From Chromatiaceae bacterium (GTDB taxonomy: Bacteria; Pseudomonadota; Gammaproteobacteria; Chromatiales; Chromatiaceae), in contig REDK01000076.1 of the NCBI GenBank assembly GCA_007693535.1, forward strand, positions 1 to 41,562: a DNA stretch of 41,562 nt, given 5' to 3'. The notes below the pieces were generated by a model, which worked only from the letters and a program-made list of their open reading frames with translations, had not been told where the DNA came from and made no database searches. The position numbers were made by a program, and so were the translations under genes. Shown one piece after another: positions 1 to 41,562 of the stretch (its first letter is position 1; every line of letters begins with the position of its first letter).

Positions 1-91
1 AGTCCTTGTACTGGGACGCGTCCATGCCGCCGCGCAGTTCGTCGCAGCCGGCCCAGAGGGAAGAGTAGAGTTCGGATTTCTTGATGGCCAT
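1..91 (-). CDS. hsdM: Type I restriction-modification methyltransferase subunit HsdM, N-terminal fragment (cut by window edge)
   Basis: Only the first 30 codons lie in the window. Read on the minus strand from the ATG at 91, they begin MAIKKSELYSSLWAGCDELR and continue GGMDASQYKD, which is the highly characteristic start of the N-terminal helical domain of type I DNA methyltransferase M subunits. HsdM would methylate adenine within the recognition site together with HsdS and support cleavage by HsdR. A purine-rich ribosome-binding site (AGAGAAAG) sits about seven bases before the ATG. A broken IS256 transposase starts only 36 bases upstream, so the native promoter may have been replaced. Whether the rest of the gene is intact cannot be seen. 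Confidence 0.8.
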   Translation of the reverse strand, partial: MAIKKSELYSSLWAGCDELRGGMDASQYKD

Positions 92-126
92 TTGGGTGCT
101 TTCTCTGCTCATGAGAGCGGTGCGCC

Positions 127-784
127 ATGCCCGACGATACGAGGACGGGGAGCCGAAGTGCAAGCAGGGATCGAGGGAAGCCGCTGGCCGAGCTGGGCCT
201 GCCGTTGGAGCAGTTGCTGCGCCGCGGGGCACGGGACATGCTGCAGCGGGTCATCGAGGCGGAGGCCCAGGCGGAGGCCCAGGTGCTGCTCGATGAGTTC
301 GCCGGGGTGGCGCCGAGCGGTGGTGCGCAACGGTGATCTGCTGGCACGCGAGGTCCTCACCACGGTGGGTCGGTTTGCGGTCCAGATGGCGAAGGGACGC
401 GGCCGCTCCGGGGCCGGTGTCAGGTTCAAGTCGGCGCGGGTGCCGCGCGCTGTGCGCGGCCCGCTGCGGCTCAAGGCGCCCGGGTCGCTGCGGCGCTGCC
501 GTGGCTCGATCTGTAAGGGGATCTCCAGCGGCGACCTCGCAGAGGCGCGCGAGGTGCTGGTAGGAGAGGACGCCAAAGGCCTCTCCGCGTTTGCGCTGGG
601 CTGGCTCAAGACCGCCTGGGCTGCAGCGTATCAGGGCTGGACGGGGCGCCGCCTCGACGGCCAGCAGCCCGCTGCCTGGTGGGGCGACGGCATCCACACA
701 CCGCGGCGCGAGCGCGATGATCCCAAGCTGTGCCTGCTGGTGATTGTCGGGGTGAGGGCGCAGCCGCCCGAGGTCCGGGTGTGA
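127..784 (+). pseudogene. Degenerate IS256-family (mutator-type) transposase
   Basis: The ATG frame at 127 gives an IS256-like N-terminus (a segment reading RRGARDMLQRVIEAEAQAEA) but stops at 336. Similarity continues in another frame from about 310 to 784 with the family pattern: VVRNG..L.REVLT, then KGISSGDLAEA, then WWGDGIH and LLVIVGVRA. Intact family members are about 400 residues. Here a frameshift splits the first 70 residues from the rest, the reading stops after the VIVGVRA strand, and the C-terminal part of the catalytic core is missing, so it cannot be an active transposase. No terminal inverted repeats were recognised. The remnant lies between hsdM and a CIA30 gene and marks this end of the window as a decayed insertion zone. 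Confidence 0.75.
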
Positions 785-876
785 AGAACGGTGGTTTCGT
801 GCTGAAGACCGACCGCCGGGTCGCCCTCGGTGAGGTCTTCGTTCGGTGAGCCAACGCCAGGACTCAGGAACCTCTG

Positions 877-981
877 ATGCGCGTTTGGACGATTGCCCGC
901 TTCCCGGCGGCACTGCTCGCGGCGACGCTGGTCAGCCCGGAGATCCAAGCCGCATCCAAGTCGCCGAGTGCCTGCGGGTGA
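877..981 (+). pseudogene. Possible remnant of a secreted protein: signal peptide followed by a stop
   Basis: From the ATG at 877, preceded by AGGAA at a good distance, the frame reads MRVWTIARFPAALLAATLVS and then ends after 34 codons. The first 25 residues look like a Sec signal peptide (Arg near the N-terminus, Ala/Leu-rich core, small residues before the cleavage position). No mature domain follows in this frame. The neighbouring frames from 980 to 1100 are open for only short distances. It is probably the 5' end of a broken exported-protein gene; a genuine 34-residue secreted peptide is possible but unsupported. I do not recognise the family. Confidence 0.2.
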
Positions 982-1193
982 TGACGGCGTGGCGCGCGCT
1001 CGAAACGGCGGCGCTCTCGCGAACGCCCGAGCGATGAGGTTTCTTGCGCGCGACCACCGGCGGCGACGCGCCCGGAGTTTGAGGACTTGCCGGGCTTGAG
1101 TCGCTCCGGACGCGCCGGCAAGAACGCCACGGTTCACCACTGCGAACCGCCTCGAACGGGCCGAGCGTCCTCGTGCGCTGCGAACGCGACCGC

Positions 1194-1811
1194 TCAAAAC
1201 CGCGCCTGGATCGATTCGACCACTAGCCGGAACGGCCCGGCCTGGCGCTCCGCGATCAGGAGGCCAAAGACCTTGATGCGAGCTGGATCGAGGGCCGGAG
1301 CATCCACCGTGCGCCCGCGAAAGGTCGGTTGGAACGCCGCCAATGGCAACTCTACGTCGATCCAGGCGCCGGGAGTGGTCGCGAACCGTGCCTGATACTG
1401 GACCCCGTCGAAGGCGTCGTCGGTGCGGACGCCGAACTTGTAGTTCCGGCCGTCGCCCTGGACTCGCAACACGAATGCCGTGGCCCCGGCCAGACCGTAC
1501 TCGCGGGGCTGCGCGCGAATCGAGGCGAAACCGCCGCCTTGGTCCAGCGAGACCGTCCCCCGGAAGATCAGCCCCTCGGGTGCGAACTCTGCCCGGCTGG
1601 CCGAGACGCCGCCCATCACGCGGTCGTCGACCGCAGCCCACGCCGCCGCGGGGGGCGGATCGCGGAAGTCGAGCACCGGGCGTGGCTCGGCGGCGAAGGC
1701 GGCGCTCATGGCCACCGCCAGGAGGACGGCCCACAACCACCGCCCTGCGACCAGGTCGCGTGCCAGAAGGGGTAAAGTCGGTTCATGGTCTCGCTTGCTT
1801 GCCGTTTTCAA
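1194..1811 (-). CDS. CIA30 (NDUFAF1-like) family protein, probably exported
   Basis: The 205-residue product carries the hallmark CIA30 motif VDDRVMGGVSAS near residue 62, followed by GTVSLDQGGGFASIR, a segment typical of this beta-sandwich, galactose-binding-like fold. Eukaryotic members assist complex I assembly; the role of bacterial members is not established. A hydrophobic stretch ending AMSAAFAA just before residue 42 suggests a signal peptide, so the mature part would be periplasmic. The start is uncertain: the longest reading begins with TTG at 1811 behind a GGAGG, and this puts about 20 polar residues before the hydrophobic core, which is long for a signal peptide. The gene stands alone between degenerate sequence on both sides. 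Confidence 0.6.
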   Translation of the reverse strand: MKTASKRDHEPTLPLLARDLVAGRWLWAVLLAVAMSAAFAAEPRPVLDFRDPPPAAAWAAVDDRVMGGVSASRAEFAPEGLIFRGTVSLDQGGGFASIRAQPREYGLAGATAFVLRVQGDGRNYKFGVRTDDAFDGVQYQARFATTPGAWIDVELPLAAFQPTFRGRTVDAPALDPARIKVFGLLIAERQAGPFRLVVESIQARF

Positions 1812-2111
1812 GGTTTACCTGACCTCCGGGTCCAAACCCGGTCTGGAGATCGCACCGGTCTATTCCCTGGCGCGTGCTGCGAACCACGCTGAGGCTGGCG
1901 CTGGCCGCCGGTGGGGACCGCGACCTCGCGCCGCTGATGGACGCGCCCGAGCCGGTTTCGCCCCGACCCCGGGACGGGCCGAAGCGGGAGATGCTGCCGC
2001 GCCACTCGCGCTGGCTTATCACCTCTGGCCCTCCCGCCCCGGCGACCCGGAATCGCCCTACCGGCTGGTTGCGGCAGATTGTCCCGGCGATCCGGTGGCG
2101 CAAGTCGGGCG

Positions 2112-2255
2112 CAAGTCAGCCTGGGCGCCCTGTATGATACGGGTGGCGGCGTCCCCGAGGATCGCCTCGAAGCTGATCTCTGGAGCGCCTACGCCGCCGC
2201 CCCCAGCGTGAGCCGGAAGGCTGCCGCCTTGCCAAAGAGCTGCGCGCCACTCTGA
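2112..2255 (+). pseudogene. Sel1-like repeat protein remnant
   Basis: In the frame starting with CAA at 2112 the translation reads QVSLGALYDTGGGVPEDRLE and then ADLWSAYAAA, ending at a stop at 2255. This matches one and a half Sel1-type tetratricopeptide repeats (consensus LG.LY..G.GV..D..EA..W...AA). No start codon or further repeats lie in frame upstream, so this is the 3' end of a decayed Sel1-repeat gene. Such proteins usually mediate protein-protein contacts; no function can be given for this one. Confidence 0.45.
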
Positions 2256-2496
2256 GAGCGTCTGAAAAACCGCCGAGCGACAGCGGACGCCCCCGGACGT
2301 GCGCGTTGCGCTGCGCAACACCGAACAGCGGGTCAGGTCGGCCGGCTACGGTTTCCAATGGTCGGCTTCCGGCGCCTTGCCGAACACGCCCTCGCGATGG
2401 CCGGCGACTTCACAACCTCTGAGCGAAGCGGTTCGGGCGTGGGCTTTGGAACGACCCAATCTGGGCCAGCGCCGGCCTGCCTTGATTAGGAGGCTA

Positions 2497-2586
2497 ATGA
2501 CGATGATCGAACCCCGCAATCTGATATTGGCCGCCGCCCTGACTGGCCCGGCGGGTGCCGCCACCGATGCGGCCCTCGCCGAATAG
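2497..2586 (+). pseudogene. 29-codon reading frame behind a near-perfect Shine-Dalgarno site
   Basis: AGGAGG at 2488-2493 lies three bases before ATG 2497, with a second in-frame ATG two codons later at better spacing. The product reads MTMIEPRNLILAAALTGPAG and then AATDAALAE before a TAG stop. It looks like a signal peptide with a cleavage site near the alanines. The good initiation signal and abrupt stop suggest the start of an exported-protein gene truncated by mutation. Downstream sequence in the next frame (FATCTPDAAAHAARAALL) may be its continuation, but I cannot identify a family. Confidence 0.25.
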
Positions 2587-3169
2587 CGGTTTCGCAACCT
2601 GCACGCCCGACGCGGCCGCCCATGCCGCGCGCGCTGCCCTGCTGTAACCGGGAAGGCCCACTGAGAAGACCGACGCCTACTGGCGCTGTAAGGTCGGTTT
2701 CACGGTCTTGGGGCTCCCTGCCAAGTCCCTGGATCTTGGGGCCTGCGACATTCCGGGCGGACAAAGGTGCGGCTGGGCGGCGTATTGCAACGATTGGCTC
2801 GCGCTGCCTCTGGCCGAGACCTGCGAATGCCAGCACTGCGGGACTGGCATCGATTACACCCCGGAACGGCACGCCGCGGAGAGCGAAATTGCTCCGGTCA
2901 CGATCTCCGTCGTGACCGGTCACTGTCAGCGGAATAGGCAGGTTCAACCGCTTGCTGAGGTGATACGCACTCCTCGGCGCGCGCTTTGCGCACCGTGCTT
3001 ACAGCAAGTGGCGACCGTCTAGGCTGAGGAGCCGGATGCCCGCATGGGGCACATCCTGACCTGTTGGTAGCGCGGGTGGGCTATCAGCCGCGTACCCGGC
3101 CGGTGAGAAGAACGCGAACGCAGTTCACGCCTATTCCAACATAACCAATCGGATGCATTGGGAAAAGCG

Positions 3170-4372
3170 ATGCCAGATGTCCTGCGCTCGGTTGCCGAAT
3201 GGTCGCTACTAGGAGCGCTACTGTGCCTGAGCCTGCCACTGCCGATCCATATCCACCTCGCGGCACTGGGTCTGGGCTGTGGCCTTTTGCTATTGCTGGC
3301 TCCGCGTCCGGCGGATCGCGTGTGGCCGGTTCCAGTATTATTGAGTACGCTGGCGTTTGGCGGCCTGACCTTGTTGTCGGTCGCGTTTGCATCCGATCCG
3401 GAGCGGGCCCTGCTGTCAAGCCTCGGCATGCTGCCGGCGGTACTGCTGTGCCACACGATTGCCATTGGGCTGGACCAGCGCGGTCTGCGACGCCTGGCTC
3501 TGACGCTCACCGCTATGGCGATTGTCGCGGCAGGCAGGTTTCTTTGGGTTGCCGTCACGCACCCCGGCGAACACCCAACCGTCTGGATGGACCAGGCCGG
3601 TTATGTGCAATTCTCCATACCAAACGACCTGTTGTTTCTTTGCTTGCTGTCTCCTTTTTGCCTTCACTGGTTATGCTCTGAATGCCGTTTCCGCATAAAG
3701 CTTATCGGAATGATGGCATTTCTTACCGTGATCGCATGTATCGTTGTGTATCAAAGTCGGGGCGGATTACTGCTGGTCCTGGGCGCATTTTTCTTTTTAA
3801 TGCTACAGAACCGGCCGAAGAGGATGTTACCGGGGCTCGTGTTGCTCGTGCTTGCTGCCGTGGCTGCCGATGTCGCCGCTGGCTTCCCGCTGTCCGCAAA
3901 GTTTTTCGACCCGGTCTCTTGGTCCACGCGCTTGCCACCCTGGTTGGTTGCCTGGCGCATGTTTTTGGATGCCCCTTGGCTAGGGCAAGGACCTGGGGGG
4001 TTTTCCCTCGGCTATGAGCATTACCTCGCAGCACTCGAGTTACCTGCGTGGGTAATTCTGGATTCACGGCATATTCCCTGGGCGCATAACCTCTACTTGG
4101 AGCTACTGAGCGAACGTGGCCTGCTCGGCTTCATCGCCTTTGGCGCCTTCGCGTTGAGCACCCTGAAATCGTTGCGACGCGTCACGGAGCGCACGGCGAA
4201 CAGTGTGCGACCACCGTTGCTTGGGGCTGTATTTGGCAGTCTGGGTCTGGCGCTAGCTGGTGGCCTGTTTGAGCTGAGCCTGCTGCGCTACTGGTTCCTT
4301 ATCCTGCTATCGATCCCGATTGGAATCCAGATGGCATATTCAAGACAAGACGAGGAGTCTACTCATGCCTGA
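3170..4372 (+). CDS. O-antigen ligase/polymerase (Wzy/WaaL-like) integral membrane protein
   Basis: The 400-residue protein consists of about ten to twelve hydrophobic segments separated by short loops. A long periplasmic-type loop around residues 255-310 contains GQGPGGFSLGYEHYL and then WAHNLYLELLSERGLLG. The HN.YLE...E.G..G motif is typical of the O-antigen ligase/polymerase superfamily (Wzy_C). These enzymes join undecaprenyl-linked sugar chains to each other or to lipid A core at the periplasmic face. I chose ATG 3170 because GGAAAA lies just upstream; a TTG four codons earlier is possible. The stop overlaps the next gene by eight bases, so both are probably co-translated. The gene is visibly less GC-rich than the core genes and stands among mobile-element remnants, suggesting transfer. 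No other polysaccharide genes are in view, so the substrate is unknown. Confidence 0.75.
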   Translation: MPDVLRSVAEWSLLGALLCLSLPLPIHIHLAALGLGCGLLLLLAPRPADRVWPVPVLLSTLAFGGLTLLSVAFASDPERALLSSLGMLPAVLLCHTIAIGLDQRGLRRLALTLTAMAIVAAGRFLWVAVTHPGEHPTVWMDQAGYVQFSIPNDLLFLCLLSPFCLHWLCSECRFRIKLIGMMAFLTVIACIVVYQSRGGLLLVLGAFFFLMLQNRPKRMLPGLVLLVLAAVAADVAAGFPLSAKFFDPVSWSTRLPPWLVAWRMFLDAPWLGQGPGGFSLGYEHYLAALELPAWVILDSRHIPWAHNLYLELLSERGLLGFIAFGAFALSTLKSLRRVTERTANSVRPPLLGAVFGSLGLALAGGLFELSLLRYWFLILLSIPIGIQMAYSRQDEESTHA

Positions 4373-5696
4373 AGCGAAACGAACGACCTATCCGCGCGCG
4401 CGCCTGGCCATGGCCGGTACCGGGCTGCTGATGGGCTTCTTGCCCGTCGCCTTCCCGGGCTGGGCGACCACGATTGCCGAGTCCTACACGGCACGCCGTT
4501 CGCCTACTGTGAATTCAGAGAGAACCAGCGATGCCCTCGGGCGCGCCTGTGGCAGCGGGCTGAATATACAAACGGCCTTTCAGGACGATTGCGAGTTGCC
4601 GGTCCCCAGCGGTGAGCGTGTAGAGGAGATGCTGACGCCCTATGGGGCGGCGTCACTGTTGGCGATGCAGCAGATTCAGGCGGGTCGAGCCGTCGCCTCG
4701 GCGCGCTTGGTTGGCGCACGTCTCGCCAGCGGAATGCCGGCGTTTCGCCCCGGCGAACTGATTGCCTCGCATTTGCTGTACGGTCAGCACGCCGGTGGGG
4801 CAGCTAGCGGGGATCTGGCTGGCAGCGGGTTGAGCGCGTTCGTGAATATCGAGTATCGAGACACCAGCCGCAGCCGTGATGAATATATCCCTGGATTTAA
4901 TCAGGATGGCTGGACTCTCACGTTAGGCGCCGACACACGTGTGACCGAGAGTTTCGTGTTTGGCGGCATGGCGAATATTTCCCGGACTAAGATCGACTTG
5001 AAAAAAGACCTTGGGGAAATTGATGTCGATGGTTGGGGGCTAGCGGTCTATGGCACCTATTTCATTGAAAATGGTGCCTTTCTGGAGGGTGTCGCTGGGT
5101 TTGTTAGGAACGATTATGATCTCTCCCGGCGGTTCAGCTATAGCACGGAACAGGTGCATGTGAATCAGACCGCTAAGGCCAGCGCGGACGGCGATCTGTT
5201 CTATGTCTCATTGGGTGGTGGCTATACCTTTGCGCGGGAGTCCCTCAGCTTCACACCGCAGTTGAGTCTTAACTATGCCAGGCAATCGGTGGATAGCTAC
5301 CGGGAATCGATGTCTAATCCCAGCGCACCAGGCGGCAGTTTGGCACTTGCCGTTGGCTCCCAGAACAACGAATCCCTGACTTCGCGAGTGGGCTTCGTGA
5401 TCGCAAATGCAGTCAGCGCTGGCATTGGAGTGGTGGTACCCCAGCTCAGTTTCGACTGGGTGCATGAATTCTCTGCCGATGCGCGGAACATCCCCGTGCT
5501 TTGGGTCAACGATCGGAGCGGGCAGGTTTGGCACCTCAGCAGCAGTCCGCCAGATCGGAATTATTATGATATCGGCGTGGGCCTGTCGGCGCAATTCGCG
5601 CACGGGCGCTCGGGTTTCATAGCCTTTAATCGCCTGCTCGGCTATGACAAGCTCGAAGACTATGCCGTCACCGCGGGTTTCCGCATGGAGTTCTAA
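4365..5696 (+). CDS. Autotransporter-type outer-membrane beta-barrel protein
   Basis: The 443-residue product starts at ATG 4365 behind GAGGAG and overlaps the preceding polymerase-like gene. The N-terminus (MPEAKRTTYPRARLAMAGTG and the following hydrophobic stretch ending FPGWATT) is a signal peptide. Residues from about 160 to the end show alternating amphipathic strands separated by turns, as in the autotransporter beta-domain. They include strands such as GLAVYGTYFIENGAFLEGVA and YVSLGGGYTF, and the chain ends in FRMEF, with the C-terminal aromatic residue that the BAM machinery recognises. The region between signal peptide and barrel is only about 130 residues, too short for a classical passenger domain. 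It may therefore be an orphan barrel or porin rather than a secreting autotransporter. Coupling to a polymer ligase hints at a role in surface polysaccharide, but this is inference. Confidence 0.7.
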   Translation: MPEAKRTTYPRARLAMAGTGLLMGFLPVAFPGWATTIAESYTARRSPTVNSERTSDALGRACGSGLNIQTAFQDDCELPVPSGERVEEMLTPYGAASLLAMQQIQAGRAVASARLVGARLASGMPAFRPGELIASHLLYGQHAGGAASGDLAGSGLSAFVNIEYRDTSRSRDEYIPGFNQDGWTLTLGADTRVTESFVFGGMANISRTKIDLKKDLGEIDVDGWGLAVYGTYFIENGAFLEGVAGFVRNDYDLSRRFSYSTEQVHVNQTAKASADGDLFYVSLGGGYTFARESLSFTPQLSLNYARQSVDSYRESMSNPSAPGGSLALAVGSQNNESLTSRVGFVIANAVSAGIGVVVPQLSFDWVHEFSADARNIPVLWVNDRSGQVWHLSSSPPDRNYYDIGVGLSAQFAHGRSGFIAFNRLLGYDKLEDYAVTAGFRMEF

Positions 5697-5785
5697 GCAC
5701 CTCGCAGTGGCTTGCTCTCTACCCCAATTTGCGATGGTGGCGGCGTCCATGTGATGCGCCTAACGGATAGGAAAGCAAAGCCGCG

Positions 5786-6085
5786 GAGCATGCCTGGGTG
5801 CTCAAAATGCTTGGGGGCGGAGCGAGGATTGGGCCTATCTTGGGCGGCTCCGCAAGTCGCTCAAAGCTGGGATGCGCGGCAGCGATGGAGTGGTGCCGCC
5901 GACCGACACCGGAACGCCGCAAGGCGGACTGGTCTCCCGCTGCAGGCAAATGTCTGTTTACACCGCGCCTTGGACCTGTTGTTCAAGCGCGGGGTCAAGC
6001 CCGGCGGGCGGGGCAAGGGGGTGCTGTGACGGTAGGCAGAGGATGTCATCGTGCGTCCGCGAGCGAGGAAGATGCCGAGCAGTGA
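5786..6085 (+). pseudogene. Group II intron reverse transcriptase (LtrA-like) fragment, broken in three frames
   Basis: Three consecutive pieces in different frames line up with one stretch of group II intron reverse transcriptases. EHAWVLKML begins at 5786. KAGMRGSDGVVPPTDTGTPQ, then GG, covers the TGTPQGG..SP motif region near 5865-5930. LQANVCLHRALDLLFKRGVK then runs to a stop at 6029. A further piece, EEDAEQ, ends at 6085 where the family has ..EDAERF after the YADD box. The YADD catalytic motif itself is destroyed. At least two frameshifts and missing flanks make it non-functional. No intron domain V or VI was recognised beside it. Confidence 0.7.
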
Positions 6086-6838
6086 GCACAAGCGGCGGCG
6101 CCTTGAAGCGGCCTGAACTCTTGCTCGGGCTGTGCTCCACGGGGACTGTGCGTGGCTCGCTCGCGCCGCTTAACGCTCGGCATCTGTTGGCAAAACGCCG
6201 ACGTACGACGTGAGTGGGGCGAACCCATTGCTGTCAACTCGCTTACCATCTGACTGCTCCTGATGGCCGGCCTGCGGCCTCGCCCGTTGGCGTCGTCTTG
6301 GCGATCACCGAGCTTGCTATGCTCCCGACAGCCCTCTCGGAAGGGTAACGCAAGGCGACCCTCGATGGCGATGAGCACTCCTGCGTCATTTAGCATGACG
6401 GCTGCCGGAAATCACCGCAGACGGCGGTCGCAACAGGCGGAGACATCGAGGATGAAGATCTGTGCCATCCCGTATTAGCGGAGAGATCAGTATGAGCTGC
6501 TGCGAGAGGAAGCTAGTGATCAAGAGATTCGTCTGAAAAGGATTGAGCCGAGCACATACAGCGCCGCCAGCCTGCGCGAAGGTCGGCAGGCGATTGGTCA
6601 GGCGCGGTATGCGCCGGGGTCGCCTTGCGGTGAAGCTGAGGCTCGGGAAACCGCATGGCAAGACCACCCAAGACCTCTCGGGTGGTCGTCCGGTATGGCC
6701 GACATCCTTCAGCCGGGGCGGCAATCGGCGCCAGCAGATGTTCTTCCCAGCGGATGTTCTTGGAGGCTGAGGACGGCGCGGGGGCTGGTGGTTGACTTGC
6801 CTCGCGCGGCAGCAGCGTGAGGATTGTCCGGCCGCCGC
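6086..6838. other. About 750 bases without a supported gene
   Basis: This stretch separates the reverse-transcriptase remnant from the 3' end of the RND pump gene. Short open frames exist on both strands, but none has a ribosome-binding site together with recognisable domain content. Base composition is lower in GC than the pump genes, in keeping with the accessory sequence to the left. I saw no inverted repeats long enough to call an element end, and no clear terminator after 5696. Confidence 0.4.
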
Positions 6839-9800
6839 TCAATCGGCCCCGCTGCGCACGGCGGCGGCGCGTTCGGCGGCCGATTGCCGGCCGACCCAGG
6901 CCCCCACCCGGTCGCCGATCCACTGGAACATCACGTACAGCCCGGGGATCAGCAGGATGCCGAAGATGGTTGCAGCCAGCATGCCCCCGAGCACGGTGAA
7001 GCCGAGATGGATGCGGGCATTGGCCCCCGCGCCGGTCGCCAGGACCAGCGGCAGCACGCCGACGATGAAGGCGAGCGCCGTCATCAGCACCGCGCGAAAG
7101 CGCATCCGCGCCCCGGCCAGGGCGGCATTAAACAGGCCATGGCCGGCCTCGTGCTGTTCCTTGGCGAATTCGACGATCAGGATCGCATTCTTGGCGGCGA
7201 GGCCAATCAATAGCACCAGCCCGATCTGGGTGTAGAGGTCGTTGTCCAGACCGACTAGCCAGAGGGTCGCGACCGCCCCGAGGGCGGCGACGGTCACCGA
7301 AGCGAGTACCGCGAAGGGCACTGCCCAGCTCTCGTAGAGGGCGACCAGGAACAGATAGCCGAATAGCAGCGCCAGACCGAACAGGGCGAGCTGCCCGCCG
7401 GCGGTCTGCTGGGCCTCTTGATACGAGAGCCCGGTCCAAGCGAAGCCCCAGCCGTCTGGCAGCGACTTCGCGGCAGCCTCCTCCATCGCTGCCATGGCCT
7501 CGCCGGCGGAATGGCCAGGGGCCGCACTGCCGTTGATGGCGGCGGTGGGGAAGGTGTTGTAGCGGAAATAGAGGTCGGCACCGAGGTCGTCGCGCACCTG
7601 GGCCAGGACTGCCATCGGCACCATGTCGCCGCGGTTGGAACGGACATAGGTGCTGGCGATATCTTCGGTGGCCTGGCGGGCATATTGTTCGCCCTGGACA
7701 TTGACCTGGAAGGTGCGTCCGAGATAGGTGAAGTTGTTGACATAGGCGGTGCCGAACAGGGCCTGCATGGTCTCGAAGACGGCCGCGACCGGGACCTCCA
7801 GATACTGCGCCTGGGTGCGATCCAACTCCAAGAACAGGCGCGGGACATCGGCGCTGAAGCTGGAATAGGCGGCGGCGATGCGCGGGTCCTGATTGGCGGT
7901 GGCGAGCAGGCCGCGCAGAACCTCGCTCAGCTCCTGCGGCGATTGCCCGCCGAGCGCCTGCAACTGCAGGCTGAAGCCGCTGGCGGCGCCGATGCCGGGG
8001 ATCGGCGGCGGCGGGAACAGCATCATGTCAGCCCCCGGGATGGCATCGAGTTGTGCCTTCAGCCGCCCGTAGAGGCCGTTCAGGCGGGTCTCCGGGGTGG
8101 TGCGTTCGGACCAGGGTTCGAGCACGAAGACCCCGAGGGCGCGATTGGAGCCGGGCGCCCCGGTCAGCATGCTGTAGCCGGAGACGGTCAGCACACTGGC
8201 CACGCCGGGGGTGTCCTGCACGATCTGGCGCACCTGTTCCATCAGTGCCTCGGTGCGTGGTAGGGCGGCGGCACTGGGCAGGTGCACATCCAGGAACAGC
8301 ACGCCCTGGTCTTCGTTGGGCAGGAAACCGGTCGGCAGGCGCTGCATGATCAGCCCGGCAGCCAGACCGACCACGACGATCAGCACGCCGGCAATGGCCG
8401 AGCGCCGGGCGATCAGCGCGACCACCCGCACATAGCCGTTGCGGCCGCGTTCAAGGCCGGCATTGAACCAGGCGAAGGGGCCACGCCGCGGGGCCTTGGG
8501 GGTGCCCAGAAAGAGTGCGGTCAGCACCGGCGAGAGGGTCAGGGCGTTGATCGAGGAGATTGCCACCGCGGCCGCGATGGTGACTGCGAACTGGCGGAAC
8601 ATCTCCCCGGAGATCCCGGGCAGGAAGGCGACCGGGGCGAAGATCGCAAACAGTACCAGGGTGGTGGAGACGATCGGTCCGGTCACCTGTTCCATCGCCT
8701 TGAGCGTCGCCGCGCGCCGGTCCAGGCCCTCTTCCAGCATGATGCGCTGAACGTTCTCGACCACCACGATGGCGTCGTCCACCACCAGCCCGATCGCCAA
8801 GACCACCGCGAACAGGCTGATGGTATTGGCCGAGAAGCCGGCGGCGAGCAGCACCGCAAAGACGCCGATCAGCGAGACCGGGATGGTCAACGCCGGGACA
8901 ATGGTTGCGCGCAGGTCCTGCAGAAAGATGAAGACCACCAGCAGCACGATGGCGGCGGTGATGGCCAGGGTAACGACGATCTCGCGGATGGATTCACGCA
9001 CGAACAGGGTGGAATCGTACATGACCTCGGCCTCGACCCCGGCCGGGAAGCGCCCGCGCAGACGCTCCAGTTCGGCGCGCACCGCATCGGCCACCGCCAG
9101 GGCATTGGCCCCGGGGGCCTGATAGATGGCAATACCGGCACTCGGTTGGCCATTGAAGCGCGAGATGCTGTTATAGGATTGGGCACCGAGTTCGACCCGG
9201 GCGATGTCCTCCAGCCGCACGATACCGCCAGCGTTGCCGGTCCGCACCACGATCTGGCCGAACGCCTCCGGCGCATCCAATTGACCCTGGGCGACGATGC
9301 TGTATTGGAAGACCTGATCACTGGGACTAGGCTGGCCGCCGACCTGACCCAGCGCGGCCTGGATGTTCTGCTGGCGGATGGCGTCGATCACATCGCGCGG
9401 GGTGATCCCCAGGCCGGCCATCCGTTCGGGGTCGAGCCAGATGCGCATGGAATAGTCCAGCGGCCCGAACTGCGAGGCATTGCCGACCCCGTCTACCCGT
9501 GCCAGTTCGTCCTGGACATTGATGGTCGCGAAATTGGATAGGAACAGGGCGTCCTTGCTCTCATCCGGTGAGGTCACGGTGATCACCAACAGCAGGTTGG
9601 TGGACTGTGCCTGCACCGTCACCCCTAGTTGCTGGACCTGCGACGGCAGCAAGGCCAGGGCCTGGGCGACCCGGTTCTGGGTATTGACCTGGGCGATGTC
9701 CGGATCGGTGCCAACGGCAAAGGTGACATTCAGGGAATAGGTGCCGGCACTGGAGGCGGTCGATGACATATAGAGCATGCCCTCGACCCCATTGACCTGT

Positions 9801-10003
9801 TCCTCGATCGGGCCGCCGACGGTGTCGGCGATGGTCTGGGCATCGGCACCGGGATAGCTGGCGGTGACCTGCACCACCGGCGGCGTGATCGGCGGATATT
9901 GCTCGACCGGGATGGTGGCGATGGCGAGCAGTCCGGCCACGGTGATGACCAGCGAGACCACGGCGGCCAGCCGGGGCCGCTCGACGAAGACCTTAGCGAT
10001 CAT
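6839..10003 (-). CDS. RND efflux transporter, hydrophobe/amphiphile exporter (HAE1/AcrB) type
   Basis: The 1054-residue protein has the full length and order of AcrB/MexB-type pumps. It has an N-terminal transmembrane helix followed by [12 protein letters not shown], a first large periplasmic loop to about residue 340, a helix bundle, a second periplasmic loop, and a second bundle. The proton-relay aspartates are present in [14 protein letters not shown] (D409, D410), and the partner lysine is in [13 protein letters not shown] near residue 940. It would work as an inner-membrane trimer exporting drugs, detergents or other amphiphiles in exchange for protons, with the adaptor encoded just upstream and a TolC-like channel that is not in this window. 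Its ATG at 10003 overlaps the adaptor stop by ATGA, so the two are translationally coupled. The substrate cannot be predicted. Confidence 0.93.
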
Positions 10004-11445
10004 GGCGTTGACTCCGCTGGCTGGTCTTCAGGCGCGTCTGCGGGTGCGGCCGCGGTCGCGCCCTCACCGGTTTGCCCGCTGGCGTCGCCAGTTGCGTCTC
10101 CGGTCGCCTCCCCAGTAGCCGCCGCGCTTGCTGGTTCGTTCGCGTCCGCGGAGGCTGGCTCTGGCGCGGAGGGCGCGGCGTTGGCATCGCGGACCGGCTT
10201 GACCTCCATGCCCGGGCGAATCCGCTGCATCCCGGAGACCACCACGATCTCGCCTTCGGTCAGCCCGCTGCTGACCGCCAGATCGTTGCCGACCCGCCCA
10301 GCGGTCGTGATCGTGCGCAACTCCACCCGATTGTCGGTGCCCACCACGAAGACCTGCTCGCCCTCGCGGGTGCGCTGGAGCGCCGCCGCCGGCACCGCCG
10401 GCAGGCGTTGTTCAGAGCCACTGCCAACCACCGCGGTGATGAACTGACCGGGCAGCAGCAGATGGTCTGGATTTGGGAAATCGGCGAAGATCGCGACCGT
10501 GCCGGTGCGGGCATCCACCTGATTATCGGCGAAGTTGATGTGCCCCTGGTGGGCGTAGGTCTCCCCCGTGGGCAGGATCACCTGCGATTCGATCTGCTGG
10601 CGGGCGCGGTCGGGATCGCCGCCTGCCTGTTGCATAAAGCGGATGAAATCGGCGCTGGGGATCGAGAACACGGCGCGGATGGGATCGAGCTGAATCACCG
10701 TCGCCAGGGTGCCGCTGGCCGGGTCGACCAGGTTGCCGGCGGTGTAGTTGGTGGCGCCGATGCGCCCGCGAATGGGGCTGTAGATCGTGGTGTAGCCGAG
10801 GTTGATCTCGGCGGTCTTGACGGCGGCCTGGGCCTGCTGTTGGTTGGCCCGCGCGCGCTCGACGTCGGCGGCGGCTTCGTCGCGCTGCGCGCGCGCCTGA
10901 TCGAACATGGCCTGCGAGGTATCGCCGCGCGCGAGCAAGGTCTGCTGGCGCTCGAAGTCGCCCTGTTTCTGTTCCTGGGCGGCCTGGGCGCTGTCGAGTT
11001 CCGCCTTTGCCGCCGCCAGTTGCGCCTTGGCGCTGTCGAGCTGGGCCTGATAGGTGGCCTGTTCGATGCGATAGAGCAATTGACCGGCCTCTACCGTGCG
11101 TCCCTGCTCGAACGCGACCTCCTCCAGGAAGCCTTCGACCCGCGCCCGCAGGTCTACCGCAGCGATCGCCTTGATATTGCCGGTGAAGCGCTGGGTCTGC
11201 TCGACCGGGCGCATCTGCACCGCCGCAACCACTACGGCCGGCAGCGGGGCGGAGCCGTCGCCGGTGGGCTGCGCCGGCACTGGGCGCGCGGTGAGCAGCA
11301 GGCCCAGCACGACTGCCAGCAGCAGGGCCGGGACCAGCGTGGGCGCCAGGAGCCGCGTCGAGGTGCCGGTCTGCCAGCGCGGAAGGATCAGAGCGGCGCA
11401 CCGGCGCGTGCGCACTGACAGGGGGTGTTCGGGACAGATGGACAT
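10000..11445 (-). CDS. RND periplasmic adaptor (membrane fusion protein)
   Basis: The 481-residue product begins at ATG 11445 behind AGGAG, with an N-terminal hydrophobic stretch ([20 protein letters not shown]) that serves as signal or anchor; no lipobox cysteine is seen. It then shows the HlyD/AcrA layout: a barrel-sandwich half beginning [20 protein letters not shown], a long alpha-helical hairpin rich in Ala/Gln/Glu (about residues 130-220), the second lipoyl half ([14 protein letters not shown]), and a beta-barrel. The last 65 residues are an unusual low-complexity tail of Ala, Gly, Asp, Glu and Thr. The adaptor links the RND pump, whose gene overlaps by ATGA, to an outer-membrane channel. 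No regulator gene is adjacent; the divergent 277-base region to the helicase gene presumably carries the promoter. Confidence 0.9.
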
Positions 11446-11722
11446 CGGTTCTCCTGCAGGTGAAGCTGGCCTCGGGTCGCGCCGGTAGGCCGCGGCGCAG
11501 GCGGGTGAGGCGAGGCTGAACCGCTCTGCGGGCATGCGGGTTATCGTTGCCACATCGCTTAGTATCGCAGGCGGATCGGGGCCCGGTCATCACGGGCGGC
11601 AGGATCGATGGCGACGAGTCCGTCTGCACCGGACCGAGGTTGGTGCCCCGGCGATGGTTGGACAGCACCGGTGACCAGTGGTCGTGATCGGTAACGCAGG
11701 CAGTTTCGATGAGGCGTAGCGT

Positions 11723-14215
11723 ATGGACGAATGGCAGCAGACGCGGACCGAGCCCGCACCAACCGGCGCGGCAGCCGGCGCGGGCGCCGATGACGAGCGC
11801 CTGGCGCGGCTGCTGGCCGGGCTGCGTCGTCGGCATGCTGGGCGCATCACTGGTGCACTGACGCTGCCGGCGCAGCCGGGGCACTACGCCGAGCTGCCGG
11901 CGGACTTGCATCCGGACCTGCGTCAGGCGCTGCTGGCGCGCGGCCTGAACCGACTCTACACCCATCAGCGCCAGGCCTGGGACCTGGTCCAGGCCGGTTC
12001 GCATCTGGTGGTGGCGACCCCCACCGCCTCCGGCAAGACCCTCTGCTACAACCTCCCGGTGCTCGATGCGGTCCTGCGCCAGCGGGCCAAGGCCCTCTAC
12101 CTGTTCCCGACCAAGGCCCTGGCCCAGGACCAGGTGGCAGAATTGGCGCAGTTGAATCATGCCGCCACCGGCCTCGGCATCAAGGCCTTCACCTTCGATG
12201 GCGACACCCCGGGCGATGCCCGCAAGGCGGTCCGCACGCGCGGCGATATCGTCCTGTCCAACCCGGACATGCTGCATCAGGCGATCCTGCCACATCACAC
12301 CAAATGGGCACAGTTCTTCGAGGCCCTAGCCTTTATCGTCGTCGATGAATTGCACAGCTATCGCGGCGTCTTTGGCGCCCATGTCGCCAATGTCTTTCGC
12401 CGGTTGCTACGCATCTGTCGCTTCTATGGGGCCAGTCCGCGCTTCATCTTCGCCTCAGCCACCATCGGCAATCCGGCCGACCTGGCGGCCCGGCTGATCG
12501 GCGCCCCGGTCGCCGCGGTCAGCGACAGCGGTGCCCCGCAAGGCGCACGCCATTTGCTGTTCTGGAATCCACCAGTGCTCGATGCCGATCTAGGTATCCG
12601 CGCCTCGGCCCGCTCTCAGAGCACCCGCATTGCCCGCGCGGCGATGCGCCTGGGGCTGAAGAACATCGTCTTCGCCCGCTCGCGGCTCATGGTAGAAGTC
12701 ATCACCAAGTACCTGAAGGATTGCTTCGATCGCGATCCGCGGCGCCCACCGCGGGTGCTTGCGTATCGCGGTGGTTATCTGCCCAGCGATCGGCGCGCCA
12801 CCGAGCAGGCGCTGCGGGCCGGAAGGGTGGATACCGTGGTGAGTACCTCGGCCCTGGAACTGGGGGTCGACATTGGCGCCCTCGACGTCGCCATCCTCAA
12901 TGGCTATCCCGGTAGCATCGCTGCCACCTGGCAGCGCCTGGGCCGGGCCGGCCGGCGCCAGCGGCCAAGCCTCGGGGTGCTGGTGGCGAGCAGCGATCCG
13001 CTCGATCAATACCTGGTCCGGCATCCCCGGTTCTTTCTCGGGCAATCACCGGAGCAGGCGCGGGTGCATCCGGATCAATTGCTGATCCTGATGGATCATG
13101 TCCGGTGTGCTGCCTTTGAATTGCCGTTCACCGACGGTGAGGGCTTCGGTGACTGCGCCGAGGACCTTGGCGAGATGCTCGCCTATCTGTGCGATGAGGG
13201 ACTACTGCAACCGCAGGGCGGACGCTGGTATTGGATTGCCGACAGCTATCCCGCCAATGCGGTCTCGCTGCGCTCGGTGACCGAGGGCAATTTCGTCGTG
13301 ATCGATGTCAGCGACGGCGGCCAGCAGATCATTGCCGAGGTGGATTGGAGTGGGGCGCCGGGGACGCTCTACGAGGGGGCGATCTATCTGATCCAGTCCC
13401 AGCCCTATCAGGTCGAGCGGCTCGATTGGACCGGGCGCAAGGCCTGGGTGCGGCGCACCCGTGCCGACTATTACACCGAGGCCATCGATTATACCCGGCT
13501 CAGCGTGCTCGCCCGCTTCGCCGAGCGGCCCCTGGGTAGTCTCACCGCGTCGGTGACGGCCCCCTCGGCCCTCGCTGCCCATGGCGAGGTCCAGTTGGTG
13601 CGCCGTTACCCCGGCTATAAGAAGATCCGCTATTACACCCATGACAATATCGGCTATGGCCATATCCATCTGCCGGATCAGGATCTGCACACCACCGCGG
13701 TCTGGTGGCAGGTGGAGCCGGCGCTGCTGGCGCACCAACTGCCGGTGCGCGAGCGTGCCATCGAGGGCTTCTTGGGGGCCGCCTATGCCTTGCACCATGT
13801 CGCCGCGCTGCGGGTGATGGCCGAGGTGCGCGATCTCGGGCGCGCGGTCGGGGACGGGCAGGGGCGCTGGTTTGCGGTGATCGGCGCCGACGGGCGCGGG
13901 CAATTGCGCGGGCCGGACCATCGCCCGCTGGCCGCGCCCCCGGGCGGGCGCTTCGAGCCGACGCTGTTTCTCTATGACAACTATCCGGGCGGGGTCGGGC
14001 TCTCGGTGCCGCTGTTCGATGCTGCCGCCGTGCTGGTGGCGGACGCCTTGGCGCTGGTCGCGGGCTGTGCCTGCAGTGCTGGCTGTCCGGCCTGCATCGG
14101 CCCGATCCTGCCCGGCGATGAACAGCGTGCGCAGAGCCCCAAGGCGACCGCATTGCTGGTGTTGCGCCTGCTGGATGCGGCAGACGGCGCGGCTGCCCAC
14201 AGCCGAGTCGGTTAG
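11723..14215 (+). CDS. DEAD/DEAH-box helicase of the MrfA/Hrq1 (YprA) family with C-terminal zinc-binding domain
   Basis: The 830-residue protein has both RecA-like motor domains. Walker A is TPTASGKT (residues 99-106), the Walker B box is DELH (208-211), motif III is SAT, and motif VI is QRLGRAGRRQR near residue 394. A C-terminal DUF1998-type region carries four closely spaced cysteines (C782, C784, C788, C791) that would bind zinc. This arrangement is that of MrfA in Bacillus and Hrq1 in yeast, 3'-5' DNA helicases involved in repair of mitomycin-type damage. MrfA usually works with the nuclease MrfB, which is not encoded nearby. The start at ATG 11723 has GAGG upstream. The gene is divergent from the efflux operon and convergent with the SirB1-family gene. 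Confidence 0.85.
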   Translation: MDEWQQTRTEPAPTGAAAGAGADDERLARLLAGLRRRHAGRITGALTLPAQPGHYAELPADLHPDLRQALLARGLNRLYTHQRQAWDLVQAGSHLVVATPTASGKTLCYNLPVLDAVLRQRAKALYLFPTKALAQDQVAELAQLNHAATGLGIKAFTFDGDTPGDARKAVRTRGDIVLSNPDMLHQAILPHHTKWAQFFEALAFIVVDELHSYRGVFGAHVANVFRRLLRICRFYGASPRFIFASATIGNPADLAARLIGAPVAAVSDSGAPQGARHLLFWNPPVLDADLGIRASARSQSTRIARAAMRLGLKNIVFARSRLMVEVITKYLKDCFDRDPRRPPRVLAYRGGYLPSDRRATEQALRAGRVDTVVSTSALELGVDIGALDVAILNGYPGSIAATWQRLGRAGRRQRPSLGVLVASSDPLDQYLVRHPRFFLGQSPEQARVHPDQLLILMDHVRCAAFELPFTDGEGFGDCAEDLGEMLAYLCDEGLLQPQGGRWYWIADSYPANAVSLRSVTEGNFVVIDVSDGGQQIIAEVDWSGAPGTLYEGAIYLIQSQPYQVERLDWTGRKAWVRRTRADYYTEAIDYTRLSVLARFAERPLGSLTASVTAPSALAAHGEVQLVRRYPGYKKIRYYTHDNIGYGHIHLPDQDLHTTAVWWQVEPALLAHQLPVRERAIEGFLGAAYALHHVAALRVMAEVRDLGRAVGDGQGRWFAVIGADGRGQLRGPDHRPLAAPPGGRFEPTLFLYDNYPGGVGLSVPLFDAAAVLVADALALVAGCACSAGCPACIGPILPGDEQRAQSPKATALLVLRLLDAADGAAAHSRVG

Positions 14216-14310
14216 GCCATGAGGGCGCCAAGGGGCGCGGGAGGCAGTCCGTTGCCTGGCCCCCCAGGTGGTTTGGGGAGGCGGGCCGTTGATGCCCGCG
14301 GCAACCCGCC

Positions 14311-15150
14311 TCAATGCAGCTTGAGCGGGCGTTGGCTCAGGTCGGCGATGATCGGTGCGATGGCGGCGATCTCTTCAGCGTTGTCGGCCACCTCGGAGAA
14401 GCGCTGAAGGTCGCTCAGGGCGGCCGGATGATAGCCGAGGGCGGCGTAGAGCAGGCCGCGCTGGCGCAGCTCGTCCGGCAGGTCCGGGGCTAGGGTCAGG
14501 ACCGCGTTCAGGGCCTCCAGCAGATTGGCCTGGTCGCCGCGGAGACGATACACGCTGACCAGGTTGCGCAGCATCCGCACCAGGATCTCGTGTTTGCCGG
14601 CGGGACGCAGTAGCGATGGGTTGCTGCGGATGCTGAGCTGCCCCTCGCCGAAGACATCGGCCAGCCGCCGGTCCAGTTCCGCCTCTGGTAGGGCGACGCC
14701 GCCGGCATAGGTGTCGAGCATCAGGGCACTGCTGCCGTGCCCGACCCGCACCAGAAAGTGGGCCGGAAACCCGACCCCGCAGGCCGGTAGCCCGATTCTC
14801 GCCGCCACCTCCACATAGACCACGGACAGGGTAATCGGGATGCCCAGCCGGCGCGCGAGGACCTGATCGAGAAAGCTGTTACGCGGATCGTAGAAGTCGT
14901 CGCGATTGCCGCTGAAGCCGCGCTCGGCGAACAGGAACTCATTGAGCATCGCGACCTGGCCGAGCAGCTCGGCCTCACCGCGGATGCGGTTGCGGGCGGC
15001 GGCGGCCAGGTCGTCGAGTTCCTCCAGCCAGCGGTCGGTGGTCACCTCGGGCTGAAACAGGCGACTGATCGCGAGCGCGGCGGCGGCGAGATCGATGGCT
15101 GCGTCCGGCTGGTTGGCCAGCGTGGCGAGCGAGGCTTGGGCTGGTAGCAT
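14311..15150 (-). CDS. SirB1 family protein (transglutaminase-like fold plus TPR)
   Basis: The 279-residue protein matches the SirB1 family. A transglutaminase-like core contains FYDPRNSFLDQVLARRLGIP and then ITLSVVYVEVAARIGLPACG and FPAHFLVR. A C-terminal helical region (ILVRMLRNLVSVYRLRGD, then LEALNAVLTLAPD and GLLYAALGYHPAAL) resembles tetratricopeptide repeats. In many gammaproteobacteria the family is encoded near prfA, prmC or kdsA, but here it stands apart. The biochemical role is not established. The ATG at 15150 is preferred because GGAGA lies six bases upstream; a GTG ten codons earlier lacks a signal. It is convergent with the helicase gene. Confidence 0.85.
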   Translation of the reverse strand: MLPAQASLATLANQPDAAIDLAAAALAISRLFQPEVTTDRWLEELDDLAAAARNRIRGEAELLGQVAMLNEFLFAERGFSGNRDDFYDPRNSFLDQVLARRLGIPITLSVVYVEVAARIGLPACGVGFPAHFLVRVGHGSSALMLDTYAGGVALPEAELDRRLADVFGEGQLSIRSNPSLLRPAGKHEILVRMLRNLVSVYRLRGDQANLLEALNAVLTLAPDLPDELRQRGLLYAALGYHPAALSDLQRFSEVADNAEEIAAIAPIIADLSQRPLKLH

Positions 15151-15286
15151 GGTGGGTCTCCGGTTGAGGCAGGCGATCACCGAGGGCAGGTGCTGCTGAC
15201 CCGAGTGGAGGGCGAGGTGACCGCCCTGACCCGCTATCGTCGTCGTTCCAGGCCCTAACCTGGTGTCTGCGGCGCGGCCGGGCGGG

Positions 15287-16153
15287 TCAGCGCCTGCGGC
15301 GGTGCGCTGGCAGTTGGAGGCCGAGGCCGTCCAGGTATTCGGTCACCGTGTGCTCGAGGTCGATCAGCCCGTCGATCACTGCCTGCTCGTACCGCTGCCG
15401 CCAGCCGGCCATCAGCAAGTTGGCGCGTTGCCATTCCATGAATACCAGCCGGGCGAGGGCGCCCAGCTCCAGAAAGCCGGAGTCGTGGAAGTCCTGCTCG
15501 GCGCGGACGCGGTCATAGGGGAAGCGGATGATCTCGCTGTGCCAGCGGCCGCGATGCCAGGTGAAGCGGCCGAGGCTGGCGCGCGGGTCACCGTCGAAGG
15601 GGGACCCGGCGGAGCCGACGTTGACCAGGTCGATGCCTTGGAAACGACGCTGGAATGGGCGATGCGTGTGGGCGGTGACGAACAGGGCCACCCCCTCGGG
15701 CAGGCGCCGGTCGGCGAGGCGGTTGTCGCTGGTGCCGGGGCCGATGCCGTCGCGGTTGCCGGCCATGCTGCCATGGGTCACATGCACCCAGGCGGCCCCG
15801 CCGGGGGGATGCAGGCACAGATGATCGGGCCAGCCGCGTAGGGCATCGGCCTGGGGCGCCACCTGGTGCCAGGCCCAGTCGGCGAACTGGCGCACCGCCT
15901 GCTCGCCCGGGGTGCGTGCCGGCGTCTCGCCGCAGCGCAGCACCCATTCCTCGTGATTGCCGGTGACCGGCAGCCAGCCCAGGCGTTCGCGCTGCGCCTG
16001 GAAGCGGGCCAGACAGCCGCCGCTGTCGGGGCCGCGGTTGATCAGGTCGCCGGCCATCACCACCAGGTCGGGGCGCCAGGCCTCGAGCTGGGCGATGGTC
16101 TCCTCCAGGGCCGGCAGATTGGCTTGGATGTCTGAGAAGACCGCAAGCTTCAT
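15287..16153 (-). CDS. Calcineurin-like metallophosphoesterase
   Basis: The 288-residue cytoplasmic protein shows the metallophosphoesterase motifs in order: FSDIQAN at residues 6-12, GDLINRGPDS near 35, GNHE near 66, HVTHGS near 124 and TAHTHRPF near 160. These bind two metal ions for phosphoester hydrolysis. The first motif has Gln where many relatives have His (D-x-H). Some family branches carry this variant, so activity is not excluded, but one metal ligand differs. The substrate is unknown. Its ATG overlaps the stop of the preceding thiamine-binding-like gene by ATGA, so the two form a translationally coupled pair. Confidence 0.8.
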   Translation of the reverse strand: MKLAVFSDIQANLPALEETIAQLEAWRPDLVVMAGDLINRGPDSGGCLARFQAQRERLGWLPVTGNHEEWVLRCGETPARTPGEQAVRQFADWAWHQVAPQADALRGWPDHLCLHPPGGAAWVHVTHGSMAGNRDGIGPGTSDNRLADRRLPEGVALFVTAHTHRPFQRRFQGIDLVNVGSAGSPFDGDPRASLGRFTWHRGRWHSEIIRFPYDRVRAEQDFHDSGFLELGALARLVFMEWQRANLLMAGWRQRYEQAVIDGLIDLEHTVTEYLDGLGLQLPAHRRRR

Positions 16154-16491
16154 GGCCGCGGCCCGGCCTCGGCGGGGGTCTGATCGGCGGCCTCGAGCCG
16201 GGCCGCGACGCTGGCCGGCTTGCCCTGCAGGCGCCCGGGCGGGCCGCTGCGGATGTCGAGCTTGACCGTGGCATAGACCCGCTCGCAGCCGGCGGCGGCG
16301 AGCAGGGAATGGGCGCGTTCGATCAGCTCCAGTGCCTCGGCGAGGACCGCGGTCTCGATCAGTGTGCCCATGGCGGTCAGCTGATAGGGATGCCCGCTCG
16401 CCGCGATCATCCCCACTACCGGGGCCACGTATTGGCTCAGGTGTTCGCCGGCAGCGACCGGGAAGATGCTCAGGTCTACCAGCACAGACAT
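16150..16491 (-). CDS. MTH1187/YqgV family thiamine-binding-like protein
   Basis: The 113-residue protein begins MSVLVDLSIFPVAAGEHLSQ and contains GHPYQLTAMGTLIET and then a helix AEALELIERAH, followed by ERVYATVKLDIRSGPPG. This is the ferredoxin-like fold of the MTH1187 family, small oligomeric cytoplasmic proteins that bind thiamine-like ligands in structures. The residues after about 95 are a non-conserved tail. ATG 16491 follows GAGGTG at proper spacing; a GTG three codons earlier is less likely. The stop overlaps the metallophosphoesterase start. The promoter must lie in the short divergent region 16492-16559 shared with the opposite gene. Confidence 0.85.
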   Translation of the reverse strand: MSVLVDLSIFPVAAGEHLSQYVAPVVGMIAASGHPYQLTAMGTLIETAVLAEALELIERAHSLLAAAGCERVYATVKLDIRSGPPGRLQGKPASVAARLEAADQTPAEAGPRP

Positions 16492-16559
16492 TGGCGCCAC
16501 CTCGGTTTAAGCTACACGCGCCCTATTCTTTCCGAGCGACCGCGACAAGTAAACGGCCA

Positions 16560-17024
16560 ATGAACCACGACCTCGACGACCTGCCCGATCCGGACTGGGA
16601 CAGCCCCCTGCGCGTCCGCCTGACGCCGGAGCTGATCGTCCATGCCTTGATGGAGAACGCCTCGGCGGTGCATACCGGCTGGCAGAGCTGCGTGGACGAG
16701 GAGAACGCCGTGCTGCAGGCCCAAGCTGTGGATGACAGCGGAGACAATGCGGTACGGCTGGTGGAGCAGGAGTTCGCCGATGAGCAGGACCCCGAGGCGG
16801 GCTGGCACGACTGGACCCTCGAGGTGCGCATCGGCAAGATCATCACCACCGGCCATTGGCAGTTGCGTACCAATGCCCCGCCGCTGGACTGGGAATGGCA
16901 TGCCGAGGCCGCTGCCCGCGCCTTCGAGCGCGCCTGCGTGCTGCTTGGCCGGCGGGTACGCCGGGGCCTGCTGGTGGAGGAGCCGATGCCGCGCGATCTG
17001 CCGCCGCGTTCCAGCCGCCACTGA
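16560..17024 (+). CDS. Conserved-looking acidic protein of unknown function
   Basis: The frame from ATG 16560 encodes 154 residues, strongly acidic in the first two thirds (MNHDLDDLPDPDWDSPLRVR at the start, then several Glu/Asp-rich turns) and ending in a basic tail (RVRRGLLVEEPMPRDLPPRS). It is Trp-rich (WQS, WHDWTLEVR, HWQLR, LDWEWHAEA), with no signal peptide, membrane segment or cysteine cluster. I do not recognise the family. The gene is divergent from the thiamine-binding-like gene with 68 bases between the starts. High GC at third positions and lack of an antisense competitor support it being real. No function is proposed. Confidence 0.6.
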   Translation: MNHDLDDLPDPDWDSPLRVRLTPELIVHALMENASAVHTGWQSCVDEENAVLQAQAVDDSGDNAVRLVEQEFADEQDPEAGWHDWTLEVRIGKIITTGHWQLRTNAPPLDWEWHAEAAARAFERACVLLGRRVRRGLLVEEPMPRDLPPRSSRH

Positions 17025-17498
17025 GGTACGCGCGGCTGCTGCAGCGGCGAGCCCAGCCCGGGCCGCCCGTTGGCGGTCTACCCTGGGCGGCGAGGCTTGG
17101 GGTGCCGGGGCTCGACCCGGGCCGTATCTCCGTGAGACCGTCGTCAGGCCGCGGGGTTGCCTTGTCGCCGAGGTGCGCCCCACAATTGACCCGCGTCCGA
17201 CGGGGTCGCGTCACCCCCCAGGCCAGTCGCCCTTTGGAAACCGCCCCTTGGAACCGGAGACCCGCGATGAATATTCGAGTCGATCTGGACGTGACACCGG
17301 AAGAGATGCGCAAGCTGATGGGCCTGCCTGATGTGGAGGCCTTCCAGCGTCAATTGCTGGACGATATCCGCGAACGGATGGTGCAGGGCGTCGAGGGCTA
17401 CGACCCCATGGCCCTGTTCGAGCCGTACATGAAGAACAGCCTGGCCAGCATGGATTGGATGCAACGCATGTTCGCGGCCACCGTCGGCCAGGCCATGG

Positions 17499-18103
<605 letters not shown>

Positions 18104-18107
<4 letters not shown>

Positions 18108-19276
18108 GGGGTCTCCTCGCCGCCGATCTCGATCAGACCGCGCACCTGCTCGGCCTTGTGCCGGGCCTGTTCGATGTCGCGGTCGAGTACGGTCACATGG
18201 CCCATCTTGCGCGATGGGCGGGTCTCGGCCTTGCCGTAGAGATGCACCGAGACGCCTGGGATGGCCAGCGCTGCCCGCAGGCCGCGGATCACCGGTCGTC
18301 CGCATTGTCCGGCCGCCCCCAGCAGATTGATCATCGCCGCCGGCCGGAGCAATTCGGTGCTGCCGAGCGGCAGGCCGGTGATCGCCCGCAGGTGTTGCTC
18401 GAACTGGTCGGTCAGGCAGGCCTCGATGGTGTAATGGCCGGAGTTGTGGGTGCGCGGGGCGACCTCGTTGACCAGCAAGCAGTCGTCGGCGGTCAGGAAC
18501 AGCTCGATCCCGAAGATGCCGACCCCGGCCAGGGCATCGACCGTCGCCACCGCCAGCGCCTGTGCCGCGCTGACTACGCTGGCCGGGACCCGGGCTGGGG
18601 CCAGCAATAACTCTAGGATGTTCTCCCCGGGGCGAAAGCGCATTTCAACTGGCGGATAGCAGCGCGTGCTACCGTCCTGACCCCGGGCCACCATCACCGC
18701 TAGCTCTTTCACCGCCGGCACGAAGCGCTCGATCAGCCCCGGCACCGGCAGTGCGCGGGAAAAGGCCCCGGCATCCGGCATGATCATCACCCCGCGGCCG
18801 TCGTAGCCGCCCCGGCGCGCCTTCTGTACCAAGGGATATCCGAAGCGGGCGAAGGCCTCCGCATCGGGCTGGTCGGCGGCGGCGAAGTCCGCGGTTGGGA
18901 TGCCGGCAGCGGCCAGCACCTGCTTCTGGCGCAGCTTGTCCTGGACCTTGGCCAGCAGGGCTGGGTCCGGGTAGATACGATGCCCGGCGGCCGCTAGGCC
19001 GTGCAGGGCGTCGGCATCGATGTCTTCGATGTCGAAGGTGGTCACATCGACCCGCCCAACGAGTTCGGCCAGGGCGGTGGGATCATGGGAATCGGCGACG
19101 ATCTGCTCGCCGGCCACCTGTCCGGCCGGGCAGCCGGGGGTGGGATCGAGGATCAGGCAGGTGCAGCCAATGCGCTTGGCGGCCTTGGCCAGCATGCGTC
19201 CGAGCTGGCCACCGCCGATGATGCCGATGCGCGCGACCGGATAGGGATAACTGTCGGGGGGCGGATTCAACGGCAT
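18104..19276 (-). CDS. purK: N5-carboxyaminoimidazole ribonucleotide synthase
   Basis: PurK is an ATP-grasp ligase that joins bicarbonate to AIR at the cost of ATP. The N-terminal motif [20 protein letters not shown], the central [16 protein letters not shown] phosphate loop and the catalytic [18 protein letters not shown] segment are all clear. The start is uncertain. ATG 19276 gives the usual short lead before the glycine motif. An ATG at 19348 would add 24 Pro/Ala-rich residues and overlap cbbR by 35 bases; neither has a strong ribosome-binding site. The stop overlaps purE by GTGA. The pair lies immediately downstream of cbbR in the same direction, so read-through from the carbon-fixation region is possible. 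Confidence 0.9.
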
Positions 19277-19313
19277 CTCGACGGGGTCTTGGGCTGGGGG
19301 AGGTGCCCGCGGT

Positions 19314-20366
19314 TCAGCGGGGGTGGTGGTACCCGCTGGTGCTGTCATGCCTGCCCGCACATCGCTGGCGGGTGCGCTCGAAGGCGGCCTCGGCCTCGGC
19401 CAGGCGGGCGCGGATCTCGGGCTCGTATTCGATCGCGAAATCCAGAAAGGTGCGCGCGATCAGGGATAGCTCGCGTCCGCGGGAATAGACCAGGTGCCAG
19501 CGGCGCAGGATCGGAAATCCCTGCACGTCGAGCAGGGCAAGGCAGCCGCCGGCACTCTCCAGGGTCAGCGAATGCAGGGACAGGGCGGAGATGCCCAGGC
19601 CGCCAACGATGGCGTGTTTGATCGCCTCGTTGCTGCCGAGCTGCATGCGCACCCGCGGGGTGATCCCGGCCGCAGCATAGTGCTTGAGCACGGCATCGCG
19701 GATCCCGGAGCCGGGCTCGCGCAGGATCAGGTTTTCCTCGGCCAGGCGCGCGGTCGGGATCGCCCGCTCCTGTGCCAGGGGATGATCGGCGCGGGCCACC
19801 ATGACCAGGGGGTTGGGGGCGAAGGGGATGGCCTCGATGTGGCGATGGGTCTCGCGGGGCTGTCCCATCACATAGAGTTCGTCCTCGTGGGCCAGTAGCC
19901 GTTCCAGGATGTTCTCGCGGTTGGTGACCTTGAGCGAGACATCGATCCCGGGATAGACCTGACAGAAGGCGCCGAGGATCTCGGGGGCCACATTTTGTGC
20001 GGTGGTGAGCACGCCCAGGCGCAGGCGCCCGCGCCGCAGGCCCTTCAGGTCGGCGAGCTTGATCTCCAGGTTGGAGAGTACCCCGAGGATGTCGCGGCAG
20101 GCGGCATAGACCTCGCGCCCGGCGTCGGTGGGCTCGACGCTGCGTCCGACCGGGCGGAATAGGGGTGCACCGATGGCCTCGGAGAGCTTCTTGATCTGCA
20201 TCGAGACCGTGGGCTGGGTCAGGAACAGTTCCTCGGCGGCGCGGGTGAAGCTCCCTAGCCGCACGATCGCCTCCAGCAATTGCAATTGGCGCAGGGTGGT
20301 GTGCCGCAACAGATAGTCGGCACCGCCATCGCCGATCGTGCTCAGACCATCATTGATCGCTGGCAT
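19314..20366 (-). CDS. cbbR: LysR-type regulator of the Calvin cycle genes
   Basis: The N-terminal winged helix (LLRHTTLRQLQLLEAIVRLG, then SFTRAAEELFLTQPTVSMQI) is almost the CbbR consensus. The periplasmic-binding-protein-like effector domain follows, with GRLRLGVLTTAQNVAP and EPGSGIRDAVLKHYAAAG. CbbR activates cbb and carboxysome genes in response to metabolites such as RuBP or NADPH in relatives. The start is not certain: ATG 20366 and ATG 20420 both lack a clear ribosome-binding site, and the conserved part begins about 18 residues after the former. CbbR genes are commonly divergent from cbbL, but this one lies downstream of the whole cso operon in the same orientation. A C-terminal tail of about 20 polar residues exceeds the usual 300-330 residue length. 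Confidence 0.9.
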   Translation of the reverse strand: MPAINDGLSTIGDGGADYLLRHTTLRQLQLLEAIVRLGSFTRAAEELFLTQPTVSMQIKKLSEAIGAPLFRPVGRSVEPTDAGREVYAACRDILGVLSNLEIKLADLKGLRRGRLRLGVLTTAQNVAPEILGAFCQVYPGIDVSLKVTNRENILERLLAHEDELYVMGQPRETHRHIEAIPFAPNPLVMVARADHPLAQERAIPTARLAEENLILREPGSGIRDAVLKHYAAAGITPRVRMQLGSNEAIKHAIVGGLGISALSLHSLTLESAGGCLALLDVQGFPILRRWHLVYSRGRELSLIARTFLDFAIEYEPEIRARLAEAEAAFERTRQRCAGRHDSTSGYHHPR

Positions 20367-20457
20367 CTGAAAGTGGTCGCCGGTGCTGCCGGCATTGCGC
20401 TTGGCGCGGCGCCCGACCATGCTGATTCAGCGTGGCGGACCAATGCTGGCCGCTGCG

Positions 20458-20488
20458 CGGGCGCCGTGGGCGGACACCACGGCACCCG
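20458..20488 (-). terminator. Hairpin between the cso operon and cbbR
   Basis: Two 12-base arms at 20458-20469 and 20477-20488 pair with one wobble position around a 7-base loop. On the minus strand this follows the last cso gene (stop at 20525) and precedes cbbR. There is no T-run after it, so it may be a weak or factor-assisted terminator or an RNA-processing site rather than a classical intrinsic terminator. Confidence 0.4.
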
Positions 20489-20524
20489 CTGGCAACCGGC
20501 AGCGGTCAGAGTGGTGCCGACTGA

Positions 20525-20740
20525 TCAATCGGGCCAGATACGTTGGCCGCTGTGGTAGGGATCGTCCAGGGACGGGTTGCTGGCTCGCGCGGCACTGGGT
20601 AGGGCGGATGCGCCGAAGGCCGGGCCCGCCGGGCGAGCGGATGCCCCGCCACGGGGGCCGCCACGCGGGCTGGGCTTTCGCCGGGGTGGGGTGGACGCCG
20701 TGCCGTCGGTGCTGCCAGTGCTGCTGCTCTCTTCGCTCAT
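20525..20740 (-). CDS. Small disordered carboxysome-operon protein, candidate McdB-like positioning adaptor
   Basis: The 71-residue product starts MSEESSSTGSTDGTASTPPR, has an Arg/Gly/Pro-rich middle (RRKPSPRGGPRGGASARPAG) and ends DPYHSGQRIWPD with a tryptophan three residues from the C-terminus. Its ATG overlaps the acRAF stop by ATGA and sits seven bases after GGAGG, so it is translated as the last gene of the operon. Known alpha-carboxysome McdB proteins are disordered, lie at this end of cso operons, and use an invariant C-terminal tryptophan to bind carboxysomes. This is the basis for the proposal. The expected partner, the ParA-type ATPase McdA, is not beside it or elsewhere in the window. 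It is shorter than McdB proteins I know of. Identity is inference; that it is a real gene is well supported by its initiation signals. Confidence 0.6.
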   Translation of the reverse strand: MSEESSSTGSTDGTASTPPRRKPSPRGGPRGGASARPAGPAFGASALPSAARASNPSLDDPYHSGQRIWPD

Positions 20741-21009
20741 GTGCGATCCTCCAGGGGTGCATCGACCAAGGTATCGACCTGTTGCGCAAAGGCCTCGATG
20801 GCGGCGGTGAGAGTACCGCTGGTCTCATCGGCGAACAGGGTCAGGTTCACGTAATCACGCCCGAAACTCTGGTTCGGGTAGACGCCGGTCGCCTCCGACA
20901 GGTCGGCGATGCGGTCGAGGACCACCCGCAGCCGGTCGTAGTCCGGGAATTCCAGGCGGCGTTCCAGTCGCAGGGGGCGGTCGCGGCGACGCCAGGGATG
21001 AGCGGCCAT
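20737..21009 (-). CDS. acRAF: Alpha-carboxysome RuBisCO assembly factor (pterin dehydratase-like)
   Basis: The 90-residue protein contains LERRLEFPDYDRLRVVLDRI, then ADLSEATGVYPNQSFGRDYV and NLTLF. This is the pattern of the inactive pterin-4a-carbinolamine dehydratase homologue of alpha-carboxysome operons, which acts as a chaperone in form IA RuBisCO assembly. The dehydratase active-site histidines of true pterin enzymes are not evident. It follows the bacterioferritin-like gene by 75 bases and overlaps the McdB-like gene by ATGA. Its place downstream of csoS1 agrees with operons of other chemoautotrophs. Confidence 0.85.
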   Translation of the reverse strand: MAAHPWRRRDRPLRLERRLEFPDYDRLRVVLDRIADLSEATGVYPNQSFGRDYVNLTLFADETSGTLTAAIEAFAQQVDTLVDAPLEDRT

Positions 21010-21084
21010 GGTCGGTTTCCGATCGCGTCAGGGGTGCCGGTGCGTACCTCGCCCGCATGGTGCGGGTCCAGTTGCCGGGCGGCG

Positions 21085-21558
21085 CTAGAAGTAGGCCCGT
21101 TCTTCCGGTGCTTGCGGTTGGACGCCCAAGTCGGCCAGCCAGGTCTGGATCGCCCCGGCATGGGCCAGTTCGTCTTGCAGCAGGCCGTTGAAGAACTCAG
21201 CGTTTTCATGGTCGGCAATGCGCCGGCAAAACAGCATTGCCTCCTCGTAAAGGGCAACGATCTCGGCCTCCAGCGCGGCATCCTGCAGCAGCAGGCTGAC
21301 CAGGTCGCGTGCGACTCCAGCCGGGCGCAACTGCGATGCGTTGGGGGCGACTCCAAGGCCAAGCATGCGCTTGACGATGCGGTCGGCGTGCTGCATCTCC
21401 TCGACGGTTTCGTGCCGGAGGCGATCGGCAGCCTCGCGCAGCCCCCAGGCCTCGGCCAGTGCTGCCTGAGTCATATATTGTTGCACCGCCGAGTATTCCA
21501 GGCTCAGGGCGCGGCCCAGATAGCCCAGGGTGCGGGGATGAACGCTTGCGTGTCGCAT
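21085..21558 (-). CDS. Bacterioferritin-like protein of the carboxysome operon
   Basis: The 157-residue protein is a four-helix ferritin-like bundle with diiron ligands in the expected places: E21 in LSLEYSAVQQY, E54-x-x-H57 in EEMQHADR, E99 in LEAEIVALYEE and E130-x-x-H133 in DELAHAG. A bacterioferritin-domain gene is a regular member of cso operons in chemoautotrophs, but its function there is not established; iron storage or redox protection has been suggested. It lies 130 bases downstream of the last csoS1 gene and 75 bases before acRAF. The ATG at 21558 lacks a strong ribosome-binding site. Confidence 0.85.
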   Translation of the reverse strand: MRHASVHPRTLGYLGRALSLEYSAVQQYMTQAALAEAWGLREAADRLRHETVEEMQHADRIVKRMLGLGVAPNASQLRPAGVARDLVSLLLQDAALEAEIVALYEEAMLFCRRIADHENAEFFNGLLQDELAHAGAIQTWLADLGVQPQAPEERAYF

Positions 21559-21687
21559 CGACAGGCCGAGGTTGCTTGATCCGGTAGCAGGGGGCGGGGA
21601 GGTGGTTGCCAGGGCGCCGCCGCGTCAGGATGGCCCGTCGCGGTAAAGCGGGCGCTCAGCGCCTGGCAAATGGTGCCGCGGGCAACC

Positions 21688-21993
21688 TCAGTCGGCGCTG
21701 GCGCTGCCGGTGGGCAGGATGGGCTCCACCTCGCGATGCGGGCGGGCGATGATATGCGCGGCGACGAGACCATCGCCGACCCGCTCGCAGGCGTCGGCGC
21801 CAGCGCGTACGGCGGCATTGACGGCACCGGTCTCACCGCGCACCAGCACGGTGACATAGCCGCCACCGACGAACTCGCGCCCGATCAGGCGGACCTCGGC
21901 AGCCTTGGTCATCGCATCCGCTGCCTCAATGGCGGGCACCAGCCCGCGGGTCTCGATCATGCCGAGGGCAATGCCCATGGTCTCGCTGGCCAT
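21688..21993 (-). CDS. csoS1: Carboxysome shell hexamer protein CsoS1, third copy
   Basis: This is a 101-residue single BMC-domain protein, with [20 protein letters not shown], then the pore-lining segment [17 protein letters not shown] and the C-terminal [18 protein letters not shown]. Six subunits form a flat hexagonal tile of the shell whose central pore admits small anions such as bicarbonate and RuBP. GGAGA lies eight bases before the ATG. The protein differs from the second copy at only a couple of residues near the C-terminus, but its DNA has diverged more at synonymous sites than the other two copies have from each other. Confidence 0.95.
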
Positions 21994-22111
21994 CTTTGCA
22001 TCTCCGGTCTAGGTCTGGTCTGGCTCCCTGCGCCGCCAGCGGCGCGGCGGCGGCGGTCGGGGTCGGGGGGCGGGCCGGTGCCGGGCCCGCGGCGGTGCGC
22101 TGGCGCCGGGA

Positions 22112-22417
22112 TCAGTCGGCGGCGGCGCTGCCGGTGGGCAGCACCGGCTCCACCTCGCGGTGCGGGCGGGCAATGATGTGCGCGGCGACGAGGCCATCGC
22201 CGACCCGTTCGCAGGCATCGGCGCCGGCCCGCACCGCAGCGTTCACTGCGCCGGTCTCGCCGCGCACCAGCACGGTCACATAACCGCCGCCGACAAATTC
22301 GCGCCCGATCAGGCGTACCTCGGCGGCCTTGGTCATGGCGTCTGCCGCCTCGATCGCCGGCACTAGTCCGCGGGTCTCAATCATGCCCAGCGCAATGCCC
22401 ATGGTTTCGCTTGCCAT
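22112..22417 (-). CDS. csoS1: Carboxysome shell hexamer protein CsoS1, second copy
   Basis: This 101-residue BMC-domain protein is nearly identical to the third copy (ending REVEPVLPTGSAAAD instead of [15 protein letters not shown]). GGAGA precedes the ATG. It shares long identical DNA tracts with the first copy upstream, including an 80-base block around 22167-22248, which points to recent gene conversion. The gaps to its neighbours are 80 and 118 bases. The product is a bulk facet tile of the shell, with the FVGGGY pore motif. Confidence 0.95.
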   Translation of the reverse strand: MASETMGIALGMIETRGLVPAIEAADAMTKAAEVRLIGREFVGGGYVTVLVRGETGAVNAAVRAGADACERVGDGLVAAHIIARPHREVEPVLPTGSAAAD

Positions 22418-22497
22418 CTTGTGTCTCCGTCGTTTGCAGTCGTTGAATCTGTCGTGCTTGCTATCGAAAGGTGACCGGGCGCCGGGCGCGCCCCGCG

Positions 22498-22821
22498 TCA
22501 GCGCCCCGGCTGCCCCGGCGCGAAGCCTGGGGCCTTGCGTTCCAGCACCGGCTCCACCTCGGCGTGTGGCCGGGCAATGATGTGCGCGGCGACGAGGCCA
22601 TCGCCGACCCGTTCGCAGGCATCGGCGCCGGCCCGCACCGCAGCGTTCACCGCGCCGGTCTCGCCGCGCACCAGGACGGTCACATAACCGCCGCCGACGA
22701 ATTCGCGCCCAATCAGGTGCACCTCGGCGGCCTTTGTCATCGCATCCGCGGCCTCGATCGCCGGCACTAGCCCGCGCGTCTCGATCATGCCCAGCGCGAT
22801 CCCGAATCGTTGGCCTGCCAT
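22498..22821 (-). CDS. csoS1: Carboxysome shell hexamer protein CsoS1, first copy (with longer C-terminal tail)
   Basis: The 107-residue BMC-domain protein keeps the same core as the other two copies but starts [20 protein letters not shown], has HLIG for RLIG near residue 35, and ends in a different tail (PHAEVEPVLERKAPGFAPGQ and three more residues). It is the first hexamer gene of the operon, as csoS1C is in Halothiobacillus, and follows a 148-base gap with a strong hairpin. AGGAG lies eight bases before ATG 22821. Tail differences could tune tile-tile or cargo contacts; this is inference. Confidence 0.94.
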   Translation of the reverse strand: MAGQRFGIALGMIETRGLVPAIEAADAMTKAAEVHLIGREFVGGGYVTVLVRGETGAVNAAVRAGADACERVGDGLVAAHIIARPHAEVEPVLERKAPGFAPGQPGR

Positions 22822-22906
22822 TTGTCTATCTCCTACCTCTCGTGGAAGGGTCGCGGGTCCGGGCGTCCGGCCGGGTGACCCGGGGATCGAATCATGTTGC
22901 GTACTT

Positions 22907-22942
22907 GCTGGTCTATCAGTGACCCAGCACTGGCAGACCAGC
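22907..22942 (-). promoter_or_regulatory. Strong RNA hairpin between csoS4B and the first csoS1
   Basis: On the minus strand the sequence folds as an 8-base-pair perfect stem (GCTGGTCT with AGACCAGC), a 2x2 internal loop, then a 5-base-pair stem (CAGTG with CACTG) closing a 6-base loop. It lies in the 148-base gap that separates the pentamer genes from the hexamer genes. There is no T-run, so RNA processing or 5'-end stabilisation of the downstream csoS1 message is more likely than termination. Confidence 0.5.
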
Positions 22943-22969
22943 CCGGCTGCCCGTTGTCGGCGGCCCGAT

Positions 22970-23299
22970 TCAGGCCGCTTGAGCCGCGCCGCTATCTGGG
23001 GCTGGCGCCTGGGAGGTCGCCCGACTGGTGGCCGGCGCGGTGCGGGCCAGGGTCTCCGGCTCCCAGTGGTCGATGATCCCGCCGATGGTCAGGTCGGTGA
23101 GGATGCTGGCATCGCCCATCGCGTAGCGCCCGGCCGAGCCGCTGGCGGTGAACACCCAGTTGCCCGGGCGCGTGCCGACCGGATCGGTGGCCACTTGCAG
23201 TTTGCCCTTGCGATCCTTGAGGATGCGCAGGCTGCAGTGTTCCAGCCCGGGGATGCGATAGGTGCACACCAGCGTGCCGACCACCTGATTGATGTCCAT
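22970..23299 (-). CDS. csoS4B: Carboxysome shell vertex pentamer protein CsoS4B
   Basis: The 109-residue protein has the BMV (EutN/CcmL) fold signatures: LVCTYRIPGLEHCSLRIL near the start, DPVGTRPGNWVFTASGSAGR in the middle and DLTIGGIIDHWE at the end of the domain. Pentamers of this family cap the vertices of the icosahedral shell. The domain ends near residue 83, the usual length. Here about 26 further residues of Ala, Pro, Ser and Thr (APATSRATSQAPAPDSGAAQ) form a disordered tail that typical homologues lack. It lies 24 bases downstream of csoS4A. The ATG at 23299 has only a weak ribosome-binding site, as suits a minor shell component. Confidence 0.92.
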   Translation of the reverse strand: MDINQVVGTLVCTYRIPGLEHCSLRILKDRKGKLQVATDPVGTRPGNWVFTASGSAGRYAMGDASILTDLTIGGIIDHWEPETLARTAPATSRATSQAPAPDSGAAQAA

Positions 23300-23323
23300 C
23301 GTGCTGCCCGTTGCCCGCCGCGC

Positions 23324-23578
23324 TCAGGTCGGCACCGTCGGATCCCAGTCGTCGATGATGCCGACGATGGTGAGATCGCTGGGATACTCCTTGCTGCCGG
23401 CTGCCTCGCGGGCGGCCGAGCTGCCGACACAGATGACCCAGTCGCCCGGCTTGGCGCCGACCGCGTCCACCGCCACCAGTTGGGCGGAACCGTCGAGCAC
23501 CACCTGCAGGTGTTTGTGCTCGAACCCGGGGATGCGGTTGGTGGAGACCAACGGCTTGATGACCTGACAGATCTTCAT
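23324..23578 (-). CDS. csoS4A: Carboxysome shell vertex pentamer protein CsoS4A
   Basis: This 84-residue single-domain BMV protein reads MKICQVIKPLVSTNRIPGFE, then DAVGAKPGDWVICVGSSAAR and DLTIVGIIDDWDP. It is of standard length and forms pentamers for shell vertices. The start is 11 bases after the csoSCA stop, so translation is probably coupled. CsoS4A and CsoS4B differ in the loop at residues 25-40 as in other alpha-carboxysomes. Confidence 0.94.
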   Translation of the reverse strand: MKICQVIKPLVSTNRIPGFEHKHLQVVLDGSAQLVAVDAVGAKPGDWVICVGSSAAREAAGSKEYPSDLTIVGIIDDWDPTVPT

Positions 23579-23589
23579 GATGCCCCCGG

Positions 23590-25398
23590 TCAGTGGCCGA
23601 CGACGGCCGGGTCCAGCGACGAGCCGACGATCTCGATTTGCGCCTGGTTATCGCAATCGCGCACCACGCGCAGGCAATGCAGCAGGCCGTCGGCACAGAG
23701 CTTGGGATAGCGTGCCTTGAGCGCCGCGGCGATGCGTTCGCAATGGGCCACTGCCCGTTCGCGCGCCCCCGGTACCCGGCTGTGATAGTCGTAGCGCACG
23801 ATCACCGGAACCGGCAGACCATGCACGATATTGAGCCCGGTGAAGATGCGAATGCCGACATCCAGATCGGCCGCTCCTTCCTCGACCGTATCGAGATAAG
23901 CGAAATAGGTGAGGTTGCGCAGTTGAATCTCTTCGAATCCGAAGCCGGTGCCGATGAATCGCTCGGCATGATCGGTATCCTGGTAATGGCCGCCATGGTA
24001 TTGGCGGACATAATCGATCTGGGCCAGATTGTGCTCGATCAGCCGGGCGATCAGTTGCACCATGCCGTCGCTGGGGGCGGCGCTGGCAGCCGCACGGCTA
24101 CCGCTGCTGGCGGCGCGTCCGGGGGCATGGGCACGGATCAGTTCGGCGATGCGTGCGCGTGCCTCGGTCGGCGTCAGGCCGCTGGTGATCTGATGCACCT
24201 TGGTGGCCTCCAGCCAATGCTCTAGGTCGCAATAGCCATCGCGGTCCGGCACATGGACGCGGATCGCATCGGTGTCGGTATCCATGCCGATCAGCAGCAG
24301 GTCGACCGAGGCGCCGCAGCAGAAGCTGTTCTCGATCGCCTGCCGCAGGGCCTTGAGGCGCTCCCAGCCGGCGCGGGCAGCGGCGGCATCATCGGAACCG
24401 TGCGCGGCACAGCCGCGATGACCCGGGTCCAGGCTGCTGTAGTGATAGACCACCGCCTTCAGATAGCGGGTGGGGGCGTCGGCCGGGTTCGGCCGCCCTT
24501 CGCGGAAGCGCAGCAGTTCGGTCTCGATCCATTTTTCGACGGTGTCTTCGATATCGAACAGCGCCCCGGCATAGGAGCGGCGGCGCACGGTGCCATAGGG
24601 CAGGCGCAAGACATAAGAGATGGCATGGGCCAGACGGCCATCGGCGCAGGGGGTGATGTCGAGGGCGTGAAAGCCGCACTCTTGCAGGAAGGCCTGAAAG
24701 GCGCTGCCATCGCGCCCGCCGAGCGGGTCTTGCTGAAAGAAGTCGTCGCTGAAGCGGCGATAGGTCTCGAACACCGTCCAGGCAAACAGCCGGCGCATGT
24801 CGAGGCCGGTGACCCAGGCGTCATCGAGCAGGTGCGTGGGTGGCTCCACGCCCAAGCGCTTGCGGGCAATACGCTGAGCGCGCTCGACGAAGTCGGGCTC
24901 GCAGCGATGACTGGCGATCTCCTTGAGCACCGGTACGATGACGTCGAAGGCTTGGCGTACCGAGGAGTCGTAGGCATAGAGCCGGGCGTTCTGCTCGTGA
25001 TCGGTTAGGCAATGTAGACCAGCTGCCGAGGTCGCCCGCGGCGCCAACACCGGTGCCTCGGGTTGGCGCTGCGCCGGCCGCCGTGCCTGGTTCGGCGTCG
25101 ACGGCGTTGGCAGTCCCGCTTGCCGGCCTGGCGCCGGTGGGCGCGGTGGGCGGGTCGGCCGGAGCCGGCGCTCGCCGCGGCCATGTCCAGCAGCCGGTGT
25201 CGTCGCGGCCGGGCGCCGGGCGCGCTGGTCGGCTAGCGTTGCAGCGACCGCCGACGGACCCGCGGGCTGGATGCTGGCGTCGCCTGTCTGCTCCGGTGCC
25301 CGAGCGGGGACGGGCAGGGCCCGCGCACGCACCGGGACCGTGGGCTCGCTCAGGGCGAGTCCGCGGCGGCGCGGCGATGGTCGGGTACGGCTCGGCAT
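23590..25398 (-). CDS. csoSCA: Carboxysomal carbonic anhydrase CsoSCA (CsoS3)
   Basis: This epsilon-class (beta-related) enzyme converts bicarbonate to CO2 inside the carboxysome. The zinc ligands and catalytic dyad can be placed by comparison with the Halothiobacillus enzyme: C251, D253 and R255 in PCADGR, H319 in VYHYSS and C330 in HRGCAAHGS. The catalytic, central and C-terminal domains follow, the last containing QYHGGHYQDTDHAERFIGTG. The protein has 602 residues against about 514 in Halothiobacillus. The excess is an N-terminal stretch of about 130 residues, rich in Arg, Pro and Ala, before LHCLTDHEQNARLY where homology starts. In relatives the disordered N-terminus binds RuBisCO, so this extension may affect recruitment. 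It starts 76 bases after csoS2. Confidence 0.93.
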   Translation of the reverse strand: MPSRTRPSPRRRGLALSEPTVPVRARALPVPARAPEQTGDASIQPAGPSAVAATLADQRARRPAATTPAAGHGRGERRLRPTRPPRPPAPGRQAGLPTPSTPNQARRPAQRQPEAPVLAPRATSAAGLHCLTDHEQNARLYAYDSSVRQAFDVIVPVLKEIASHRCEPDFVERAQRIARKRLGVEPPTHLLDDAWVTGLDMRRLFAWTVFETYRRFSDDFFQQDPLGGRDGSAFQAFLQECGFHALDITPCADGRLAHAISYVLRLPYGTVRRRSYAGALFDIEDTVEKWIETELLRFREGRPNPADAPTRYLKAVVYHYSSLDPGHRGCAAHGSDDAAAARAGWERLKALRQAIENSFCCGASVDLLLIGMDTDTDAIRVHVPDRDGYCDLEHWLEATKVHQITSGLTPTEARARIAELIRAHAPGRAASSGSRAAASAAPSDGMVQLIARLIEHNLAQIDYVRQYHGGHYQDTDHAERFIGTGFGFEEIQLRNLTYFAYLDTVEEGAADLDVGIRIFTGLNIVHGLPVPVIVRYDYHSRVPGARERAVAHCERIAAALKARYPKLCADGLLHCLRVVRDCDNQAQIEIVGSSLDPAVVGH

Positions 25399-25474
25399 GG
25401 TCCTGTCCTACGCTGACGGCTGACTCGATGGCGACTGGCTGGGGCTGGTGCTGATGACCGGGGGTACGGCGGCT

Positions 25475-28228
25475 TCAGCCGCGGGCACCACCAGAGTAGG
25501 TGATCAGCGAGCCCCGCTCGGTGCTGCCGGCGCTGCCGGTGACCCGGCTGGTGGGCGGTGCCACGTCCTCGTTGCGCTTGCGCTCCACTGGCGGCATCAC
25601 GCTCATTGGCCCCGGTCGGGTCGGATTGCGCCGTCGCGCCGAGGCGCCTTCGGTGCCGGTGACATTGTTGCCGCGCTCCCAATCGTCGCCGGTGACCTTG
25701 CGGCCGGCGGTCTGACCCTCGCCGGTGATGCGCCGGCTTACGGCGTCCGGCGGGCCGGGATCATGGGCAGCCGCGGCCAGACCGCCATCGGCGCCCTGAT
25801 GCGGGGCCGCCATGGGGTTTGGCGACAGCAGGCTTGGCCGCGGGTGGCGACCGTCGAAGCGCGCTTGCTCGGTCCCGGTGATCTTGCCGGTCGCCATCCC
25901 GAACGGACCGGTGATGTACTGGCCACCGGTCTCGTAGTTGGTCCCGGTCACCGGCGAGCGGGCGGCAGCAGCGGCGAAGGCCTCGCGCGCCGGCGTGCTG
26001 ACGCTGAACTGCTGCCAGGGGGCGTCGTCATCACCCGCCGGGGTATCTAGCAACTGTGGGAAGTCGGTGTCGCCGGGGTGGGCGCCGTTGCCAGCGGTCG
26101 CCTCCTCGGGACCGCAGGCGGCGACATACTGATCGGCACCGACGTAGGGAGTACCGGTGATCGGTTCACAGGCGCCCTTGCCAGCCCCGCTGAGTCGGCT
26201 CAGCGCGGTCTGTCCCGGCGGGATGCGCGCGGGGGCCGGATCGATGCCCGGCTGGATGCCGGTCATGCGTGGACCGGGGGTAGCTGACAGTTGCCGGGTG
26301 CGGGCCTGGATCGCCTGTTGCTGCTCGGGTTCGCACCAGGTCTCGGCCTGTTCCAGTCCAGCATAGGGGGTGCCAGTGATGGCCTTACAGGTGCCGGGCT
26401 CGTCGCCGGTGACCCTGGACGAGCGACCGGTCTGGGTGCCGGAGACGACCTTGCGCTTATGGGTATGCGAATGGCCGACCTTCGGCGGCTCTGGCTGCGG
26501 CTGTGTCTGGCAGAACTGCTGATACTGACCGAGATCGACGTATTCGTCGCCGGTGACCAGCCGGCAACTGCCGGGCTCGTTGCCGGTCACGCGCTGCGAA
26601 CGCCCGACTCGAGTGCCGGTGACGACGCCGCCGGATAGGGTCACCGAGGTGCCGACCTTGGGCGGGACGGGCATGCTGGGCGTGGCGGAGGTCTGCTGCC
26701 GGCCCGGTTGCTGCCTTGGATTCGGGCTCAGGCTCGGGCCTTGGCTGCCCCGCTTCGGGCTCCGGTCCGGGTTGGCCTGAGTGCGCACGCCCGCCGCCGT
26801 CCCCGCCGCCGACCCCGCCGCCGACCCCGCCACCGACCAAGTCCCGGCGCGGCTCTCGCACCAGGCAGCGGACTGGTCCGGAGACAGATACTGGGTGCCG
26901 GTGACCTGCTGGCAGGTGCCGGGCTCGTCGCCGGTGACCTTGCTCGACCGGCCGACCTGGTTGCCCGAAACCGGGCGCCCGGCGCGGGTGCCGGAGATGC
27001 CGATCTTGCTCGGACCAGGCTCCGGACGGGTCTCGCACCAGGCGGCGAACTGGTCTGGGGATAGATACTGGGTGCCGGTGACCTGCTGGCAGGTGCCAGG
27101 CTCGTCCCCGGTGACCCGCGGCGAGCGACCAACCTCGTTGCCGGTCAAGAGATTGCCGAAACCAGTGGGGCTGACGCGTACCTTAGGTACCCCGAGCGGC
27201 GGCTCGGCCTGGCAGAACTCGCGGAAGATCTCCGCGCCCATGTATTCGGTGCCGGTGATCGTCCGGCAGGTACTGGGCTCGTCGCCGGTGGTGCGGCGGC
27301 TACGCCCGACCCGGGTGCCGGTCACGACCTGGCCGATGGCAGTCTCGCTGGCACCGACCTTCCAGGGCTGATCGCTGGCCCCGGCCAGACGTTGCTCGGC
27401 GCGCGGGCGCATGCGCCCGGTCGGCTGCGCCTGACGCTCGCCGGCACGGCCGTTGCTGCTGCGCTGGGAACGCACCTGCTGGGCCAGTTCGCGTCCGGAC
27501 AGTCGCGGGTTGGCCTGACGTGCCAGGCTGGCGATGGAATGGGGGGTATTGGTGGCACCCTTGCCGCGGCCCGAGAGGGCACGGCGGCGGGCCAGCGATA
27601 GCATGCGGCCGGTGGGCTTGGTGCCCAGGGCCTGCTCGGCGCGCTTGTTGCGACCGTTGCGGCCGTTGCCGTTGGTCGGCGCAGCGGCGGCAAGACTGGT
27701 CGCCGCAGGTGTCAGCGTGCTGGTTGCGGCCTGGCCCTGGCACTCACAGCCGCGCCCGCACGGGCAGTCGCGGTTGGTATCTTTGGTCGCGGCGGCGGCA
27801 CGCGCGGTAGTGGCAGCCGGGGTGCGCACGCGGTCCTGGCTCCGCAGTGCCCGCCGGCCGCTGTTGGCCAGCGCGGCCCGCCGCTGCCGGGCCAGTGCCC
27901 GACTGCTTTGCGATGGACTTGGCACGGCCTTGGCCGGTCGCGGCGCGGCGGCGGCCGGACGGCGTGCCGCGGTCGGATTGCCAAGGCTGACGCTCGGGGC
28001 CAGGGTTAGCGGAGTCAGGTGGCTGGTCGTCGGGGGGGCGGCGGTGTCCGCGGTGGGGCGGGGCGGGCGCACCCGCTGGGCGCTGCCAACGCGCTGCGCG
28101 CTGCTGCTCCTGGAGCTGCTCGCGGTGCTGCTGCTGACCAGGCGTGCCTTACCCTGGCTGGACAGGGCCTGGCGCCGCGCTAGCGCCGCCTCGCGGCCGC
28201 TCGATTTCAGGTTCGCTTTGCTTGCCAT
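25475..28228 (-). CDS. csoS2: Carboxysome assembly scaffold CsoS2
   Basis: CsoS2 is the disordered organiser that binds RuBisCO and shell. The 917-residue product starts MASKANLKSSGREAALARRQ and has four basic N-repeats (about residues 8-30, 108-128, 209-224, 242-262) that bind RuBisCO. Six middle repeats with VTG motifs and paired cysteines follow (291-339, 349-398, 408-457, 523-573, 583-632, 672-705). The C-terminal region from about 741 ends GSLITYSGGARG, the encapsulation peptide shared with Halothiobacillus. A compact cysteine cluster (C155, C157, C161, C163) lies between N-repeats two and three. Repeats two and three are recent duplicates. The start could instead be ATG 28399, which has a better ribosome-binding site and adds 57 residues; I prefer 28228 because conserved sequence begins there. 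The linker at 458-522 is discussed under findings. Confidence 0.93.
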   Translation of the reverse strand: MASKANLKSSGREAALARRQALSSQGKARLVSSSTASSSRSSSAQRVGSAQRVRPPRPTADTAAPPTTSHLTPLTLAPSVSLGNPTAARRPAAAAPRPAKAVPSPSQSSRALARQRRAALANSGRRALRSQDRVRTPAATTARAAAATKDTNRDCPCGRGCECQGQAATSTLTPAATSLAAAAPTNGNGRNGRNKRAEQALGTKPTGRMLSLARRRALSGRGKGATNTPHSIASLARQANPRLSGRELAQQVRSQRSSNGRAGERQAQPTGRMRPRAEQRLAGASDQPWKVGASETAIGQVVTGTRVGRSRRTTGDEPSTCRTITGTEYMGAEIFREFCQAEPPLGVPKVRVSPTGFGNLLTGNEVGRSPRVTGDEPGTCQQVTGTQYLSPDQFAAWCETRPEPGPSKIGISGTRAGRPVSGNQVGRSSKVTGDEPGTCQQVTGTQYLSPDQSAAWCESRAGTWSVAGSAAGSAAGTAAGVRTQANPDRSPKRGSQGPSLSPNPRQQPGRQQTSATPSMPVPPKVGTSVTLSGGVVTGTRVGRSQRVTGNEPGSCRLVTGDEYVDLGQYQQFCQTQPQPEPPKVGHSHTHKRKVVSGTQTGRSSRVTGDEPGTCKAITGTPYAGLEQAETWCEPEQQQAIQARTRQLSATPGPRMTGIQPGIDPAPARIPPGQTALSRLSGAGKGACEPITGTPYVGADQYVAACGPEEATAGNGAHPGDTDFPQLLDTPAGDDDAPWQQFSVSTPAREAFAAAAARSPVTGTNYETGGQYITGPFGMATGKITGTEQARFDGRHPRPSLLSPNPMAAPHQGADGGLAAAAHDPGPPDAVSRRITGEGQTAGRKVTGDDWERGNNVTGTEGASARRRNPTRPGPMSVMPPVERKRNEDVAPPTSRVTGSAGSTERGSLITYSGGARG
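26791..26833. repeat. Tandem GC-rich 12-base repeat inside csoS2
   Basis: The unit ccccgccgccga recurs about three times on the plus strand, giving GSAA-type repeats in the csoS2 frame and GGGV repeats in the -1 frame. It lies in the linker between middle repeats three and four and is a plausible site for slippage during replication or sequencing. Confidence 0.6.
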
Positions 28229-28651
28229 GGTGTGATCCGTGGGCTGGGGCCGCGCCGGCAGGACCGGATAACGCAGGGCCTGGTAATCGCTGTCCCGGCA
28301 GTGCCGGTTCGGGGTCGTCACGCCGATGCCAGCGCCGTGGCGACGAAAGCGGGGGCTGCCGGCCAGGTGCTCGAAGGTCGGGTAGACCGGGGTCGGCATC
28401 GGCGGCTCCGGGGTCGGGGTTGGGCAGACCTGGCGTGCGGGCTGGCCTGGTGCCAGACGGTCCACGTGTCCCAGTGGCCAGCGCCCGGTGGCTGACGCCA
28501 GGCCGGCCAGCGAACGGCCGGCCCGGCTGCCCGGGCAGGTCAACCGGTGGTCAATCCGCGCGCCAACGCGGACGCATCCACCCCGCGGCAGTTGCGTGCC
28601 GGTTGCCGGCCGTGGCCCATCCTAGTCGTCACCGTCGCGCGACCGTCGCAG
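28229..28651 (-). other. 423-base leader between cbbS and csoS2
   Basis: This is the longest gap in the operon. It holds a perfect 8-base-pair hairpin (listed separately), a 12-base palindrome at 28528-28539 and an open frame that runs into csoS2 without a stop from 28543. No independent gene is supported. The likely role is to set RuBisCO expression apart from that of the scaffold and shell. Confidence 0.5.
28502..28524 (-). promoter_or_regulatory. GC-rich hairpin after cbbS
   Basis: The arms GGCCGGCC at 28502-28509 and 28517-28524 pair perfectly around a 7-base loop, about 130 bases downstream of the cbbS stop on the minus strand. There is no T-run. It could attenuate transcription or protect the 3' end of the cbbLS message from decay, favouring RuBisCO over shell proteins. 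Confidence 0.4.
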
Positions 28652-28996
28652 TTAGGCGCGTCCCTCGAAGACGACGAAGCAGGAGCCCTGGCTCTGGGTG
28701 TAGTTGTCGTAGCCGATCAGACGCACGTGATGATCGGGATAGCTGCGATGGCAGGCCTCTAGTTCGGCGGCCACGTTGCCGAGTTCAGTCTCGCCGAAGA
28801 ATGGCAGCTTCCACATGGTCCAGTAGTCGCGCATGGCGCCGCTCGGGTGCACATGCTCGATGGCCGGGGTCCAGCCCTGGGCGATGATGTAGGCGATCTG
28901 GTCGTAGATCTCTTGCTGGGAGAGCGGCGGCAGAAAGCCGAAGGTCTCCAGGGTGGTCTTGGTCTGATAGTCGCCGGTGGTGCTCTGGAAAGGCAT
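28652..28996 (-). CDS. cbbS: RuBisCO form IA small subunit (carboxysomal type)
   Basis: The 114-residue subunit begins MPFQSTTGDYQTKTTLETFG and contains LPPLSQQEIYDQIAYIIAQG, the standard small-subunit start, then DYWTMWKLPFFGE and a C-terminal VRLIGYDNYTQSQGSCFVVF. Eight copies cap the L8 core of the holoenzyme. AGGAG lies nine bases before ATG 28996. The gene follows cbbL by 108 bases. The sequence type and operon context make this the IAc (carboxysomal) enzyme that CsoS2 N-repeats grip at the large/small subunit interface. Confidence 0.97.
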   Translation of the reverse strand: MPFQSTTGDYQTKTTLETFGFLPPLSQQEIYDQIAYIIAQGWTPAIEHVHPSGAMRDYWTMWKLPFFGETELGNVAAELEACHRSYPDHHVRLIGYDNYTQSQGSCFVVFEGRA

Positions 28997-29104
28997 GGTA
29001 TTGGGCTCCTGTGTGAGCGGCTGGCTGCTGGAAGAGGAGGTCGGCCGGGGCGGTCGGTGCATTGCGCGGGGCGAGCGCCCCGCCGCGGCCGGATGGACCG
29101 CGAG

Positions 29105-30520
29105 TTATTTCACGTCGAGCTTATCGACGGTATCAAACTCGAACTTGATCTCCTTCCAGGTCTCCATGGCGATGGCCAGCTCTGGGCTGTGGCGGGCGGC
29201 CTCGGTCATGATGGCGCTGGACTCCTTCTCCAGCTCGCGTCCTTCGTTGCGTGCCTTCACGCAGGCCTCCACCGCGACGCGGTTGGCGCAGGCACCGGCC
29301 GCATTGCCCCAGGGATGACCCTGGGTGCCGCCGCCGAACTGCAGCACCGAATCGTCACCGAAGATCGTCACCAGGGCTGGCATGTGCCAGACATGAATAC
29401 CGCCGGAGGCGACCGCGAAGACGCCGGGCAGGGAGCCCCAGTCCTGATCGAAGAAGACGCCACGCGAGCGATCCTCGGGCACGAAGGACTCGCGCAACTG
29501 ATCGACGAAGCCGAGGGTAGATGCGCGGTCGCCCTCCAGTTTGCCGACCACAGTACCGGTATGCAGATGATCACCGCCGGACAGGCGCAGGCACTTGGCC
29601 AGCACTCGGAAGTGGATGCCGTGCTTGGGATGGCGGTCGATCACGGCGTGCATGGCGCGGTGGATGTGCAGCAGCATGCCGTTCTTACGGCACCACTTGG
29701 CCAGACCGGTATTGGCGGTGAAGCCACCGGTGAGGAAGTCGTGCATGATGATCGGGCAGCCGACCTCTTTGGCGAACTCGGCGCGTTCGTACATGTCCTC
29801 GGGGGTGGCGGCGGTCACGTTCAGATAGTGACCCTTGCGCTCGCCGGTTTCCTGCTGGGCCAGTTGGATGGCTTCGGCAACGAATTCGAAGCGGTTCTGC
29901 CAGCGCATGAAGGGCTGGGAATTGACGTTCTCGTCGTCCTTGGTGAGGTCGAGGCCACCGCGCAGGCACTCATAGACGGCACGGCCGTAATTCTTGGCGG
30001 ACAGGCCCAGCTTGGGCTTGATGGTGGCGCCGAGCAGCGGGCGACCGTACTTGTTGAGCTTGTCGCGCTCGACCTGGATGCCGTTGGGCGGCCCCATGCA
30101 GGTCTTGATGTAGGCGATCGGAAAGCGGATGTCTTCCAGGCGCAGGTGACGCAGTGCCTTGAACCCGAACACGTTACCCACCAGCGAGGTGAGCACGTTG
30201 ACCACCGAACCTTCTTCGAACAGATCGATCGGGTAGGCGACGAAGGCATAGAACGACTCGTTGTCGCCAGGCACGTCCTCGATGCGGTAGGCGCGGCCCT
30301 TGTAGTACTCCAAATCGGTGAGCAGTTCCGACCAGACCGTGGACCAGGTGCCGGTGGACGACTCGGCGGCGACGGCTGCGGCGACCTCTTCCCGCGGCAC
30401 CCCGGGCTGCCCGGTGCACTTGAAGCAGGCCAGCAGATCGGTGTCCAGCGGGACATAGTCCGGCGTCCAATACATGTCCCGGTATTCTTTCACACCGGCG
30501 TCGTAGGTTTTTACGCTCAT
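29105..30520 (-). CDS. cbbL: RuBisCO form IA large subunit (carboxysomal type)
   Basis: The 471-residue large subunit carries all catalytic elements. K168 is in [10 protein letters not shown]. The carbamylated K194 with metal ligands D196 and E197 is in [22 protein letters not shown] and [19 protein letters not shown], with the loop-6 lysine, also match. It fixes CO2 onto ribulose bisphosphate in the carboxysome lumen. AGGAG lies eight bases before ATG 30520, at the head of the cso operon. Length and sequence ([20 protein letters not shown] at the start) match the form IAc group of sulfur oxidisers. A sigma-70-like promoter lies about 120 bases upstream. Confidence 0.98.
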
Positions 30521-30901
30521 GCTCAGCTCCTGTGGGTCTGTTCTGCGCTGCTGCTGCTTCGCCTGATCTAAGCCGGGGCCGAAGCCGTGAAAAAAGTGGC
30601 GCAACCCTACACCCATCGGAGTCTTTGGACAAAATCGATTGTTTCGATCCGACTGATCTATGTCAATCTATGCGTCTACGGGAACGCCGCGCCGTGCTGG
30701 TGCGTGCTGCCGCGGCAGGTCGCCGAATCGGTGCAGGACCGGACCCCGGCTAGGCACGAAGCAGGGCGCGGGGCAGGCGCATGTGCCGTACGCGGCTGCG
30801 GGCGCACGGGGCCGGGTGGGGACGCACCCGGGGTGGCAGGGGCCCCACGCGGGGTAGCCAGCGGGAGTGGTAACGGCGAGATGCGGCGAGAGTGGCAGTG
30901 C
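30521..30901. other. Regulatory region between apaH and cbbL
   Basis: This 381-base stretch has no supported gene. The part next to cbbL (30521-30690) is distinctly richer in A and T than its surroundings and holds the cbb promoter and candidate CbbR sites. The part next to apaH (30700-30901) is very GC-rich and shows nothing recognisable; the apaH terminator, if any, must lie in it. Confidence 0.6.
30638..30666 (-). promoter_or_regulatory. Predicted sigma-70 promoter of the cbbLS-cso operon
   Basis: On the minus strand a perfect -35 box TTGACA (30666-30661) is followed after exactly 17 bases by AACAAT (30643-30638), which matches four of six consensus -10 positions. The dyad TCGA-AACAA-TCGA overlaps the -10 box, and the direct repeat ATAGAT-N4-ATAGAT straddles the -35 box. 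Both are plausible contact sites for CbbR, a LysR-type activator. The predicted transcript start is near 30630, giving a leader of about 110 bases before cbbL. Confidence 0.6.
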
Positions 30902-31735
30902 TCAGCCGGGGCGGGCGTAGCCGGGGCAGTTGAGGTCGATCATGCGCGGCGGGGCCTTGCTGCGCAGCCGCAGCGCGGTCAGCCGGCCACCCCAGAGGCA
31001 GCCGCTGTCGAGTGCCCAGACGTTGTCGCTGGCCAGAAAGCCGAGGGTGGACCAATGACCGAAAACGATGCGGGTGTCGGCACTGGCGCGGCCGGGGATG
31101 CGGAACCAGGGCAGCACCCCGGACGGTTGGCTGCCCGGCGGCCCCTTGAGGTCTAGGCGCAGGGTTCCGTCGGGCTCGCAATAGCGCAGCCGGGTCAGGC
31201 AGTTGGTAATGAATCGCAGGCGCTCGTTGCCGCGCAGCTCGGGGTGCCAGCGCGCCGGCTGGTTGCCGTACATGGCGGCGAGGAAGGCCGGGTAGTCCGG
31301 GTCGCGCAGGGCCTGCTCGACCTCGGTCGCGCAGGCCTGAGCTTGGGCCAAGTCCCACTGCGGCGCCAGTCCGGCATGGACCATCGCAAAGCCCTTGCGT
31401 TGGTCGTGGTGCAACAGGGTTCGGTGGCGCAGCCAATGCAGCAGTTCCTCACGATCCGGTGCCGCGAGCACCGCGTCTAGGCTGTCCTTGCGGTTGGCGC
31501 GGGCCTGGCCGGCGGCCACCGCTAGCAGGTGCAAATCATGGTTGCCGAGGACCACCACGGCGCGCTCGCCGAGCGTGCCCAGCCAGCGCAGCACGGCCAG
31601 CGAGTCCGGTCCGCGATTGACCAGATCGCCGACGCACCAGAGTCGGTCGCGGGCCGGGTCGAAGCCGATGCGATCGAGCAGGCGCCGCAGTTCGTTGTAG
31701 CAACCCTGGATGTCGCCGACGGCGTAAGTAGCCAT
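30902..31735 (-). CDS. apaH: Bis(5'-nucleosyl)-tetraphosphatase, symmetrical
   Basis: ApaH hydrolyses Ap4A to two ADP, and is also known to remove Np4 caps from RNA. The 277-residue protein shows the family's metallophosphatase motifs: VGDIQGC (residues 6-12), GDLVNRGPDS near 36, GNHDLHLLAVA near 64, FAMVHAGL near 117 and FGHWSTLGF near 228. The length matches the E. coli enzyme (280). It lies 93 bases downstream of apaG in the same direction, the classical gene pair. It is the last gene before the RuBisCO promoter region. Confidence 0.96.
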   Translation of the reverse strand: MATYAVGDIQGCYNELRRLLDRIGFDPARDRLWCVGDLVNRGPDSLAVLRWLGTLGERAVVVLGNHDLHLLAVAAGQARANRKDSLDAVLAAPDREELLHWLRHRTLLHHDQRKGFAMVHAGLAPQWDLAQAQACATEVEQALRDPDYPAFLAAMYGNQPARWHPELRGNERLRFITNCLTRLRYCEPDGTLRLDLKGPPGSQPSGVLPWFRIPGRASADTRIVFGHWSTLGFLASDNVWALDSGCLWGGRLTALRLRSKAPPRMIDLNCPGYARPG

Positions 31736-31828
31736 GTGTGATCGGAAGTAACTCGGTAGCGCGTGCCGGCGCCGGGTTCAGGGGCGCTGTTGTTGGCCGA
31801 GCGCACCGGCTAGCATCGGCCAGCCGCC

Positions 31829-32212
31829 TCAGTGTAGATGGCTGCGGTCGCCCAGCGAGAAGGGTGTGATCTCGGCGTCGAAGCGAGTGCCATCATCGGC
31901 CACCATGCCATAGCTGCCGTGCATACTGCCGAGCGGAGTCTCGATCTGAGTCCCGCTGGTGTACTCGAAGACCTCGCCGGGCGCGAGGTGTGGCTGCTCG
32001 CCAACCACGCCGGCGCCGCGTACCTCCTGCACCTTGCCGTTGGCATCGGTCACGATCCAGTGCCGATGTAGCAGCTTAGCCGGTACCGCGCCGGTGTTGC
32101 GAATGGTCACGGTGTAGGCGAAGACGTAGCGTCCGCCGTCGGGGTCGGACTGGTCTGGAAGGAATTGGCTGATGGCCGCGACGGCGATCTGATAGGGCTG
32201 AGTCGGTTCCAT
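31829..32212 (-). CDS. apaG: ApaG domain protein
   Basis: The 127-residue product has the ApaG immunoglobulin-like fold: YVFAYTVTIRNTGAVPAKLL, then HWIVTDANGKVQEVRGAGVV and GEQPHLAPGEVFEYTSGTQI, ending with a GSMHGSYGMV strand. ApaG mutants in Salmonella show altered cobalt and magnesium handling, but no enzyme activity is known. Its position just upstream of apaH is conserved in gammaproteobacteria. The ATG at 32212 has a weak ribosome-binding site. A 166-base gap separates it from lpxA upstream. Confidence 0.95.
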   Translation of the reverse strand: MEPTQPYQIAVAAISQFLPDQSDPDGGRYVFAYTVTIRNTGAVPAKLLHRHWIVTDANGKVQEVRGAGVVGEQPHLAPGEVFEYTSGTQIETPLGSMHGSYGMVADDGTRFDAEITPFSLGDRSHLH

Positions 32213-32378
32213 AACGCATTACCGTGCAGGTTACAAAGGCCGGGATGGCCGCGCGGGCGCGGCGGCCGCGGGCGGTATACCCGGTGCGGCCACCCAGTTG
32301 GTCGGCTGGCGGGGGCTGCCGGTGTGGTCCGGCCGTGGGCAGCGGACCACTCTCCCCGGACTGCCGCTCTGCCGGGAG

Positions 32379-33209
32379 TCAGGCTTCGCCCGCGGGGTCC
32401 GGGCGCGGGCTTGGTCCGCGCCCGGGCCTTCGTGTGAACCCCATTACCCCCCGTGTGCTAGCGCGCACGAAGGCGACGATGGCCTCGGTGTCGTCGCCGG
32501 GATAGCTTAGCAAGGCTTGGTCCAGTGCCTCGCACAGGCGCAGGCCGCCGCGGAACAGCAGCCGGTAAACGGCTGCGATGCGGCTGCGGCGGAGTTGATC
32601 GAAACCGCGCCGACGCAGGCCAACCAGGTTGAGGCCCACGATATGGGCGCGCTGACCGTTGGCAATCACGAAGGGTGGCACGTCCCGGCTGACGCCGCTG
32701 ACGCCACCGATCATCACATGGTCTCCCACCCGACAGAACTGGTGCACTGCCACCTGTCCGGAGATGAAGCTGTGACTGGCTAGCTCGACATGGCCGCCGA
32801 GGGTGGCGGTGTTGGCGAGGATGTTGTGATCGCCGACCTGGCAGTCGTGGCCGATATGACTGAAGGCCATCAGGTAATTGTGATGGCCGAGGCGGGTACC
32901 GGCTGCGGTCTTGGCGCCGCGGCTGATATTCACGCATTCCTTGAAGTGATTGTGATCGCCGATGATCAGCGGGTAGGCCCGCGCCGGGTTCCAGCTCAGA
33001 TCCTGCGGTTCACTGCCGATGCTCGCCCCATGGCAGACGCGGTTGCCACGGCCCATCCGGGTAGCCCCAAAGATGCGCACATGGCTGTCGAGGACGCAGT
33101 CGGCACCGATGACTGCACCGGCCTCGACAATGCAATAGGGGCCGATCCGGGCGCTGGGATGCACCGTGGCGCCGGGCTCGATCAATGCGGTGGGGTGGAT
33201 GGCAGTCAT
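32379..33209 (-). CDS. lpxA: UDP-N-acetylglucosamine O-acyltransferase LpxA
   Basis: LpxA starts lipid A synthesis by moving a 3-hydroxyacyl chain from acyl carrier protein to UDP-GlcNAc. The 276-residue protein is a left-handed beta-helix with hexapeptide repeats ([20 protein letters not shown] onwards). The catalytic histidine is H118 in [10 protein letters not shown], and VAHQF-type ([16 protein letters not shown]) and GLRRRGF motifs are present. The C-terminus extends about 20 residues past the usual end into an Arg/Pro-rich tail. Usually lpxA sits in a lpxD-fabZ-lpxA-lpxB cluster; here it follows purH by 40 bases, so it is either a relocated or a second copy. ATG 33209 gives the standard start. 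Confidence 0.9.
32399..32425 (-). terminator. Perfect GC hairpin at the 3' end of lpxA
   Basis: Arms 32399-32408 and 32416-32425 form a perfect 10-base-pair stem around a 7-base loop inside the last 16 codons of lpxA, in the non-conserved tail. No T-run follows. It may be the terminator of the dusB-fis-purH-lpxA series, overlapped by an extended reading frame. Confidence 0.3.
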
Positions 33210-33249
33210 GGCGCCGCCGGCGTCAGGGCAACGAACCGATGCAGATGGA

Positions 33250-34926
33250 TCAATGCCGGAAATGGCGCATGCCGGTAAAGACCATGGCGATGCCATGCTC
33301 GTCGGCAGCGGCAATGACCTCGGTGTCGCGCAGGGAGCCGCCGGGCTGGATTACCGCGGCGATCCCCGCCACGGCGGCCTGGTCGAGGCCATCGCGAAAC
33401 GGCAGGAAGGCATCGGATGCCATGACCGCCCCGGTCAGCTCCAACCCGGCCTGTTCGGCCTTGATGGCGGCGATCCGCGCGGAATTGACCCGGCTCATCT
33501 GACCGGCACCGACGCCGATGGTCATACCGTCGCGGCAATAGACGATGGCATTGGACTTGACGAATTTGGCTACCCGCCAGGCAAACAGCAGATCCGCAAG
33601 TTCGTCCGCAGTGGGTTCACGCTGGCTGACGGTGCGCAGTTCCCGGTACAGTGCTCTGTCTGCCTGTTGCACCAGCAGGCCGCCATGAACCCGTTTCATG
33701 TCCAATCCAGCGATGGCTGGGGGGGTTGCCCGATCCGTTTCCTGCACCCCTGCCTGTTGCTCTTCCGCTACCTCCCAGGCGCCCACCGCGAGCAGCCGCA
33801 CGTTCTGCTTGGCCGCTACTGCCTCGGCTGCCTCGGGACTGATAGTCGGGGCCGCGATGACCTCGACGAACTGATGCTCAATGATGCAGCGGGCGGTAGC
33901 TGCATCCAGTTCGCCATTGAAGGCGATGATGCCGCCGAAGGCCGATTCCGGATCGGTGGTGAAGGCACGCTCGTAGGCATCGGTGAGGGTATCCGCCATC
34001 GCCACCCCGCAAGGATTGCCGTGTTTGACGATGACGCAGGTAGGACGGGCACCGAACTGCTTGACGCATTCGATGGCCGCGTCGGTGTCGGCGACGTTAT
34101 TGTAAGAGAGGGGTTTGCCTTGGAGTTGGCCGGCAGTAGCGACCCCGTGCGCGGGATGGTCCTCTCCGCTGCCGCTGGCGATGTAGAAGGCGCCGTCCTG
34201 ATGCGGGTTTTCGCCATAGCGCATGGGCTGCGCCAGCCGGAACTGGAGATTGAGGGTGCGCGGGAACGGAGCCGCTGCCGTGGCGCTGTCCGCTGCGCCG
34301 CTGCTAGTGCCGGCCTCGCTGCCGCCATCCGCGGTGGCGAGGACCAGACGGCCCAGATGGTTGGCGATGGCGCCGTCATAAGTGGCACTGTGCTCAAAGG
34401 CCCTGACCGCGAGATCGAAGCGGGTGGCGTCATCCACCGCGCTGGCGTTGGCGTCCATGGCCCGAAGCACGCGCTGATAGTCGTCCACTTGGCAGACGAC
34501 GGTCACGTCCTGATAATTCTTGGCTGCCGCCCGTAGCATGGTCGGGCCGCCGATATCGATCTGTTCGATTGCGGTGGCCAGGTCGCAATCCGGGCGGGCC
34601 ACCGCCGCGGCAAAGGGATATAGGTTCACCACCACCAGATCGATGGGCTTGATGCCGTTGTCGCGCATCACCTTGTCATCGGCGCCCCGGCGCCCGAGGA
34701 TGCCGCCATGGATGCGCGGGTGCAGGGTCTTCAGGCGGCCGCTCATCATCTCTGGAAAGCCGGTGAACTCGGAGACCTCCAGCACCGGGATGCCTTGCTC
34801 GGTGAGCAGCCGGGCGGTGCCGCCGGTGCTTAGGATCTCGATCTGGCGCCCATGCAGGGCGCGGGCAAAGTCGACGATGCCGGTCTTGTCGGAAACGCTG
34901 ATCAGGGCGCGGCGGATGGGCTGCAT
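33250..34926 (-). CDS. purH: Bifunctional AICAR formyltransferase / IMP cyclohydrolase
   Basis: PurH performs the last two steps of IMP synthesis. The N-terminal cyclohydrolase domain shows [20 protein letters not shown], then STGGTARLL and the [16 protein letters not shown] segment. The formyltransferase domain has [17 protein letters not shown] with the catalytic Lys and His, and ends [10 protein letters not shown]. It has 558 residues against about 529 in E. coli. An Ala/Ser/Gly-rich insertion of about 25 residues joins the two domains near residue 205. The ATG at 34926 follows GGGAG. It is downstream of fis by 242 bases and 40 bases before lpxA. Confidence 0.96.
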
Positions 34927-35168
34927 GGGCGGGCTCCCGGAGGCGGGTTAGGGCGAGAGGGTTGGGGCGCGACCGCCCCGGATGCGGGCGTTGTGGCGGC
35001 GGCAGGTGTCGCTGAACACGGCTGCGCTGCCGGGGTCAGCGGAGAGAGTGGCGCAGCAAGCGCATCATTGACACGGGGGTTACCATCAGGGGTGCCAGCG
35101 CGAGCTGCATCCAGCGATGCCGGCAGGGGGATAACAGCAAGGATCAGGCCGGGTGGTACCAGATGAAC

Positions 35169-35474
35169 TCAGGCGTCCGACGACGACCCCTTGAGTTTCT
35201 TACGCAATGTGCTGCGGCTGATGCCGAGCATCTGTGCAGCCAGGGACTGGTTGCCATTGGTGTATTCCAGCACCGTCTCGAACAGTGGCCGCTCCACCTC
35301 GTCGAGGACCATCCGATAGATCCCGGAGACGGCATGGCCGTCCATGTTTGCCAAATAGTGGCGAATGGCGTGCTGCACGCAGTCGCGCAGGGGTTCCACC
35401 CGGTCCGGATGCATCACGGCAAGGTTGTCCCAGTCTCCGGCTGCGACCAATTTGACCGTCGCTCCGCTGTTCAT
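35169..35474 (-). CDS. fis: DNA-binding protein Fis
   Basis: The 101-residue protein ends with the conserved Fis core: VLEYTNGNQSLAAQMLGISR and then STLRKKLKG, a helix-turn-helix that bends DNA. The N-terminal 30 residues are variable, as in other Fis proteins outside the enterics. Fis organises the nucleoid and modulates rRNA and recombination sites. ATG 35474 has AGGAGG seven bases upstream and overlaps the dusB stop by ATGA, the conserved dusB-fis arrangement. purH follows, as in many gammaproteobacteria. Confidence 0.95.
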   Translation of the reverse strand: MNSGATVKLVAAGDWDNLAVMHPDRVEPLRDCVQHAIRHYLANMDGHAVSGIYRMVLDEVERPLFETVLEYTNGNQSLAAQMLGISRSTLRKKLKGSSSDA

Positions 35475-36712
35475 GCCGCTTCCTCCTGCTGTGCCGGTGT
35501 GGCGAATGCTGCCCGCACCAAGGCCAGTTGTTGTTGTGCCGTCTCGGCCCGGACTACTTGTGAACGCAGCTGCTTTGCCAGCGTACCCATCCCACTGCCG
35601 GCATGGCAGGGAACGGGGGCGAGGGGTTGCCCGCCCTGCGGATGGTCCCGTTCTGGAGTGCCAGAGAGATCGCTGGCGGTAGCACCGAGTGCATCGGCGG
35701 ACGCATCGCCAGCGGAAAGCGGGCAGGATGCCACACCGGGTGCAGCGGGGTGGCACTCGCTCTGGCCGAGGCGGTTCCAATACCACAGAATATGCTTGCG
35801 GGCGACGCGCACGCCGCGAGACTCGCCATAGAGGTGATACAGTGCGTCGAGGTGTTCCAGCAGTAGGGCGCCGATGGCCTCGCGGGTCGGCGCGACCGGG
35901 GTCTCGCCGTCGCGCAGGAACCGATCGATGTCGCTGAAGAGCCAGGGCTGCCCCAGGGCTGCCCGGCCGATCATAACAGCATCGGCCCAGGTTGCGTCCA
36001 GCACCGCCCGGGCCCGGGCCGGGGAGTCGATATCGCCGTTGGCTACGAGCGGCAAGTTCAGCAGGCCGCGCAGTTCGCGCAGGCTCTCATGCTCGGCTGG
36101 GCGGTCATAGCCGCAGGCACGGGTGCGGCCGTGTACCGTGATCATCGCGATCCCGGCATCGCGGGCGATGGCCCCGACGCGCAGCAGGTTGCGGGTGGTC
36201 GGTGACCAGCCAGTCCGGGTCTTCAGGGTCACCGGGACCTGCACCGCGCCGACCACCGCCTCCAGGATGTGCCCGAGCAGCAGCTCGTCGCGTAGCAGCG
36301 CCGAGCCGGCGGCGCCCCGACAGACCTTGCGCGCCGGACAGCCAATGTTGATATCGATGAGGTCGGCTCCGTGGTCGGCGTGATAACGGGCAGCCGCGGC
36401 CATCCGGGCCGGATCGGCCCCAAGTAGTTGAATCGCGATTGGACCCGGCTCGCCCTGATGCTCGGCGCGCTCGCGACTCTTGCGGGTATAGCGTAGCGAC
36501 GGATCTGCCGAGCACATCTCGGCCACCGCCAACCCCGCTCCCAACCGGCGACAGAGTATCCGGAACGGGCGATCGGTGATCCCGGCCATTGGGGCCAGCA
36601 GCAGCCGGTTGCGCAGGGTCAGGGGACCGATGCGCAGCGGCGCGTCGGTTGCGCTGGCAACGGCGACGGCAGGGCCTTGGTGGGCGGTGGCGGGCAGGGC
36701 AGACGCGGTCAT
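35471..36712 (-). CDS. dusB: tRNA-dihydrouridine synthase B
   Basis: DusB reduces a specific uridine in the tRNA D-loop with FMN and NADPH. The protein shows LLLAPMAGITDRPFR near residue 37, DINIGCPARKV with catalytic C125, VTLKTRTGW near 161, VHGRTRACGY near 193 and VANGDID. At 413 residues it is about 80 longer than usual. After LYGESRGVRVARKHILWYWN a low-complexity insert of about 60 residues, rich in Ala, Pro, Ser and Gly (318-376), precedes the normal C-terminal helix LAKQLRSQVVRAETAQQQLA. ATG 36712 lacks a clear ribosome-binding site. Its stop overlaps the fis start. Confidence 0.95.
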   Translation of the reverse strand: MTASALPATAHQGPAVAVASATDAPLRIGPLTLRNRLLLAPMAGITDRPFRILCRRLGAGLAVAEMCSADPSLRYTRKSRERAEHQGEPGPIAIQLLGADPARMAAAARYHADHGADLIDINIGCPARKVCRGAAGSALLRDELLLGHILEAVVGAVQVPVTLKTRTGWSPTTRNLLRVGAIARDAGIAMITVHGRTRACGYDRPAEHESLRELRGLLNLPLVANGDIDSPARARAVLDATWADAVMIGRAALGQPWLFSDIDRFLRDGETPVAPTREAIGALLLEHLDALYHLYGESRGVRVARKHILWYWNRLGQSECHPAAPGVASCPLSAGDASADALGATASDLSGTPERDHPQGGQPLAPVPCHAGSGMGTLAKQLRSQVVRAETAQQQLALVRAAFATPAQQEEAA

Positions 36713-36911
36713 CGCGGACAGGCCTGGGAAGGGAGCACGGGCCAGGATTCTAGCCTCAGCCGCCAGCCGGCGTCTTGTCCCTGCCGCGGGCAGGTGATCG
36801 AATCGGGCGCCGGCCCTGCCACCATTCGCTGTAACCCGGGCCCTGTTGTCAGCCCCTGCCGCCGGCCGTCGCTGTCTTCTCAATCCTCCACACTCAGGAG
36901 ACCATTGCTCG

Positions 36912-38897
36912 ATGCACAATCTGCTGCAGATGTCCCCGGAGAGCCGCGCCGCCTTCGAGGAACTCAAGGAGCGCGAGGCCCCCAAGCTTGCGCAGCGCTT
37001 TGCCCCTCGCGATGCCGACCTATTCTGGGTTCGGGCCGAGCGCTATTTCCAGGATCTGCGTGAGCCGCTGGTGCAGCTCTATGGCGAGCGTCCCGATTTC
37101 GCTGATTACTTCAATGCCATCTTCGATACCGCGGTGGAGGGATATCTGGCGCGCCCGCATCCCCTGCGGTTGCTCGATCTGGAACGTCAGATCACGCCCG
37201 ACTGGTTCGAGCGGCCGAATATGGTCGGCTATGTCTTCTATCCTCAGCTCTATGCCGGCAGCCTCGCCGATGTCCGTCAGCATGTGGATTATCTGCAGGA
37301 GCTCGGCGTTACCTATCTGCATATCATGTCGTTGCTGCGGCCACGGCCGGGTAAGAACGACGGTGGCTATGCGATCATGGACTATCGCTCGGTGGACCCG
37401 GAACTGGGCGATATGGAGACCTTTCAGGCGCTGGCTGCCGATCTGCGCGAGCGCGGCATCGCAGTCTGCGTGGATCTGGTGCTCAATCACACCGCACTCG
37501 AGCACGAATGGGCGCAGCGTGCGATCGCCGGCGAACTCGACTATCTCGAGTATTACCATGTGTTTGCCGACCGCGCGCTGCCCGATGTCTACGAGCAGAC
37601 CCTGACCGAGATCTTTCCCGACGAGGCCCCCGGCAGTTTCACTTTCTATCCCGAGATGACCGGCGGTGGGCAATGGGTCTGGACCACCTTCTATAGCTAT
37701 CAGTGGGATCTCAATTACACGAACCCGGCGGTATTCCGGGAGATGCTGGAGATCATGTTCTTCCTCGCCAATCAGGGCGTGGATGTGCTGCGGCTGGATG
37801 CCGCCCCGTTTCTCTGGAAACGCCTCGGCACCGACTGTCAAAATCAGTCTGAGGTGTTTCTGCTGATCCAGGCCTATCGTGCCCTGCTGCGCATCGCCAT
37901 GCCTGGGGTGATCCTGAAGGCCGAGGCGATCGTGCCACCGGACGCCCTGTTCCGCTACATCGGTGTCAAGACCACGGTCGGCAAGCAATGCGAGCTGGCC
38001 TACAATAACCAGCACATGGTGAACCTGTGGAACGGGCTCGCCACACGTGAGGCGACGCTGATGACCAAGGCGATGGAGCGGGCGCCGCGGTTGCTGGTGG
38101 GTTCGGCTCCGATCAATTATATCCGCAATCACGACGACATCGGTTGGGCGATGGCCAATGAGGATCTGCAGGCGATCGGTGCCGATCCCTGGGCGCATCG
38201 CCAGTTCCTGAACAACTTCTACACCGGCCAGTTCCCCGGCTCGTTTGCCCGCGGCGCCTTCTTCCAGTTCAATCCTCGCACCGGCGATGCCCGCATCTGC
38301 GGCATGACGGCCTCGTTGGCTGGACTGGAGATCGCCCTGGAGCAGGACGACGGCGCGGCGATCGACCTGGCCATCCGCCGGATCCTGATGATGCACGCAG
38401 TGATCATGGCGCGCGGCGGGATCCCGCTGCTATACATGGGCGATGAGATTGGCATGCTCAACAATTATGACTATCTCAACCACCCGGATCAGGCCGGTGA
38501 CAGCCGCTGGCTGCAGCGCCCACGCATGGACTGGGAGAAGGCCGCGCGCCGCCATGATCTGCATTCGGTCGAGGGGCGGGTCTTCAGCGGCATCTGCAAG
38601 CTGGTCGAGACGCGCAAGTCCCATCCCGTTTTTCACAACTTCGCGCTGTTCCAGCAGTTCAACCACGACAATCACCAGGTGCTCGCGTTTGCCCGCAAGC
38701 GTCATGACGGCGATCTGCTGGTGATTGCCAACTTCGACGAACACCCACAATCGGTGGAGGCCAATCTCACCGGTCGTGCTGGCCTCACCGGGCATATTCG
38801 CAATCTCCTTGCCGGGCACGGCACCCTCGACCAGGTGGTAGGCGGCCGCTACTACCTGGAGGCCTACCAGGTGCTGTGGCTCGTCGGCGAGGATTGA
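36912..38897 (+). CDS. Amylosucrase-type glycoside hydrolase (GH13 subfamily 4)
   Basis: The 661-residue protein matches amylosucrases, which use sucrose to extend alpha-1,4-glucan and release fructose. The helical N-terminal domain (about residues 1-90) is typical of the subfamily. The (beta/alpha)8 barrel has KNDGGYAIMDYRSVDPELGD near 148, DLVLNHTALEH near 190, the nucleophile D296 in VLRLDAAPFLWKRLGT, acid/base E338 in LKAEAIVPP and D408 in RNHDDIGW. The segment DSRWLQRP corresponds to the arginine that shapes the sucrose pocket. Sucrose hydrolase is a possible alternative activity within the same subfamily. No signal peptide is seen, so it is cytoplasmic. AGGAG lies 11 bases before ATG 36912. 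It stands alone; no sucrose synthesis gene is adjacent. Confidence 0.85.
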   Translation: MHNLLQMSPESRAAFEELKEREAPKLAQRFAPRDADLFWVRAERYFQDLREPLVQLYGERPDFADYFNAIFDTAVEGYLARPHPLRLLDLERQITPDWFERPNMVGYVFYPQLYAGSLADVRQHVDYLQELGVTYLHIMSLLRPRPGKNDGGYAIMDYRSVDPELGDMETFQALAADLRERGIAVCVDLVLNHTALEHEWAQRAIAGELDYLEYYHVFADRALPDVYEQTLTEIFPDEAPGSFTFYPEMTGGGQWVWTTFYSYQWDLNYTNPAVFREMLEIMFFLANQGVDVLRLDAAPFLWKRLGTDCQNQSEVFLLIQAYRALLRIAMPGVILKAEAIVPPDALFRYIGVKTTVGKQCELAYNNQHMVNLWNGLATREATLMTKAMERAPRLLVGSAPINYIRNHDDIGWAMANEDLQAIGADPWAHRQFLNNFYTGQFPGSFARGAFFQFNPRTGDARICGMTASLAGLEIALEQDDGAAIDLAIRRILMMHAVIMARGGIPLLYMGDEIGMLNNYDYLNHPDQAGDSRWLQRPRMDWEKAARRHDLHSVEGRVFSGICKLVETRKSHPVFHNFALFQQFNHDNHQVLAFARKRHDGDLLVIANFDEHPQSVEANLTGRAGLTGHIRNLLAGHGTLDQVVGGRYYLEAYQVLWLVGED

Positions 38898-39225
38898 GCG
38901 TTGGTAAAGAATCCACTGACCGACTGCGGATCCGCCAGGGGCATCCTCGCGACGGCCGGCGGTTGTAGCCCCCATCTCTGAGCCGGCATTGCTGCCGGGG
39001 CACGGCCTTGGCGTGGCGGGTGCTGGCGCACAACCGGCCCCGGATTCGGGGCCGGTCTGGTCCTTGGCGTTTGTCGCCACGCCCGCCGATTTGCGAGTAT
39101 GCACAGGCGCGCCGCTCTCCCGAGTGGTCCGTGGTCCGGCCGGCGGTCCGCCCGCGCGGTTGGCCAAGATCTGTCGCCGATGGTCGTTGCCCGATCATCG
39201 TCCCGCGAGGCTGGAGGTACGAGCC
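38898..39225. other. Intergenic region between the amylosucrase and channel genes
   Basis: This 328-base stretch has no supported gene. It contains a strong hairpin at 39033-39056 (listed separately). The last 30 bases carry the GGAGG used by the downstream gene. Nothing else is recognisable. Confidence 0.5.
39033..39056 (+). terminator. Terminator-like hairpin
   Basis: ACCGGCCCCG and CGGGGCCGGT form a perfect 10-base-pair stem around the 4-base loop GATT. Only a short pyrimidine stretch (CTGGTCCTT) follows. It lies 136 bases after the amylosucrase stop and is the likely end of that transcript. Confidence 0.5.
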
Positions 39226-41010
39226 ATGATCCGATCGATTCACCGCTGGCATTATGGGCGGTTTGCCGCGCTGCTGGTGGTGTTCCTGCTGGTCGTCCGG
39301 CCGGCGCTGGCGCAGGACGCGCCGGCGGCGCCGCCGGCCGTTGTTGCGGTCCCGACAATGCCTGAGGCGTCTGTGGCACCTGAGGCGCTTGAGGCGGCCG
39401 CGACCGGCGCGCTGGCGCGCCCGGCTGCGCTGCCCCCCGGTGCCCCGCTCGATCCGGCCACGCTGCAATCGCTGGAGGCCCTGGAGCGGGCGCTGGAGAG
39501 CCGCGAGCGTCAGGTCGAACGGGTGCAGCGGCGGTTGATCGAGGCGCAGGACGATGTGACGCGGCAGGACCTGGCCGACCGGCTGCGTGCCATGCGCGCC
39601 GAGTTGGAAGAACAGCGCCAGCAGTTCGATCGCTTTGCGCTGGCCATCGATCTGCGTCCGTTCATCGATGATGCCGGGGAGCAGCCCTTCGATTGGCAGC
39701 GGGAGATCAGCAAACTGCTGCGCCCGATCCTGGCGGAGCTGGAGAACGCCACTGCCGAATCCCGTGCCATCGGCGATCTGCGCGCTCAGATGAACGGCTT
39801 CGGCGAGCGAAAGGATCTGGCCGAGCAGGCCGTATCCCGTCTGCAGCGGCTGTTGGCGCAAGACCCGTCGCCGTCGCTGCGGATGCGCCTAGAGGAGCGG
39901 CTGGAGCACTGGCAACGGGTCGCCAGTGAGAGCGCCGACCGCTATACCGCGCTCGACCTGCAATTGCAGAATCGCCTGCAGCAGCGTCAGTCGGTGCTGG
40001 ATGAAACCACCTCCTTTGCCCGCGACTTCTTCCGTAATCGCGGCCTCAATCTGTTCCTAGCGGTGAGTGCCTTCGTCGCGGTCTTCCTCGGGATCCGCTG
40101 GCTGTCCAGTGCCCTGCTGCGGCTGCGCAAGCCGGAGGCTGGCAAGCAGTTCAGCAGTCGTCTGGCGGTACTGCTGCTGCATGTCTTCAGCATCCTCGGG
40201 GGGCTGCTGGCGATGATGCTGGTCTTCAATGCCGCCGGCGACTGGTTCATGCTCGGTATCATCATCATCTTTCTCATCGGCATCGGCTGGGCCAGCATCA
40301 ACACCTTGCCGAGTCAAATCGAGACGGTCAAGCTGGTGCTCAATGTTGGCACCGTGCGCGAGGGCGAGCGGGTCGAGTTCAATGGTCTGCCCTACCGGGT
40401 GGAATCCCTGGCCTTCCAGGCGCGGCTGGTCAATCCGGAGTTGGACGGTGGGGTGCAGGTCCTGCCGGTGCGTGATCTGGTCGGCTATCATTCGCGCCCG
40501 GCAGGGGCCGAAGAGGTCTGGTTTCCGACCCGTACCGGCGATTGGGTGGAGTTGGGCGATGGTCGCCTGGGCCGCATTGCTCACCAGAGTCCGAGCGCGG
40601 TGCATCTGATCGAGCCCGGCGGCGCCGAGGTGATCTATCCCGCCGCCGGTTTCATTGCCCAGCATCCGCGCCGGTTGGCCGAACAATTCCGCATCGTTGC
40701 CCGGTTCTGTATCGATTACAAGCATCAGGCGATCGCCACCAGCGAGGTGCCCAAACTGATGCAGGCGCAGTTGCAGGAGTCCTTGCCAGAGGTGGTTGGC
40801 GCCGAGGCGATCCGGGTGGTGACGGTGTTGTTTGCGGCGGCGACCGCCTCGGCGCTCGAATACCGCATCCATGTCGACCTGGATGCCGCTGCTGCGCCCC
40901 AGATCGAGATCATCCGGCATGCCGTCCAGCGCATCCTGGTGGAGGCCTGCAATCGCTATGGCTGGGTGATCCCCTTCACCCAGATCACTGTCCATCAGGC
41001 GCAGGCATGA
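39226..41010 (+). CDS. MscS-like mechanosensitive channel family protein with long periplasmic coiled coil
   Basis: The 594-residue protein has a signal peptide (MIRSIHRWHYGRFAALLVVF, then LLVVRPALAQ). A long helical region (about 75-260), rich in Glu, Arg and Gln, should form a coiled coil. Next come two or three hydrophobic segments (LNLFLAVSAFVAVFLGIRWL near 268; LLLHVFSILGGLLAMMLVF and LGIIIIFLIGIG near 310-350), then a beta domain and ferredoxin-like C-terminus as in MscS relatives (VGTVREGERVEFNGLPYRVE). It probably resides in the inner membrane and may gate on membrane tension or act in signalling. GGAGG lies eight bases before ATG 39226. No second MscS-type gene or sensor is adjacent. 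Confidence 0.65.
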   Translation: MIRSIHRWHYGRFAALLVVFLLVVRPALAQDAPAAPPAVVAVPTMPEASVAPEALEAAATGALARPAALPPGAPLDPATLQSLEALERALESRERQVERVQRRLIEAQDDVTRQDLADRLRAMRAELEEQRQQFDRFALAIDLRPFIDDAGEQPFDWQREISKLLRPILAELENATAESRAIGDLRAQMNGFGERKDLAEQAVSRLQRLLAQDPSPSLRMRLEERLEHWQRVASESADRYTALDLQLQNRLQQRQSVLDETTSFARDFFRNRGLNLFLAVSAFVAVFLGIRWLSSALLRLRKPEAGKQFSSRLAVLLLHVFSILGGLLAMMLVFNAAGDWFMLGIIIIFLIGIGWASINTLPSQIETVKLVLNVGTVREGERVEFNGLPYRVESLAFQARLVNPELDGGVQVLPVRDLVGYHSRPAGAEEVWFPTRTGDWVELGDGRLGRIAHQSPSAVHLIEPGGAEVIYPAAGFIAQHPRRLAEQFRIVARFCIDYKHQAIATSEVPKLMQAQLQESLPEVVGAEAIRVVTVLFAAATASALEYRIHVDLDAAAAPQIEIIRHAVQRILVEACNRYGWVIPFTQITVHQAQA

Positions 41011-41018
41011 GCGCGGCG

Positions 41019-41047
41019 CCCGGCGGCGGGCTCGCGCCGCCGCCGGG
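41019..41047. terminator. Bidirectional terminator-like hairpin between convergent genes
   Basis: CCCGGCGGCG at 41019-41028 pairs perfectly with CGCCGCCGGG at 41038-41047 around a 9-base loop. It lies between the channel gene on the plus strand (stop at 41010) and the metE remnant on the minus strand (stop at 41055), so it could serve both. Confidence 0.5.
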
Positions 41048-41054
41048 CTGGGCC

Positions 41055-41345
41055 TCACCGCGCGCTCAGCGCGGCCGGTTGGTCCAGCGCGGCACGCATG
41101 ATCTGGGCCGCGCTGACCATATTGCGCAGCGAGGCCTCGACCTCTGGCCAGGCGCGGGTCTTGATCCCGCAATCGGGATTGACCCAGAGGCGTTGCGGCG
41201 GGATGCGCGCGGCGGCTTTGCGCAAGAGCAGTGTCATCGCCTCGACCTCGGCGACATTGGGCGAATGGATGTCGTAGACGCCGGGGCCGATCTCGTTCGG
41301 AGACTCGAAGTTAGCAAAGACATCGAGCAACATCTTCGTCGAGCG
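41055..41345 (-). pseudogene. metE: 3' remnant of cobalamin-independent methionine synthase
   Basis: The minus-strand frame encodes the last 95 or so residues of Met[19 protein letters not shown], then [18 protein letters not shown] and [20 protein letters not shown], which includes the zinc-binding cysteine of the WVNPDCG motif. Intact MetE is about 750 residues. Homology stops at about 41345, where sequence resembling an IS3-family end begins, so the gene is cut and the 5' part is not next to it. The remaining piece starts at an internal ATG (41333) and cannot be active on its own. Confidence 0.8.
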
Positions 41346-41349
41346 GCCT

Positions 41350-41517
41350 GGCCCTTTAAAGTGGACCCCGAAAACCAGACAGTAGTTTAAGCTTGCGCCA
41401 AATCAATAGGGGCAAAGAGAGATGGGCGAAGCGAAGCGCAAGACTTACACGGCAGCCTTCAAGGCCAAGGTGGGGCTGGAGTATCTATTCAGGTCTACTT
41501 GCCAACGAGCGGTTTAG
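41350..41517 (+). mobile_element. End of an IS3-family insertion sequence with a truncated orfA
   Basis: The sequence from about 41350 (AAAGTGGACCCCGAAAACCA) resembles IS3-family terminal repeats. An orfA-like start follows at ATG 41422 behind AAGAGAG: MGEAKRKTYTAAFKAKVGLE, the typical first helix of IS3 OrfA. After that codon (ending at 41481) the family similarity ends abruptly, and the frame runs 11 unrelated codons to a stop at 41517. The element is therefore itself truncated, or interrupted by another insertion at about 41482. It interrupts metE. Confidence 0.65.
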
Positions 41518-41562
41518 CTGCGTAACCTTAAGCGATGTCTGAGGTCATGCTGCCAACGCCCG

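What the first reader, a model, noticed from the sequence alone, without database searches (positions are those of the whole stretch)
20525..20740. McdB-like protein at the end of the carboxysome operon without its McdA partner
A 71-residue disordered protein with a C-terminal tryptophan motif (QRIWPD) is translationally coupled to acRAF by an ATGA overlap and a GGAGG site. Published alpha-carboxysome McdB proteins sit at this end of cso operons and use an invariant C-terminal tryptophan. The ParA-type ATPase McdA normally encoded beside McdB is absent here. Either a distant ParA/MinD serves, or this protein positions or condenses carboxysomes by another route.
Basis: partly seen in the sequence, partly recalled or inferred. 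Interest (0 to 1): 0.7.

Follow-up and report, generated by a model that had tools for sequence, protein, structure and literature searches.

The report
Second, partnerless carboxysome-tag protein (McdB type 2)
The small protein at the end of this carboxysome operon is a second copy of the carboxysome adaptor McdB that has kept the carboxysome-binding tail but lacks the part that grips the positioning motor, while the complete motor-adaptor pair is encoded elsewhere in the same genome; this two-copy arrangement is already described, but in many related bacteria only the partnerless copy was found.

Summary
In detail: a 71-codon gene on the minus strand (20525-20740), coupled to acRAF by ATGA, ends in QRIWPD. 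It is an alpha-McdB, but "without its McdA partner" holds only for the window. The same genome carries an mcdA-mcdB pair on another contig (C179), whose 106-aa McdB ends RRIWPD and has a basic, predicted-helical N-terminus. The window protein lacks that N-terminus. This is the published alpha-McdB "type 2": an orphan in the cso operon while mcdAB lies elsewhere. In 210 genomes of the order, 77 have acRAF; 74 of those have a WPD-ended ORF downstream, 16 as acRAF-mcdA-mcdB and 58 as orphans. Of the 58, 26 have a distant mcdAB pair; in 32 (26 of them at least 95% complete) no McdA ortholog was found. The N-terminal motif is in 16 of 16 and 24 of 27 McdA-adjacent McdBs and 0 of 58 orphans. In diverged McdA-free pairs the tail is kept while synonymous sites change. 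Best reading: a carboxysome-surface adaptor that does not engage McdA. New member of a known kind; the McdA-free group is the part worth following.

The parts
20525..20740 (-). alpha-McdB type 2 (orphan McdB), 71 aa, last gene of the cso operon
20528..20542 (-). C-terminal RIWPD codons: the alpha-McdB carboxysome-association motif R(V/I)WPD
   Evidence: pattern hit; motif defined in PMC11321042 (passages)
20681..20740 (-). N-terminal 20 residues MSEESSSTGSTDGTASTPPR: net charge -2 by count, no L..[STN][IT]R..K motif, no structure assigned by AlphaFold2/DSSP
20737..20740 (-). ATGA overlap of acRAF stop and McdB start
20748..20752 (-). GGAGG ribosome-binding site, 7 nt before the ATG
20737..21009 (-). 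acRAF (pterin dehydratase-like Rubisco assembly factor)
   Evidence: name by the weak Pfam match and the place in the operon
21085..21558 (-). ferritin/bacterioferritin-like gene of the cso operon
19314..20420 (-). CbbR-type LysR regulator following the operon on the same strand
   Evidence: best NCBIfam hit is a CbbR model, 228 bits, below its cut-off of 450

Best explanation
The gene encodes an alpha-McdB of type 2: an orphan, disordered McdB at the end of the cso operon. Shown by sequence: it carries the R(I/V)WPD tail and lacks the N-terminal basic motif that McdA-adjacent McdBs have; a complete mcdA-mcdB pair lies elsewhere in the genome; 26 of 58 orphan-bearing genomes of the order have both. 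Inferred: the tail docks it on the carboxysome, and because it does not grip McdA it acts at the carboxysome surface without the motor, competing with or diluting the McdA-engaging McdB (tuning traction or clustering) and, in relatives without McdA, shielding or condensing carboxysomes by itself. Made in step with shell and Rubisco, it would set surface occupancy in proportion to carboxysome number.
For: Tail R(V/I)WPD is the alpha-McdB consensus, and the C-terminal fragment (last 10 residues) of H. neapolitanus McdB is sufficient for carboxysome association (PMC11321042, passages). Distant pair in the window genome: McdA 211 aa with KGGTGKTT, McdB 106 aa ending RRIWPD. Survey: 74 of 77 acRAF genomes have a WPD-ended ORF downstream of acRAF; in 16 mcdA lies between. 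Motif L..[STN][IT]R..K in the first 40 residues: 16 of 16 in-operon and 24 of 27 distant McdA-adjacent McdBs, 0 of 58 orphans; median net charge of the first 20 residues +2, +3 and -1. AlphaFold2: helix 3-21 in the paired McdB of the same genome; no structure assigned and mean pLDDT 59.6 for the window protein. In H. neapolitanus the first 20 residues are necessary and sufficient for McdA binding (preprint PMC12204374, passages). The published type 2 definition fits (PMC8262871, section 6). In the four most diverged McdA-free pairs the last 14 codons have pS 0.30 to 0.89 and pN 0.03 to 0.15.
Against: No localisation, interaction or expression data. Charge ranges overlap: orphans -5 to +5, in-operon 0 to +4, distant +1 to +5 (script-picked starts). 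The window protein has a basic stretch at residues 20-36 (RRKPSPRGGPRGGASAR) that might still touch McdA or DNA. Three orphan pairs in one McdA-free genus (G144/G145/G148) have whole-protein pN/pS of 1.35 to 3.51 on few changes, so the body is hardly constrained there; several close pairs have too few tail changes to say anything. Nothing tests the proposed competition. DSSP returned nothing for the model, which may mean no structure or a failed assignment.
Confidence: 0.6

Rival explanations
1. It works as an ordinary McdB with the distant McdA, as a second adaptor that McdA pulls on, using its internal arginine-rich stretch instead of an N-terminal helix.
For: McdA is present in the genome; residues 20-36 are arginine-rich.
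Against: 0 of 58 orphans carry the N-terminal motif; no helix predicted; 32 of 58 orphans sit in genomes where no McdA ortholog was found.
Confidence: 0.15
2. It is a Rubisco or carboxysome assembly helper working with acRAF, to which it is translationally coupled, rather than a positioning protein.
For: ATGA coupling to acRAF here; 58 of 77 acRAF genomes have it as the WPD-ended ORF next after acRAF with no mcdA between.
Against: By script-picked starts only 22 of 58 orphans start within 12 nt of the acRAF stop, so tight coupling is not general; the tail is shared with McdBs that sit behind mcdA.
Confidence: 0.15
3. It is a decaying remnant left when mcdA moved out of the cso operon.
For: The body is low-complexity and variable; two acRAF genomes (G104, G119) have no such ORF after acRAF.
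Against: Whole-protein pN/pS is 0.31 to 0.61 in 7 of 10 McdA-free pairs, and in the diverged ones the last 14 codons change mostly at synonymous sites; in 20 selected orphans M1, R67, W69, P70 and D71 are invariant and S2, E3, P56 and D60 nearly so.
Confidence: 0.08

Closest known systems
alpha-McdB type 2 (MacCready et al. 2021, not read; as described in review PMC8262871, section 6)
   Same: Orphan in the cso operon, no neighbouring mcdA, distant mcdAB, no charged N-terminus, C-terminal tryptophan, disordered.
   Different: Nothing essential in the window. The survey adds relatives with a type 2-like orphan and no McdA ortholog found, which the parts of the review that I read do not mention.
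alpha-McdB type 1 (Halothiobacillus neapolitanus McdB; here the 106-aa McdB of contig C179)
   Same: R(I/V)WPD tail, disorder, Ala/Pro/Ser/Thr/Arg-rich composition.
   Different: Type 1 sits directly behind mcdA and has the basic N-terminal motif and predicted helix; the window protein has neither.
beta-McdB (Synechococcus elongatus)
   Same: C-terminal tryptophan and partial disorder.
   Different: Longer, coiled coil, oligomeric, tail not WPD (as described in passages of PMC11321042 and PMC8262871; no sequence compared here).

Membership tests
alpha-McdB | C-terminal R(V/I)WPD with invariant tryptophan | tested here: met
   QRIWPD at the C-terminus
alpha-McdB | Encoded within or near the cso operon | tested here: met
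   Last gene after acRAF
alpha-McdB | Almost entirely disordered, biased composition, low hydrophobicity | tested here: met
   S13 P11 A10 G9 R7 of 71; AlphaFold2 mean pLDDT 59.6, pTM 0.15, no structure assigned; no dedicated disorder predictor was run
alpha-McdB | Associates with carboxysomes and forms condensates | not testable with these tools
   needs microscopy and purified protein
alpha-McdB | Sequence similarity to a characterised alpha-McdB (H. neapolitanus) beyond the tail | not tested
   the H. neapolitanus sequence was not fetched; Pfam and NCBIfam hold no model that matches
alpha-McdB type 2 | No mcdA beside it | tested here: met
   No AAA_31 hit on the window contig
alpha-McdB type 2 | An mcdAB pair lies elsewhere in the genome | tested here: met
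   G000 contig C179 29771-30719
alpha-McdB type 2 | Lacks the charged N-terminus of other McdBs | tested here: met
   No L..[STN][IT]R..K motif in the window protein or in any of 58 orphans; first 20 residues carry E, E, D and one R, net -2 by count
alpha-McdB type 1 | Directly downstream of mcdA with a basic N-terminal helix | tested here: not met
   Downstream of acRAF; no motif, no helix assigned

The most novel reading that the evidence does not exclude
Orphan McdB is an independent, McdA-free carboxysome system: in about half of the orphan-bearing genomes of this order (32 of 58) it is the only Mcd protein found, its tail is kept after mcdA is gone, and it spaces, caps or condenses carboxysomes without a ParA motor.
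Probability: 0.4. Interest if true: 0.65.

Novelty: new member of a known kind. Interest (0 to 1): 0.4.

Why it matters
The role of the second, McdA-blind McdB is stated as open in print (PMC8262871, section 6; PMC12918739, section 17, which places the extra copy away from the cso locus, unlike the first review and unlike this window). The survey gives natural test cases: close relatives with orphan plus mcdAB, and close relatives with the orphan alone, including three genomes where the usual mcdAB site is closed up. Named strains of both kinds exist, so the question is directly testable.

Tried and rejected
Rejected: that the genome lacks McdA (found). Rejected, as far as looked at: that second-tier ParA hits in McdA-free genomes are hidden McdAs. 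I looked behind one ParA locus each for 26 of the 32 such genomes (not G184, which had no hit, nor G041, G069, G070, G099, G145); none is followed by an R(I/V)WPD-ended ORF, though three loci had under 710 bases of room, and further ParA hits of the same genomes were not looked at.

Led nowhere: glyA, the neighbour of the pair in the window genome, is not beside mcdA in 9 related genomes compared. Tails of the two McdBs of one genome are not clearly more alike than across genomes (0.532 against 0.509 identity over 12 residues, 26 genomes). Extra WPD-pattern sites: of 17 fetched loci 16 have a true-stop site and none is a second mcdAB pair; one (L163, G100) holds a weak, short McdA match (E 8e-6) on the other strand. 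The G146 C516 site ends like the orphans of G150 and G151 and is probably that genome's own McdB on a split contig. Pfam and NCBIfam give no family for the 71-aa protein up to E 1.

Caveats on counts: the pattern ends in TRR, so it also hits TGG; counts use true stops. One search scored only 14 candidates in most genomes; the 32 McdA-free genomes were searched again with a profile, all candidates being scored in 29 of the 32 (not all in G178, G150 and G145). Start codons were picked by script; G098 (18 residues) and G100 have no convincing start. The three distant McdBs without the strict motif are G113 (masked), G116 (motif beyond residue 40) and G155 (Ala in the motif), read. The pN/pS pairs were chosen by me and are not independent; one pair that the script labelled McdA-bearing (G112-G114) is mixed, since no McdA was found in G114. 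Alignments A3 (20 of 58 orphans) and A4 (24 of 43 McdA-adjacent McdBs) hold selected rows. MacCready et al. 2021 (PMC8359340) is not held, so I could not check whether it already lists orphan McdB without any McdA.

Full report
What is there. The ORF is real, on the minus strand at 20525-20740: 71 aa from MSEESSSTG to SGQRIWPD, overlapping the acRAF stop by ATGA with GGAGG 7 nt upstream. It is the last gene of a complete-looking cso operon that starts with a cbbL-like ORF ending at 30616 (named translations) and is followed on the same strand by a CbbR-type LysR gene. No AAA_31 (ParA-type) hit lies on the window contig.

The partner is elsewhere. A search of the window's own genome (186 contigs, 99.99% complete) for R/S(I/V)WPD followed by TRR gave two sites, the window ORF and one on contig C179; the reversed control pattern gave one. 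C179 also carries an AAA_31 hit. The stretch (L018) shows a 211-aa McdA beginning MTLIAVVGNKGGTGKTT (Pfam AAA_31 9.3e-19) and, overlapping its end, a 106-aa McdB beginning MPESSRTSRRLIDSIRTVKG and ending RRIWPD, between urea-transporter-like genes and a glyA-like gene (named translations).

Known class. [quoted passage not shown] The alpha-McdB tail consensus is R(V/I)WPD (PMC11321042, passages). The window protein fits each of these stated features.

Survey. In 210 genomes of the order, 77 have acRAF. I examined the downstream region in these 77: 74 have a frame ending in WPD at a true stop. The others are G104 and G119 (a LysR-like frame directly after acRAF) and G146 (contig ends after 104 nt; a probable McdB tail is on another contig). 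In 16 of the 74, mcdA lies between acRAF and mcdB; 58 are orphans. McdA orthologs were found in 43 of 210 genomes at E 9.4e-54 or better, the next hit being 1.2e-32. Of the 43, 16 lie next to acRAF and 27 do not; one of the 27 (G155) has no acRAF hit. The 27 are each followed by a WPD-ended ORF and form one side of one branch in a McdA tree (100/98), consistent with one relocation. Of the 58 orphans, 26 have such a distant McdA and in 32 none was found; 26 of those 32 genomes are at least 95% complete, and the 32 span 15 genera. Some absences may be assembly gaps: G114 (94% complete) belongs to a genus whose other ten acRAF genomes have McdA. A McdA profile search of those 32 plus four others gave 328.7 bits for the window genome and at most 177.8 bits elsewhere (G180); that hit is not followed by a W-ended ORF.

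Loss at a known site. In G048, G049, G050 and G053 (window's genus) and in G152 and G156, mcdA lies between the same neighbours, c7 (ferredoxin-oxidoreductase-like, my reading) and c8. In G054, G052 and G051, which have the orphan but no McdA found, these neighbours lie close together on one contig with no McdA match: 264 bases between c4 and c23 in G054, 195 between c7 and c23 in G052, 283 between c7 and c8 in G051. In G052 and G051 the genes c2 and c4 were not found beside c7. In the window species c6, c2 and c7 are present at a third place with neither McdA nor c8 in the 15 kb fetched, and the pair sits on C179.

Two kinds of N-terminus. The motif L..[STN][IT]R..K lies in the first 40 residues of 16 of 16 in-operon and 24 of 27 distant McdA-adjacent McdBs and 0 of 58 orphans; median net charge of the first 20 residues is +2, +3 and -1, with overlapping ranges (0 to 4, 1 to 5, -5 to 5). 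AlphaFold2 puts a helix at residues 3-21 of the paired McdB; for the window protein DSSP gave nothing. In H. neapolitanus the first 20 residues of McdB, a predicted helix, are necessary and sufficient for McdA binding (preprint PMC12204374, passages).

Selection. In 10 chosen pairs of orphans from McdA-free genomes, whole-protein pN/pS is 0.31 to 0.61 in 7 and 1.35 to 3.51 in 3 (one genus, few changes). pN of the last 14 codons is 0 to 0.06 in 9 and 0.15 in 1; tail pS is 0.30 to 0.89 in the four most diverged pairs and 0 to 0.12 in the other six, which therefore say little. In 9 McdA-bearing pairs whole-protein pN/pS is 0.22 to 0.75, and in 3 mixed pairs 0.35 to 0.45 (G112-G114 moved by me to mixed). 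So the tail is kept without McdA; the body is weakly constrained.

Named relatives. Of 80 named acRAF loci kept out of 165 confirmed (many are the same genomes as in the survey, so this is no independent count), 73 are not cyanobacterial by title. Of those 73, 33 have mcdA plus a WPD-ended ORF, 33 a WPD-ended ORF without mcdA in the locus, 4 mcdA without the tail found (one with under 1000 bases of room), and 3 neither (two with under 1000 bases); none of 7 cyanobacterial loci has the tail (one with under 1000 bases), in line with the published absence of McdAB in alpha-cyanobacteria.

Verdict. Ordinary in identity, with a useful twist: in many lineages orphan McdB seems to stand alone. The search listings and the passages read do not state it, but the primary 2021 paper is not held.

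Noticed in passing
L018:7772-8720 (G000 contig C179) against L320-L323, L327, L328: The mcdAB pair has changed place: in the window genome it lies near glyA-like and urea-transporter-like genes, in six related genomes between a ferredoxin-oxidoreductase-like gene and ORF c8.
   Followed up: partly
L339, L340, L341: Relatives G054, G052 and G051 keep the orphan McdB but the usual mcdAB site is closed up on an intact contig.
   Followed up: yes
L197, L199-L202, L205, L206, L208-L210: A different ParA (about 27-36% identical to McdA) is followed by an ORF of about 172-183 aa ending like ISRPMQFMNWFMPW; another ParA neighbour with a C-terminal tryptophan, function not examined.
   Followed up: no
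window 21085-21558: A ferritin/bacterioferritin-like gene lies inside the cso operon between csoS1-like genes and acRAF.
   Followed up: no
L117 (G104), L179 (G119): Two acRAF genomes have a LysR-like frame directly after acRAF and no WPD-ended ORF there.
   Followed up: partly
L173 (G106 contig C3): A short frame ending LNDPRRPLHPPRIWPD, like the orphan tails of G144/G145/G148, in a genome without an acRAF hit.
   Followed up: no
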